64,000 nt of DNA from assembly GCA_026826555.1 (NCBI GenBank), contig JAKSZT010017954.1, positions 4,430,642 through 4,494,641 on the forward strand. The letters are read 5' to 3'. The notes below the pieces were generated by a model that did not search any database, was not told where the DNA came from, and was given only the letters and a program-made list of their open reading frames with translations. The DNA comes from Tolypeutes matacus (taxonomy: Eukaryota > Chordata > Mammalia > Cingulata > Chlamyphoridae). The stretch's first letter is position 1, and each line of letters starts with the position of its first letter. The position numbers and the translations under genes are program-made. Positions 1 through 64,000 of this stretch are shown here, piece after piece.

Positions 1-540
1 AAAAAAGAGACAGCTTGCTGGGGGTTTCTGAGAAAGAGATTCTCCCCCCCCCCCAAAAAAAAAGGGATGCTATAGGAAGAAGGCAGTTTTCCTGTCTTGA
101 ATGCAGTATATGGTGCTTCAGCAGCCCTCTTGTGACCATGAAGCAGCAAGCCCAAGGACAGAAAGCCAAGAACACCTGGGATGGCAGAGCAGGAAGAAAG
201 AAAGAACTATGTCTTTGATGACATGGTTGAACCACTGCACCAAACTTGAGCCAACTTCCAGGCTTCTTTTATTTGCAAGAACTGATGACTTTATTGAATG
301 CTGGTCAGATTTTCTGGTATGTTCAGAGTCCTTGGCCCTCATCCCATCTCAGCAGCCCTCAGCCTAACAGCTGGGAAGGAAGTCCTCTGGCCCCTTTTAG
401 AAAAGGTTGCTTGGGAAAAAGAAAAAAACAAACAAACACATCTCCAGTTCTGCTATCCCTTTTATCTCCCTTGCTTCTTCCCAATTCAAGTTCCCTTTTC
501 ATCAACATTCCTTCCCTTCTTGAAAAGCTCTCCCCTTTTC
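1..540. other. Single-copy, pyrimidine-rich sequence with a C11/A9 tract
   Basis: No repeat family or exon is recognised. A run of 11 C followed by 9 A lies at about 44-63. The + strand from 440 onward is rich in C and T, which explains the long but meaningless open frame across 246-779. Confidence 0.5.
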
Positions 541-549
541 TCCTTTATT

Positions 550-745
550 GCTTGGTGACCTCATCTAAGGCCCATCCTCACTTCCACCCATGCTTTCTGC
601 TCGTGTTCTTTTCAAACACTCACCTTTCCCCCAAAGTGCTCGTTCATCTCTGGGTCTTTGCCCAGGCCATTCTCTCCACCTGGAATGTTCTCTCCTGGCA
701 TTCTACTCACCAGGGGCATGACCCTGGGGAATGTTTTCTGACCTT
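550..745 (+). mobile_element. L2 LINE fragment
   Basis: The order of 'gggtctttgcccaggccattctc'-type words (split: 'gggtctttgcccaggcc' then 'attctctccacctggaatg') and a following 'tgaccttcttgaagcc' matches the 3' coding region of L2, which in other mammals reads like 'cctttgcacttgctgttcc..ctggaacg'. It is old and 5'/3' truncated. Called by eye from the known L2 consensus. Confidence 0.6.
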
Positions 746-849
746 CTTGAAGCCTCAGTCCCCATGGGCTTTCCTTTAACACAGTGCCATGGTGTTGTCC
801 TCAGGGCGGGGACACTGGGCCATAGTCTGCATCCAGTGTACATTTAGTG

Positions 850-955
850 AGTAACACACTTGCTCACCTTTGGGTACTTTTCTGGGGAGGCCCCTTCCAA
901 GCACTTTGCACATGCCAGTCATCTAGTCCTCACAACTGCGTCTAGGGTGGCTTTG
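850..955 (-). mobile_element. MIR SINE fragment
   Basis: The words 'caagcactttgcacatgcc' and 'ctagtcctcacaactgc' match the reverse complement of the central MIR consensus. It is short and diverged. Confidence 0.5.
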
Positions 956-1645
956 GGACATCCTGGCCAGAGAGCAGGGAGGCCCCACTGCTTTGCCCGG
1001 CCCTAGTTAGTGTCTTGGTTCTTTTTATAAGGTAGTGAGCCAAAGACTTAGAATGCAGATGCAGATATCAGGCAAAAAGGGTTTTAAACAAAGTCCCTTG
1101 TATTTGCTACTCAAGATCATATTATGAAATGAGATAATACTCTCCCTGTTTTATCAGTCCTTTACTGTGTGAGGTTTTTTTCCCCCAAATAGTGGAGGGG
1201 GACAATAATGAAGAGTTTTGTCCATGGGTCAGCTCTGTGAGCACAGCCTGGCTACCACTTCCCAGGGGAGGGGCAGTTGGACTCTGCCTTCAGACCTGAG
1301 ATGGCTCAGGGTGGGGGGATCTAATTACAGCTTTCCTTCCTCATTTGGAATCCTAGGAGAAAGGCTTCATCATTTCCCTAATAAGAACATGACAAAGAAG
1401 TAAGTGTGCATGATTTTTCAAGTTCAAGCACAAGATAAAGGAATTCTTCAAAGCATTTAATGCTTGCATTTCCTTCCCGCAACGTAACGAGGATAAATCA
1501 TGGTGTGGAGCAAAACATCCAAGGCTTTGAGGTACACTGGTTGGGGACCACTGGAAACAAGGAGACAATTTATCAAGCTCCTCCCTTTCCAGAGTGTTCC
1601 CTTGCCCAAAAGCCTGTAAGCCTGAGATGCAAGACTTTCCAAGTA
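956..1645. other. No recognisable feature
   Basis: Single-copy-looking sequence. A short 'ggttggggaccactgg' stretch near 1540 resembles hAT terminal sequence but is too small to call. Confidence 0.4.
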
Positions 1646-1649
1646 TCTC

Positions 1650-1760
1650 CTGGTACTGGTAGGTGCTATTGTCCCCATTATGCAGATGAGGAAACTAAGG
1701 CACAATTAGGTTCATTGGTTGGCCCAAGGCCTCTCCTGAAAAAAAAAAAAAAAAAAAAAA
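1650..1760 (-). mobile_element. MIR fragment followed by an A22 tract
   Basis: 'tgtccccattatgcagatgag' followed closely by 'gaaactaaggcacaa' is the MIR core in reverse orientation. The match stops near 1738, and a run of 22 A occupies 1739-1760. The A-run may be an independent mononucleotide expansion or the tail of a very short retro-insertion. Confidence 0.7.
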
Positions 1761-1764
1761 GATC

Positions 1765-2399
1765 GAATAAATGATCCCATTTCAGGCTTTTCCAGGCTGG
1801 GCTTCAGGGAGGACTATAATGGTGATGCCCAAATAAAGCACGTGGCTTTTCAAAATCAGGGAGATGGTCCTTTTATGGCAGCCTGACCACACAGCACAGT
1901 CTTCTCGGGATCGTATTACAGTCACCCCAGGGCCGGCGAGAGAGCTTGGATTGTGTGTCTGCATTTGCGAGTGAGTGGATTTGGGTTGAGAGGAGGAAGG
2001 GACTGTTTTGGGAGCCTGTGGGAGAGACTGGCTCACGACCTCTGTCCACATCATCTGCCACTGTAAACACACCGGGCCTCTGAACCTGCCTTTCCAGGAT
2101 TTTCCTATCATTAGCACCAGGTTCCTGGGCTCCCGACAGGTTCTGGACCTGTGTCCCCTGCAGGCAATGACTCAGACAGCCCTGGCTCCCTTCTGGGATC
2201 ATCTTCCTGCCTTTGTTGGGAAAGAAATGCCATCTTCCAAGGGAAGATCTTCATAGGATCAGCCTTGGTCCCCAGGTTCATCAGCTAAGTTGGAGTGTGT
2301 GGGCCATTGCAGAAGGTCAAAGCGGCCCTTTGGGGCAGGCAAAGGGGCTTTGCAGAGGAAGAACCTGGAGGAAACTGCAGGACTGTGGAAAGGAACCTG
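1765..2399. other. No recognisable feature
   Basis: Single-copy-looking DNA with small overlapping open frames on both strands. None resembles a known protein. Confidence 0.4.
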
Positions 2400-2540
2400 T
2401 GTCTATATTGTGGCACTTTGTAAATGTGTGACTTTGGGCAAAAAAAGCTCTCTGAGCCTCATTTGCAAAGTGGGATTCTCACTCTTACCACACAGAATTA
2501 AAAAAGTTAATATATGCATTTGATCCAGCAGAGCATTTGT
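2400..2540 (+). mobile_element. MIR SINE fragment
   Basis: 'gtgtgactttgggcaa', then 'ctctctgagcctcatttgc' and 'gttaatatatgcat' occur in the order and spacing of the sense MIR consensus. Confidence 0.8.
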
Positions 2541-2624
2541 TCCTCCTCCCCCATCCCCACTCCCTTCTTTTTTTTGCAGGGGACATTTTAGTGATGAAGG
2601 CGGAGGGAGCCTGTGGCAGGACAC

Positions 2625-3127
2625 ACATCTAGACTACATTTCTCAGCCTTCCTTGCAGTTAGGTGTGGCCATGTGACCAAGCTCCAGGCAGTGATATGGA
2701 GCAGAACTCATGCATACCATTTCCATACCTGGCCCATATAATCCTCTTTCCTAATCTTCCACTCCTGCTTATATTCCATTGGGGAGAATTTTGTCACATA
2801 GTCATAACCAACTGCAAGGGGGCTGGCCAACATAATATCCCCCAATAAGGGGAGAACAGATTTTGATGGAGAGTTAACAGTCTCTTACACATAATCTTAA
2901 AAGAAATAGGTGTGCACTTGGCTTGCTCTCCCTACTTCCTACTGGCTCAGATGCAGATGCAATGGCAGGATCTGGCATAGCCACTTTGGACCTAGAGAGA
3001 GAAACTGCATGTTGAAGATGGCAGAGCCACCCCCAGCCGTGGACTGCCATCCTTGATTGCTATGTGAAAGAGATGTGTTTTTGGGTCTCTTTGTTACAGC
3101 AGCTCAGACTGTCCTCTAACTGATACA
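2625..3127 (+). mobile_element. MLT1-class MaLR LTR
   Basis: The start resembles the MLT1 motif 'ccttccttgcagttaggtg' followed by 'tggccatgtgacc'. The end has 'gcatagccactttgga', 'tgctatgtgaaagag', 'gggtctctttgttacagcagc' and a terminal 'ctgataca', as in MLT1 3' ends. The middle (about 2720-2870) aligns poorly and may hold inserted sequence. It is an old ERVL-MaLR solo LTR with no coding capacity. Confidence 0.65.
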
Positions 3128-5103
3128 TGCCTACTGCAGATAAACTGGTTTCCCAGGATAAGGTCCAGGAACCTTTAACTCTCTTATATATTAGTTTTGT
3201 CTCCTGCTTACCAAACACTCACCAGAGATGGTCTAGCCTTCATCTTCAACATGAAGGGAGTCTCAGCCTTGTGCCTGGTCTGCTTCACGATTTCTCCTGG
3301 GATCCCAGCAACTCCTCATTCAATACCTTTCCTTGTTGTCTGCCCTGATGTCTCAGGTTTGGACATGGAGATAAGGCATCAACCTCGACACCCAATAAAG
3401 ACCTTTAACCCTTCTGGGGAGAAAAAGAGCACTTGAGATAATAGAGCAACAGACTGAAATAGACTATGAAACAAGTACTGTGTGTTTAAGATGGCTAAAG
3501 AAATAAAAGAAGACATAGGAACCATAAGGAAAGAATAGCACACCAGATTTTTTTCCCTCATTTTTTTCTCATTACACAAACCACAGCTGGTATTGATCCA
3601 ATAAAATTCAAGCCCCAGACAACGCATGCAGAAAACCCCATCCTGATCCTGAGAAAACGCCAGACATGTGTATGTATTTAGACTTTGAGACACTATGAAG
3701 AAAAAGAACTAGCTTACATATTTTAATTGGACTCGCATTTCACTCGTGGCCCTGAAAATGTGTTCTCAGGATGATGCCTGATTTAAAGCCCCTATCAGGG
3801 ATGTCATTCATTTTCCAGAAATATATCCAAGAAATATATCCATCGGATCTTGTAGAGGTGGGACTCCCCCCCCCCCACCATGATTCCACTGACACCAAAG
3901 TACTTAAGTTGGATATAGAACCTTAGACTCATTGAGGGTTTTAGAACTGGAGTGGAACTTAAGTCATCTGGTGCTGCTTTGTCACTTTGCAGGTGGACGA
4001 ATTGGCCCCAGAGGCAGAAGGACCCGCTGTGGAGGCAGCGGGTGCCCGGTGGGGGTAGCAGAATTAGCACACGTGCTCGGCTTTTCTTGGCCTGTTGGAG
4101 AAGAGTCTGATTTCTACATTTACGAGCTCCTGTTTATTTTTCACCCTCTCTTGCCTTCAGGATCTCTGAGCACACAGGCAGACTGACACAGAATGGTTGA
4201 GAGGCCCATATTACATCCAACTGGCAGGGTGGAGCCTTCCAAAATGGGTTTCAGAGTTTGCTCTTCATTTTTATTCCATTTGGGATGAACATCTATCTGC
4301 CTGACTCCCAGCCCGCAGTACTCTACCTTGCCCCTGGCCCACCTGGCAGTGCCTTTCCCAGGTCTACCGTGGAGTGGATGAGGATATGGGAGGACCCGGG
4401 GCTTGGGGTCTCGCCCTTTCCTTTTGAGTCAGGATTTTGCTTCTCCTGCCCCATCCCTGGGTTGCTCCTGATGGGATAAAGGGCTTTGTTCTTGGTAGCA
4501 AGTTTCGGGGATCAGAAAGCCAACAGCGGGTATGGGGTCTGGGAGCTCTCTAGGGTTCCCCTAATCTTTCTATGCACATGTTCTCTTTGCCAACCTATGG
4601 ATAAGGCTGAGGAAATAGAAGAGCTTTCTTGAACAGCTCTGGGAAGACGGGGGCAGGGAATGGCAGCTGCACTGTGTTATGAAGCTCTCTCAGCTGTCAG
4701 TCCATCTCTTTCCAGCATCTGGAATTCAGGGTCCAGCGCCTATCTCCTTTTTATTTCTTTCTATTTCTGTCTTTTCCTGGCCAGCCTCTTTGGAAATCTG
4801 TGCCTCTGTTCCAAAATGGAAGCTGGAATGAAGGATGTGTTGATGGCTCTGGAGCAGACCATCTACCCTTGGGAAAGCTACCCGTTACTTCACCACCATC
4901 GATGGCATGTCCCTTTGCCACACGTTTTATCGATTTGTGCCTAGGGATGTATGTGTCCAATGAAGAGGCAGCTTTCTGTTAATCTTTGCTAGATAAAATC
5001 TCACTAAGGGCTGTCTCTCTTGGTTAACCTCTACTGACCCCCACACGCCTGCTTGAAAAGAGAAATTCTTTTGAAGACTTCCGAGGTCTCATGTAGACAA
5101 AAC
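3128..5103. other. Long single-copy stretch, no gene seen
   Basis: No exon or repeat family is recognised over about 2 kb, apart from a C-run at about 3868-3877. Open frames here are short and lack protein similarity that I can see. Confidence 0.45.
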
Positions 5104-5118
5104 AGAGGGAAGATTTGG

Positions 5119-5222
5119 TTGCATTTATTTATTTATTTTTTAACCGGGAGGTACTGGGGATCGAACCCGGGTCCCTCCATATGGGAGACAGACGCCCAAC
5201 CAGTTGAGCCACATCCGACCCT
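5119..5222 (-). mobile_element. Short DAS-type tRNA-derived SINE
   Basis: Reading the minus strand, the element starts near 5222 with a tRNA-like box A ('ggatgtggctcaactgg'), has a box B ('gggttcgatcccc') and ends in an A-rich tail that appears as T/A runs at 5122-5143 on the + strand. It is flanked by a perfect 15-bp target-site duplication, agagggaagatttgg, at 5104-5118 and 5223-5237. At about 104 bp it is the short tRNA-only form. The perfect duplication indicates a fairly recent insertion. Confidence 0.93.
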
Positions 5223-5454
5223 AGAGGGAAGATTTGGATTCAGCTATGCCTCCTCCCACAGTGAGTCCTAGTGAACTTTGTTGGGTTCGCAGAGCCAGCC
5301 TGGAAGTGGCTCCCCCACATCCCTGCCCTGGCTCAGCCAAACTGGGGGGGCCAGTGGGCACAGGGCTGTTTACCTGGGGGTTTTCTCGGGGACTCTGGAG
5401 CGGTCTGAGGGGACTTGAGGTACATCCAGAATGAATTGACGGCGGTGTTCTCAG

Positions 5455-5600
5455 CTTCATTTTTTCTTAATTAGTTCTAATTACTCTGTCATCATAAATG
5501 CACTGACAGCGAAAGCCTTCAAGTTCCTTTAAGCAGCTGGCAGTAATCGGCTTCATTAATCTTGCCGATTCCAATCTTTTGAAGATTGCTAGTTTGCTTT
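5455..5600. promoter_or_regulatory. Candidate conserved noncoding element (homeodomain-site rich)
   Basis: An AT-rich, repeat-free block has two homeodomain-type cores close together (CTTAATTAG at 5466-5474, CTAATTAC at 5477-5484), a third TTAAT further on, and CpGs kept in otherwise CpG-poor sequence ('gacagcgaaag', 'taatcggc', 'gccgattcc'). This is what conserved developmental enhancers often look like, but conservation itself cannot be seen here. Confidence 0.3.
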
Positions 5601-5604
5601 AGAA

Positions 5605-6830
5605 AGGATCCGTTTTCAGCGCCATTTTCCACCTCCACAAGGCAAGTCCCAGCTCAGCAGTGAAAACGAGGCAAACAGCCTGGGAGCTCAACAACGGTCC
5701 CTGGGCCTTGTCACACAGTCCAAGGTCTGGGATAGGGGAAGGTGTCCCTCCCCAGGAGGGGCTGGGAGGGCCTATTTCAGGGCAGTGCCTGTGTTTGGAG
5801 GTCATGGAGCATGTGGACAGGGGCACAGGGGCTTGCCCATGTCTGGCTGGCTCATCAGCCTCCCCACTGCCTTGGGAGAGCGTCAAGGCCCTACTATTAT
5901 AATCACTTAAGTACTTAACCTTGGACCCGCCCCCCCCATCCCCATCATGTCTTGCAACTGGAATTCCAAGCTGTTCACTATCTCCTGCCCACATGGGTAT
6001 CTAGGATTTAACCATACTTTGTCAGTCTCACCTCTTCTTTATATGGTTTTTGCTAATGGGGCCAGTGCGGATGTCCATGAAAGTCGGGTGCTAAGGTAAA
6101 AAGTTCCGAAACCAGGATGACCTGGAAGTAGTGTTTATATTGAGGATAGACTGAGGCAATATAGAAGGGAAGGGTGAGAAATCAGTATCGTAAATGAGGG
6201 GAGACATAAGGCTATAGTTAGAGATGTGGTGTGTGTCCATCCCACAGGTCAAGTTGAGGCTGGAAATGGAAGTGTGAGCAAAGACCCTGGAAGTAAGATA
6301 GTGTGTGTGTGTGTGTGTGTGTGTCAGGGTGTATTTTTTCAGAACTATGTACAGAACCAAGCTTAGCAAGAACAAGGGACCATTGGAGTTCCTTTCCTAC
6401 GGTGCCTGCTGGATGCACAGAGGCTGTTAATAAACCAAAGGTGTTATGAGAGCTGGGACCTTTGGAATAAGTTCCCTTAGGGCTGGGATGACATTTGACA
6501 TCAGCCATCAACATGCTCAGAGTTTTCTGTGACCTCAAACTAATGTCCCGGGCAGAGCTCCTTATTGCCCCTTGCAGAGTTGGCCTCCCCTTCATTTCCC
6601 TTCTTTCCATTTGATGATCTTACCCCTGGTTCCAGATCTCTTTTCTTATCTGTATCGGAAGGGTGAGAACTCTTGGGGTTGAGTCTTGACAGTTCTTGGT
6701 GGGCTCCAGACAGAGTTCCCAGTAAGGGAGGCACCACATGGTCCTGCCTTCCTCTGTCACATTCACCCCAGATGTGCCCAGAACCAGGCCCCCCTCTTCT
6801 GTCCTTCAGTGTCCTCACACCCCCCACTGA
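5605..6830. other. Single-copy stretch with a (GT)12 microsatellite
   Basis: A dinucleotide repeat of 12 GT units occupies 6301-6324. Nothing else is recognised. Opposing open frames of 80-130 codons overlap in several frames and look like chance. Confidence 0.5.
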
Positions 6831-6834
6831 TGCT

Positions 6835-7075
6835 GAAAATAGTTGCCATTTGCTGAGTGCCCACCACTGCCAGACTTTCAGCTACGGGCTTTACAGATAT
6901 TTTCTCCTTGAATCCCCCTAACTCAGTGAGGAGGCATGATTATTTCCATTTTACAGATGATCACATAAAGTCTCAAAGAGGTTAAATGCCTTACACAAGG
7001 TCAAACAATGATGCGACAGAAGCAAGGTGTGAACCTAGGTGTATGTGACTAAACCTCTTCACTCTGTCACACCAT
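6835..7075 (-). mobile_element. MIR SINE, nearly full length
   Basis: The reverse MIR order is visible: 'tgccatttgctgagtgccc', 'atttccattttacagatga', 'aagaggttaaatgcc', 'caaggtcaaacaatgatg' and 'gtgtgaacctaggt'. Old and mammal-wide. Confidence 0.85.
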
Positions 7076-7339
7076 ATACCAGTTAAATGGCTACTTTGCA
7101 CCTACAAAAGTTGAGATACAAACAAGCAAACCTACCAGTCTTTGCACCAGGAGCTGGAGGGCTTACAAGAGGAAGAAGTCACAGTCACTATCTTCCAGGA
7201 TGGGCAATCACTTCACCCATTACTAAGTGAAGGTTCTGTTTCCATCCAGACAAAAGTTCCCATACAAACCAAGTCCATTCCCACCTCTAAGCCTTTTGCT
7301 CTGTGATATTCCTTGCCTGGAATGCTTTCCCCATTTATC

Positions 7340-7685
7340 ATTTTAAAAAACTTAACATTTTTATTTTGGAGTAATTGTAGATTCACATGAAAGTGTAAGA
7401 AATAATACAGAGGTCTGGTATACCCTTTACCCACTTTTCCCCAATGGGAACATCTTGCAAAACTATAGTATAATATCATAACCAGGAAATTGACATTGAT
7501 ACAGTCCATTGAGCTTATACAGATTTCCCCAGTTTTACATGTAAGCATTTGTGTGTGTGTTTGTGTACTTAATTCTATGTAATTTTTTCAGGTGTAAGTT
7601 CGTGTATCTACCACCAGACAGCATCACCACAAGGATTCCTTGTGTTGCCCCTTTATAACCACACCCACCTCCCTCCCACTGCCAT
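7340..7685 (-). mobile_element. L1 (L1M-type) 3' UTR fragment
   Basis: 'gagtaattgtagattcaca', 'gtaagaaataatacagagg', 'catcttgcaaaactatagta' and 'ttgacattgatacagtcc' are the reverse complement of ancient mammalian L1M 3' UTRs. It abuts the younger antisense L1 derivative that begins near 7690, which may have inserted into it. Confidence 0.75.
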
Positions 7686-8209
7686 TTCATTATTTTTTAA
7701 ATTAGAGAAGTTGTGGGTTTTCAAAAAAAGAAAACATGCATAAAATACAGTGTTCCCATATACCACACCAATATTAACATCTTTCATTGGTGTGGTATAT
7801 TTGTTACAACTAATGAAAGCATATTTTTATAATTATACTATTAACTATAGTCCATGGCTTAACTTAGAGTTCACTGTTTGTGTTGTACATTTCCATAGAT
7901 TTAAAAATTTCTATTTTAGTAACATATATACAACCTAAAATGTCCCCTTTTAAACACTTTCAAATACATAATTCAGTGCTGTTAATTATGTTCACAATGT
8001 TGTGCTACCATCACAACCATCCATAATAAAAACTTTTCAATCAGCCCATATAGAAATTCTGTACATTTAAAAATGCCTTAACTCCCTATTCCCTACCCCA
8101 TCCCATCCCCTGATAACCTATATTGTATATTCTGACTCTATGAGTTTGTTTGTTCTAATTATTTCACATCAGTAAGATCATATTTCCCTAATGGTTAATG
8201 ATGTTGAGC

Positions 8210-9932
8210 ATCTTTTCATGTGCTTTTTTGCCTCCATTGAATATCTTCTTTGGAGCAATGTGTATTCAAGCCTTTTGCCCATTTTTAATTGGGTTGTTTA
8301 TCTTTTCATTGCTGCATTGAAGGATTTCTTTATATATTCTGGATATTAAACCCTTATGGATATGTAGTTTCCAAATATATTCTCCCATTGTGTAGATTAT
8401 TTTACTTTCATGATAAAGTCCTTTGATGCACAAAAGATTTTAATTTTGATGAGGCCCCATTTGTCTATTTTTTTTTAAACTTAAAGTCTAAGAAACTATT
8501 TCCTAACAGAAAGTCCTAAAGATGCTTCCCTATGTTTTCTTTTTGGAATTTCATAGTTCTGGCTCTTAAACTTAGGCCTTTGATCCATTTTAGGTTGGTT
8601 TTTGTATATGGTATGAGGTAGGGGTCCACCTTCATTCTTTTGTATATGGACATCCAGTTTACCCAGAACCATTTGCTGAACAGCGCATTCTTTCCCAATT
8701 GATTGGTCTTTGCCTACTTTTCAAAAACCAGTTGGCTATAAATATGAGGGTTGATTTCTGAACTCTCAATTCAATTCCATTGGTCTACATGTGTGTACCA
8801 TGCTGTTTTAATTACTGCAGCTTTGTAATAAGTTTTTAAGATTGGGAAGTGTAAGTCCTCCAACTTTGTTCATCTTTTTCAAGATGGTATTGGCTATTTG
8901 GAGCTTCTTACCCTCCATATAAATTTGATGATTGGCTTTTCCATTTCTGCAAAGAAGTTTGTTGGAATTTTGATTGTGATTGCATTGAATCTGTAAATTG
9001 CTTTGGGTAGAATTTACATCTTAACAATATTTCATCTTCCAATCCATGAACATAGAATGTCTTTCCATTTATTTAGGTCTTCTTTGATTTCTTTAGCAAT
9101 GTTTCATAGTATTCTGTATACAAGTCCTTTACATCCTTGATTAGATTTATTCCTAGATATTTGATTCTTTCAGTTGTTATTGTAAATGAATTTTTTGTCT
9201 TGATTTTTTTCTTCTCATTGTTCATTAGTAGTGTGTAGAAACACTATTGATTTTTGGGTGTTGATCTTGTACCCTGCCACTTTGTTCAATTCATTTATTA
9301 GCCCTAGGAACTTTGTTGTGGAATTTTCAGGATATATGATCATGTAGTCTGCACATAGGGAAAGTTTTACTTCTTCTTTTCCAATTTGGATGCCTTTTAT
9401 TTCTTTTTCTTGCCTAATTGCTCTGGCTAAAACTTCCAGTACAATGTTGAATAACAGTGGTGACAGTGGGCATACTTGTCTTGTTCCTGATCTTAGAGGG
9501 AAAGTTTTCAGCCTTTAACACATAATTAAATGTGTTAGTTGTGGGTTTTCATATATGCCCTTTATAATATTGAGGACGTTTCCTTTTATTTCTAGTTTTC
9601 TAAATGCTTTTTATCAAGATGGGCTGCTGGATGTTGTCAAATGCCTTTTCTGCATTAATTTAGATGATCATGCATTTTTTCCCCCTTCATTCTGTAATAT
9701 GGTGTATTGTATTAATTGATTTTCCTATGTTTTACCACCCTTGAATACCTATGATAAACCACTTGGTCACATAGTTCATTTAATGTGTTGTTGGATTCTG
9801 TTTGCTAGTATAGTTTTGAGGATTTTTGCATTTATATTTATAAGAGATATTGGTCTATAATTTTCATTTTCTTTATCTAACTTTGGTATGAGGGTGATGG
9901 TGGCCTCATAGAATGAATTAGGGACTGTTCCC
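8210..9932 (-). pseudogene. L1 ORF2 fragment (RT 3' part to C-terminus), decayed
   Basis: Minus-strand translation near 9820-9932 gives [20 protein letters not shown] followed by NYRPISLIN, a conserved reverse transcriptase segment of L1 ORF2p. Downstream, the + strand carries the usual antisense ORF2 words, such as 'gtaccctgccactttgttc' (9271), 'ccattggtctacatgtgt' (8778) and 'cccatttgtctattttt' (8455). Many stops and indels interrupt all frames. No endonuclease-coding part exists at this locus. Confidence 0.8.
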
Positions 9933-10665
9933 ACTGCTTTCTTACCTCTGTGGTTTCTGATGAGAAATCAGCCCTTAATCTAATTGGGATTCCTTGGTAC
10001 ATAACACATTGATTTTCTCTTGCAGCTTTCAGAACTCTCTCCTTGTCCTTTGCATTCAACTCTTTTGATTAGTATGTGATGGGCTGCATTTCTCTTTAAG
10101 TTTATCATGTTTGGTGTTTCCTGGGCTTCTTTGAGGTGCGTTTTCGTGTGTTTTGCTATGTTTGGTAAGTTTTCAGTCATCATTTCTTCCCCTTCTCTCT
10201 TTCTTTTCCTTCTAAGACTCCCATACTGCATATTCTGGTGTGTTTGATGGTGTCCCACAGGGCTCTTGGGTTATTTTTGCTTTTCATAGCTCTTTGTACT
10301 TTCTGCTCCTCAGCCAGGCTCATTTCAATTGTCTTGTCTTCCAGTTCACTGATTCTTTCTTCTGCCAGCTCTGATCTGCTTGGGAAATCCTCCTGGGAAT
10401 TCTTCATTTCAATTATTGTGGTCTTCAACCCCAGTAGTTCAGTTTGGTTCCCTTTAAATATTTCTCTTTATTGAGATTCTCGTATTGTTCCTTCATTGTT
10501 TTCTTGATATCCTTTAGTTCTTTCTCAGTATTTTTTTTCATGTCCTTGAGCATATTGACTGTTTTCCTGATGTCCTTTAGTTCTTATTCTGTATTTTTCC
10601 TTCATCTCCTTGAGTATAGAAGATCATTTTCTAGAAAGTCTTTGTCTGGTATGTCTACAGTCTGA
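9933..10665 (-). pseudogene. L1 ORF1 fragment, decayed
   Basis: Minus-strand frames encode a charged, coiled-coil-like segment (ELAEERISELEDKTIEMS near 10290-10370). The ORF1p C-terminal domain follows: [18 protein letters not shown] near 9930-9985, and 'KDKERVLKAARENQ' just upstream of it. ORF1p binds RNA as a trimer in L1 particles. The reading is split over at least three frames. It stops right after the conserved QW, where sequence switches to ORF2, so the last roughly 60 codons of ORF1 are missing. Confidence 0.75.
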
Positions 10666-10759
10666 TCTTCTTCATTGATGTTTACTGTAGTTTTATCCTC
10701 TTCCTTTGGCTGGGCAATCATTTCCTGCTTTGTTGTCTTGTAATCTTTTCTTGCACACT

Positions 10760-11700
10760 GTACATGTTAATATTTTAAAATGTTAATGCTATGATTTATT
10801 CCCTGAGATGTCTATTTCTTGAGTTTGTATGCTGCTAGTGATATGATAGAAATTTTTTTGAATGTCAGGAGATAACAAAGCCAAGCACACCTAAGCTGTC
10901 TTTGCAAATTGACTTTGCATTGGCTGGTGCTCTCCTTCAAAGTTCAGCACTCCTATCATGAAGGTCAGCCTAAGGTGAATGCAAAGTGCAGGGTCTTCCC
11001 TGTCTTTTCTGGCCCTGTGTCTTGTCCTGGGCTTACGTTTGCTAGTGGTCTTAGGAGTTCCCCTCTCCTCTCCTCTCCTCTCCTCTCCTCTCCTCTCCTC
11101 TCCTCTCCTCTCCTCTCCTAGTTCCCCTATTCAGAGGAGTTTGAATTCCTTTCAATCTTCTCCCTCTCCTTGGTGTTCTACTGCAGGACTTTAAAGTGGG
11201 TTAGCCTTTGCCCCAGGCTGCCACAATTGTTTCTTATACTGCTTTCCTTGTCTCAAGTTGCTTTTGTCTGGAGGGCAAATTCTGGGAGGGGGGAACCCAC
11301 CAGAGAAGAGTTTCCCAAGTCAGTCTTTCCCAGCTGGGACCCACAGTGGGCTCCAAACTGCCCTGGGTAGGGGAGGAGTTAGGGGCCAGGGAGGGCACCA
11401 GGAACTTCTTCCATGGGTTGTCAAAGCTGCGCTTTCTTGTCTTAGTCCCTGCCCAGCAAATGCATCCCTTCAACTGTCCTCTGCAGCTCTGAGGAAACAT
11501 TTAATTCTCTTCCACTGCCTTTGTCCAGGGCTGGCTGGAACAATGCTGCCATGTCATTTTAATCTGATTTTTCCCCCGCAGCTGGCACTGGCTGTGATTT
11601 CTCCTTGAAGTCTGCTGCCTTCAGCTAGCCTGCTGCACCCTGTCTTGGGCCCTTTGTGCCACTTAGCATTTGCCACCTTGGAAGCCACATGGAGGACTGG
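10760..11700. other. Possible 5' part of the HAL1-like element, unassigned
   Basis: This block lies just upstream (in minus orientation) of the ORF1 remnant and could be its 5' UTR, but I do not recognise the sequence securely. It contains the pentanucleotide repeat at 11062-11118. No exon is seen. Confidence 0.3.
11062..11118. repeat. (CTCTC)n pentanucleotide tandem repeat
   Basis: About eleven uninterrupted 5-bp units (cctct) occupy this span. They make chance open frames of serine, leucine and proline in the + strand. Confidence 0.95.
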
Positions 11701-11704
11701 AAGA

Positions 11705-11930
11705 GAGAGGCCTTTGAAGTCAGAAGGACCTGGTTTAACTCCAGACATTGCTTTTTTTTTTTTTTTTTTTTAAACCTGTGTGGCCTTTGAAAAGTGACTA
11801 GATCACTGAGCCTCAGTTTCCTTATCTGTACAATGGGGGATAATTATGCCATCCTCCCAGGACTTTTGAGAGAATTAGATGAGAGAATGCATATGATGTG
11901 CCCAACCCAGATCCAGCATGTGGCAGGCCC
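11705..11930 (+). mobile_element. MIR SINE interrupted by a T20 tract
   Basis: 'ctttgaagtcagaaggacc', 'ctgagcctcagtttcc', 'ttatctgtacaatggggg' and 'gagaattagatgagag' follow the sense MIR consensus. A run of 20 T at 11752-11771, ending in AAA, sits where the MIR should read through 'cactagctgtgtgacc'. Confidence 0.8.
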
Positions 11931-12529
11931 CCTTTTCTGACGTACTCAGCTAGGCTGTGAAATCTTGAAAGGCAGGGGTCTCCGCTCATGGCAAGTATAC
12001 AGTAAATGGTTGTTGTTGGACTCCATCCTTGGGCCAGCATTTTCCAGCACCTTGACCCATAAGAGATGCAGTTCTTGCTATTAGAAAAGAAAGCTTTCCT
12101 AGGGGGCCAGAGAAGGTCTCTCTTGGGAGAATAGATGCCAGGTTGCTCCCATCCAGCCCTCCTGCTTTGCAAGGATATGCTCATAAATTGGCAGATCCTG
12201 GTTCCACCTAATCCAAGAAGAAAATTCCGGGCTGGGGGTGGGGTGGGATATAACTTCCAAGGTCTGCCTTTTTGAGCTGCCTTCCTGCAATGCCTCCTGC
12301 TCCCTCCCTCTGCCTTTAGCAGCTCAGCCCTGCAGCTGACAGAACTGATTACAGGCTGTGAGTGATAATATAATTCAGTTCCCCTCAAGGAGAGATGCTA
12401 TCAGAGAGGCTTTTTTTAAGAGGGAAAAATATATATAATATACTGGTTGAAAAGGGCTATCTTTCTTCCTAGAAGAACAGTTATTAATCTCTTCCTAGTA
12501 CATTTTCATATCATCTTGGACATTTATTT

Positions 12530-12720
12530 CCAGGCCGTGATATTATAAAACCAGGCGTCTGTGTCAGTTTTGATGCGGTGTAACACGCTGAAACATGAAA
12601 AGGCGTAATTACCACTGCGGCCATTGGAATTGCTAACGAGATCCTGACATTTTCAAATCGGACCCATTTCTCAGTGATCCAGAAGTAAGCCCTGCAGCTG
12701 TGTGGGCTGCATGTCAATGA
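12530..12720. promoter_or_regulatory. Candidate conserved noncoding element (CpG-retaining)
   Basis: A repeat-free block contains many isolated CpGs in AT-rich context ('gccgtgatatt', 'gatgcggtgtaacacgctg', 'aaaggcgtaattac', 'ctaacgagatc', 'aaatcggaccc'). Neutral methylated DNA would normally have lost them. This suggests constraint, but alignment is needed. Confidence 0.3.
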
Positions 12721-12799
12721 GGCGGCTCCTGGCTCAGGGGGAAGGATGGAGGGGTTGGGGTGGGGATGCTTTATAGTCTTTGCACTGAGCAGCTTGTCC

Positions 12800-13015
12800 T
12801 GGCTCTCGCCTGTCCATATCCATCTGTCCTTCCTGACCACCTGTCCTGTGGACTGCAGGCTCCTGCATCAGACACAGGAACACACAGCCTCATATAGACT
12901 TTGTAACTGGCTCTCACAATTGTTTGGGCTCAAATCCCTGTAATGAATTCCTTATTATATTCATCTCCTGGTAGTTCTGATTCTCTGATCCAACCCTGAC
13001 TGATATTGGAGGTGA
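12800..13015 (+). mobile_element. Probable ERVL-type LTR 3' end
   Basis: 'aattccttattatattcatc', then 'tagttctgattctctgatcc' and 'aaccctgactgatattgg' resemble the 3' ends of old ERVL-class LTRs that finish 'ggttctgtttctctgg..aaccctgactaatac'. Family not assigned. Confidence 0.5.
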
Positions 13016-13346
13016 GAGGCAAAAAGAAAGTGAGAAAAGAAAATGATGATGAGAATAATGGCAGAAGAAAAGATTATGGAGCCAGTGGCCAGTGGGGTGT
13101 GGAACTACGGAAAGGCATGGGCAAATGGGAAAGGGCTGGGGGCGGGAGTAAAGGTGAGGAGCAGGAGCCCAGCTAGCTCCTGGAGGCAAAGGTAGAGTTT
13201 TAATGCAATGAGAAGCTGGGGGTCGCTATTTCTGAGGGGCTGAGAAATAAAGTTTGCCTTTGACCTGAGAAGGTCATGACGAGACTCATAGCTGGGGTTG
13301 AGGCTCCTCCCCCTGAGGAAACCCATTTCCTTCCCCACTTCCCAGG

Positions 13347-13530
13347 TCAGTGGTTCTCATCTCTGGCTGCAACACTAGAATTACTTGAGACCTTTAAAAA
13401 ATACTGATGCTCAGGTCCCTGCCAGGACAATGAAATCTGAACTTCTGCAGCATGCCCCGGGCGCTGGTTTTTGGAAGAAGTTCCCAAGTGATTTTTATGA
13501 GAACCCAGGGTTGAGAAGCACTGATCTAGT
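13347..13530 (+). mobile_element. MER5A-type hAT DNA transposon
   Basis: It begins 'cagtggttctcatctctgg' and ends 'ttgagaagcactgatc', giving the inverted hAT-Charlie termini. The interior has the MER5A pattern (an 'acttctgcagcatgcccc'-like middle and 'agtgatttttatgagaac'). Non-autonomous, full length, about 185 bp. Confidence 0.8.
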
Positions 13531-13559
13531 ATATTGGACACACCCTACAGTGCCCCCAA

Positions 13560-13700
13560 TGAGTCACACCTTTGTATGTGGAGGGCCCCTTGAGTGCAGG
13601 TGGAACCTGTGACTTGCTTCTAACCCATAGAATACAGCAAGAATGGTGGGTTGTCACTCCCTGGATTGGGTTACATTATTTGGCCAATGGGGGTGGGAAC
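13560..13700 (+). mobile_element. MLT1 LTR fragment
   Basis: 'cccttgagtgcaggtgg' followed by 'aacctgtgacttgcttctaa', 'cccatagaatacagcaag' and 'ggattgggttaca' match the 5' half of an MLT1 LTR. The 3' half is not seen. Confidence 0.6.
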
Positions 13701-14114
13701 TGGTGGGAAAATACCCCATCCTCCTGTCCTTCTAGGATAATTTGAGGAGCTTTCTGAATGTTTCTCTGAGTTGAAGTGGACTAGGGTTCGCCTTTCCTAG
13801 AGTGGTGACCTCACTGACTCACCCTTCATTAACTCTTCCTCCCTATGCCCCACCTGTCTGCTCTCCCTCCTGTCCTTCTTTCTCTCTTTCAAGTTTTAAC
13901 ATTATAAAAGTAGTTTAAACCCAGTAGAGAAAATTAGGAAAAGAAAGTAAAGAAATAAGTCCATGTTCACAATACACTCAACATTTTAATGACTTTTTTC
14001 CCCTGTACACATTTTTATGGGGTTGCAATTCTAATTCAGATAGCACACCATTACTTGTTTTTCCTATTTACACTGTATCATGTAACCTTCCATACTTTGA
14101 CACACTCTTCTTAT
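13701..14114. other. Unassigned; possibly an ancient LINE remnant
   Basis: AT-rich sequence at 13890-14090 ('gtacacatttttatgggg' and similar words) has the flavour of an old LINE 3' region, but no family can be named with confidence. Confidence 0.25.
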
Positions 14115-14230
14115 CCTCTGAGGTTGGCCAGGCCCTGTGCTAGGCACTGAAGATACCAAAGAGGACAAGATGGTGAGGCCCCCATACCTACGGAGCAACC
14201 AGGACAGTGAGGAAATGTACAAAATCAAAA
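14115..14230 (-). mobile_element. L2 LINE 3' fragment
   Basis: 'ccaggccctgtgctaggcac' followed by 'tgaagatac' is the antisense L2 3' end. Confidence 0.55.
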
Positions 14231-14599
14231 TACAGAGCCCTAAAATCCCACAAGAATTTGCATTGCCCGGGTTTTATCATTACCATTGCTGCAAAGTTCC
14301 AAAGCAGCATTCAACACCATTTCATATTTTGGGCCACATCCGGCCCATACTTCTTTTCTATTATATTTGCCAGCCTTTGAGTCATGAATGTTTTTCTTGA
14401 CCTCTCAAGTTGAGGCCTCAGTCATTTTCCACTTGTCTGTTTTATTTATTTATTTTATCATGATTGGCTTTAAAAAAAAAAATTATTCTGTCTTACTTTG
14501 ATGCTGTGTCTTTTGTCTTCCCTTGTTCACTGTTAATCCATTTATAATTATTGTTATGTGAGCCTAGGAAGAAAAATACAGAGTCATTCCTTAATAAGT

Positions 14600-15016
14600 T
14601 GTTGGTGATTGAATCATGTTCAGGTCTTAATCCATGTTCCTGTGGGTGTGAACCCGTTTGTAAAGAGGACCTTTGAAGAGCTTATTATTAGTGTGATGTA
14701 GACTCATTTATGAATAGGATGTTTGAAGATCCCATCTAGATGAGGCCAAATTGAATCAGGGTGGACCTTAATCTGTATGACTGGAGTCTTTATAGCCAGT
14801 CAGAAGAAGCCAGAAGTGGGGGGGGGGGTGGAGAGAGAGAGAGAGAAACACTATGTGACAGAGGATTGCTGGGACACTACAGACTCCAGGAGAAGGCAAG
14901 CTTTATAAGACCTTGACGCTGGACTTCTAGCTTCCAAAACCATGAGCCAATAAATTCCTGTTGTTTAAGCCAACCATAGTGTGGTATTGTCATAGCAGCC
15001 CTAGGCCACTAAGACA
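14600..15016 (+). mobile_element. Solo LTR, lineage-specific MaLR family (copy 1)
   Basis: Starts TG (14600), ends 'actaagaca' (15016). It contains the family words 'cctgtgggtgtgaacccg', 'gatgaggccaaattgaatc', 'tggagtctttatag', 'aaaaccatgagccaataaa' and 'gttgtttaagccaac'. A G-run plus (GA)n expansion lies at 14818-14846. It shares its plan with 21930-22412, 32660-33196, 55949-56410 and 58285-58986. ERVL-MaLR LTRs are non-coding and need partner enzymes to move. No clear target-site duplication is seen. Confidence 0.8.
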
Positions 15017-15059
15017 AATGCTTAGTCCTCTGTTGTTGGGCACTTCCATATCTAATGTG

Positions 15060-15880
15060 GGATGACCATCTTTCACACATGTTCTTGTTCTCTCCATTCA
15101 CTGCAGTCTCATCTTCACCACTGAAAATATCTTGCCATGGGCCCTGTACCTGTGACCTCTTTGTGGCTATATCCAATGGACGCTGATCAGTTTTTGTCTT
15201 TCTTGACCCATCTGTAACACTAAGGACCTTTTGCTTCTCAAAATATGTTTCCCTCTTGGCTTTTGCGACACATTCTCACCTAGTTCCTTTGAACTGCTCT
15301 TTCTCTTCTTTTCCATAAATCTCTCCTGAGCAGCTCCTTCACCTCAGTCTCCAGTCTTCCCACTGCACCTTCGCCTGGACAAGCACGTCTATTCCCATGA
15401 CTTTAACTGCCTTCTGCATGTTGATTATTGTCTACATTTTTGGTCTTGACCTGCAAGATTATGTAATGACATTGTTGTATATTTTTGGACCTATCTTTAA
15501 TGAGCTTGACTAAGCCAGATTCTGTTCTAAGCATTTTGCATGTACCATTAGATTTGAGCCTCATAAAATTCCTGTGAGGCAGGTACTGTTATTGTCATCG
15601 TTAGTTGAGGAAATTGTAGCCCTTTAGATGTCCCCACCTTAATAGCCCACAGTCATCAAGTCCTATCAGTCTGCCTCCTTGATCTCTCTTGAGTTTTTCC
15701 ACTTCTCTTTATCTCTTCTGCCCCTTCTGTGGGTTGGTCCCTAATCCCTCTCTCCCCAACAATTGTAGCATCTTCCTAAGTGACCTACAGCCTCAAAGCC
15801 TTGCCCTCGGCAGCGCTCCCCATTGCTGCCAGAGTGATCTTCCTAAAATAAAACACAATTATCTGGCTTAGGTCGAAGCC
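15060..15880 (+). mobile_element. L2 LINE fragments, split by a MIR
   Basis: The pieces 15060-15470 and 15640-15880 look like diverged L2 coding sequence. The second ends 'tgctgccagagtgatcttcc' followed by 'taaaataaaacac', as in the L2 segment reading 'gcagccagagtgatcttttt'. A MIR in reverse orientation lies between them (15495-15625). Confidence 0.5.
15495..15625 (-). mobile_element. MIR SINE fragment
   Basis: 'attctgttctaagcattttgc', limited here to 'ctgttctaagcattttgc', then 'gaggcaggtactgttattg' and 'gttgaggaaattgtag' match reverse MIR. Confidence 0.75.
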
Positions 15881-15899
15881 TGAGACAAAGACATTTCCC

Positions 15900-16880
15900 C
15901 TTGACTCCGGCCTCTCATCTCAACACAGCCGGGGGCACCCCCGGGAACACATTACCTGCTGCAGCTTAGCTGTGCCGTTGCCTACCAGCTGCCCTTTTTG
16001 GGCCTGTCTCTGAAACTAGGTGGATGCTCCTGCCCAGAGAATAAGGGGCCCCTCCCTATGCCAGCAACTTCTTCTGGCCGAGTCCACGATTCAGGCCTCT
16101 GAGCCCCCCTGGAGCAGCGCCCTCCTTCTAGGGTCTGGACAGGACTACTTTGGAATGATTGGCATTTAATTGGGATTAAAATCACCTATCTCTTCCCTCC
16201 CTTTCTCCTGTCAAGCAGCGAGCCTGGCTTTGAGGACAATGCTCCCTTGTCCAGGGATTCCACAGACTGGGCCAGTGCACACTGTTCACGCCCCTTGGAT
16301 GCCTGTTGATTAGCAAACCCCAAGCTCCTTGCCCAGGGTTTAGGGCATGGCAGTGGAGGCGGCCAAGGACTTGGCTGGCCGGCCATTAAATTTCAGGCAA
16401 GAAAGCCCAGAGGATAAGCAGGCCGGGCCCCAGACCTGACAGGAAAGTTCTGGAGAGCTGAAGGATTTCACAAAGGCATTCTTGGGTGTTATTAAAACAG
16501 CATGTTCCTTTGGAAGCAGAAGAGAGCAGCCACTGTTCCCCAGTGTTTGCTTGGAGGCCGACTGACCCGGGTGGTTTCTTTCCATTTTGGTCGACAGCCT
16601 GTGATGACAGCATTTCCAGCAACTGAGCCAGCCCAGGCTGGTTGTAAATCATGAGGAAGGAAAGAGTTTCAAATTTCTACCAAGACAGAGTCAGTAAATG
16701 TCTTCCAGAAACTTTAGGCTCTGAAACCTGTGGCCACATATTTTTCTCCACAGTCAACTAGGGTTAGGTAGAAAGCAAGAGGACCTGACAAAACCATCTT
16801 TTTATCTTTCTGAAGGTACTTTGTTATAAATATCAAAAGCCTTAAACATGTTCAAATCTTTTAACCCTTGACCTCTCCCA
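15900..16880. other. No recognisable feature
   Basis: Moderately GC-rich single-copy DNA. Several minus-strand open frames of 66-88 codons overlap without domain content. Confidence 0.4.
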
Positions 16881-16884
16881 GTAG

Positions 16885-17285
16885 TTTGTGTTAAAGAAAT
16901 CATTAGAAATGGACACCCAGGATTTATGCACAAACATGCTTGACACAGAGTTTTAGAATAGCAAAAACAAACAGCATGAAAACAACCTACATGTCCAATT
17001 ATAGAAGACTAACTGCTTAATATAGGTACACTCATGTTGGACTCTATTCCACCATTTAAAAAGCATTTTCCAGGAAATTTAAGAGACCTAGAAAAATGCT
17101 CATAATGCAATATTAATCAGATAAAGCAAATAAATATGAATAGAGAAAAACTTGAATCCTCTCTCTGGGAAATGGGACGATAAACAATTTTTTAATATTC
17201 TTCTTCATACTTTTATACATGTTCAAATGTTTTCAATACCATATGCTGTTATAATCAATAAAAAGTCATTTGAAAAGATATTAAA
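16885..17285 (+). mobile_element. Ancient LINE-like 3' region, family uncertain
   Basis: The order 'gaatagcaaaaacaaacagc', 'aacctacatgtccaattat', 'ccaccatttaaaaagc', 'aaaatgctcataatgc' and a terminal 'atcaataaaaagtcatttg' is typical of old L1-type 3' ends seen across mammals. I cannot name the subfamily. Confidence 0.45.
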
Positions 17286-17289
17286 AACC

Positions 17290-17685
17290 TCAACAGAGTC
17301 TGTCTTTTCCTGGCCTGGGGAGTAGGTGAAAACGCTTGGCCCTGTGGGTCAGATGAGGATTCTAATCCTATTGGGAAAGAAAAGACAAGAGGAGAGCAGG
17401 GCTATTGGGAACAAGGAGGTTCATGCTAATGGCCTTCACCCATGCAAGAAGCTTGAGACATTATGGCTGTCTTTGAACAGTTGAAATGGAGTCAGGGTTT
17501 GGGTTGTCCCACATGCCACATCAGAACTGTCCACACTGGACCAAACAAGCCTTTGCTAGTCCTTGCCCTTATACCTACCCAGGCAGAGACCTTGGCTCAT
17601 CCTCGACAGACTTCTCTGCCCCAGCCAATTAATTGACCTCCAACTGGGTCTTGTAAATTTCCAAAGAAATATGTTCTATAACTCC
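17290..17685. other. No recognisable feature
   Basis: Single-copy-looking sequence between two old LINE remnants. Confidence 0.4.
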
Positions 17686-17689
17686 ACTG

Positions 17690-18315
17690 CCCTATTTTGG
17701 GTGACCTCATTTCCTGACCAAGCTATTAAGAAGATTCCTAGCTTGCCCTCTTTCAATTTGAGCCTGTCATTGAAGCCTCTGAAATGCAAATCTGCGTCTA
17801 TTCTGCCGCTGCTTAAATCCTCATTGGCTCTCCATCGTCTTCAAGATCAATTCCAAATCTTAACTTGGTGTATAAGGTCTTTTTTGATGTAACCCACCTT
17901 GTTTCCCAGCTTCATATTTCCATCTTCTGCTCTAGCCACTTTAACCTGCTAACCCATCCCTGTAAGTGCCAGTCCTTTCATGGATCCACCATCTACTTTC
18001 TCCCATCCCTCATCCCTTCTTCACTCCTCTAGTGAGATCCTTTTCATCCCTCTGGAGTTGGATCACTGCCATTCTCCCTCCCCTGCCCTCACTAAGCAGA
18101 GCAATTTTCTACTTTCTCTAGGGTTTCTTAGAACTTTATAATGCTTCTTTTCTCATTTAACATTTGGCCTTGTTTTGGGAGGGCTCAGATGTATTCCGTT
18201 AGAACATAACTCCTTGAGGAAATGGCTGGTTCATCTTCTTTGCCTTCTGTAGTTTCCAGCATAGGGTCTGCACATGGTGGGTATTTATAAGTGTTTGTTG
18301 AATGGATGACTGAAG
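17690..18315 (+). mobile_element. L2 LINE fragment with 3' end
   Basis: Diverged L2 sequence runs from 'cctcattggctctccatcg' to the canonical 3' end: 'ttccagcatagggtctgc', 'acatggtgggtatttataa' and 'gtgtttgttgaatgg'. Over 600 bp of L2 remains. Confidence 0.7.
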
Positions 18316-18444
18316 TTAATGAGAGCTGGGTTGTGCCTCACCATAAAGAAGAATCTCCCAACCCAAGCTAGGATAGTATTTAATTTCCAGCACCAACTCA
18401 CATCAATTGAGTTAAGGTTGCTTCTCAGTTAAGGGGGAAGAGTT

Positions 18445-18945
18445 AGGATGTATCAGTTATTTATTACTGTACAACAAATCACCCCCAAATTTAGAAGACT
18501 AAGACAATGATAATTATCTATTTTGCCCAAGAATTTGAAATCTGAGCCGGGCTTGCTGGAGATGACTTATATCTATATATCTTAGCACCAGCTGGGGTGC
18601 ACCAGGAGCTGGAGGGTCTCCACTTCCAAGATGGTGCACTCACACAGCTGGTGTCACTGTCAGCTGGGAGCTCAGCTGGTGCTGTCAGCCAGAGGCCTCG
18701 GTTCCTCTCCACATGGGCCTGTCCTGGGGCTTCTTGAGCTTCCTTGCAGGTAATGGTTGGGTTCCAAGAGTGAATGTTTCAAGAGACGCAGGTGGGAGCT
18801 GCTTCTGCTGCATTCTACTGATCAAACAAGTCACTAAAGCCAGCCCAGATTCAAGGGGAGTGGGATTAGGCTCCAACCTCTTAGTGGGAGGAGTAGCAAA
18901 GAATTTTCCCTAGGCATAGAAGAGGATGGAGAAGGCACAAATAAT
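18445..18945 (-). mobile_element. MLT1-class LTR
   Basis: 'cagttatttattactgtac' and 'aacaaatcacccccaaa' are the reverse of an MLT1 3' end. 'cacttccaagatggtgcactc', limited to 'cacttccaagatggtgc', then 'ccagcccagattcaagggg' and 'cttagtgggaggagtagc' follow in the MLT1 order. Confidence 0.75.
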
Positions 18946-19258
18946 GGCCTATTTTCCAACTTTATTCTAACCAACAGAAGTGATCCCACATATGATGTCA
19001 TGGGTATTCTTGGAATTGAGAACTATTAAAGCCCAAGAGCCCGGTTACTAGATCTGACAATTGGAATGCGTTCTCTGGGGAGGTAGTCAGCTCCTCACCA
19101 GGGGACGTGTTCAAACATGCTCTGGCAACCATTTTGTAGAAGACAGTCAAGCTTCAAATAAGTAATGGGATTGGATTAAAGTGAAGGAAATATAATTAGT
19201 CATATTTTAATTTCATGTGATCAGCTATTGTTATTCTGGTGTTTTCCTATAGCCTAGT

Positions 19259-19763
19259 TGCTACAGTTTGAAGCTGGGTAGACCCCAGAAAATCCCATTT
19301 TTAAAGCTAGTCTATTCTTGTGCAAGTAAACCTATTGTTGTGGGACCTTTGATTAAATTACTTCAGCTAAAGGCCTTTAATTGACTGCAGGACCCAGGTT
19401 GGGTCTTAATCCTTTTACTTTATAAATGGAGGAACAGAAACAGAAGAAAGCTGCAGAGAAGGAGAGGAACCCAGAAGCTGAAAGAGAAGTTCCCAGGAGC
19501 CCAGGAAGCCACTTTAGCCAGGAGTTGAAGCAATGAGGTCCAGAGGAGAGGGGAGAGACAAGGAAAGGGGAGAGACAAGAAGATGCTGCCACGTGCCTGA
19601 TGGTCCACAGTTGCAGCTTGGTGAGAAATCATCTCTGATGAAGCCTTGATTTGGACACTTTCACAGCCTCAGAACTGTAAGCTTTTAACCTAATAAATTC
19701 CCATTGTAAAAGCCAACCCATTTCTGGTATGTTGCTCCCAGCAACTTTTAGCAAACTTAAACA
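19259..19763 (+). mobile_element. Solo LTR with perfect 5-bp target-site duplication
   Basis: The element starts TGCTACAG (19259) and ends TTAAACA (19763). It is bounded by the 5-bp duplication ctagt at 19254-19258 and 19764-19768. 'cctaataaattcccattgt' followed by 'aaaagccaaccc' near the 3' end is MaLR-like. I see no internal viral sequence, so it is a recombined solo LTR. It differs from the commoner LTR family in this window. Confidence 0.85.
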
Positions 19764-19812
19764 CTAGTGTTTCCAGCTCTAATCATTAGGCTCTGGGATT
19801 AACCAAGACTGG

Positions 19813-19841
19813 GTGATGATGATGATGATGATGATGATGAT
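19813..19841. repeat. (TGA)n trinucleotide repeat
   Basis: About nine tandem TGA units. A (TA)n run follows at about 19890-19908. Confidence 0.9.
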
Positions 19842-19844
19842 AAC

Positions 19845-20035
19845 ACATATATACTGTTTTACTATTTGCAGGTACTATTCTATGCACTTTATATATATAT
19901 ATATATATTTAATCCTCATAATGACCCTATCAATTAGGAGTTGTTATTACGTCCATTTTACAGATTAAGAACCTAGGCCAAGTGAGGTTATGTAACTGAC
20001 CCAAAGCTACTCAGCTAGTAGATGGTGGAGCTTGA
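19845..20035 (-). mobile_element. MIR SINE
   Basis: 'atttaatcctcataatgacc', 'ttacgtccattttacag' and 'gctactcagctagtagatgg' follow reverse MIR. The TA-repeat lies inside it. Confidence 0.8.
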
Positions 20036-20126
20036 GGACCATCTGGGGGTGTGCTGAGAAGTCTTCCTGTCCAGGAGAAGATGTTGCCCCTATGGTCCTC
20101 ATTTTCATCCCCCCCCCTGCCCCCCG

Positions 20127-20744
20127 TGATAGGCTGAATAATGGCCCCCCAAAAGATGCTCACATCCTAATCTCTGGAATCTGTAAATGGTACCTTCTTT
20201 GGTCTAAAAAGGACTTTGTAGATGTGGATAATGACCTTGAGATGAAGAGATGCTCATGGATTATCCCAGGGGGCCCCAAGTACAACCATATATGCCCTTA
20301 TAAGAAGGAGGCAGAGGGAGATTTGACGCAGAAGAGAAGAGGGCCATGTGACGGAAGCAGAGGGAAGTAGAATCACAGAGAGAAGATGCTATGCCATTGG
20401 CCTTGGAGATGGAGGAAGGGACAGGAGCCAAGGAACACTGGCAGCCACCAAGGAAACAGATTCTACCCTACTTCCTCTACAGTCTCTGGAGAGAGTGTGG
20501 CATGCTGACATCTTGATTTTATCTCTGTAAGACTCATTTTATTCTGGCTTCCAGAACTATAACAGAACACATTTCTGATTTTTCTTTTTTTTTAGGAGGG
20601 ACCAGGGATTGAAATTGAACCCAGTACCTCTTACATGGGAAGCCGATGCTCAGCCCCTGAGCTACAACCACTCCCCGCATTTCTGATGTTTTAAGCCATG
20701 AAGTTTGTGGTCATTTGTTACAGCAGCAGTTGGACACTAATACA
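20127..20744 (+). mobile_element. MaLR LTR (MST/MLT1-like), split by a SINE
   Basis: Starts 'tgataggctgaataatggc' and ends 'cactaataca'. Internal words are 'cctaatctctggaatctg', 'ggactttgtagatgtgg' and 'gccatgtgacggaagc'. A short SINE (20580-20677) interrupts it near the 3' end. Confidence 0.75.
20580..20677 (-). mobile_element. Short DAS-type SINE inside an LTR
   Basis: An antisense tRNA-derived SINE of about 98 bp has a T-rich start (tail) and ends 'gagctacaaccactccccg'. The duplication catttctgat is perfect at 20570-20579 and 20678-20687. Its tRNA region is more diverged than in the other copies. Confidence 0.9.
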
Positions 20745-20906
20745 CTCTCCCATGGTTTTGCTTGTCTCTCTCTCTGTGGGGTCCCTGCCAAGCATGTATC
20801 TGGTCTTCTGAATTCAGAGGTCCTAGGGACTGGCTGGGTGTGGCAAGAGTTTTGAGGCATCCCTGAGGAACCTTCCATTAAAACAGCTGTTTTCACTTTT
20901 ATATAC

Positions 20907-21334
20907 TCTATTAGTTTCCTAGGGTTACTGTACCACAAACCTGATCTTAGAAAAACAGAAATTTATTCTCTCCTGGTCTAGAAGTCCAGAATCAAGGCGT
21001 CATCAGGACCATGCTTCCTCCAAAGGCTCTAGGGAAGAATTCTTCCTTGGCTCTTCTAGCTTCTAGAAGTGGCAAGCAGTCCTTGGCATTCCTTGGCTTG
21101 TGGCAGCATAACTCCAATCTCTGCCTCCATCTTCACATGGCCTTCTTTACTCTGTATTTGTGTATCTCTCTTCTTAGAAGGACACACTCATATTGGATTT
21201 AGGGCCCACCCTAATCCAGTATGACCTTATCTTAACTTGATTACATTCACAAACACCCTATTTCCAAATAAGGTCACATTCACAGATTCTGGGTAGACAT
21301 GGATTTTTGGGAGGATGCGACACAACCCAGTACA
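20907..21334 (-). mobile_element. MaLR LTR (MST/MLT1-like), antisense
   Basis: Starts 'attagtttcctagggttac', has 'acagaaatttattctctcc', 'cttcacatggccttc' and 'ccaaataaggtcacattcac', and ends near 'acccagtaca'. It faces the LTR at 20127-20744, so the two form a diverged inverted pair about 160 bp apart. Confidence 0.75.
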
Positions 21335-21479
21335 CATGCCTAGCTTTCTACCCAAGCATCGACATGGTTGACTGTACAAAGACCAAGGAATTTGCCACCA
21401 GAGGGAGTGTTCATGTTAAGGTCTTGTCCCATGTATCAGCCTGAAACCCTGAAGCCCCAATGTCAGCTTGAAGCAACAG

Positions 21480-21900
21480 AGTTTTTGGTACTTTATTGAG
21501 GTTTCATTTGCACACTGTCAAGTGCACTCATTTAAAGTGTACCGTTTGATGAATTTTTGCATATGTATGAACTTGTGTAACCACAGCCCTAATCAAGCTA
21601 TAGAACATTTCCATTAGCCCCAAAGAGTCCCTCTTGCTCCATCCTGGCCCCAGGCAACCACTTTCTGGTTTCTTTTGCATGTTCTAGAATATCACATAAA
21701 CGGCATCACGTGGTGTGGTCCTTTATGTCTGGTTTCTTTAGTGAAGCATAATGATTTGGAGCTTCTTCTGTCCCGTGGAGTCTATCAATCGTTTATTCCT
21801 TCTTGTTGCTGAGTAGTGTTCCAGTGTATAGATGCACCAGTTTTTGTGTCCTTTCACTTGTTGATGGGCATTTGTTTTGGAAACAACAGATTTTGAAGAG
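21480..21900 (-). mobile_element. L1 (L1M-type) 3' fragment
   Basis: 'catttaaagtgtaccgtttg', 'gtgtaaccacagccctaatc', 'gaatatcacataaacggc' and 'gttgatgggcatttg' match reverse ancient L1M 3' ends ('tttaaagtgtacaattcag' and onward). Confidence 0.75.
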
Positions 21901-21929
21901 GCATGCAGAGGGTAAAGATGGTAGGTCAT

Positions 21930-22412
21930 TGTTTTAGTTTCCTTGGCTGCTCAAACAAATACCATGCAATAGGTTAGCTTACACTATGGGAATTGAATGG
22001 CTTATGGTTTTGAGGCCAGGAGAAGTCCAAATCAAGTTCAAATCAAGGTATCATCAAGGCAATGTTTTCCTCCCAAAGACTGACATTCTGGGGCTGTCTG
22101 CTGGTAATCTTTGGTCCTGGGCATCTCTGTCACATGACAGTGCACATGGCAGCCTCTCCTGTCCTCACCCTTCCCTTGTGTGTTCTGTTGACCTTCAGAT
22201 TCTTGCTTCCTGTGGCTTTCACCTTGTCTCTATTTCATTCTGTTTATAAAGGACTCCAATAATAGGATCAGGACCCATCCTGATTGAGGTGGGCCACACC
22301 TTAACTGAAGTAACCTCATCAAAATGTCCTACTTACAATGGGTTCACACCCACAGGAATGGATTAAGTTTAAGAACATGTTTTATTGGGGTACATAACTC
22401 CAAATCACCACA
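21930..22412 (-). mobile_element. Solo LTR, lineage-specific MaLR family (copy 2)
   Basis: Spans TG (21930) to 'accaca' (22412). Near-duplicated flanks are gtcat (21925-21929) and gccat (22413-22417). Reverse-complement family words are 'gtgggtgtgaacccattgt', 'cttcagttaaggtgtggcc' and 'ttggagtcctttataaac'. It is closely related to 55949-56410. Confidence 0.85.
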
Positions 22413-22417
22413 GCCAT

Positions 22418-23080
22418 AGAGTAAATAGAAAAGGACTTGTGAGAGTCTGCTCTGAGCCAGAACAAGCTACCTTGGAAGGCAGTGAGTACCCCATCCTAAG
22501 AGGTGGGAAATGACTAGCAGGATCATTATAAAAGAAAATCCAATTTTTTAATGAGGCTGTGATCCTTTGAAATCCTTTCTGAGCAGAGGGAAGGCATATA
22601 ACTACTCCAGGTACTGATCCTGGACCATAATTAGGAACCCCTCCCATTCCTCTTCTGCACAGACTAATACCCTTTGCTGGGCCTGGAGCATAGTTGTAAA
22701 GTAACCAAAGCTTTCACTGTTCCCTAAGAAGTAAGACCATTTAATGACCTTGTCTTTTTGTTCATGTGCAGTTCTCCTTGCCCAGCAGGTGATTCTTACT
22801 CTTCCTCCTGCTCCTTCAAGGCATTCTCTAACTCTTCCCAACAAAACTAGGAGCCCTAAAGACAGGGACCACTCTTATTATGCATCAGATCCCTATTTCC
22901 TGGCACAGTATAGGAAATTTATCTATGATTTTGAATGAATGAGGCTACTGTGCCACAATTTAGATAGAATTTTACTGCTATCAGAAACCTCCACATAGAG
23001 CCAGCCATCTCTCTTAGGAGAAGATAACATTGTTGCTTTTTATCTCAATTCAATCTGCCTTCCTTAAGCAAAGGCTAATT
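22418..23080. other. No recognisable feature
   Basis: Single-copy-looking sequence between an LTR and an L1 tail. Confidence 0.4.
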
Positions 23081-23084
23081 AAAA

Positions 23085-24305
23085 AAATTTTTTTTATTTA
23101 AAAAAAAAGATATTTAGATTTCATAAATGTTACATAAACAATATAGGGGATCCCCATATGTCCCATCCCCCACACTGCCCACATTTACCCATATTAACAA
23201 CATCCTTCATTACTGTGGTACATTCATTGTAATTGATGAACACATTTTGGAGCATTGCCACTAAGCATGGATTATAGTTTACATTGTAGTTTACACTCTC
23301 TCCCACACAATTCTGTAGATTATGGCAAGATATATAATGGCCTATATCTGTTGTTGCAATGTCATTCAGGACAATTAATTCCCAAGTCCCAAAAATGCCC
23401 CCGTATTATACCTGTTTTCCCTTCCCTGACCTCAGAACCTCCAGTGGCCACTGCCTCCACATCAGTGATATAAGTTCTTCCATTGCTAGAATCACAATAA
23501 GTCTATAGTAGAATACCAGTAAGTCCATTCTAGTCCATAGTTCATCCCCAATCCTGAGGATTCTTGGATGGTGATGCCCACTCCACCTTTAATTGAGAGG
23601 GGGCTTCAGTCCCATATGGCCGATGGATGGGATTCTCTTGCTTGCAGTTGTAGGCTCTCTCAGTTCCTTGGTATGGTGTTGTCCATCAATACCTCCTTGT
23701 TAGTTGTCCTGGGTGAGTCCAATGAACTGGTGAGTAAGTGTTACAACTCTGTTGAGGCTCAGGGCCTAGCTGGCACATGGACAGCCCAAATATTCAAGTC
23801 TCTTGGACATACACCTACCAACTCTAGCACCAGCTATAGGTTCAAATAGAAGGGGCAGAAGAGCCATGTATAGGGAAACCACAACTGAGTCCAATCTGTC
23901 ACACTGGGGAGCACAAACTCCAAAGTAGGGCCCGCTGGCAAGGCACCAAATTCGAGCTATCTGCCCTGACCATAGTGCCTGGGTGTCTTCAGAACCCTCA
24001 GGAGCCCCACTATTTGGGATAGTATCTAACTTGGCAGTCAATGAGATCCTGATGAGATGTGCATAAGCATAACCTCTGGAATGAACTTCCAACTCACTTT
24101 GAAGTCTCTTAGCCATATAAACTCATTTGTCTTTACTTTTTCCCCCTTTTGGTCAAGGTCTTCTTCCAGTTGCATTGCTAGTTGGTGCTTGGTAGTAATC
24201 CCTCGGTGCCAGGGAGGCTCATCCCTAGGAGTCATGTCCAATGCTGGGGGGAAGTTATTGCATTTATATGCTGAGTTTGGTTTAGAGAGAGGAGCAATGG
24301 CCAAT
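23085..24305 (-). mobile_element. Lineage-specific L1 3' UTR (copy A)
   Basis: It begins with T/A-rich tail sequence at 23085-23115. Then 'catccttcattactgtggt', 'taattgatgaacacatttt', 'gagagggggcttcag', 'tgggtgagtccaatgaactgg' (shortened: 'gggtgagtccaatgaac') and 'tgcataagcataacctctgg' follow. The same words recur in order at 29343-30540, and the first of them at 7690-8000, which defines one family. Its link to L1 comes from the 7.7-10.7 kb copy, where this 3' UTR is attached to ORF2. 5'-truncated. Confidence 0.75.
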
Positions 24306-24334
24306 TTTTAAAGAGTGCCAGTGTCTAGAAGACC

Positions 24335-24470
24335 AAGAGTTCTCAAACTGGATCTGCATCAGACTCACCTGTAGAGCTTATTAAAATGAGATCCTGGCAT
24401 TCCTGAGTCAGTAGGTTTGGGGTGGGGCCTGAAAATGTGCTTTTCCTACAAGTCCCCAAGTGAAGCTGCC
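24335..24470 (+). mobile_element. MER5A-type hAT fragment
   Basis: 'gagttctcaaactggatctgc' (first part 'gagttctcaaactgg'), 'catcagactcacctgtag', 'ctgagtcagtaggtttggg' and 'gtggggcctgaaaatgtgc' follow the MER5A sense order. The 3' terminus is not clear. Confidence 0.75.
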
Positions 24471-24474
24471 ATGG

Positions 24475-25487
24475 CTGGGCTGGGGATCCTCTCTTAATGC
24501 CCCTTCCTGGGACTTCATATTCAGGAATTCCAGGCAACACTTGTCCTGCCCTTGGGAGCATCTATTGTTTCTTTTGTTTTCAACAATGTGCTGTAGTTTG
24601 ATTCCATCAATATACAGCTTAATTTCTGTTTTTAATAATAACCCTAAGAAATGGAAATGTATCTTGTTGAGGAAACATTACCTCTATCAAACACACGCCT
24701 CATGTCACAGCATTTGAACGGCTCTGATTTTTCTATTTATTAAAAATAACATTACATTATTTGATTTATTGGTGCAGGCTAGAGAGGAGGAGGAAACTCT
24801 GATATTCAGGAAACTAACAAGTATGCAAACAGTGGACTTTCCAATGTTCTTAGAATAAATTGAGGGATTTCTTTTGGGGAGTGTATTTTATCCAAAATAT
24901 AGAAGGTACATGAAATGTGAATAAATATAGGAATGCTGTTAAAAATATTTTTAATGAGCTGCAATATAGATAAATTGGAGATTTAAAAGTGGGAAACCTC
25001 ACACTCTGGGCAGCTGGGGAATGAAGAAGATGAGAAGGAAATGAATGTCAAACATCCTTGACTAGTGGCCTCTGTCTATTTACTGCTAAGAGTAGATTAT
25101 AGCCTGGCAATTGCTTTTCTTCTGGATCATACTACTTCTCTCCTAAGCAAAGATGGTGAGAACCGAAGAAAATGTGAGATGTACAAAGATGAGTTTGTTT
25201 AAAAGGGATAGGTAGTTTATGCAGGAATTAGGCATTCCCAGGTATGGGACCCACCAACCACTTAAATACTGACTCTAAATTCCCTCATCTAGTGGATGCT
25301 GAGCTCCTTACCAGACCAGTTTCCCATTTGCCTGGTGAGAGTCTCAGGACACTGTATTTCAAAGTCTTATAGTATAGGTCTATAATGCCCAAATACTGCA
25401 AACATATGGAAGAGACCATGATCATAAATTCCCTCAAAAGGAGAAGATGATCAATCTTCCCCATGGTAGCAAATAATGTACAACTGT
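24475..25487. other. No recognisable feature
   Basis: AT-rich single-copy sequence, about 1 kb. No repeat, exon or strong motif cluster is seen. Confidence 0.4.
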
Positions 25488-25500
25488 TTCTCAGGTTCTT

Positions 25501-25601
25501 TTTTTTTTTTTTTTTTTTTTTTCCAGGAGGTTCTGGGGATCGAACCTAGGTCCCTCCATATGGGAGACGGACGCCCAACCAGTTGAGCCACATCCGCCCC
25601 C
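25501..25601 (-). mobile_element. Short DAS-type SINE with perfect duplication
   Basis: An antisense SINE of about 101 bp whose tail reads as a long T-run at the left end, with box B ('gatcgaacctagg') and box A ('gttgagccacatccg') visible in reverse. The duplication ttctcaggttctt is perfect (13 bp) at 25488-25500 and 25602-25614. It closely resembles the copy at 5119-5222. Confidence 0.93.
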
Positions 25602-25614
25602 TTCTCAGGTTCTT

Positions 25615-26820
25615 GAACAGTTAAGACTAGTGTCCCTAGGTCACTGTGTGAACGATGCCCCCCAAAGTTGTACAGTGCAGAGATCCTGGTGGTCTTGGAG
25701 GTCAGTCAAGGAAGTGTATAGCCAACACAATGGTCTTTGCCTCCTGAACCTGTTTTGGTCAAAGCTATTCTGCCAGAAAGAAACAGAAACCTGTTGTGAT
25801 AGCTCAAGGGAAAGGATTACTATGGGGATACAATGGGCAATGTCATGGACATCCGGTCACAACAGTGACCTATAGCTGGGCACAGGGCTGCCTTGTACAG
25901 CCACACCAGCTGAGCACTGCACACCCCCAGAGGCACCATTCACACTGACTATAATGTGCACGGAGGCCTCCGAATTGGGCAACATGGTGGCTCTGCATTG
26001 GAACAGATCTAGAGAGCCAGGGACTGAGTTCTTTCCCCATCTCTCAAGTTTGACTTGATCATTCTTGTTTCTGCTCATCTTTGTGTGTCAGCACCACTGC
26101 TCTCTCTCATCCATCTTCCTCTTTTTCCTCCTCTTGCATGTGGCCCAACATGGATGCCCACTATGCTCTCTCTCTACTTGACAACCTTTCTGTTCCAGAA
26201 TCTGCCTATTCTGTCAAAAGTCTCTTATTTTGAATTCTTGGGAGAGAGTATTTGATTGGTTATGGGGATGCCAAGGGTTTTCTGTCCTTGGGTCAGGGAG
26301 TCTCCATACTTTTGGTCCAATCAACTGTGGTCATTGGGGATAGTTTTGGGGGGGTGGGGAGGAGGGATGTTGAGCCTCTTGGAATAAAACATATTTAGGG
26401 TGTTGGGAGTTATGGGTGAAGAAAGACCCAGTGAGAAGGAGGCTCAGGTGTGGTAAGCATTCCAAAATATGTATGATACAGGTTCCATCCAAGGTGCTCT
26501 GCAGACCTGCTCCTCATCTTTGCCTTTGGTTGCTGGGAAGCACTTGTGGTTGCTCCTGCACTTGATCTCCTGGTCTTTCCTCCTGCTGTGTCTGAGAACT
26601 TGCTGACATTGGTGCAAACTTTCTCCCCAATCAGGGCTTCAGCCTGTGGCTAGGCTCTACAGGGCAGCCTGTCCTCTTAACTCCCACAGATTCCTTTCTG
26701 AAAACCCTCAGCTCCATATCCTCCAGGCCACTGTTTGTGTAGTGCCTGAACAGAAGATTTTCCAACCAACTGGTTGTGCAAGAGTTAAATTGGCATCTGC
26801 TGTAGATTTTAACATTTCAG
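25615..26820. other. Single-copy stretch, no gene seen
   Basis: No exon is recognised. 26560-26820 may be strongly diverged upstream L2 sequence, but this is not secure. Confidence 0.4.
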
Positions 26821-26829
26821 CACTGGACT

Positions 26830-27945
26830 TTTTATCTTTCTCCCCAAACCTGCTCCTTCTGCAGCCATTCTCATTTCAGCAAATGGCAGCCCCTGCCTTG
26901 CAGCTGCTCACTCTAAAAACCTTGGCGTTCTCCTTAACTACTCTCCTTCTCTTTGCATACTGCATCTGATCTCTCAGCAACACCAGTACTTGACTCTACC
27001 TTCCCCATCTATCCTGAATCCTGCCACTTCTCATTGACCCCACTACTACCACCTTCTTTTGCTTGGACTATTGCAATAGCCTCTTAACTACTTTATCTGT
27101 TTCTACCAAGGTCCCCCTACCTTCTATTTACAAAAAGCAGCCAGAGTGGGCTTACATGTTAAAATGTAAGTCAAGTCATGTCCTCAAAACTCTGCAAGGA
27201 CTCCCCCTTGAATCAGAGTCAAGCCAAAGTTTGTGCAATTGTCTAGTTCCTAAAGAATTTGGGGCCTTTTATCTCTCTGATTTCTTTTCCTGTGACTCTT
27301 TTCTTCACTTGCTCTGTTCTAGCCATATTAGCCTCTTCCATGTTTCTCGAATGTGACAGGAACAATGTATCTCAATGCCTTCCTGCTTGCTGTTTCCTCT
27401 GCTTGAAATTCCCTTTCTCCAGAAGCCAATGGTTTATTTCCTCAACATCTCTAGGTCTTTCCTCAAATATCACCTTCAGACTTTCCTTGAACACCCTATT
27501 TACAATTGCATCACCCCCATCAATCTTTATTGCCTTTTGCTGCTTTAGTTGTTTTTCTTTGTACCTTCTGACATACGATGTATTTTACTTATATGTTTTA
27601 TTTATTGTCTGTGTCTTTCCACTAGGATGTAAACTCCATGAAGGCAGGAGTTTTTTTTTTTTTAAAGATTTTATTTATTTATTCATTTATCCCCCCCTTG
27701 CTGCTTGTGCTCGCTGGGTCAGCCAACCACGCCGTGCGGGCGGGCTTGCCCTCACCAGGAGGCCCCGGGAACCGAACCCGGGGCCTCCCATATGGTAAAT
27801 GGGAGCCCTACTGATTGAGCCACAGCCGCTTCCCAGGAGTTTTTGTCTACTCTGTATTCTCAGCACCTAGATTAGTGCCTGGCACATAGTAGGTGCTAAA
27901 AAAGTTAGTTTGAATGGACAAATGAATGAATGAATGAATCTAGAA
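26830..27945 (+). mobile_element. Long L2 LINE copy with 3' end
   Basis: About 940 bp of L2 after removing the SINE. The coding-region words appear in consensus order: 'ttggactattgcaatagcc', 'agcagccagagtgggctt', 'tcaagtcatgtcctcaaaac', 'ctttcctcaaatatcacc'. The 3' end follows: 'gtaaactccatgaaggc', then after the SINE 'gtgcctggcacatagtagg' and an (AATG)n terminus near 27920-27940. A SINE splits it at 27656-27833. This is the best-preserved L2 here. Confidence 0.85.
27656..27833 (-). mobile_element. DAS-type SINE (long form) inside L2
   Basis: An antisense SINE of about 178 bp has its A-tail at the left, a middle segment 'ttgctgcttgtgctcgctg', then the tRNA region with 'ccgggaaccgaacccgg' and 'attgagccacagccgcttcc'. 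The duplication caggagttttt is present at 27645-27655 and 27834-27844. It has retained many CpGs and looks young. Confidence 0.92.
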
Positions 27946-28930
27946 ACTCATTATCATATGCTCATAATAAAATTTGCTTATAGAGAAAATACCAGACAGA
28001 AACATGTATTACATGCACACATAAACATCTCTTATATTCTTAATTCTTAATTCTTTTTTTCCTGGGCAGAAAGCTCGAATGTGATCTGGACACCTGGTCG
28101 CCTGACCTTCTGCTCCCCCAAGTATTGCTCCCTGGCCAGTGAACCCACATCTCAGGGGAGAGGGACCAGCCCACTCCACTCTTCTACTGCAGGGCAAGTT
28201 CCCTGCTGACCAAAAGGATGGCTGCAGGATTATTTCATCCCCCTGTCCTGGGGCCTGAGCACTGGCTCATCTCTTTTTCCTTTGAGGACCAGGCTTCTTG
28301 GTGACTTCCTCTTCATTCCCAGAAATCCCAAGGTGGGGATGTAGATCAGGACCTCCCTCCTGACTCCTGCTACATGAAGCTAGTGAGGTCACGGTGAGGG
28401 GAGGGAGGGCGTTCTTTGGAAAAAGGCCCGGGAATCTGTTAGAGCCATTCTCAATTGCAGAGTGTAGCTGTTAGCAAGTGGAATCCAGGACTTTTACCAG
28501 AGGATGGCACTGTGGTTGTTTCTAAGAGGGAACAGAACAATTTGAAAAAGCAATTTCCAAGTGGCAATAACAGCTGAGCTTCAAGCTCTGCTGGGAACAT
28601 TAGAAAATATTAACCCTCAAATGATGGGGAAGCAGGGCCTGGAGGCAAAAGTGAGGTCTTGTTCGAGGAGGCCAGGCCTGAGAAGAGCAGGGGACATGAG
28701 AGGAGCCCAAAGGGAATGAGAAAAGGGAATTGCAAGACGGCCCAGTTGCTTGGGGGCTGGCACCCTTTCCTGGTGGAGCTGAGGAGCTCTCTTGCCGGAG
28801 GGCTTTCAGAACAGTCTGCTTCTCCCACAGAGGAACTGCAGGGAGCAGTGGGGGAGCCGTGGTAGGTGGCGGTGGTGGCTCTTCCCGCTTTAATTTTTTT
28901 GCACCTGCTTTGTGGCAGTTATTTAAGGTC
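27946..28930. other. No recognisable feature
   Basis: Single-copy-looking sequence. Two complementary sets of open frames at 28600-29005 overlap and carry no domain signal. Confidence 0.4.
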
Positions 28931-28934
28931 TCTG

Positions 28935-29055
28935 TGTCAAACCCCTTTGAAGGCAGAGACCATGTCTTGTTCATCTTTTGGTTTCCCATAAAGCCTGGCA
29001 TGTAAAAGATCCCCCTTAAATAACTGTTGAATAAATTAATGATCCATCAATTGAA
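28935..29055 (+). mobile_element. L2 LINE 3' end
   Basis: 'gaaggcagagaccatgtc', 'aaagcctggcatgtaaaag' and 'aactgttgaataaattaatg' match the L2 3' terminus. Confidence 0.75.
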
Positions 29056-29108
29056 TGAATGAATTTCAGATTTGGGGAAGGGATAGAGTAAGGTTTTTCA
29101 AGAGGAAA

Positions 29109-29125
29109 AAGAAAAAAAAAAAAAA

Positions 29126-29156
<31 letters not shown>

Positions 29157-29158
29157 AA
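29109..29158. repeat. Poly-A / (GA)n purine tract
   Basis: A pure purine run on the + strand: about 24 A, then about 11 GA units. Such a tract is prone to length variation. Confidence 0.95.
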
Positions 29159-29342
29159 ATCAATTAATAAAGTGGAATATGAGTTCTTCCGATATTCCAC
29201 TCCAGGATTATTGCCACCATCACTGCTACCACCAGAATACCAGTACTTAACAGTTTGCAATGGCCTTTTACTCATGTTATACTTGTCTATCCATCTGTCC
29301 ATCCTTTGTTCCCTCCTAATGCCAAGAGATCCTTATTTTTTT

Positions 29343-30540
29343 CCTTTGTTTTTAAAGAAACTTTAGATTACATAAATGTTACATTGAAAATATAGAGGAT
29401 TCCCATATACCCCCTCCTCCCCCTCCCACACTTTCCCCCATTAACGACATCTTTCGTTAGTGTGGTATATTTGTTACAATTGATGAACACATTTTGAAGC
29501 TTTGCTACTACCCATGGTCTGCAGTTTACATTATGGTTTACCCTTTGCACTGTACAATTTTATAGGTTTTGACAAAATGTATAATGTATAATGTATAATG
29601 GCCTGTATCCGACTGAGAGGGGGCTTAGATCCCATGGGGCAGATGGATGGAACTGTCTTTCTTGCTGTTGTAGATGCTCATGTTTTTGGGATGGGCATTG
29701 TCCATCATCATCCTTTTGTTAGCTGTCTTGGGTGAGTCTGATGAACTGGAGAGTCGGTGTTGGCTGCAAGATTCAGGGCTCAACCAGCATATGAAGAGAC
29801 CAAAGATTTAAGTCTCTGGGACATATATATATAGTGGGTATAGTGCTAATTATAGGCTCAAATAAAAGGGGCAGAACAATGTGTAGGAAAATTATAAGTG
29901 AGTCTCCCTCTGTTGCATTGGGGAGATGGGTTAACATATATTCCAGGGAGGCGGCTGTGGCTCAATCAGTGGGGCTCCCGTTTACCATGTGGGAGGCCCT
30001 GGGTTCGGTTCCCGGGGCCTCTTGGTGAAGGCAGGCCCGCCCACGTGGTGTGGTTAGCTGACCCAGAGAGCACAAGCAGCAAGGGGGGGATGGATGAATG
30101 AATAAATAAAATCTTTGAAAAAAAACCAAAAAACAAAAAAACCCACATATATTCCAAGGTAAGGCCCTCAGACTTGGGTGCTGATTTCCTGGGGTTTTCT
30201 ACCCCCCCTATAGTGATTAGATGTCTCTAGAGCCCTCAGGAGCATCCCTGCTTGAGGCAATGTTTACTATGGCAGTTAGTGAGATCCTCCTGAGATGGGC
30301 ATAAGCATAACCTCTGGAATGACTACGTGACTCACTTTGAAATCTCATAGCCATAAAAACTCATTTGTATTTAATATTTCCTCCTTTTCGTCAAGGTTTT
30401 TTTCCAAATGCATCGCTGGTTGGCATTTAGTAGTAATCCCTTGTGCCAGGGAGGCCCATCCCAGGGAGTCATATCTCACACAGAGGTGGGGAGAGGGTAA
30501 GGCAGTGAGCTTATATGCTGGGTTTGGCTCCAAGGGCTCT
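29343..30540 (-). mobile_element. Lineage-specific L1 3' UTR (copy B), split by a SINE
   Basis: It shares with 23085-24305, in order, 'agtgtggtatatttgttac', 'gagagggggcttagatcc', 'gtcttgggtgagtctgatg', 'tgggcataagcataacctc' and 'gtgccagggaggcccatcc'. A small triplication of 'ataatgt' lies at about 29580-29597. A sense SINE interrupts it at 29946-30144. 5'-truncated, no ORF2 left. Confidence 0.8.
29946..30144 (+). mobile_element. DAS-type SINE (long form) inside an L1 3' UTR
   Basis: This is the only simple long-form copy on the + strand. It reads 'ggaggcggctgtggctcaa' (box A region), 'gggttcggttcccgggg' (box B region), a middle 'gagcacaagcagcaagg' and an A-rich tail to 30144. The duplication acatatattcca is perfect (12 bp) at 29934-29945 and 30145-30156. 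Confidence 0.94.
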
Positions 30541-30719
30541 TTATTTAATCCCTCTTTTATAACACTCATCTCTATCACACTCCCCCTTCTGTTAGAAGTA
30601 CTTGAGCTCACACCCATCTCCCAACTAGGTGGTTTATTTGAGTGCATCCTGTGGTGTCGAGAACAAAGCAGGGGCTTGGTTACTATCTGTGGAATGAATA
30701 AATGATACTCATGTGCATC

Positions 30720-30805
30720 ACTTTTCATTTCCCAAAGTGATTTTACAACTGTCATGTTGTTTAATCTTTGCACCAACTCTTTAGGGAAGATATTACTTGG
30801 AAGAT
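30720..30805 (-). mobile_element. MIR SINE fragment
   Basis: 'aaagtgattttacaactgtc' and 'gtttaatctttgcaccaac' are weakly reverse-MIR-like. Short. Confidence 0.4.
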
Positions 30806-30824
30806 TATCTTTCCAAAGATGGTG

Positions 30825-31245
30825 CCACCAATATATATTCCATCGCCATGTTCTTCTCACAATGTGACAAAGGCAGTCCTCCACCAAGAGGTGAGGGTCT
30901 GTGCTCCCTCCCCGCGAGCCTGGATGGATCTTTGTAATGGCCTAGTCAACAGAATGCCTTAAAAGTGATGCTGTGCGACTTCCAAGACTGGTCATACAAG
31001 CAATAAAGCTTCCCTCTTGGGACACATGCTTTAGGAACTCAATAAATCCAGCTACCCTGAAGCTTCTCTGCAAAAGAAATCACAAGGTGAGACCACATAG
31101 AGATAGTGAGGGAGGATGGAAGAGCCGCAGCTGTTCCCTCCCCAGCTGTGGTCTCAGACACTATGGGACAGAGATAAACTCCCTGCTCTACCTCACCAGA
31201 TTTCTGACCCACAGAATCTGTGAGCATAACAAATGGGTACTTTTA
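30825..31245 (+). mobile_element. MLT1 LTR
   Basis: 'ctccaccaagaggtgaggg', 'tctgtgctccctccccgcg', 'gatgctgtgcgacttccaag' and 'gacccacagaatctgtgagc' plus 'ataac' follow the MLT1 sense consensus closely. Confidence 0.8.
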
Positions 31246-31289
31246 CATCTAAGTTTTGGGGTAATTCACTATATAGTCATAGTGTCTGA

Positions 31290-31410
31290 AATGATTTCTT
31301 ATACCCTCCTTTTTTAGTTGAGAAAATTGAGAACAAGTGGTTGAGCAGGCCTCTGAACACGACCCTATTGATTTCCAGTCCAGGGTGCCTTCCATAGCAC
31401 TGTGCCTTCC
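31290..31410 (-). mobile_element. MIR SINE fragment
   Basis: 'gttgagaaaattgagaacaag' (first part 'gttgagaaaattgag') and 'gatttccagtccagggtgcc' match the reverse MIR 5' half weakly. Confidence 0.45.
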
Positions 31411-31419
31411 CCAAGGTCA

Positions 31420-32655
31420 CCTTTGATGGCCAGGCTGAAGGTGAAGAGAAAACATGCATTCATTTCAGGTTCACTTGAGGGTTGGGGGAAAGTCTTTGAT
31501 TTTGTTCGGGTATCAGCAAAACTGGAATTCAGGATTTGGGATCTGTCTGGGGTTTAGGGAATGAAAGTGGCAGCTTCCAGTCTGGAGCTCCCAGTCTAGG
31601 GTGATTTATAATTACTGGTGGCCTCATGAGCACCTGCCAGTGCCTGGACCCTCAAAGCTGCACACCTGCCAGAGGCTGGCTCATGAGAGTCGTGGTCTTA
31701 TCACAGAGATAATGCAGGGGTTAATTGATGTTATTATCTTCACAATGGACCATCTTTGGGAGTGCAGCCAAGAAGCCACAGAAGCAGGGAAAATCCAACA
31801 AACCACAATATTGCTACTATTTTATTAGCTTCTAGAGTAGCCTTGTAAAAGACATCGCTGCAATGTTTTTCCATTAACGACCTTGTCAGGAGCCTCCCTT
31901 AGACCACGTCTGCCAATGAATGATCTGTGTGCGGCAATCCTGAGATGCTCTTATTAGCGGATGTTATTGTCGGAGCCGGATTTGGAGGTGATTGGCACTT
32001 CCTGGTGGGAGGGCGGCCTCCTTCTCTAAGATGCATAGCGAAGGCTTTGACTGGGATTGGGGGTCGTTGACAAGGAGACTTTCCATGGCAACACAGGGTC
32101 CCTGATCCCAAATATCAGTTTCAGCAGTGTTGGGAGTCAGATACCATACAGACAATTTGGCAAACCCCATTGGTCATTGAGAACTTTGTGGTAATAAATC
32201 CTGGAGGGTTTCTCTCTCTGGTGGTACAGATTCCTGGGGATGCTCCCTTTCTCAAGTCCATTTCGGAACCCCAGTTGTGGAGGTGGCCAGCAAGAGGATG
32301 CTCTGATATGAAGCACAATAATGTTGTAACTTCTGACAACTGTGATCCTGTATTGTAGGTAGCCATGACCTCGTTCGTATGGTAACAGCAATGCAGTTGT
32401 CATTTGTGGAGGCTGCAATGCTGTCTGACTTATTTGATTGCAATGTTGAGCTTTTTGGGAGCCACTGTGTTGCTTGGATGTGCAGTCATAGTAACGTCGG
32501 GTTTCGTGAAGGCTGTGACGGTGTTTTGTCCTCAGGCTGTGTGGCTTGGATTGTGTTGCAGTATCAGTGTGGTTGGTGGCAAATGTTGTGCTGTTATACT
32601 CCGTGTGAGAAGTTCTAGAGCAGGAATCCCAGTTCTTTTCCAAATAACACAACCC
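31420..32655. other. Single-copy stretch with a candidate noncoding element and a GT-rich block
   Basis: 31720-32000 keeps CpGs in AT-rich sequence ('gacatcgctgc', 'attaacgacc', 'tgtgcggcaatcc', 'ttagcggatg', 'ttgtcggagccgg') and may be constrained. 32380-32610 is rich in G and T on the + strand with many tgtt, gctgtg and gttg words. That composition explains the 171-codon open frame opposite it. Confidence 0.35.
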
Positions 32656-32659
32656 AGTA

Positions 32660-33196
32660 TGTGGTAGATTGGATCATGAAAAAAGATCAGTTCTTATCTT
32701 AATCTGCATGCCTGTGCATGTGAACCCATTTGTAAACTGAACTCTTTGAAGATGTATCAACATTTAAGTGTGGACTCATTTGTGAAGAGGATCATCTCAG
32801 GTCCTATTTCGATATGGCCCAATTCCACCAGGGTGGCACTTAATCATATGATTGGAGTCCCTATAGAGAGAAAGCCACAAGGACAGGAGCCAGAAGCCAG
32901 AGGATCCAAAACCAAGAAGTCAGTGGAAACCCGAAGTGCATACGAGAGAGAGCGCAAGTGAGCAAGAGAGTGAGAGAGCGAGCGAGAGAGGTTGCTATGG
33001 GAGGGGAAGCTGACATGCAAGCCAAGGATCCTCTAGGATGGCGGAAATCCATCACCACAACACTCCCAAATCTGGAAGGAAGCACGGCCTTGCTGATGCC
33101 TTGACATGGCCCCTCAAACCATGAGCCAATATATTTCTGTTGTTAAGCCAACCCACTGTGTGCTATTTGTCAGCAGCCCTGGCAAACTGAGGCACA
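32660..33196 (+). mobile_element. Solo LTR, lineage-specific MaLR family (copy 3)
   Basis: Spans TG (32660) to 'gaggcaca' (33196). Family words are 'gcatgtgaacccatttgt', 'agggtggcacttaatcat', 'caaaccatgagccaatat' and 'ctgttgttaagccaaccc'. It carries a (GA/GC)n purine expansion at about 32945-32990, in the same place as the expansion in the 14600-15016 copy. Confidence 0.8.
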
Positions 33197-33345
33197 GTTC
33201 TTCTCAGACTTTAAGGCACATTCCAATGACCTGGGGATGTTGTTAAACTGCAGGTTCTGATTCAGAAGTTCTGGTGCAGGGTGGGAGATTCTGCATGTCC
33301 AAGAAGCTCCCAGATGTGGGGTCTGTGGCCAAGCAAGGCTGGGTC
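33197..33345 (+). mobile_element. MER5A-type hAT fragment
   Basis: 'agttcttctcagactttaagg' (first part 'agttcttctcagac'), 'gacctggggatgttgttaaac' (part 'gacctggggatgttg'), 'gcaggttctgattcagaag' and 'agattctgcatgtcc' follow MER5A sense order. Confidence 0.7.
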
Positions 33346-33389
33346 TAGCAGTGCTGGCCAACAGACCTTTCTGCAGTGAAGGAAATGTT

Positions 33390-33545
33390 CTATTTCTGCA
33401 CTTTCCAATATGGTAGCCACTAGCCACATGAGTCCTTGAAGTGTGGCTAGTATGATAGAGGAACTGCCTTTCAAATTTTCTTTAGTTTTCTCCAATTTCA
33501 ATTTAAATAGGCACAGTGGCTACCGTATTGAACAGCATGGCTCTA
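33390..33545. mobile_element. Small hAT-type element with inverted termini
   Basis: The near-palindromic arms 'ccaatatggtagccac' (33405-33420) and 'gtggctaccgtattga' (33516-33531) are inverted copies with two mismatches. The interior 'agccacatgagtccttgaag' and 'tgtggctagtatg' matches a well-known mammalian non-autonomous DNA transposon (MER3-like; name not certain). Confidence 0.65.
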
Positions 33546-33549
33546 GACT

Positions 33550-33720
33550 AGATCAATGTTTCTCAAAGTTCAGTGTGTACCAGAATCTCTAGAAGGCTTG
33601 TGCACAGACACATGGCTGGTCCCTCCCCCAGGAGGTGGAGGGTGTGGCCTGAGAATTTCCATCTTTAATAGGTTCCAGGTGATGCTGAGGCTGGTGGGTT
33701 CCGGGACCACACTCAGAACC
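33550..33720 (+). mobile_element. MER5-type hAT element
   Basis: 'atgtttctcaaagttcagtg', 'gtaccagaatctctagaag', 'ggtgtggcctgagaatttcc' and 'caggtgatgctgaggctgg' follow MER5A/B sense order. It is adjacent to two other hAT remnants. Confidence 0.75.
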
Positions 33721-33724
33721 ATGC

Positions 33725-34595
33725 CACCTTGTGGAGTCTCCTATCCCTGAGCACCTGCCCCTCTGCAGGACAAAACCCAAATGCCATGCCCAGTGCTATG
33801 ATTTGCTTCAAACCTATCCTTACTGGGATGAAGCTGGAGTCCAGTGAGGAAGACCTGGTAGGAGCTTCAGGAGGAAGTGTTTGGATTATCACTACGGTTA
33901 CCACCACTTTCTGGTGAAATCTAAATAAGCTCTGTGGATTGTTCCAAGGTGAGTTTTCTGGTTGTGATATTGCACTATTGTTTGGAAAAATGTTACCATT
34001 GAGGGATACTGGGTGAAGGGTATGAGACCTCCTTGCACATTTTTTTTTGCAACTTCCTGTGAATCTATGATTATTTCAAAATAGCACATTAATAGCGAGA
34101 CTGGCAACTAATTAAAATGTTTTAAAGAGTGCAACCTGCAAGGCAGGCAGGCATGTGAGTTCACCAGCTTCTAGGCTGAGTTGCCCACTGAGTCCTTCAA
34201 ACAGTGTCTCCTGGTAGATAAGGCTTTTCCTGGGTAATTGGAAGAAAGATGGGTGTGTGTCCCCCTTTCCCCCAATTTAAAGAAACCCAATGTATCTGTG
34301 GCTCTCCCTGTGTTTGCCATATTACTGAGCACACTGATTGCCTTCCTTAAAATCAATATAAATAATCAGCATAATCACCATTTGTTCAACATTGGTTCAT
34401 TTATCGCTAAATTTCTCATTCAGTGAGACCAAATTATCAAGACTGGGCAAACTGATTTTGCCCTGAAAACTGCAGTCAGATTCAGTTTTATGATTCTACA
34501 ATTCTATAAGCATGGAACATTATTTTGGACACAGGAAGTGGGACCCCTACATAAGGCTGGTCTCTATACACTCACAGACATAAAGGCTCCTCACT
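33725..34595. other. No recognisable feature
   Basis: Single-copy-looking sequence. 33940-34100 ('ggtgagttttctggttgtg' and onward) resembles old LINE 3' sequence but is not assignable. Confidence 0.35.
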
Positions 34596-34755
34596 GGGGG
34601 GGGGGGGGACGACATTCGAGACCATCGAATTGCAGTCCCACTTTACAGATGGGGAAACTGAAACCCAGTGCAGAGAAGCCACTTGTGAAAGGGGCTGCAT
34701 TAGCCCCAGGTGTGGGCCTCGGTTTCCAGATTCTGTGCCCAGTGTCAGTGCTTCT
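34596..34755 (-). mobile_element. MIR fragment preceded by a G-run
   Basis: A run of about 13 G lies at 34596-34608. From 34630, 'cactttacagatggggaaac' followed by 'tgaaacccagtgcag' is the reverse MIR core. Confidence 0.65.
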
Positions 34756-34759
34756 ACAC

Positions 34760-35155
34760 TAGAGCAGGGACAGAGAAAGACTGAAGCACAGCCTTGCAGG
34801 TGTCCCGTGCAGAGAGCAAGAACTCTCTCCAGGGATGAGATCGCATCCCTGATGTCCAACCCTCCACTCCACAAGCAGGAGGCAGTTCTGGATGCTTCCC
34901 TGGGTCCTGGACTCACCACCGAGCTTACATCTGTGATTTTTTTTCTCCTCCTCTTTGATTCTTCTGGGCCTTTTGATTGGTATGTAGCAGTTCTGGTTAA
35001 AAAAGAAAAAAAACAAAAACAAAAAACCTGGGAGAAGATGGAAACCATCAGTGGAAATGCTATCTTTGAGGGCTTTATGCACATATTTCAATAATCAATT
35101 CCGCTCCCATTTGCTGGGCTAAACACACGAGGGCAGATAAACCACGGTGACACGA
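34760..35155. other. No recognisable feature
   Basis: Opposing open frames of 110-170 codons cover this stretch on both strands. None shows a domain, so they are judged accidental. Confidence 0.4.
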
Positions 35156-35159
35156 CAGT

Positions 35160-35405
35160 GGTGCACGTTTATCAAACTCCTGCTGTGTGCCAGATGCAGG
35201 ATCAAGTCGTTTATAGTCCCTATCTCGTTAAAATTGCCCTAAAATAACCTCCAAGGTAGATGTTATTATGATCATTTTTGTAGACGGGAAGTGAAGGCCT
35301 AGGCTGGGTGATGAATTAGCCAGCCCAGGCCACGCAGCTGGTAAATGGAGGGTGGAGGTTTGAACCCAGGGTGCCTGATGCCAAATTCTGGGTCTTTTTC
35401 ATTGT
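35160..35405 (-). mobile_element. MIR SINE, nearly full length
   Basis: 'ctcctgctgtgtgccagatg', 'ctccaaggtagatgttatt', 'gccacgcagctggtaaatgg' and 'ggtttgaacccagggtgcc' follow the reverse MIR consensus to its tRNA-derived head. Confidence 0.88.
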
Positions 35406-35509
35406 GCCTTGAAGGTGTAACCTGGGAGGTACCCTGAGCTCCTCCGCCCCACTTTTGTGGGAGGCCAGCCTACTTGAAGACAAGGTACCTAAAGAGTGAA
35501 CCTCAGCCT

Positions 35510-35935
35510 GAGCCCGTAACCCAGTTGTACAAATCAGAGGGATTTTTAGCTATAAGTAACAGAAACCTGAATTATACAGACAAAAGGTAGTTATTGGCTC
35601 ATATTCCAGGGAAGTTGAAGAGGGGTGAATAAGGTCCTCAGGTACGGTTGGATCCAGGGTTTATTTGGCATCATCAGGAATCTCTCCCGGTTTCATTTCC
35701 TGGATCTTTTTCTCTGCGTGGGCTTTAGGCTCTCCCCATGTGTTGACAAGGTGGATCTCCTTAAAGGTGCAGAATTCCAGTGCAAAGAGAATACCTTCTC
35801 CCCCTCAGATCCAGCCAAAGTCCCAGGGATGACTCCCATTGGTTGAGCTCTGGCCATGTGACCCTCTGCCAACCAATCACTGAAGCAAGGGGATGGGGTA
35901 GTCTAATTATACAGGCCCCAGTGTCCTACCCCCCC
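35510..35935 (+). mobile_element. Ancient interspersed repeat, class not assigned
   Basis: 'ttattggctcatattccagg', 'ggttggatccagggtttat', 'cccagggatgactcccattgg' (part 'cagggatgactcccattgg') and 'accaatcactgaagc' recall a repeat found in many mammals with 'attggctcatgtaactg..gactctgattggcc..accaatcactg'. A related piece is at 40480-40780. Family name uncertain. Confidence 0.45.
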
Positions 35936-36155
35936 TGAAGCCAGGGGCTGGGATCTACCCCACCTGGAAAATGTTTCTTTGAAAGCAGGATATCGTCTGT
36001 TACCAGAAGAAAGGGGAAAATCACAGCTCTTACTACCTGCTAAACTGGGTTACAGAGGGAAATTGAAAGCGCCTTTCCAGCAAATGGCATGACCTGGAAT
36101 TAGGCTGCCCTGGGAGCTGTGTCCACTGTGCCTGTCCACTTCCAGAGTCTTTTTG

Positions 36156-36243
36156 GGTTTGATTTTTTAGGAGATACAGGGGATTGAACCCAGGACCTTG
36201 TACATGTGAAGCAGGCGCTCAACCCCCGAGCTCCGCCCGCTCC
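36156..36243 (-). mobile_element. Short DAS-type SINE, diverged
   Basis: An antisense tRNA-derived unit has 'ggggattgaacccaggacc' (box B side) and 'gctcaacccccgagctccgc' (box A side). The flanks ccagagtcttt (from 36142) and ccagattcttt (from 36244) look like an imperfect duplication. It is older than the other short copies. Confidence 0.75.
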
Positions 36244-36259
36244 ACCAGATTCTTTCTTG

Positions 36260-37220
36260 ACATCAGCTCCTGCTTCACACACTGGCCACCTTGTGTATCT
36301 TCTGGATGCTGACCCCAGCCTCAGCCCAGGGGTTTGAGCTCGCCACCCCCCATGGGGCTGGTGACGTGGACTGCTGGCTTCTGGTGGGGTCAGGGACGAG
36401 GTGTCTGAACATCCTGGCCTCCTGGCTTCTCCTTGAAGAGGTCTTTGTGGTTCTTTCTCTCACCCCGTAGTCCTCCTCAAGACCCCACTATACCCTGGGG
36501 TATCTGGGGGAAGCTAAATTAAGGAACTTGACCTTCACATTTCGAGGTACCTGGGTAATATCTGGTTGGTCGAACATATCTCTGTGCTGTTCAGAAGTAG
36601 GAAGTAGTTACTTTGATTAGGAAGATCCAGAGTTTGGCTATCCATTCATTTGTTCATTCATTTATTTTCCCACACTGGGCTTATCCAGGGGCCATTCCAG
36701 CCTGCCAGCTGGGACATCCCCGTTGGGGGCAAGCCAGACTTCGTGACGATCTTGAAGCCTAGGCCGGGAGCAGCCTCTACAGTGTGATTCCTAAACCCCA
36801 GGCCTGCCCTACACACCCACCCTCGCCCTCATGTTCCTTTTTCCTCTCTCTGTTCAGCACAGTCATAGCCTCAGTGTGCTCTGAGGCAAAACTGCCTTGA
36901 TTGAGGACAGAGATGATCAGCTACTGTGGGGGATGCAAAGCAGAGGAGCAAAGGATTGCCCAGGGAAGACCTGGCAGGAAAGCACAGCGAGCCCTTCCCT
37001 TGCAATTGCATTAAGAAGAAAGGAAGGGGGTTTAAGAAAGATGTCAGGTGTGTTAGGGCAGGCTCCTTCATGGGAGATTGCTTGTGAATCTTAAAAATAC
37101 GTATATGAGATGCACTTAAGCATCTTTAATGAAAGGGGAGCCAACAAGTTCATGTGACGGGAGCTCGAACACTTTGTCTCTCTCCAGGTGCATGGTTGAA
37201 AGGGCTTAGGAGACTTTACG
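36260..37220. other. No recognisable feature
   Basis: Single-copy-looking. A short 'attcatttgttcattcattt' at about 36645 may be the last bases of an antisense L2. Confidence 0.4.
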
Positions 37221-37224
37221 CAGA

Positions 37225-37325
37225 CTTAGGACAATGCCTCCCGTGTGTCAGGCACAGAACTGTGCTGTTAAGGGGCAGAGGTGAGATTTGAACTCAGGTC
37301 TGCCTGACTCCTAAGCCAAAGACTC
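37225..37325 (-). mobile_element. MIR SINE fragment
   Basis: 'cgtgtgtcaggcacagaac', 'gtgagatttgaactcaggtc' and 'tgcctgactcctaagcc' match two ends of reverse MIR with the middle deleted. Confidence 0.65.
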
Positions 37326-37329
37326 ATTT

Positions 37330-38395
37330 TCATAAACATGATGGTGGAGGAAGCCCAGGGTTGGGGAGTCAGTAGCTGAGCACGAAAGGCAGACAGGAAC
37401 AGGAAGCCCCTGAGGCAAAGGCCTGGAGGCCACGTGGGATTGTGATGAGTGGGTTCCAAGGGGAGGCAAGTGGAGGGCGCTCTGGGCCTGGGGCCAGGGA
37501 GTAATGGGCAATAGAGAGTCCTGGAAGTTTCTCGAAGTAGAGAGTTCTGGCCCAGAAACGGCATTTGAGAAAGATTATTTGTGCAATTGGGTGCAAGACA
37601 GTGTTTCAAGGAAAGGAGAAGGGCCGGAAGACATGTTCAGAGGAAACTCTGAAATGCCTCAGTGCTCAAATGAATCCTGACTTTACCACGAGGGCAGAGG
37701 GGCTTCGCCCTCAAGCCCCTTTCTTCTTGGTCTCCAGGAGGGGTCTGGAGGCCCCAGCAGTGAGTGTGTCCTTCTCCCCCTGCAAAGGGGTGGTGGTAGC
37801 TGGGTCACAGGGCACTTGGCTTTTTATTTCTGCTGAAGAACAGGGAAAAGCTCTTAGGGGACTGGCTACCACTTCTGTACAAGTATTTAGCAGCTGTGAG
37901 AGCTCAGACCATAAGGCTCCCAGATTTTGCTTTTTTTTTTTTTTTTAAAGTCCATAACTTAAGAAAATGTTTTCTCCATAAGAGAAACTTCAAAGATCCG
38001 AGGGAATAACACACTAAAAATTATTGCAAGGCGGCATCGCACACATCTTGAATATTGACATGAAGGAATGGGCCGAAGCCAGGCAGGCCTCTTCCTGTTT
38101 AAAGGTTTCTTTCTTTCTCTTCATCGCTTGCCATCAAATGCAGGACTGAAGCTGTTAGACATTTAGCTGTGGCCATCTGTGGGGCAGACTTGCTAGCCAG
38201 ATTCTTTTCATCCAGAGGAGAAGGCCTACAGAGGCAGGAACTATTGAAAACATCTCCATGCTTTAAAATAGAAACATTTTAAGATCTCCTGGCTGCTATC
38301 GAAGGGCAAGGTGGCCTCAAGACACTCTGAGTGGAGCATATGGGAATTATTTAGGCCAATTATGCAGAGAGGCAGGGAGTAGATGTCTGAGCGAG
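37330..38395. other. No recognisable feature
   Basis: Single-copy-looking. A T-run lies at about 37931-37946. The block 38020-38180 keeps a few CpGs ('aaggcggcatcgcac', 'tcatcgcttgcc') but shows no known motif array. Confidence 0.4.
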
Positions 38396-38399
38396 ATCC

Positions 38400-38555
38400 T
38401 GAGCCTGCAGTTACTACTGGGGTTGAGTTTGGCCAAGTTATTTAAACTCTCTGAGCCTCAGTTGTATCACCCGTTAATTGGGATAATAATATTTGCCTAA
38501 ACTATTTCACAGGATTATTGCCAAGATCCAATGAGAGCATGCTTAAATTGTGTGT
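38400..38555 (+). mobile_element. MIR SINE
   Basis: 'tttaaactctctgagcctc', 'ttgggataataatatttgcc' and 'aggattattgccaagatcc' follow sense MIR. A GT-rich repeat follows at 38551-38570. Confidence 0.8.
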
Positions 38556-38574
38556 GTGTGTGTTTGTGTGTGCC

Positions 38575-39650
38575 CACAGTCCTGCTTAACAGAGGATTTC
38601 TACTTTCCCCATGTTTTCACTCCTTCCCAAAGGAGGGATGAGAGGCTTGTCTGATGGGTCAGAGCTTGGCAGCCACAGGCCATGGTTTATTGTGGGTAGG
38701 ACAACAGCACTGAATATTGCTTTAGTTCTCAGTGTGCACTCCTTGCCTCAGCCCCATCTGCCTGGTGAGTCAGCAGGTCCCAGTGGACCTCACCACACAG
38801 ACAGCTGTGGGTAGCCTTGGATGCAAGTCCTGTGGGCAAGCCTTATTGTGATGGTTCCGAGGCTCCTCTGTGCCCCATGTATTTTGGAGGTTTCTGGACC
38901 CCAGCTTGGCAGGACTCCAGTGGCTCTTTTGGCTTCTGATTGGCTGGTGATCTCTGGGTAGGGAGGAGGGGGTGAGTCTCAGGCCTTGGAAATGTTATAG
39001 GGACAGAACATGTTCTTCAGGGGTTAGTATCAGACCCATACTGAAGACCATTTGTCAATGGGGCTTCTGGCCTCTCGTTTCTGCCCTTCCTCCGCTCCAC
39101 TGAAACTCTGCTTTCTGGAAAGACCTTGATACCAGCCATCTATACTTTAAAGAGAATTTAGGTTCATGTGTCCTCTGTCCCTGGTGGATTCACATTTGAA
39201 GCTCAATGCTCATTATGGAACGAAAGATTCAATCATCTGTTAGAGGAATTTTATGGAGAGGGGGCTGGGGGAAAGATTCTCTGATGCCTCTGATATTTTG
39301 CCCCTGGATCGCCCTCTCTGATTTCTCAGTGGAAAACTGGCCCAGTTCTCCACCGTCTTTAAGAACATAGGACTTGATCCTGACATTCCTTTTGGGATGT
39401 GCTTGAAGACCTTTTAAGATCTGTCTCTGCTCTTAATTTTAAGCAAGGAGCAACAGCGGCCACTTCCATTCTCCGTTCTGTCTTTAGAGACTCATATATG
39501 TGACCTGGTGACCTCTGAACATGCACAGAAGTGCTGGAATGGCTGAAAAGTAAAAAAGAAGAAGGTATGATTAGCTTCTCCACAATTGTTCATTTACGGA
39601 AAATGGAATGTTGGTTTTTGTTGAAACAACCAGTTTAACAGAAATGCCCA
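38575..39650. other. No recognisable feature
   Basis: Single-copy-looking, about 1.1 kb, no exon or repeat called. Confidence 0.4.
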
Positions 39651-39760
39651 GAATTTACCGGGGCCCTACCTTGTGCCAGGCTCTTGGCCTAGTGCTTTGC
39701 AACTTTCCTGTATTTAATCCTAGGAACCACTTTTTGAAGTGGGCACTATCATATTTATTT

Positions 39761-39940
39761 ATATTTTTTCTGTCTTTATTTATTTTAAAAATTTACTCCC
39801 CCCCTCCCCCAGATGGCTCTCTCCTCTGTCTGCTCATTGTTTGCTCGCCTTCTCCAGGAGGCACCAGGAACTGAACCTGGGACCTCCCACATGGGAGGTG
39901 GGTGCCCAAAGGCCTGAGCCACATCGGCTCCCCTCAGGCT
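39761..39940 (-). mobile_element. DAS-type SINE head and tail within the composite
   Basis: On the + strand 'gaactgaacctgggacctcc' (box B region) and 'ggcctgagccacatcggctc' (box A region) are in the usual antisense order, with 'tgtctgctcattgtttgctcg' style middle sequence (part 'gtctgctcattgtttg') and a T/A-rich tail at the left. Confidence 0.88.
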
Positions 39941-40107
39941 GTGGTGTCTGCTGGCCTGTGGCATCTGCTTGTTTAGGCGTCTGCTCGTTGTGGCGGGTGC
40001 AGCGCCTAGCTGTCATTGCGGTGGGTGTGGGTGTAACTCTCGTTGTAGCAGGGTGCAGGCCTCTTCTTGTCTTCTTTAGGAAGCACTGAGACATGGTGTC
40101 TCTGGGA

Positions 40108-40330
40108 TAGAGCTATGGTCAACACCACAGTGCCCATGAAGTAGAAGGTGCCAGGAAAGTCCCAGTGTGGGTGCAGCGTGTCGGCGGGGATGCCAGAGGC
40201 CAACGTGGCCTCGTAGTAGTAGTGCCGGAGGAAGGTATGCATGTCTGGCTCGGCCTCGCTGGGACTCTCAAGCGTGGAGAAGACGGTGGCGCCAGTTACC
40301 AGGTAGAGGCCAATGAGCGCTGCCAGCTCG
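40108..40330 (-). pseudogene. KCNK12 (THIK-2)-like partial retro-fragment
   Basis: The minus-strand frame from 40330 is open and encodes AALIGLYLVTGATVFSTLE, the first transmembrane helix of THIK two-pore potassium channels. SPSEAE follows, then FLRHYYYEA and HPHWDFPGTFYFMGTVV, the extracellular cap end and first pore helix. Compared with my memory of KCNK12, about 20 residues are missing between SEAE and FLRHY. Similarity stops at VLTI, just before the pore GFG, which is near where K2P genes commonly have an intron. It lacks a start, the selectivity filter, three helices and the C-terminus, so it cannot make a channel. Many CpGs survive ('gtgtcggcggggat', 'ctcggcctcgctgg'), which argues for recent origin. 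KCNK13 is a less likely source. Confidence 0.75.
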
Positions 40331-40479
40331 TATTTATTTTTGAGATTAAGAAACTAAGAGTTAGAGCCCAAGTGTACTCAGCTTTTGAAAATCAGAGGTG
40401 GGAGGGACACAGTCTAGGTCTGTCTGATGCTAAAGACTATGCTTTTGACCAGCCTTCTATGCATTTCTCCTCTAGCTTT

Positions 40480-40780
40480 GCTAAGGTGCCAGTTAGGAAG
40501 GTATTTATCTGTGAGTATGAGAAAACAAACTATGTGGCTTCACCAAGCAAGAAGTTATTTTTCTCACATAATCAGAAGTTCCAAGGAGAGCAACCCAGGG
40601 ATATTCAATTCCTTCTATCATTCTACTCCATCATCCTTGAGTGGCCCTTCCATGCTCAGGTCATAATGTGGCTGCTTTACCTCACTACTTTGCACTTGCA
40701 TTCCAGGCAGGAAGAAGGAGGAAGAGATAAAAGCTCCATACTGGGCTTTGTTGTTTTCAACTTGGAGAGATGATTTCTCC
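40480..40780 (+). mobile_element. Ancient interspersed repeat, class not assigned
   Basis: 'tatttttctcacataatcag', 'agttccaaggagagcaacc' and 'ttccatgctcaggtcataatg' (part 'ccatgctcaggtcataatg') resemble the repeat type at 35510-35935 in a diverged form. Confidence 0.3.
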
Positions 40781-40789
40781 AGTAAATTT

Positions 40790-42110
40790 CTCTTTCTATC
40801 TCCTTATCCAGGCTAGGTCACTGTGTCACCCCTAGCTGAAAAGGAGCCTAAAGGTAGAGTTTGTGTATGTGTGTTTTAGCTTTTCAGCCTCTAAGATAGA
40901 GGAAGGCCAGAAACACAGGACTGGGAATGGTTTTGGGGAAGCCAATCTACAGTTTCTGCTCAGCTTATTACACGAATGCTTTGTTCCAAATCTTACCACA
41001 TGGTTGTGGCCGGGCCGAGGTTTTCCCTAGAGGAAGAATTTCTTTACATTAACATGTTGCACCAAATCATCCCCTGCTTTCCTTGGCCCCTCACAGGTGG
41101 AACATGGGTGCCTGAACCTGTAGGCCAGCTCTGCAGTTGCCTGAGTCAGCCTGACACCAGAGGCATGGGCTCCGGCATTGGTCTCGTGGGAACCCTGGCT
41201 CTCATGTAGCTTCTCAAGTTAGCCTTTCCTGACCTCTGCTCCATGTCATCCCAGCTAGAACCATATTCTTGAACCCCAAACCCCAGCTTGTTTGTGAGGG
41301 TCAGGCACCTTGCCTGGTTCTTGCTAGCTATTGTAGTCCCACTTTGAAGACAAGATGGACTTCCCACCAAAATTTGGTTCAGATGTTGAAACTGATAAAG
41401 GCACACACACACACATCAAGAGAGTATGGAAAGGATTTTTACTCACACAATAAGGCTTTCTGGGGAGAGCAAGGTAGGCTCCCAAGCTGGTCCAGGAATG
41501 GCTTGAGAAAGCAAGGAAAGAACACTAGCTTGGAGTTTTATGATGGTCAGGGTTTGGAGCCAGGGTGAGAGTTCCTGGGGCTTTATGTGGTTGGAAATTT
41601 CCAAAGCAAGGAGCACCCAGACTTCCTTATCAGCTTGCCCAGATGAGGGTAGAAGGGGAAGGTGGAGTGGTGGGGTTTACCCTTGGACTTCTCTTATACA
41701 CTGGACCGTGGGCTGTGGCCTGAGGCCTGGGACTGTGGAGATGCTCCTTCTGGCTTTGAGCTTCACCCACTACCTGGCCTGGCTCAGCAGGATCCTGCTC
41801 CCTGGGCGGGTTCCTTTGGGTCTCCATACACTCTTGAACCATGTTTTAGCTCACCACAGTCCCGGTGAGCCCTCCCAGGGCTAGTTGTTTTACAGCTGGC
41901 TGCATTTGGGTCTTCCCTTTTGCTGACACCCCAGCAGCCTGCAGAACTCCATGAGTACCTCCGTGAGGTGCTATAGCCATGAGGTGACCTGCCATATTTG
42001 TGATTTTAGCCTTGGCCTCTTCCCTAGACCTAGAACTATTGAGGCATGGAAACACCTCATTACCACCATCCTCATCCTCGTCCAAGATTTCTCAGCATCT
42101 CTTCATGGTC
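40790..42110. other. No recognisable feature
   Basis: Single-copy-looking. A (CA)7-8 run lies at 41401-41415. Overlapping open frames at 41540-41890 on both strands show no domain. Confidence 0.4.
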
Positions 42111-42119
42111 CCAATCCCT

Positions 42120-42375
42120 AGCACAGGACCTGGACAGTTAGGGGACATAAGTGTGGGCCCAGCCCTCAAGGGGCTTGCAGTCTGACTGGGGAGGCAAGAT
42201 TTACCGATGGAAAGAAAATGGATAAAGAGCAGGAAACAGGTGCCAAATAAATAATACAGGCAAGGTGATGATTTTGAGAGCTCATCAGGGGTTGGTGCAA
42301 TGAGGGGCCCTTCCTGGGAGAGATGGGCACCTGAGCCAAGCTGTGGAGGGTGGGAAAATGGTAAGCGTGTCCTGG
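42120..42375 (-). mobile_element. L2 LINE 3' region
   Basis: 'agccctcaaggggcttgcag' followed by 'tctgactggggaggcaag' and 'gcccttcctgggagagatgg' is antisense L2 3' sequence. Confidence 0.65.
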
Positions 42376-42679
42376 GCACCCGTTAGTGGCCATCGAGGAG
42401 GACTCGACAGTGTAACTCTATCATATTCAGAATTCTCTAGCGCTTATTACAACCACTAAGAAAGGTAAGGTTGGGGTACCCAGAGTTTCTATGAAAACTA
42501 GGAGTGAGTCCCAGTGGAGAAGGCTGAGGCCACTGACCCCCAATTTGTGAGCTGTTCCCTAAAGCTCTCCAAATCTCTTAGGAGAAGGAGCGAAATCTCA
42601 TCTCATCTAAAATGTGTAATGGACGGGTACATGTTTTATAAGCCTAAGGTAAATGTTATTTATTTCTCTTATTTTTCAC

Positions 42680-42765
42680 ATGAGCTAGTTTTAGGCTAGT
42701 CATTTAACTTTTGGGAGACCTCACTTTTCTTATTTGCCCAATGGGTAAGTGGCTGCACAAATGTT
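42680..42765 (+). mobile_element. MIR SINE fragment
   Basis: 'ggctagtcatttaactttt', 'gggagacctcacttttctt' and 'atttgcccaatgggtaagtg' follow sense MIR. Confidence 0.65.
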
Positions 42766-42809
42766 AGTAACCAGTCCTCGTGTCGCAGCACGAGGCATTT
42801 CCCCACATC

Positions 42810-42995
42810 TGACCTCATTTACATGACTCATCGGAACTCTCTCGTGTGTACTACTTTCTACATTTTACGGAAAATATAGAAAAACAAGGTTCAGGGAAAC
42901 TCAGCACTTTTCTGAGATTACACTTAAGTATCTATAGGTAAAAGAATCAGAATCTGAACGCAGATGTTTTGGATAACGCTCTTGACCTTGCAAAA
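42810..42995 (-). mobile_element. MIR SINE
   Basis: 'ctacattttacggaaaat', 'aaaacaaggttcagggaaac', 'tctgagattacacttaag' and 'aatcagaatctgaacgcag' follow reverse MIR. It lies close to a sense MIR at 42680. Confidence 0.7.
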
Positions 42996-42999
42996 CGAA

Positions 43000-44005
43000 G
43001 AAGCAAACCAAGCAAGCAAAACTCCACAAAACCCCAAAGCAAACCAAAGCCCTTTGTGTGGTCGATGGGGACGACATACTTGGAAGCTCCTGGGGGATGT
43101 CAAAGCGCCACGTGAAGAGGAGGATTATTAACACTTCTCTTTGATGCGAGGATGCAAGCCACGGGCTCCAGGGAGAGCTACCGGAATTGATCCCTTCTCA
43201 TTTTCAAGTAGACTAGGTGGCAGATGCACAGCTGACGTCCTCGGCCGTCCCAAGGATACAACATCTCCATCCTCTGGATACAGCCCAAGGAGCCTTGAGC
43301 CTGTCTTGAATGCAGATATGTTTTTTTTTTTTTGGGATATGCACACATGTACACACACTCACACGGGGACCCTTCTCTCGTTATATCGGCTTTCAAGTCC
43401 TTCTCGGTTGCATTACGTGGTGAGCTGGAACTCTGGATAAAGGAGTTCTGTGCAGGGATGACAAGAATTGATTTCCAATTTCCTGCAGAATGACTCTATC
43501 ATTGCTAGTGACTCAGGCAATTTAGCTCATATGGCAGGCCTGCCTGCGGGTTATAGATCACACTGACAGCTTCCCAGGCACGCAGGAGGTGGGTTTTGAC
43601 AAGATGAGAAAAGAAACATTTTCTGAGAGTTTCATGTTAGGGGTGGTCAGAAGGGAATGGCAGGTTGCTCCGGGGCCCTGTGCCCTGGGGGGGATCTTGG
43701 TTACAGCAGACACAGCTTTGCGGGGTGGGGAAGGGGCTTCCCGCAGACTGCCCAGGACACAGCTCCTGCACCAGCCTTCTCCCCACTCCGGGAACTGTGC
43801 AGCCCCCACCTGCATGAGAGCATTCAGACACCTAACCAACAGATAGCATGGACCAGTTTCCAAAAGTTTCTTCCTTACAGATACTCTTAGAAGGCATCTG
43901 TGATCAGCAAAACAAGGTTGGTAAGACTTATGGGTCTAAAGGAATCGTGGCTGCCTGGCCTGGTGCAAAGTGCTCTGGAGAAGTTGCTTTTGTCCTGATT
44001 TTTTG
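43000..44005. other. Single-copy stretch, no gene seen
   Basis: A T-run lies at 43321-43333. Overlapping open frames on both strands in 43140-43890 show no domain content. Confidence 0.4.
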
Positions 44006-44009
44006 TGTT

Positions 44010-44165
44010 TTCTTTCGCAAGCTCTTCTGCTTTCTGGCTGTGTGACCTTTGGCAAATCACTGAACCTCTGAGCTTCTGTTTATTTGCCTGTTAATGGAGA
44101 CAATCCTACCACTCTATGGGTTGCTGTGATCATTAGATGCAATAATATGGAGAGATGGAAAATTA
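44010..44165 (+). mobile_element. MIR SINE
   Basis: 'ctgtgtgacctttggcaaatc', limited to 'gtgtgacctttggcaaatc', then 'actgaacctctgagcttc' and 'gctgtgatcattagatgc' follow sense MIR. Confidence 0.8.
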
Positions 44166-44439
44166 TTGGAATCAGAATCTTTTTCCTGTTGGATTTGCTT
44201 GACAGTGATCACCGAGCCCTTGTTTTGTTCCTTGCGTGAGATATCCAGGCTGGGATCGCAAAAGAATTTACACCCCAGTTGGAGAGGCCAAGGATGCACA
44301 CAAAGCATTAATTGAGATGGCACATTAAGTAACGGCACTGCCGCTTTCCCATCCCCCAGGCTGGGATCCCCACCCTCCTGTGCCTGCACTGTCACAGCCT
44401 GGCCTCACTCTGTTGAACAACTCTGTGATCTGCTCGTCT

Positions 44440-44545
44440 GCTCAGGAGCTGAGGGCTCCTGGAAGGAAGGACCATTTCACACCTATCTTTGCATCCTCAG
44501 CATCTGGCATAGGACCTGGCTCTCAGCCTATGTTCATTTACCATC
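44440..44545 (+). mobile_element. L2 LINE 3' end
   Basis: 'gagggctcctggaaggaagg', 'tctttgcatcctcagcatc' and 'tggcataggacctggctc' match the L2 3' terminus. Confidence 0.65.
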
Positions 44546-44924
44546 AGAGGGTGCTTCATGGACACAGAGGCTTCTACCAATCCTGATGCTGGAATTCCAG
44601 GATCACTTGGCTGGAATTCAAGCTCCCTGGGCTTACGATTACATGAGATCCTAATTCCCACGCCCTCCCCCAGGAGGCCTGCCTTGCCGCCTTCTAAACT
44701 GCTTCTGCCATGTTCTAGTTTTTGCTGACAGCCCAGTTGAGCTTTGGGAGGAAAAGGCAATGCACCCCAGCAATCCTCCCAGAGTGGTAGCCGCATGACA
44801 GAAATCTGTGCAGAGGCCTGTATTTATCATTCATATCTGGACATATACATTTAAGTACATGTCACCTCTACTCCAGAGGTGGCCCCTGAAATCTGAAGCC
44901 CTGGTTTGGGTGTGCCTGGAAAAA

Positions 44925-45040
44925 TCTCAATTTCTTTGGTTTGTTTCTTCATCTTTAAAATAAAAATAATAATACCTGATCTATTTATCAATATTCTATC
45001 AGAGGATTAATTGAAATAATGAATGGGAAAGCAATCAGTA
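44925..45040 (+). mobile_element. MIR SINE fragment
   Basis: 'tttcttcatctttaaaat', 'aataatacctgatctattt' and 'gaggattaattgaaataatg' follow sense MIR. The block 44550-44920 before it holds nothing I recognise. Confidence 0.7.
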
Positions 45041-45384
45041 AAACATGAAACAAGTAGAAGGAATAATTCTACTTGTGGAATGATATATAAAAATGTGTGT
45101 ATGCTGCTTTTTAGAAGGTTTAACACATGGATTTTTTTTTTCTTTCTCAATGGATTCCATTACAGCAGGTGCACTCTTTTGCGTTTATCCATTAATTCAT
45201 TTTCATCTCCAAGCCTGTATTGATTGTCCATTGCGTGCCAGATGAAATCACTCTCCCCATGGGTGCATGTTAGAAAGGGGATACAGTGTTCTGTCTTCCG
45301 GAACCATCCGAGCAGAGCAGAACACGGCCACGCTAGGACCAGGATGCCGCCATATGCTGTGACCCCATGTGAAGCCCCTGCACA

Positions 45385-45565
45385 GACCGGCTCATCAAAT
45401 CCTTATAATGAGCCAGGGGCTCAGGACAATTCTTCTTCACAGATGTGGAAATTAAGGCACAGAGGTAAAGTAATTAGCCAAGGTCACACAAGGAGAGTGG
45501 CAGAGCAGGGATTTGAACTTGGGCCCTCTGCAATCAGAATCTGTGCCCTTAAACATTATACAAGC
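45385..45565 (-). mobile_element. MIR SINE
   Basis: 'cacagatgtggaaattaagg', 'aattagccaaggtcacac', 'gcagggatttgaacttggg' and 'cagaatctgtgcccttaaac' follow reverse MIR closely. Confidence 0.88.
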
Positions 45566-45569
45566 TCAC

Positions 45570-45950
45570 CCGTGGTGGCGGGTGTGTACAGAGGATTTTC
45601 AATGTAGAAAAATAGACTGCCAACCGGCCTGCTTTTATTTGGACTGAATGCATAGACTTTATCAATGTCTTTGACAGTGCAAGTAATCAGTCCCTGGAGG
45701 CCTAGGATTCAAGCGTGCGTACACACACGTACACTCAAAGGTGCATGTGCAGACATGTGCACAAGCACATGGCCAGAGGAGATAGTTCAAGAAGCCACAG
45801 AGGCAAGGGCTGAATGACACAGCTCTGTAGACCACACACACACTGATTTCTCCCTGGTCGCTTAGTCTAACGATTGTTTTTTAGGAATCTTTGTCGAAAT
45901 AGTCCCCAAACCAAGGCTAAGTTTGACTAATGCAACAGGAAGCAGAGTGA
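45570..45950. other. No recognisable feature
   Basis: Single-copy-looking, with short CA/GTAC-type repeats at 45718-45770. Confidence 0.4.
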
Positions 45951-45954
45951 CTGG

Positions 45955-46175
45955 CTGTGTTTGGAGAACCTTTGACATCCTGGGCACTGTCTGGGATTTT
46001 TCATGGACATTATAATGTGACATGTCCCCAGCATCGTCACTCTGTGAGGACCATTGTCCATATTTTCTACCTGGAGAAACTGAGGTGCAGCGAGGTCCCT
46101 TCAGGTCCTTGACCTAGGAAGGGGTACGGACAGGATTCGAACACGGGTCTCCTGAGTCTCAGGCCACAGCTCTTT
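45955..46175 (-). mobile_element. MIR SINE
   Basis: 'atttttcatggacattat', 'ctacctggagaaactgagg' and 'ggattcgaacacgggtctcc' follow reverse MIR. The tRNA-derived box B is still readable. Confidence 0.8.
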
Positions 46176-46179
46176 CCGG

Positions 46180-46555
46180 GAAAATACAGACACTGCTCTG
46201 TATTGCTGAGCTAATAATACAGACATATGCTCTGCCTATAATTATTTTCTGCCCAGCATTGGCTTTCTAGCGTTAATTTGCCGTGCTTCACGTGAGGGCA
46301 AATAGCAGCTCCGAATGCCTGATTCGTGTTTTGAGAACCTGGCATGTGGTCCGGCAAGACCTCATTTAAGACTCTGGCCTTGGGCCTCGTTTCTTCTCCC
46401 AGCCAGGAGCTCCAGCTCCGACTTCTGCGCACGCCATTCCCCAGAGGCCCCGCGGAGATCCTTTTGCTCCACTCTGCTCCTTGCCCTGCCCCATGCAGAA
46501 GCCTTGTCTAACATTGCCAGTCATGTTGGCTTTCATTAATCACTTCTGGGGATGC
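46180..46555. other. No recognisable feature
   Basis: Single-copy-looking with locally raised GC near 46425-46460. No exon is seen. Confidence 0.4.
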
Positions 46556-46559
46556 AGAG

Positions 46560-46920
46560 AGACAATATAATAGCTCCCTGCACACCTGTTAGGTAGATGC
46601 TGCAGTAGGCAGCATGTTTTGAGATTGTTTTTTGTTCTGATCAAAGTGATTGAAACAGATGTACCTCCTGGGTCTTATTAAATGGCGTGAAAATTACTCA
46701 TCAGACATCTGACTTGTTCCACAAATTCTTTGTATGCAGATGATGCTGCCTCCCCCCACCCCTTAAATAAACAAGTGTTTAGTTTTCTGATCGATAGTTA
46801 AGACTGGGCTAGCTGGAGGCGAAACCATTTAATCACAGACACATAATGACCTGTTGCAATGCTTTCCTAGCTGATACAGATTTCAGAAGTAATTACCCCC
46901 TTTGACACAGAGAAACATTA
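46560..46920. promoter_or_regulatory. Candidate conserved noncoding element (TCF/FOX-type sites)
   Basis: A repeat-free, AT-leaning block has a TCF/LEF-like GATCAAAG (46639-46646), a forkhead-like TAAATAAACA (46764-46773) and retained CpGs ('aatggcgtgaaaat', 'tgatcgatag', 'ggcgaaacc'). Such density is common in enhancers, but conservation and activity are not visible from one sequence. Confidence 0.35.
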
Positions 46921-46924
46921 TCTG

Positions 46925-47075
46925 CTTCCCATTCATTCATTTATTTATTCATTTACTCAATAACTATTGAGTTGGCACCTACCATGTCTTGGGGCAGGTC
47001 CAGTGTTCAGTGCTAGGAATATTCTAGTGATGAATTTCCCTGCTTCCAGGAAGCCAACAGTCTGGTGAGGGAGAA
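46925..47075 (-). mobile_element. L2 LINE 3' end
   Basis: 'cattcattcatttatttattc', limited to 'attcattcatttatttattc', then 'gttggcacctaccatgtc', 'cagtgttcagtgctagg' and 'aagccaacagtctggtgagg' follow reverse L2. Confidence 0.75.
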
Positions 47076-47224
47076 ATGAGTGTGAAAAACAATGATGGAA
47101 TAAGTGCAATGGATACCAGACTACTGGTTCAAGTAATGTGTACGAAGAGCTGTGTGGGAGGCAGGTTCTCCCTCCCCACCTTCTGGCATACATACCTTTG
47201 CTAATCTGCAATTCTTGAGAATAG

Positions 47225-47715
47225 GGTGAACCTAGTGAATTGTTCCTAAGGAGTACAATATGGCAAAAGAGATAGGATTTTCTAGCTTACAAGGAGAACG
47301 TGGCTTCTGTATTTCTCATAGTCTCTCTTGGCCTCTCACTTGTTCTCGCTGATAGAAACCGGTTGCCATGTTGTGAGCTGCCCCAATGGAGAGGCCCAGA
47401 AGGCAAGCAACTGAGGGTGGCCTCTGCCATCAGACAGTGAGAAGGTGAGTTCCTTAGCTCAACAGCCTTGGAGGAACCGAATGCGGCCCATAGTCACAGG
47501 GGTGACCTTAGAGTTGAATTCTCCATCAGTTTGGCCTTGAGATGATGCAGCCCTAACTGACACCTTGATTTCAGCCATGAGATTCCTTGAGGCAGAGGCT
47601 CCAGCTAAACTGTACCTGGAAATTCCTGACCCACATAAACTGGGAGATAATAAATGTCATTCTTTTAAGCCAATAATAGTTTTGGGGCTATTTGTTACGC
47701 AGCAATAGAGAACCT
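47225..47715 (+). mobile_element. MLT1 LTR
   Basis: The 3' end is clear: 'gacccacataaactgggag', 'ataataaatgtcattctttt', 'aagccaataatagttttggg' and 'tttgttacgcagcaatagag'. The middle ('aactgagggtggcctctgcc') also fits. The 5' limit is approximate. Confidence 0.75.
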
Positions 47716-47944
47716 ATGTCACCTATAATATAGACTAGGTCTTGTCCTGGGCCCCAGGACAATGCAGGTGACATGGACCTTGGTTAAACCAGTTTGGTGA
47801 AACAAACTTGGGCTCTGACATCTGGCCATCTTGGATTTGAATACCTGCTTTGCCGCTCATTTGCTGCGTGGTCTCTGACATGTTCATTAACCTTACTATG
47901 TGAGTAAGGAGTAAAAAGATTTTTGTAAAGACTTTATCTCAGTT

Positions 47945-48350
47945 TATTTTACACTTAACACATATTTATTGAGTGCCTAAGATGGCAGTTAGGAATGTGA
48001 GTCTGTCCTGTGGGGGAGAGGTCTGGGTGGGACATACATACTTGGGAATTTTCAGATTGCAGGGGGTATCTAAAGCCACGGGACTTGAATGCAGTGGTCC
48101 AGTGAGTGAGGATGAGGGCACAAGAAGGGGAGCAATTGAGGTCAGAGGGAGGCTAGTCAGAGAGGTAGGGGTGGGTGGGAGGAACCTGGATGGGGGTCAG
48201 GGAAAGAAGGAGTTTCCAGAGGGAGGGAGCAACCCTCTGTGTCAGATGCTGCTATTGGGAGCAGCAAGGTACAGGCTGAGGATGGCCAGTTCCTGGGACT
48301 CAGAAGGCACCAGGAATGCTAGAAATCTTACAGAGATCCAGGCATGTATG
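47945..48350 (-). mobile_element. L2-like LINE, antisense, diverged
   Basis: 'cacatatttattgagtgcc' is the antisense L2 end. 'atctaaagccacgggact' and 'gtcagagaggtaggggtgg' resemble further upstream L2 sequence seen in other mammals. Approximate. Confidence 0.5.
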
Positions 48351-48649
48351 TAGAAAATTATGTGCTTGAGGCCTGTACACACATGGCTGGTCAGGGTGTG
48401 CAAGATGTGTGAGTGTGTCAAGGTGTGGAAGAGTCATGGGATGGAAGTGGGCAGAATACTCTGGCAGAGAGGAAAGTGCATGAAACTGGCAGATATTTTG
48501 TCTTTTGGGGTTCAATCCAGCAGGGTGGATTTTAAGAGTTGGGGAGGTAGTGATGAGGCTGGAATTGGTCGTCTTTATCCCTTTGTCCATAGAAGGGTTT
48601 GAAGTCATGGTGGGGTGGGGGAAGGCGTCTGTGTCAAGGTACGGTTTGT

Positions 48650-49195
48650 GATCTAGAAAAGATTACTGGATACTTGTTAAAATTCAGATTCCTGTGCCCT
48701 ACGTACTGAGATTCTAGTTCAGTAATTTGTTATGGATTGAATCACGTTCACAAAAAAGACACGGTCAAGTTCTACTCCTTGGTCCTGTGAATGTGAATTT
48801 ACTTGTAACTAGGTCTTTGAAGATGTTATTAGTTATGATGAGGCCAAACCGGATTAGGCTGGACCCTCATCCAATATAACTGCTGTTCTTCTGAGAAGAG
48901 GAAGTTTGGACACAACAAAGAGACGGCCACGTGATGGAGGAAGAGGTTGAGTGATGCTGCCACCGGCCAAGGAACACCCTGGATTCTCCCCTTTAGGAGG
49001 ACACATGGTCCTACCCACACCTGGGTTTCAGACTCTTAGCTTCCAGAACCGTAAGGGAATAACTTTCTCTTGTTTTAGCCACCCGGTTTGTCATACTTTG
49101 TTAGAGCAGCCCTGGTGAGCTAAGACATAGATCCTATGGGTGGCCCAGGAATCTGCATTTTTAACAAGCATCTCAGCTGGTGCAGATGGAGGGGC
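48650..49195 (+). mobile_element. MER5A-type hAT split by an LTR
   Basis: The left part, 48650-48727, has 'tacttgttaaaattcagattc' (part 'cttgttaaaattcag') and 'ctgagattctagttcag'. The right part, 49128-49195, has 'ggtggcccaggaatctgc' and 'atttttaacaagcatctc'. They join to a normal MER5A once the LTR is removed. Confidence 0.75.
48728..49127 (+). mobile_element. MLT1/MST-type LTR inside MER5A
   Basis: Starts 'tgttatggattgaatcac' (48728) and ends 'gctaagaca' (49127). It has 'gtctttgaagatgttatta', 'ggccacgtgatggagg', 'cttccagaaccgtaag' and 'gttttagccacccgg'. Solo LTR of the MLT1 family; the host MER5A is older. Confidence 0.85.
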
Positions 49196-49199
49196 TCCT

Positions 49200-50055
49200 C
49201 CACTATCCTAGAAGCAACAGTGTGGAGGCTGGATGTGAGGGTGAGAAGCTGGAGGCAGGGAGCCCAAGGAGACTGGGTGTGGGGTGAACCTTGACCAGGA
49301 GGGGGCTCACCTCTTCTTGGGTGATTGGAGGAAAGGAGATGGCAGGTTTAGATGAATCCACACATGAAGTCATTGGTGGGATGGGGAGAGAACCTAGAGG
49401 GGCGTGGATGGATTTAAGGGAGTTTCCATCTGGAATGAACTGTTTTCTCTATAAACTGTGATGAGTGGGATCTGCTAAGAGTGAGGCGAGGAGAGGGATA
49501 GAGACTCCTCCTAAACCGAAACTGCCCAGGTCCCATGAGCTTGCTGCATTCATCCTAAGGCAGGTAGACCTTCCAGGAAGTGGGAGTCCAGCTCCAGGGT
49601 TAAGGGAGACCAGTGCTGAGGGAGGGGTGGGCAGGGGCATAGGGCTAGAAGGTGAAGCCCTACGTGTTCCCATACAGTCCCAAGCCCTTTCTCTGTGGTG
49701 CTGTGGGTAGACAGCACCCTGATGGACAGAAGACACACCCCAGAGAGGACAGAGGTTTGATACAGTGGCCAAGGGGAAAGAGGAGCTGGTCAAGGGCCAA
49801 CAGATAATGGGGAAGCAGCCCTGAGGGCCCTGGTCTTGGGGGTGGGAGGTTTTCTCCCTCTGTGCTCCTAACCTCAGGTGGAGCATAGAAGCCAGGCTGG
49901 GTGGCCCTGGGCTGGGGCTGCAGAGCTGCTGCAGCAGGTGGAAAACCCAACAGAGCTGGGGGGACCCATGGAAGAGCTTACAGGGAGGTAGGTGTCACCT
50001 GAACACACTTGCTCCTGGAAACGGAAGCAGCTAGTGTGGGTTCACCCAGGAACCA
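49200..50055. other. No secure feature; possible antisense L2 remnants
   Basis: Purine-rich 49200-49440 may be diverged antisense L2. The 145-codon minus-strand open frame at 49449-49886 is proline-, leucine- and serine-rich without a domain. Confidence 0.35.
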
Positions 50056-50059
50056 GTCA

Positions 50060-50315
50060 TGCCCAACCCTGGCTCAGTTCAAATTCCACCACCTGTGGCA
50101 TCACCCTGCTCACTTCCTGATGAAACACCTCCTCCTCCCCTCGGAGGAGCCGCTGCGTGTGAGCTTTTCGGGCTCCTTCGGGACCTGTCCCAGGCCTGCC
50201 TCGCCTTCCAGGGTCTTTGGGGCCAGGTTGCTGTCTGGTGCACCTGCCAGCTCCTATTGAAGACTCTCCCAATGCCTTCCATGGTCGGTAAACGTTTGCT
50301 CAATTGCCTTGAACG
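50060..50315 (+). mobile_element. Probable L2 LINE 3' end
   Basis: 'ttccaccacctgtggcatc' and the terminal 'catggtcggtaaacgtttg' plus 'ctcaattgcc' fit a diverged L2 3' end. Confidence 0.45.
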
Positions 50316-50319
50316 TGAT

Positions 50320-51395
50320 TGCTCTTAGGGGGCTGTGCAAAGGCTGAAAAGAAAAATTAACAAGATGCCATGAGTTACTAGAGAGGGTTGCGTGGGGGAA
50401 GCAGTTTTTCTCACATCATTTGCAACTGCGTCACCACCTCCTTGTTTAAAATGCACATGCCAGGGCAGCTCAGACCCTGAAACAGAATTTTTGGGGTGGG
50501 CAGGTAGGAAACAAAAATCTGAAACGAACAAACTCCTGATTACGGTGCTCCTTTAACTCTGCTTTACCGGTGCAGTGGAATGAGGAAACAGGATGGCTTG
50601 TTCATCTGGGTTCTTAGGGGCTGCCCAGGGGTGGAGGGCAGGCCAGATCATCCTGCTTCCCCCCTGCCCTTAGGTGCCCTCTGCCCCCAGGTGCGGCCGA
50701 ACACTGGGTACCTGGTGAGAGCTGTAGTCTCCACATTTGCCCCTCCCTGTCTCCCCCACCCCAGTCCCTCATGCAGTGGCTTCTCATGAGATGGTAGGGG
50801 GCTGCTGAAGAACACAGGAATTCTTCCCCTTTGGTGGGCATGTCAGAGAGCAGGAGGTTTAACCTTCACAGGCTCTTTATGCCAAATGAATCTTTAATTG
50901 CTAACTTTAAAAAAATGGTTGTGGTTTGGGTGGGTAAAGAATATCTGGAAGTGGGAATAAATAATTTTGGGAGATGGTGTGTGGGTGGATGGGGGTTCTT
51001 TGCTCCAGGTGGTTGTGTACCTATCTCAAATCCAGGAGGGCAACCACCCAAAATCTGTCAGTCAATCCATGGTGAGGGAGCACCTGATTTAGCAGTCATA
51101 GAATAGACTCATCTTATGCATATTGACTGAATACATTTATAGCTAGAGATCAATAAAAACTGTGTACTGCAACATGTAGTTTTAAGTAGCTCCCCAAATT
51201 ATAAAACCCATCATTAATCACCCAGAGGGGGACTCTCCTCCTGCTTCTGTCTGTCACCATTAACACTTGTCCCAAGTGCTGCGTCCAGAGTCTGGGGCAA
51301 CCAGGGTTTGAGTCTGGAATGTTTGTGTCTCAGAACAGGTTTTACTCTGCCTTGATCTAAGTGTGTAGGAGGCAGCCAGCTGCAAGGCATCTTAT
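50320..51395. other. No recognisable feature
   Basis: Single-copy-looking, about 1 kb. No exon, repeat or clear motif cluster. Confidence 0.4.
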
Positions 51396-51399
51396 TAAT

Positions 51400-51575
51400 T
51401 AATTAATTAATTCATTTATTCATACTAATCCTGATGTGTTCCTTTATTTCAAGTGTACCATCAGCTCCATTTTGCAGATGAGACAACTGAGGCACAAGAA
51501 AGGGAAATTACTCAGCCAATGTCCAGTGATAGTTTAGGATACACGGAACCCAGGACCTACCCATGCTCTTGAGGC
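51400..51575 (-). mobile_element. MIR SINE fragment
   Basis: A (TTAA)n-like stretch at 51393-51411 precedes 'ctccattttgcagatgagac', 'aactgaggcacaagaaag' and 'cacggaacccaggacc', the reverse MIR core. Confidence 0.75.
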
Positions 51576-51604
51576 CTCAGTGAATGCAGAGTGTTGTAAA
51601 GGGA

Positions 51605-51780
51605 AGAATTCTGAGTTTGGAGTCTGACTGATCTGTGCATTCATCTTGGCACCGCAGCCTACCGACTGTGTGAGCTTGGGCAGTGACTTTATTTTTTTGA
51701 GCCTCAGTTTCTTACCTGCAAAATGGGGTCAATAAACACAGCGTGGGTGACTAGATAATGTAAGTGAAGTGGCAGGCACG
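51605..51780 (+). mobile_element. MIR SINE
   Basis: 'gagtttggagtctgactgatc', limited to 'tttggagtctgactgatc', then 'actgtgtgagcttgggcag', 'ttgagcctcagtttcttacc' and 'tgcaaaatggggtcaataaa' follow sense MIR. Confidence 0.87.
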
Positions 51781-51784
51781 GACA

Positions 51785-52220
51785 CACATAGAGCAGGTTG
51801 GTACCATCCAAAGGTCACCTGTGCCTCTTTCCCCTTTCATCAGGATTTGCAGGAACCACAGAAGTTCTTCCAACTTGGGTAGATTATTCCTGGGAGAGGG
51901 CGACCTTCGCATTGCTCATAGCCTGTTCTGCCAATCCAATTAGTAAAGCTACAGATGGTTCTGAGGTGTGGCCAGAAGCCCTTAGAGGCAGCTGCCGAGA
52001 ACATGCGTTCTCCTGAGGCTGACGGTTAATCTCTTTTCCTGAGGAACTCTGCCTTAGCTTCCTGCCTTCCCACATTCATTTGCAGGAATGGCTCCACAGC
52101 ACCAGGCTAAGAAAAGTGTCTCTAAATCCTGTGTGAAAAGCCTGGGTCACTATCCCTCAGTTCCCTCGTGCTCCCTCCTTCCCTAACCCAAAGGGAAAGC
52201 AGAGAGAAGGGAGAGAAACC
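51785..52220. other. No recognisable feature
   Basis: Single-copy-looking sequence. Confidence 0.4.
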
Positions 52221-52224
52221 TTTG

Positions 52225-52310
52225 TAATAGAAGGCATTTCAACTAATGGCATAATTACTCCGCAGGACCATTTGTGAAGTAATTATGTACTATTGTTAGG
52301 ATGCTCCAGC
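52225..52310. promoter_or_regulatory. Inverted pair of homeodomain-type sites
   Basis: CATAATTACT (52250-52259) and AGTAATTATG (52278-52287) form a perfect 10-bp inverted repeat with an 18-bp spacer containing a kept CpG. TAATTA-type cores are bound by homeodomain and POU proteins. Function is inference only. Confidence 0.35.
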
Positions 52311-52331
52311 TTTTTTTTTTTTTTTTTTTTT
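52311..52331. repeat. T21 mononucleotide run
   Basis: 21 T followed by AAA. No retroposon body is attached on either side. Confidence 0.95.
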
Positions 52332-52334
52332 AAA

Positions 52335-53200
52335 GTAATGAGGCTTTGCTTTGAGTAAGTGATTATGGAAAAATAATGTGTGTGCATTTAGAGAAGAGAG
52401 AAATACACTTCATCTCCCCTCCTCTCAAACCATCTGCCCCCTTCCCATCTTCTAACTCAATATCAGAAACTAAACTGGGACCCACTCTGGACTCTGCTGC
52501 CATGCTTGGAATGTTTCTGGTATTAAAATGCAATTTTTGAAAACACTGGCTTTAGGATATTTTGCTGCAAAATGCTAGAGAAAGATTTCCTGCAAGGATG
52601 GAAGGACCTTGAGTTTGTGTTGCTCACTTAAGGAAAGCCAGGGGCCTTCTAAGTGGGAAGGCTCTGGAGCTGCACTCACCAGCACTTCATGCCACAGCTG
52701 GCTCCCTCCTCCCCTGCAATGCCTCCTGGGACATCTGCGGCCCCCAGTCCAGGGTGGGTGCTCGCTCTGCAGCCCAGCTCCGCCCTGCTGGCCGCCTCCG
52801 CTGGAGTGGGGCTGCGGTGAGCTAATTGAGATACATATTACAATATTAACTTTTTAAAGATCGTGTTAGCTCTCCATTAGGATAAATGAGGTACGTAGAA
52901 AAACTGTAGCTGAGCATTAGTCTCTGCCTCCACTTAGCCCATTGATTATGTCCAGATGAAACCTTCAAAGCAGACTCCAGACACGAATGAGCGCCCGGGA
53001 AGGCAGCCGTGGAGGGCACTCTTTCAAAATGGAAATTCAATCTGAAGATCCAGGTGATGGAAGAGTGGGGAGCGTGGAAAAGCTGAGGTCCAGCCTGGGG
53101 GTGGGGTGGGAGCTGGGTCTGCCCAGACCCCCTCTGAGATCCCAGAGGAAACTGTGGGAATCATTGAGGCAGCCTGGCATAGGGTTGGTCACAACATCTG
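52335..53200. other. Single-copy stretch
   Basis: 52810-52990 is AT-rich with 'gagctaattgagatac', 'aaagatcgtgttagc' and 'gaggtacgtagaaa' and could be constrained noncoding sequence. Nothing else is recognised. Confidence 0.35.
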
Positions 53201-53204
53201 TGAA

Positions 53205-53300
53205 TAATTACAGCTACCGTTCACTGAGCTTCTAGAAGGGGCACGGTGTCCCTTTGCATATATCCTCGAATCCTCATTTAGTGAGCAAGGGACTGAAGGC
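53205..53300 (-). mobile_element. MIR SINE fragment
   Basis: 'accgttcactgagcttctag' and 'catatatcctcgaatcctc' match the 3' part of reverse MIR. Confidence 0.5.
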
Positions 53301-53759
53301 CAGAGGGATAAGGTAGAGGGTCTTCGAGTCTAGGATTGCATGACTCCACAGTCTTGTCCTAGAGCCCTGCCGAGCTTAGTGGTTGCCATCACAATAGTCA
53401 ACATACACAAGGATGAGCCTAATCTATAAACAAGGGTAAGGTCAGTCTAGAACCATCATCACAATCTTGACCTACAGCCTTGCCCAGCTTAGGGCCCCGG
53501 GTGGGTGGGAAGACCTGTAAGGACCTGGCGAGGGTTTTGTGGGCATCAGCCTTTGGCTCTGGCTGGGCTGGGCTTCACGACCAGCTGGCCCATCAGCCAT
53601 AGTCATGGACTCATGAGAGCAAGACCGTCATTTCCTGTGAACTCAGAAGCTGCCATCAGCCGATTCAGATCCTGCCACCAGCGAGGCTTTTACCCTGGGA
53701 CACAGGTAACTTTATGAAAGGAGGCAGCTCTGCCAGAGTCTGATTTCTGAAGACGTCAT

Positions 53760-53985
53760 AGCTCAAGAGTTAAGCACTTTGCTTCTGGGTGCCTGGGGTT
53801 TGAATCTACTTAGCTATGAGCCCTTGAGCAAGGAAACCTTTCTAAGACTCAATTTCCATCTGTGGAATGGGTGTAATGGCCTTATCTCTTAGGGTTCCTG
53901 TGGGGGGATAAATGGGGTAATCCATGTCACATACTTAGCACAGTCCTCATACATTATGCTCAGATACATTACCTGCTATTTTAAG
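53760..53985 (+). mobile_element. MIR SINE, nearly full length
   Basis: 'caagagttaagcactttgc', 'ctggggtttgaatctactt', 'gagcccttgagcaagg' and 'aatggggtaatccatgtc' follow sense MIR from its tRNA head. Confidence 0.87.
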
Positions 53986-54004
53986 TTTGATAATAATAAT
54001 TTTT

Positions 54005-54200
54005 GAGAGCTGAGACTCTGGAATTAGACTCATCTGAGTTCAACTCTTGGCCCTTCTATTTACTGGATGATCTTGGGCTCAGTTTGCTTATCTATAAAAT
54101 GGGGATAATAGAAGCACCTGTCTTCTTCCTACAGCTGTTCGGAAGATTAAGTGTGTTCATCCATTTCACGTCCTTAGGGGGTGGCTGGTGCATAGCCTAC
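54005..54200 (+). mobile_element. MIR SINE, tandem neighbour
   Basis: 'gagactctggaattagactc', 'gttcaactcttggcccttc', 'ttatctataaaatggggat' and 'gctgttcggaagattaag' follow sense MIR. It sits directly after another sense MIR. Confidence 0.87.
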
Positions 54201-54204
54201 TTGC

Positions 54205-54635
54205 TCCTTAGCTCTGTGTTCAGCTGTGGGTTTATCTACAGGTAGAAGAGAGGCCAGCCTTGTGGTGTGAAGTAGGGAGGAGGCCAGTTGGACAGGGTTT
54301 TAAGCTGGCAGGTAGAAGGGCAGGGGCTCGCCCCGGGTCTGCAGGCTCCATAACTGGGGCCTTCCCCCAGCCTGCACTCCGCCCGGCCCAGGCATTCAGG
54401 GATGTCTCCTGAGCATGGTGCCTGCCCGTTTGGGAGCACAAGCTGCAGGGTGTGTGGCCTCTGATGTCAGTTCTTTCAGGACAGAGTTGCCTCTGGGGTG
54501 AGCTCTGCATCTCTTGCTCAGCTCAGAACTCGGGAACATGCTAATACCTCGGGAAATCACTGAGTAGATCATATCACAAGAGGCAAAGGCACGCGTCTGA
54601 GATGATGTAGAATTAGGTTCTCAGTTGTGTGGCAC
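54205..54635. other. No recognisable feature
   Basis: Single-copy-looking sequence. Confidence 0.4.
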
Positions 54636-54639
54636 AGAT

Positions 54640-54980
54640 AATTTGAGCACAAAGAGCCAAGAGGATGGCGCTGGCATGAGCAGGCAGAGCTTCTTGGAGG
54701 ATGTAATCTGAGCTGGGCCTTGAAGGACGGAGTGGGGATGATTTCTGGGTGGGGGAGCAGCGTGAGCAGTGACGGGGGCCTGGGTGGAGGCTGCAGTGTG
54801 TTGGAGGAGCGGAGGGGGCTGATTGGCTCTGCTGGGGCAGAGTGCGCGTGTTAGAGGTGAGAGGATGATAAGGGCGGGAGTTTGAACTCAATGCGGGAGA
54901 CTAAGAGGGATACCAGCAGCTTTCGACGTGGAATGACATCACGTCCTGGGTGTGTTTCAGAAGGGTGACCGGGAGGATGG
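54640..54980 (-). mobile_element. L2 LINE, antisense
   Basis: 'gagctgggccttgaaggac', 'gcagcgtgagcagtgacgg', 'ggagtttgaactcaatgcg' and 'gtgtttcagaagggtgacc' match antisense L2 ('gagctgagacctgaaggatg' and onward). Confidence 0.65.
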
Positions 54981-54984
54981 ATTG

Positions 54985-55585
54985 GGAGCATGGGTGGGGG
55001 AGGGGTGCGGAAGCCTGGAAAACAGACGTGCTCACGTGGACACATGGGCTCGAGCACAGTCGGGGCCCAGCAGAGCTACCCTAGCTTTCGTCTGGCTCCA
55101 GCCTTCCGGGACAGCAAGCCATCTGCATTTTGCTGCCGAGTGGTGCCCTCACTTAACCCTGACGACAGAGTAAGTCACCTATTGTGTCGAGTAATGAGTC
55201 ATTCTCAGAGGCTTTTGTGCAAGCGAACAGAATATCTATCCAGGTCCCAGGGAACCTGGGGACACCTTGGAAGCATGAGATGCTTTTGAAGTGGAGTCAA
55301 ATGAAATCCTTCAGCCTCTGAGTATCAGGCAAAAGTTGGAGCCTGTGGATTTTGAAGGCAGAGTATTTTCAGTGTAAACAAACTTTCAGAAGGAAGCCCT
55401 TAGCAGTGAAGCTGCCCTGAGCACGCCCTATTTTTTCTCAGTCTCATTAGTTAGAGCATCATGCACAGGGTGAGTGCAAAACAGGGAGGGAGAGTGAGCG
55501 GAAGGCAGGGGCCCGGGCCCGGACCTGCTGGCCACAGTCCCACTGTGCCACCAAGGGGAAGCTGGAATCCACAGATAAGGAGCCC
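54985..55585. other. No recognisable feature
   Basis: Single-copy-looking sequence. Confidence 0.4.
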
Positions 55586-55589
55586 TCTG

Positions 55590-55740
55590 CTAGGCTTTCA
55601 CACCACAGTGTACTTCATCATTTAACTACCCTGGGAAGCGATTTATTGATGAGGAGATCAAGGCTCATCCGAGGCAGATTTACGTGCCGGTGGTCACACA
55701 GTGTGGCAGCAGGAGGATGTGCTGCCCAGGTCCCCTTCAA
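55590..55740 (-). mobile_element. MIR SINE
   Basis: 'catcatttaactaccctggg', 'ttattgatgaggagatcaag' and 'ggtggtcacacagtgtggc' follow reverse MIR. Confidence 0.75.
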
Positions 55741-55948
55741 GGAAGGACGTGTTGCCCAGGTGCTGGGAGAGCCATCAGCAGAAAGCCCTTCACGGTCGGC
55801 TCCTTCAGCGACTGCCCCTGCCGCAGAGAGCCTCCTCGGCCAAGGTCATGTCCTTCCTGGGATGGCCCCACACATTCTGCGACTGGTCAATATGGGAATA
55901 TAAAGACCAAGCCCTCTTGGTCCAACTCAGCACAAGTCTGAAGGTCAT

Positions 55949-56410
55949 TGTGTCCATTTCCTAGGCTGCTCAAGCAAATACCCTGAAACGGGTGAGGTTT
56001 AAACAGTAGGAATTTATTTGCTCATGGCTTTGAGGCTAAAAGAAACCCAAAACAAGGCATCATCAAGGTGATGCTTTCTTGCCCAAGCCTGGTGTGCTGG
56101 GGGGGCTGGCTGCCGGTGGTTCTTGGTCCTTTGCTTGTCACGTGGCAAGGCATTTGGCGGCATCTCCTGGTCTCTCCCTTCTCCTCCGGGTTTCACTGGT
56201 GCTTAGCTCCTTGCTTTCTGTGGCTCTCTGTGTCTGAATTTCACTCTGCTTATAAAGGACTCCAGTAATAGGATTAACACCCATCCTGATTGAGGTGAGT
56301 CACACCTTAGCTGAAGTAACCTCATCGAAAAGTCCTACTTACAATGGGTCCACACCCACAGGACTGGATTAAATGCAAGAACCCGGGGTCCAGACAGCTT
56401 CAAACCACCA
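55949..56410 (-). mobile_element. Solo LTR, lineage-specific MaLR family (copy 4), clean 5-bp duplication
   Basis: Spans TG (55949) to CA-type end 'aaaccacca' (56410). The duplication gtcat is perfect at 55944-55948 and 56411-56415. On the reverse strand it shares 'gtgggtgtggacccattg', 'agctaaggtgtgactcacc' and 'tggagtcctttataagc' with the copy at 21930-22412. Confidence 0.9.
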
Positions 56411-56692
56411 GTCATTCCAGCCTCAGAGTGGCAAGCCAAGGCTACTGCTGGGTCTGCATTGCAGCTCCACTCCTCCCAGCCACCGTTGCTTCCGTCCTCA
56501 CCCTTCTCAGGTGTGGAAGGGAGAGCATCCCTGAAAAATATCCTGTATACTGAGCTCCATGTCAGAGGCTGCTTCCTGGGGAACCCAACCTGGGACACAC
56601 AGCAAGAAAATGCTGCAGCTAAGAGTCAGTTATTCCTTCTCTCTTGTCCCCAGTTGTTTTACCTGCAAAATGAAAGGATGTGCTAGATCAGC

Positions 56693-57700
56693 TAGGTCTT
56701 AAAGTGTGGTCCGTGGAACCCTGAAGTTCCCCAAGATGCTCTCAGGAGGTCTACGAGGTCAAAACTACTTCACAATCATACTAAGATGTTATTTGCCGTT
56801 TTCATTTGTGTTGACAATTGCACTGAAGGTGCCAAAGAAATGGTGCCTTAGCAGTGGCAACAACCTGGACAGGTCTTGTTGCATTTATTTGCCATCTTGT
56901 CCTCATGGTTAAAAAACAAAGTCAGTTTCATTTAAGAATGCCCTTGATGAAGCAGTAAAAATTAGTGGTTTTATAAAATCTTGCCCCTTGAGTACATATC
57001 TTTCCACTATTCTGTGTGGTGAAATGGGAGGCCCATATACTCAAGTAGAAGGTTGTCTTGAGGAAAGGTACTTGAGTCATTGTTCGCGCTGTAAGCAGAA
57101 CTTGCAGCTTTTTTCACGGAGCATCATTTTCTCTTGAAAGAGCAAGTGACAGACAAGCTATGGCACACATTTTCTTGGAAATCACAAAGTGAGCCTGCTG
57201 CTTCAAGTAAAACAGCTCACAGTTGTTTTGTTACCAATGAGAAAATTTAAGCTTTTAAGTGAGTATGAGAATTTTGGAAAACTTGTATCCACCATCACGA
57301 ACTTGACAGCTTGCCAGTACTTGAAGACTTTTCCGATGAGATTGGTGGTGATATTAATGAACCCTATTTTTTGACATTGCATAACAAAGTGTGTCAGCAT
57401 TTGGAAGATCTGCATAATTCAGGGAGCCAGCATATTCCAAATGACCAATGCATGGCGTTGCAAAGTTATGCTCTGGTAAAGGATCTATTTGAAGTGCAAG
57501 GCAGACAAGGTATGAAAAGGTCAATAATATAGTTTCAGATTCCACATTGCAGAAATCTATCACTGGTTGCATTCGAGGTAGTATTAAAGAAGAATATCCA
57601 CAATGATTTGCAAAGGCTATTAAAAGACCCCTCCCTTTCCCACTTACATATTGTGGTTGTGAGAACTGCTGCACTAAATCAGACACATTAGAGGCTGGCT
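56693..57700 (+). mobile_element. hAT transposon with transposase remnant, internally deleted
   Basis: The start 'aagtgtggtccgtggaaccc' and 'ctacgaggtcaaaactactt' is the 5' end of a mammalian hAT element. From 56930, fragments of an hAT transposase follow in two frames: KLLSEYENFGKLVSTI near 57250-57290, then VLEDFSDEIGGDINEPYFLT and HLEDLHNSGSQHIPNDQCMA at 57311-57465. Such proteins cut and paste DNA; related ones were domesticated as ZBED-type and SCAND3 genes. Stops, frameshifts and missing N- and C-terminal parts show it is dead. Confidence 0.8.
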
Positions 57701-57704
57701 GTCA

Positions 57705-58280
57705 GGAGGGCCGTTGAGACAGGTCCTAAGGCTGTTTGGGCTCAGCAGGAGGAGTGCATCGATCAGTTGGTAATGTCTGTCATGACCCTGAAGTGGACAT
57801 TGTGGCATGTGTGTCACTGTCACAATTCCTGTATCATCTATAAAAGCCCCTCCACCTTTGCTGCTCTCTGACTCTGATTCTCAGAACATTCTGGAAGGAC
57901 TGGTTACTAGCACAAGAAGCAGCTGCACAGGCCCAACTTGGGACAATAACCTTTGTAGGCAGAACTGGCTCCAAGAAAAATGATGAAGGAGTTAATTTTT
58001 TTGTTATTATTCCAATTTCTCTTTTCAGCAATGTCTCTCCTACCCACAAATTCAGAGTCTGGACGTGTCTTGTAACAGTCACTTAAATCTCATTTTATAA
58101 AAGGATGTGACAAATTCATTATTACTGAAGAGCGTGTAACTGATCAGGTTATATGCACTAGTCTTCCTGGGAGATTCAAGTTTTATTGTAAGACAAAGTC
58201 TTTAGCCAGTAAATTTCAAAGTTTTTAAAGCCCATGCTCTCTGTTTTCAACCTTAAAAATTCTCAGATCTCCCATTTTGA
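57705..58280. other. No recognisable feature
   Basis: AT-leaning single-copy sequence. The 3' terminus of the hAT element is not evident here. Confidence 0.4.
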
Positions 58281-58284
58281 TATG

Positions 58285-58986
58285 TGTGGCGGACTGAATT
58301 GTATACCCCAGTTTGGACACGTTCTTGTTTTTTTTTTAAAGATTTATTTTATTTATTTATTTATCCCCCCCTTGCTGCTTGTGCTCGCTGTGTCCATTTG
58401 CTGTGCATTTTTCTGTGTCTGCTTGTCTCTCTTTGTTGGGTCATCTTGCTGGGTCAGCTCACCATGCCGCATGGGCCGGCTTGCCTTCACCAGGAGGCCC
58501 TGGGAATTGAACCCAGGGCCTCCCATATGGTAAACGGGAGCCCAACCACTTGAGCCACATCCACTTCCCCGTTTTTGGTTTTGATCCGCGTTCCGGTGGG
58601 TATGAACCCGTGGTAAACAGCATCTCTTCAAGATGTGACTTCAGTTAAGGTGTGGCCTAACGGAATCAGGTTGGGCTTTAATCCAGATTACTGGGGTCTT
58701 TTATAAGCGAGTGAAAGTCAGACGGAGAGGGAAGTCACAGGGAACAGCCAGAAGCCAGAAGTCAACGGAACTCAGAAAAGAAAGGAGAAGATGCCACTAT
58801 TTGCATTGCCATGTGATGGAAAAGCCAAGGACCAAGGATCTCCAGCAGCCAGTTCCTGAATGCTACAGTCTTGCTGATGCCTCCATTTTGGACTTCTCCT
58901 AGCCTCAAAACCATGAGCCAACAACTTCCCATTGTTTAAGCCAACCCATTGTATGGTATGTGTTTTAGCAGCTAGGAACTAAAACA
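58285..58986 (+). mobile_element. Solo LTR, lineage-specific MaLR family (copy 5), split by a SINE
   Basis: Spans TG (58285) to 'ctaaaaca' (58986) with a perfect 5-bp duplication atatg at 58280-58284 and 58987-58991. Family words are 'gtgggtatgaacccgtgg', 'cttcagttaaggtgtggcc', 'aaaaccatgagccaacaac' and 'ttgtttaagccaaccc'. A SINE is inserted at 58328-58569, so the LTR proper is about 460 bp. Confidence 0.9.
58328..58569 (-). mobile_element. DAS-type SINE (long form) inside an LTR
   Basis: Antisense, about 240 bp. The tail is at the left, then the middle 'ttgctgcttgtgctcgctg', 'gcttgtctctctttgttggg' and 'gctcaccatgccgcatggg'. The tRNA region carries 'gggaattgaacccagggcc' and 'cacttgagccacatccac'. 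The flanks cgttcttg (58320-58327) and cgtttttg (58570-58577) are a near-perfect duplication. Compared with 27656-27833 it has an extra block of about 60 bp in the middle. Confidence 0.9.
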
Positions 58987-58991
58987 ATATG

Positions 58992-59330
58992 GCTCATTAA
59001 GGGGCTTTCCTCCTACAGTCTGGGTGAGAATTTAAATAATATTGTCTGTATATTCCTGCCAGTCAAAAAAAACCTTATTAAATTTAGTTTACTGAAGTCT
59101 GTCTTGTGAAAACATTTTTGTGTTTTCCAAATATGAAATTATATCTTAACATCAATTATGCTCTTTCAAACTCTATCTCCTCCAGTCCTGGATTTGATAC
59201 TCCAAAGTAGCCTAAAAAAGGTAGGCTCCTCTTCCCATGCAACCCTCAGGTGAGTATCCCTGTCTTACGTGGTGGCAAATTATATTTTCCAAGGTGGCCC
59301 CAGTAAGATCTCCCATCCCATGAGTGCTTG
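58992..59330. other. No recognisable feature
   Basis: AT-rich single-copy-looking sequence. Confidence 0.4.
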
Positions 59331-59334
59331 TAGC

Positions 59335-60157
59335 AGTGTACCACTGACACTCCTCTCTTTGAGGGGTGGGGTCTATACTCCCACTCCCCACTTGACTCTG
59401 GGTGACCTGTGACTATGGAAGACGTGCCACTATGTGACTTCTGATGTTGTCATAAAAAGTGATACAGGGAAGTGGTTGTGGCTCAAGCAATTGGGCTCTG
59501 TCTACCACATGGGAGGTCCAGGGTTCAATTCCTGGGGTCTCCTGGTGAAGGCAAGCTGGCCCACATGGTGAGCTGGCCCGAGCGGAGTGCTGGCCTGTGC
59601 AGGAGTGCTGGCCTGCACTGGAGTGCTGGCCCATGCAGAGAGCTGGTGCAGCAAGATGACGCAACAAAAAGAGACACAGAAGAGAGACAATGAGAGACAC
59701 AGCAGACCAGGGAGCTGAGGTGGTGCGGGAGGTTCAGCAGCCTCTCTTCCACTCCGCAGGGTCCCAGGATCAGTTCCTGGTACCACCTAAAGAGAAGACA
59801 AGCAGACACAGAAGAACACACAGCAGACAGCGAGTCCAAAACAATGGCGGGGGGGGATGGGGGGAATAAATAAATCTTTAAGAAAAAAAAAGTGATGCAG
59901 TACCCTCTTGGTCAGTTACACCAAGAAGCAAGGAAACAAGCACAGGACAGCAGCCCCAGCTGAGGTCCCAGCCAACAGCCCATCAACCGCCAGGCATGGA
60001 GTAAATGAGCCTTGAGAGTCCCCGGTTGAGGCCACGGAGATGAGCTGTCCTGGCTGAGTCCTGCCCAAATTGCAGGTCCGTGAGCAGAAGAAATGGTTTT
60101 TGTTTTAAGCTTCTAAGTTCTGGGATGGGTTATCATGCAGCAATAATGACTAGAACA
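59335..60157 (+). mobile_element. MLT1 LTR split by a dimeric SINE
   Basis: The left part has 'cttgactctgggtgacctg' and 'cgtgccactatgtgacttc'. The right part has 'ccagctgaggtcccagcc', 'caacagcccatcaaccgcc' and 'aagcttctaagttctggg', and ends 'tagaaca'. The order is diagnostic for MLT1. The SINE lies at 59468-59886. Confidence 0.85.
59468..59886 (+). mobile_element. Composite DAS-type SINE with internal tandem units and a second tRNA-like half
   Basis: The element starts 'gaagtggttgtggctcaagc', has box B 'gggttcaattcctgggg', then a tandem array (about 59570-59650) of degenerate units with 'agtgctggcctg' repeated three times. A second module (about 59700-59790) follows with 'gaggttcagcagcctctc' and 'ggatcagttcctggtacc', then 'gaagacaagcagacacag', a G-rich stretch and the A-tail. 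At about 419 bp it is roughly four times the short form. The duplications are aaaaagtgatacag (59454-59467) and aaaaagtgatgcag (59887-59900), with one mismatch. Confidence 0.9.
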
Positions 60158-60356
60158 AAAGTTTAAAATTGATAAGAGACTAGATCAGTGGCAGATGATG
60201 GGGGAGATATGTTTTGGAAGACACCATCCCCCATCTCTAGCTCACACCTGACCACTGTAGTCAACAATGCAGATGGGGAGAGAGAACTCATGAGATTTGA
60301 CTTTGGTCAATTTCCCCGTTTCCCTTTCCCCAAGTCTGTTATTAATAAAATCCATG

Positions 60357-61472
60357 GGAGGGGACTTCCGGGAAGATGGCTGACTAGTAAGACACGGTAA
60401 TCTCTTCTCCAGAAAAATAGCTAGAGGACAAGTGGAAACAGCCCCGAAAAAGATCTTCTAGGGTTTAGGACAGCAGGTGAAGGCTGCACACCACCGAGAG
60501 GAGAGAGGGACCGAAGAGGGAAATCGTGACAACAGAACCGTGAGTTGCAAGTAGCAGCTTCTGCTGCTGCAGGCACCCTCCCCCACACTCTTCAGAATTC
60601 TCGAGCCCCTGGGCCTGCGACCACAGACAAAGGGGGCTTCAGGGATCTGCTACTCCCGGAAAAGTGAGAGAGAGGGACACAGCCTTAGGTTGACTCAGGT
60701 TCGGACCTGAAATTTGGGCTGCGGAGCCCCACGGACCCTTCCACGCGGTGGTTTGCCCTGGGAGCCTAGAGAGGACTGGAGAAATCCGACCCTTGCAACC
60801 TCCCTCTCTTCTAGCCTCGACTAATTGTTGAGGACTCCACGGGAGAGGGGAGAGAGAGCCTGGGGCTGACCCTGCTTTGGACTCCCAGGTTTGGTCTGCC
60901 CTGTCCAGAGAGCCCTTGCAGGCCGGGTGGGGCTGCGCCATTGTTTGCCTTGGAGCCTGCAAGAGGCTAAAGATATACAAACCTCCCAATCTCCTCCTCT
61001 ACTAACAGGGACTGATTGTTGAGGATTCAGAAGGAAGTGGAAATATTTCCTAGCTGGGAAAAGGGGGGCGCTATGAGAGAAGTCTGGAGAACTGTCTCAA
61101 AAGTTTGAATCACAGCGCTCTTAGCCCCCAGACAGGAAGCTCTATCGCATTGATCTGGCCTGTGTCACAACAAATACGCTCCGACCAGGCATTGAATTGA
61201 GAGCTGCCAACAAGCGCCATCTCCTGGCAGACCAAGGACGTGCACATAAGAAAATAAATAAGTAAGAGAGGCTTTTCCTGGCCTCTATAGCCTCCCTGCC
61301 CAAGGCCCTAGGAAACGACTCTACAGCCCAGTTTTGAGCAACCAGCAGAACAATCCTAACAATCAAGGTTGAGCCAAATATCAAAGAGCTGTGGTAACTC
61401 ACAGCCTCCTGCCACTAAAACCCCATAAAAGAGAAAGTGATAGAGCATATAAGTAAAATACAAACTAACCAG
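60357..61472 (+). promoter_or_regulatory. L1 5' UTR / internal promoter region
   Basis: GC-richer than its surroundings and without open frames of note. In L1 elements this region holds the internal RNA polymerase II promoter. AAGATGGC at 60373-60380, 17 bp from the inferred start, matches the YY1 motif that positions transcription start in human L1 ('ccaagatggcc' near the 5' end). A duplicated tract of internal promoter units (monomers) is not seen. Confidence 0.75.
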
Positions 61473-62462
61473 ATGCCTAAGCACCAGCAAAAAATTACAA
61501 GCCATACTAAGAAAATAGAAGACATGGCCCAAGAAAAGGAATACAGCAAAGTCCCAGAAGAGATGCAGAATTTGAGAGAACTAATCAGTGAGATGAGCAC
61601 AAATTTCCAAAATCAAATTAATGAGATGAGAGAGAATATAGTTAAAGAGATCAATGACATCAAGAAGTCATTGAGTGAACACAAAGAAGAATTTGAAACA
61701 CTGAACAGAAAAGTAACAGAGCTCATGGGAATGAAAGACACAATAGGTGAAGTCAAAAATACATTTGAAGCATACAACAGCAGACTCGAAATAATAGGAG
61801 AAAGAATAAGTGATACTGAAGACAGAGCAGCTAAAATTGAAGAGAGAAAAGAACAGAGAGAGAAAAGAATGGAAAAAATTGAGCAGGGGCTCAGAGAGTT
61901 GAATGACAACACAAAACGCAAGAACATACGTGTCATGGGAGTTCCAGAAGGAGAAGAGAAAGGAAAAGGGGCAGAAAGAGTATTTGAGGAAATAATAGCT
62001 GAAAATTTCCCAACTCTCACGAAAGAAATCAACTTACATGTCCAAGAAGCACACTGTACCCCAATGAGAATAAATCCAAATAGACCTCCGCCAAGACACA
62101 TATTATTCAGAATGTCAAGTGTAAAAGAGAAAGAGAAAATTCTCAGAGCAGCAAGAGAGAAGCAAACGATCACATACAAAGGACGTCCAGTAAGACTTAG
62201 TGCAGATTTCTCTTCAGAAACCATGGAGGCAAGAAGACAGTGGTATGATACAATTAGGAAACGGAAAGAGAAAAACTGCTAGCCGAGAATTCCTTATCCA
62301 GCAAAACTGTCCTTCAAATATGAAGGTGAATATAAAGTATTCACAAACAAACAGAAGCTAAGAGAGTTTGCAAAAAAGAATCCACCTTTGCAGGAAATAT
62401 TAAAGGAAGCCTTAGAACCTGAAAGAAAAAGACAGGAGAGAGAGGCTTGGAGGAGAGTATAG
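61473..62462 (+). pseudogene. L1 ORF1, one nonsense mutation
   Basis: The ATG at 61473 begins MPKHQQKI, a typical mammalian L1 ORF1p start; an upstream in-frame GTG at 61437 is less likely. Residues about 30-150 are a charged heptad-like coiled coil used for trimerisation. An RRM-like segment follows (KNIRVMGVPEGEEKG), then a C-terminal domain with LSADFSSETMEARRQW. A TAG at 62280-62282 (codon 270) lies where relatives have glutamine in a CQPRI-type motif. The same frame then stays open to a natural stop at 62460-62462, so the unmutated length would be 329 residues, close to the usual 330-340. Confidence 0.88.
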
Positions 62463-62559
62463 AAGAAAGAAAAGCAGAAAGGATAACCAAAAGAGTAAAA
62501 AGAGAGACAAAATTAAGATGACATATGGAAACCAAAGAATAAAATAGAGGAAATAAATA

Positions 62560-64000
62560 GTGAATGTGAATGGATTAAATTCCCCAATCAAAAGATACAG
62601 GCTGACAGAATGGATAAAAAAACATGAACCATCCATATGCTGCTTACAAGAAACTCACCTCAGACCCAAGGATACAAGCCGGCTGAAAGTAAAAGGTTGG
62701 AAAAAGATACTCTACGCGAATAGTAAACAGAAAAGAGCAGGGGTAGCTATACTAATATCAGACAAAACAGACTTTAAATGCAAAAAAGTGATAAGTGATG
62801 CAGAAGGCCATTATATATTAATAAAAGGGACGATCCTCCAGGGAGATATAACAGTCACACCTAACCAGGTGCCCCAAAATATATGAGACAAATTCTGGCA
62901 AAACTGAAGGGAGAAATAGACATTTCTACAATAATCGTCGGAGACTTCAACACCCCTCTCACATCATTAGATAGAAGAACTAGACAGAAGATCAACAAGG
63001 AAACAGAGAACTTGAACAATATGATAAACAAGTTAGACCTAACAGACATATACAGAACACTGCATCCAAACTCAGCGGGTTATATATTCTTCTCAAGTGC
63101 CCATGGATCTTTCTCCAGGATAGAGATATTGTGATAGGTCACAATACAGCTCTCAATAAATATAAAAAGATTGAAATTATACAAAGCACCTTCTCAGATC
63201 ATAATGGAATGAAACTAGAAATCAGTAACAGACAGGAAAAAAGGAAATTTGCAAATGTGTGGAGACAGAACAACACACTCCTAAATATTCAGTGGGTCAA
63301 AGAAGAAATTGCAAGTGAAATCAATAAATATATTGAGACAAATGAAAATGAGAACATAACATATCAAAACTTATGGGATACAGCAAAGGCAGTCTTGAGA
63401 GGGAAATTTATAGCCCTAAATGCCTATATTAAGAAACAAGAAAGAGCTAAACTCAAAGATTTAACTGAACAACTTGAGAGACTAGAAAAAGAACAGCAAA
63501 CCAATCCCAAAGCAAAAAGAAGGAAAGAAATAATAAAGAGTAGAGCGGACATAAATGAAAATGAGAACAGAAAAGCAATAGAGAAAATCAACAAAACCAA
63601 AAGCTGATTCTTTGAGAAGATCAATAAAATTGACAAACCCCTCGCTAGACTAACAAAGAAAAAAAGAGAGAAGATGCAAATAAATACAATCAGAAATGAA
63701 AGGGGGGAAATTACAACTGACCTCACAGAAATAAAAAGAATCATAAGAGGATATTATGAGAAACTATATGCCAACAAACTAGACAACCTGGATGAAATGG
63801 ACAAATTTCTAGAAACTCATAACCAACCTACACTGACACAACAAGAAATACAAGAACTTAACAAACCAATCACAATTAAGGAGATTGAATCCGTCATCAA
63901 AAATCTCCCAGCAAAGAAAAGTCCAGGACCAGATGGCTTCACAGGTGAATTCTACCAAGCATTTCTAATAGAATTAACACCAATCCTGTTTAAACTCTTC
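62560..64000 (+). pseudogene. L1 ORF2 5' part (endonuclease to early RT), broken
   Basis: ORF2p makes and copies the target nick. Endonuclease landmarks are present: NVNGLN, CCLQETHLR (catalytic Glu), VGDFNTPL (Asp) and SDHNGMKLE (His). The RT domain begins with [15 protein letters not shown] near 63915-63960. Lesions: a frameshift with small deletion at about 62850-62885, a second frameshift at about 63110-63135, and a TGA at 63605-63607 where a tryptophan is expected. After that the same frame runs open to the window end. The start region (62540-62560) has an in-frame stop, so no clear initiation codon is found. Confidence 0.88.

What the first reader, a model, noticed from the sequence alone, without database searches (positions are those of the whole stretch)
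39761..40330. Chimera of a KCNK12-like exon fragment and a DAS SINE in one retro-insertion
Seen directly: a 570-bp insertion splits a MIR that is otherwise continuous, with the 9-bp repeat tatttattt at both ends. On the minus strand it reads channel-like coding sequence, then SINE-like sequence, then an A-rich tail, all in one orientation. The coding part shows M1 (AALIGLYLVTGATVFSTLE) and pore-helix (WDFPGTFYFMGTVV) segments of THIK-type K2P channels. Inference: during target-primed reverse transcription the L1 machinery switched from a SINE RNA to a KCNK12-derived RNA. SINE-led capture of a gene fragment could move exons if the composite is itself mobile.
Basis: partly seen in the sequence, partly recalled or inferred. 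Interest (0 to 1): 0.8.

Follow-up and report, generated by a model that had tools for sequence, protein, structure and literature searches.

The report
Retrocopied spliced KCNK12–SINE transcript
A fragment of a potassium-channel gene fused to a SINE was inserted here as the copy of one spliced RNA, in which the channel gene's first exon had been joined to a SINE lying in its own first intron; it is a fossil of an unusual transcript, not a gene fragment captured by the SINE during insertion.

Summary
A 567-570 bp minus-strand insertion (39761 to 40327 or 40330) with a 9-bp exact (12-bp, one mismatch) target-site duplication splits a MIR-like sequence. It holds KCNK12 exon-1 sequence, a dimeric DAS-type SINE and an A-rich tail in one orientation. 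The proposed mechanism, reverse transcriptase switching from SINE RNA to KCNK12 RNA, does not hold. The window's own genome contains the likely source: KCNK12 intron 1 (48.1 kb) carries such a SINE on the same strand, with the same 20 nt of non-SINE sequence (18 of 20 identical) beside it. The exon part stops exactly at the exon-1 splice donor (ACCATAG|GTGAGC); the rest begins exactly after an intronic AG (CCTTTGGCCTAG|CTCTACCCC) and ends just past an AATAAA in the SINE tail. The template was most likely a cis-spliced, prematurely polyadenylated KCNK12 transcript with an exonised SINE as its last exon, 5'-truncated on insertion by LINE-1. A genome search with the channel part found only itself, so nothing suggests a mobile composite. 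It is a clear single case of a known kind (processed pseudogene of an alternative isoform; compare first-exon/LINE-1 and MAST2/SVA chimeras). Not shown: that the isoform was expressed, or did anything.

The parts
39749..39760 (.). Target-site duplication, copy beside the insertion's 3' (A-rich) end; exact 9 bp = 39752-39760
   Evidence: sequence
39761..39769 (-). Probable remnant of the poly(A) tail (sense AAAAAATAT)
   Evidence: the intron-1 source continues AGTGAAGG after CAG instead
39770..39774 (-). Last bases of the alternative exon (sense GACAG; source GTCAG), where the match to the source ends
39775..39784 (-). Two overlapping AATAAA poly(A) signals in the SINE tail (sense AATAAATAAA)
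   Evidence: the source has one AATAAA, AATAAAGTCAG, followed by G/T-rich DNA
39785..39936 (-). Right unit of the dimeric DAS-type SINE (tRNA-like head, body, start of tail)
39937..40092 (-). Body of the left SINE unit (with 16-bp repeats; its head is missing)
40093..40112 (-). 5' end of the alternative exon: KCNK12 intron-1 sequence lying upstream of the SINE (sense CTCTATCCCAGAGACACCAT; source CTCTACCCCGGAGACACCAT, 18 of 20)
   Evidence: no match other than the window itself extends past query position 332 (=40092)
40113..40327 (-). KCNK12 exon-1 fragment from M1 to the splice donor (ends GTGTTGACCATAG); 20-codon deletion and 2-codon TAC insertion; 5'-truncated. The end is 40330 if only the exact 9-bp TSD is counted.
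40328..40339 (.). Target-site duplication, copy beside the insertion's 5' end; exact 9 bp = 40331-40339

Best explanation
This is a 5'-truncated processed pseudogene of an alternative KCNK12 transcript. In the source gene a DAS-type SINE lies in intron 1 in sense orientation. RNA polymerase II transcribed KCNK12. The exon-1 donor was spliced to a weak acceptor about 20 nt upstream of the SINE, and the RNA was cleaved and polyadenylated just after the SINE's AATAAA-bearing tail. LINE-1 proteins then reverse-transcribed this two-exon RNA by target-primed reverse transcription into a MIR, losing its 5' end. Shown by sequence: single insertion with TSD, exact donor/acceptor join, SINE with the same 20-nt neighbour in intron 1 on the same strand, 3' end at the SINE tail. 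Inferred: expression of the isoform in the germline, LINE-1 as the enzyme, and the order of events. I see no sign that the copy has a function.
For: KCNK12 in the window's genome: G000:C4459, + strand; exon 2 by its GFGMTTPATVGG start and by coding for residues 325-402 at 94%. The exon-1 3' end reads TGTGGTGTCGACCATAG|GTGAGCGG and the insertion reads TGTGGTGTTGACCATAG|CTCTATCCC: 16 of 17 identical up to the donor, the one change being C/T in a CpG. Of the 13 proteins, 11 run on as STIGE..., which is what G|GTGAG gives when read through, and 2 are gene models with other sequence there; at least 109 of the 133 proteins held run on as STIGFGM(T/S)TP. The rest of the insertion matches intron 1 at C4459:39914734-39915044, same strand: 268 of 348 columns identical, 38 columns being gaps, E 8e-76 within the fetched 120 kb; over the alternative exon alone 306 ungapped sites with 42 differences. 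The match starts right after an AG (GGCCTAG|CTCTACCCC), includes the 20-nt non-SINE piece (18 of 20), and ends at AATAAAGTCAG, before AGTGAAGGTCTGTCTGTGTTTTTAG (70% G/T over 40 nt). A spliced model scores 136.5 against the insertion, an unspliced one 30. TSD and MIR continuity.
Against: Within the SINE proper the intron copy does not stand out: it is about as similar to the insertion as other genome copies (80-90%), and of the 12 non-majority bases it shares with the insertion (0 to 4 for each of 7 other copies) only 3 lie in the SINE or its 3' end, the other 9 in or at the edge of the 20-nt piece, where the other copies are aligned to their heads. It also lacks part of the repeat-rich body (a gap of about 27 columns). 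The acceptor is weak: 59% pyrimidines (exon 2: 76%), another AG within 20 nt upstream, and 1269 of 3525 intron-1 AG sites do as well or better in pyrimidines (136 of them also pass three further simple tests, one of which this site fails). AATAAA is common in the intron (52) and lies only 5-9 nt from the supposed cleavage point. The nick site (plus strand TATTT^TTGA) is a poor LINE-1 endonuclease site. Most of exon 1 reads N in the genome record, so the exon part could be compared as DNA only over its last 17 nt. No RNA data; no sister-species empty site. The 20-nt piece was not searched genome-wide (pattern search did not complete).
Confidence: 0.96

Rival explanations
1. Template switching during target-primed reverse transcription: LINE-1 reverse transcriptase copied part of a free SINE RNA and then jumped to a KCNK12 RNA.
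For: Such jumps are one of two mechanisms named for U6/LINE-1 chimeras (PMC13174262, introduction read). The SINE part lacks its 5' head, as a jump from within the SINE would give, and within the SINE proper many genome copies fit about as well as the intron copy.
Against: The jump would have to land by chance on the last base of exon 1, leave the SINE RNA at a position that follows an intronic AG, and use a SINE that happens to lie in KCNK12 intron 1 on the same strand and brings 20 nt of that intron with it. Law and Burns, for their MAP3K13 case, likewise do not favour switching given a splice junction (section 13 read).
Confidence: 0.01
2. Trans-splicing or end-to-end joining: exon 1 of KCNK12 was spliced in trans to a SINE-bearing RNA from another locus, or a free exon-1 splicing intermediate was copied after the SINE RNA.
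For: Law and Burns propose trans-splicing for their mRNA/LINE-1 chimeras, 15 of 17 of whose genes have no intronic LINE-1 (sections 13 and 20 read).
Against: Here the partner lies in the same intron, same strand, 30,163 nt downstream of exon 1, so cis-splicing suffices.
Confidence: 0.02
3. Two separate insertions at one place: a KCNK12 retrocopy and a SINE.
For: SINEs often nest (general knowledge).
Against: One TSD pair encloses both parts, the parts share one orientation with the A-rich tail at one end, and the order and join equal those of the spliced source.
Confidence: 0.005
4. The insertion is a domesticated exon or a retrogene that makes a K2P fragment.
For: The 115-aa frame has no stop and both indels against KCNK12 keep frame.
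Against: The frame begins in the MIR, its first ATG lies after M1, there is no selectivity filter, and 17 of 69 aligned residues differ although the 13 exon-1 proteins are nearly identical to each other there.
Confidence: 0.02

Closest known systems
Processed pseudogenes (retrocopies) made by LINE-1, here of an alternative isoform
   Same: Intron removed at a donor/acceptor pair, A-rich tail, TSD, 5' truncation, decayed coding sequence
   Different: The template is a two-exon, prematurely ended isoform whose last exon is a SINE, not the full mRNA
First-exon/LINE-1 chimeric insertions (Law and Burns 2026, PMC13174262; abstract, outline, sections 6, 13, 20 and passages read)
   Same: First exon(s) fused in sense to a retroelement in one insertion, in 6 of 17 cases ending at a splice donor, before a long intron (median 48 kb there; 48.1 kb here)
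   Different: Partner is a tRNA-derived SINE and its source lies in cis in the intron; 15 of their 17 genes have no intronic LINE-1. Here the exon part has lost its 5' end
SVA_F1 (MAST2 exon 1) and chimpanzee pt_SVA_D6 (STK40 exon 1) (PMC6139936; passages read)
   Same: A GC-rich first exon spliced to a non-LTR element
   Different: Those composites became families of 84 and 94 copies; here a genome search with the channel part found only itself
TE-borne intronic polyadenylation isoforms, e.g. L2-derived IL18R1-Short (PMC13232192, preprint; abstract and outline read)
   Same: A retroelement in an intron ends the transcript early and truncates the protein
   Different: Here the evidence is a genomic fossil, with no expression data
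3'UTR-embedded Alu/B1 as helpers of pseudogene formation (PMC5199112; abstract and outline read)
   Same: A SINE at the 3' end of the retroposed RNA
   Different: DAS is tRNA-derived (recalled; tRNA-like), not 7SL-derived; that abstract reports no such link for other retroelements, and no help is shown here

Membership tests
LINE-1-mediated processed pseudogene | Target-site duplication around the whole insertion | tested here: met
   9 bp exact, 11 of 12 extended
LINE-1-mediated processed pseudogene | Intron precisely removed | tested here: met
   ACCATAG|GTGAGC and TTGGCCTAG|CTCTAC joined as ACCATAG|CTCTAT
LINE-1-mediated processed pseudogene | 3' poly(A) tail not encoded at the source | tested here: met
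   AAAAAATAT after CAG in the insertion; source continues AGTGAAGG. Short and decayed, so a modest test
LINE-1-mediated processed pseudogene | Endonuclease site like TTTT/AA | tested here: not met
   TATTT^TTGA by reading the empty site; a poor match. The LINE-1 label therefore rests on TSD, tail and 5' truncation
LINE-1-mediated processed pseudogene | Empty site in a relative | not testable with these tools
   The genome search gives no relatives for this genome; MIR alignment is a substitute
DAS-type SINE (Xenarthra) | tRNA-like head with promoter boxes, repeated through the genome | tested here: met
ARAGORN other SINE heads of the window tRNA-Gly (not the focal one); 39 other genome places match (lower bound).
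Template-switch chimera | Junction unrelated to splice sites; partner RNAs from unrelated loci | tested here: not met
   Exact splice junction, partner in the same intron
Mobile composite family (SVA_F1-like) | Many copies sharing the gene-SINE junction | tested here: not met
   Query 40093-40330: 1 candidate, 1 match, itself; the tool warns that it skips very common words

The most novel reading that the evidence does not exclude
The SINE did more than sit in the RNA: by supplying the poly(A) signal, and perhaps by drawing LINE-1 proteins to the RNA as proposed for Alu in 3' ends, it made retroposable a gene for which one search found no other retrocopy in this genome. The same exonised SINE once gave (or still gives) a truncated KCNK12 isoform: M1 and the first pore helix, no selectivity filter, and a tail of 70 residues, mostly SINE-coded, if today's intron sequence is read.
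Probability: 0.15. Interest if true: 0.5.

Novelty: new member of a known kind. Interest (0 to 1): 0.3.

Why it matters
It shows how easily a spliced transcript ending in an exonised SINE can be mistaken for reverse-transcriptase template switching, and which test separates them: look in the parent gene's introns and at the splice sites. It is also a roughly datable fossil of an intronic-polyadenylation isoform: the insertion and the intron copy differ by 0.154 substitutions per site (K2P, 306 sites), very roughly 35 million years at a recalled rate of 2.2e-9 per site per year, probably less as the sequence is CpG-rich. For the wider idea that SINEs move exons it is a negative case.

Tried and rejected
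Linker as a left SINE unit by in-window copies only: alignments did not beat shuffles for 7 of 8 references (217, 72, 428, 474 and 171 of 500 shuffles as good; 244 and 66 of 300); for the eighth 13 of 300 were as good, and that match lay in the copy's flank, not its SINE. It was settled only when the genome was searched. Protein search with the linker/SINE frame: no candidate. KCNK12 relatives in viral contigs and genome contigs: 16 and 414 pattern matches, none confirmed. SINE-head pattern in viral contigs: 3 hits, not examined. Template switching, two insertions, trans-splicing: see rivals. Papers: in the 7 papers listed for KCNK12+exon+pseudogene no title or abstract start mentions a KCNK12 pseudogene (listing only). 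Three searches on chimeric or SINE-ended retrocopies listed 20 of 43, 12 of 13 and 12 of 13 papers; I opened three of those (PMC13174262, first seen, PMC5199112, PMC13232192). Searches served other points. None of this proves absence from print.

Full report
What is there. On the minus strand, between two copies of a short direct repeat (39749-39760 and 40328-40339, 11 of 12 identical, 9 exact), the window reads 215 nt of channel-like coding sequence, 20 nt of unplaced sequence, a SINE of a little over 300 nt and a short A-rich tail. Removing the insertion and one repeat copy leaves a MIR-like sequence that aligns without a break to other places in the window (37 nt at 78%, E 0.004, at 44940-44976; and 20048-19905, nhmmer E 0.0041). 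A profile built from the window's own matches, the focal flanks included, fits 20047-19906 right across the junction; that is supportive rather than independent.

The coding part is KCNK12. The 115-aa frame matches KCNK13 structures (E 1.4e-13) and, better, KCNK12 exon-1 proteins (13 of 16 candidates, best E 3.2e-22). Against named KCNK12 proteins 52 of 69 aligned residues are identical (score 235); against two mammalian KCNK13 the scores are 155 and 161. It begins in M1 and stops after the TI of GTVVSTI. There is one 20-residue deletion and one 2-residue insertion (a TAC repeat). Pfam's Ion_trans_2 match is below its cut-off, as expected of a fragment without the filter.

Where it stops. In 11 of the 13 proteins the chain runs on as STIG-E..., which is what G|GTGAG, a splice donor, gives when read through; the other 2 are gene models with other sequence there. 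At least 109 of the 133 proteins held run on as STIGFGM(T/S)TP. So the channel part ends at the exon-1 boundary, which already argued for splicing.

The SINE. In the window's own genome (3.6 Gb, 5002 contigs) 39 other places match parts of 39762-40092 at 80-90% (69 matching pieces in all; a lower bound, 40 of 3742 candidates scored). Seven of these 39 were aligned in full: they are dimers with a left head, a repeat-rich body and a right unit. The focal insertion lacks the left head. No other copy goes past query position 332 (40092), so the 20 nt between SINE and exon 1 are not SINE in those copies. With in-window copies alone this could not be shown.

The source. A protein search of the genome gave 12 matches from 35 scored candidates: the window copy (72%), KCNK12 exon 2 at C4459, + strand (91%), a 62% match that I take for KCNK13, and nine weaker ones at 32-47%, one of which (37%) covers the exon-1 region. 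None of these looks like another KCNK12 retrocopy. KCNK12's own exon 1 was not matched, presumably because most of it reads N. I fetched 120 kb around the gene. The exon-1 donor reads TGTGGTGTCGACCATAG|GTGAGCGG; exon 2 starts after CTCCACAG; intron 1 is 48,119 nt. In intron 1, on the same strand, 30,163 nt after exon 1 and 17,649 nt before exon 2, lies a stretch that matches the insertion from the junction to the tail: 268 of 348 columns identical, 38 gap columns, E 8e-76. It was not in the list, which scored only 40 candidates. The insertion reads TGTGGTGTTGACCATAG|CTCTATCCCAGAGACACCAT; the intron reads CCTTTGGCCTAG|CTCTACCCCGGAGACACCAT (18 of 20). The only difference in the 17 exon bases is C/T in a CpG. 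A spliced model aligns with score 136.5, the unspliced one with 30.

How good is this particular SINE? Within the SINE proper it is not closer to the insertion than other copies are. The insertion shares 12 non-majority bases with it and 0 to 4 with each of 7 other copies, but 9 of the 12 lie in or at the edge of the 20-nt piece and 3 in the SINE or its 3' end. The case for it rests on the 20-nt piece, the place in KCNK12 intron 1, the strand, the two exact splice borders and the shared 3' end.

The 3' end. The source carries AATAAAGTCAG followed by AGTGAAGGTCTGTCTGTGTTTTTAG, 70% G/T over 40 nt. The insertion carries AATAAATAAAGACAG and then AAAAAATAT and the TSD. So the RNA ended just after the SINE tail, at a place that looks like a cleavage site, though the signal is close to it (5-9 nt) and AATAAA occurs 52 times in this intron.

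How it arose. KCNK12 was transcribed, its exon-1 donor was joined to a weak acceptor beside the intronic SINE, and the RNA was polyadenylated at the SINE's tail. LINE-1 proteins copied it into a MIR; the 5' end was lost. Splicing, orientation, source and ends are read from sequence. Expression, enzyme and timing are inferred. The acceptor is not strong (59% pyrimidines against 76% at exon 2, an AG within 20 nt upstream; 1269 of 3525 intron AG sites do as well in pyrimidines), which fits a minor isoform. The nick site is not a good LINE-1 endonuclease site.

Against template switching. A switch would have to reproduce by chance an exact exon end, an exact position after AG, a SINE from the same gene and strand, and 20 nt of that intron. 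Law and Burns describe 17 mRNA or lncRNA/LINE-1 chimeras, of which 6 end at splice donors; in the MAP3K13 case they do not favour switching given the splice junction. Their genes have unusually long downstream introns (median 48 kb), and 15 of the 17 have no intronic LINE-1, hence their trans-splicing model (sections 6, 13, 20 read). Here the element is in cis.

Is it mobile or useful? A search with 40093-40330 found only itself (1 candidate). By contrast MAST2/SVA_F1 and STK40/pt_SVA_D6 reached 84 and 94 copies (passages read). The frame is open but starts in the MIR, lacks the filter and differs in 17 of 69 residues, where the 13 proteins are nearly identical to each other; I read it as a decayed copy. 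The two in-frame indels are a mild counter-sign (1 in 9 by chance).

Novelty. The parts are each known: retrocopies, TE-borne early polyadenylation (IL18R1-Short, abstract read), SINEs at the 3' ends of retroposed RNAs (abstract read), first exons spliced to retroelements. The combination with a tRNA-derived SINE acting in cis is a neat single case. Most of exon 1 reads N in the genome record, no relative is held and no RNA was seen; these are the limits.

Noticed in passing
59452-59850 (+): A dimeric SINE with two tRNA-like units at 59462-59555 and 59705-59797, flanked by AAAAAGTGATACAG / AAAAAGTGATGCAG, an apparent target-site duplication.
   Followed up: partly
25519-25609, 27744-27841, 29939-30036, 58479-58576: ARAGORN calls these four SINE heads tRNA-Gly genes; automatic tRNA annotation of this genome could be inflated by SINEs.
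   Followed up: partly
27744-27841 (-): Another SINE that splits what looks like a MIR, flanked by AAAACTCCTG repeats.
   Followed up: no
KCNK12 gene models P0003 and P0012: In gene models of two monkeys (Pygathrix nigripes, Nasalis larvatus) exon 1 of KCNK12 continues into other sequence than exon 2, which may be prediction error or other alternative exons.
   Followed up: no
40113-40327: The 20-codon deletion lies between EAE and VAE of KCNK12, which suggests slippage between short repeats; it could not be checked as DNA.
   Followed up: no
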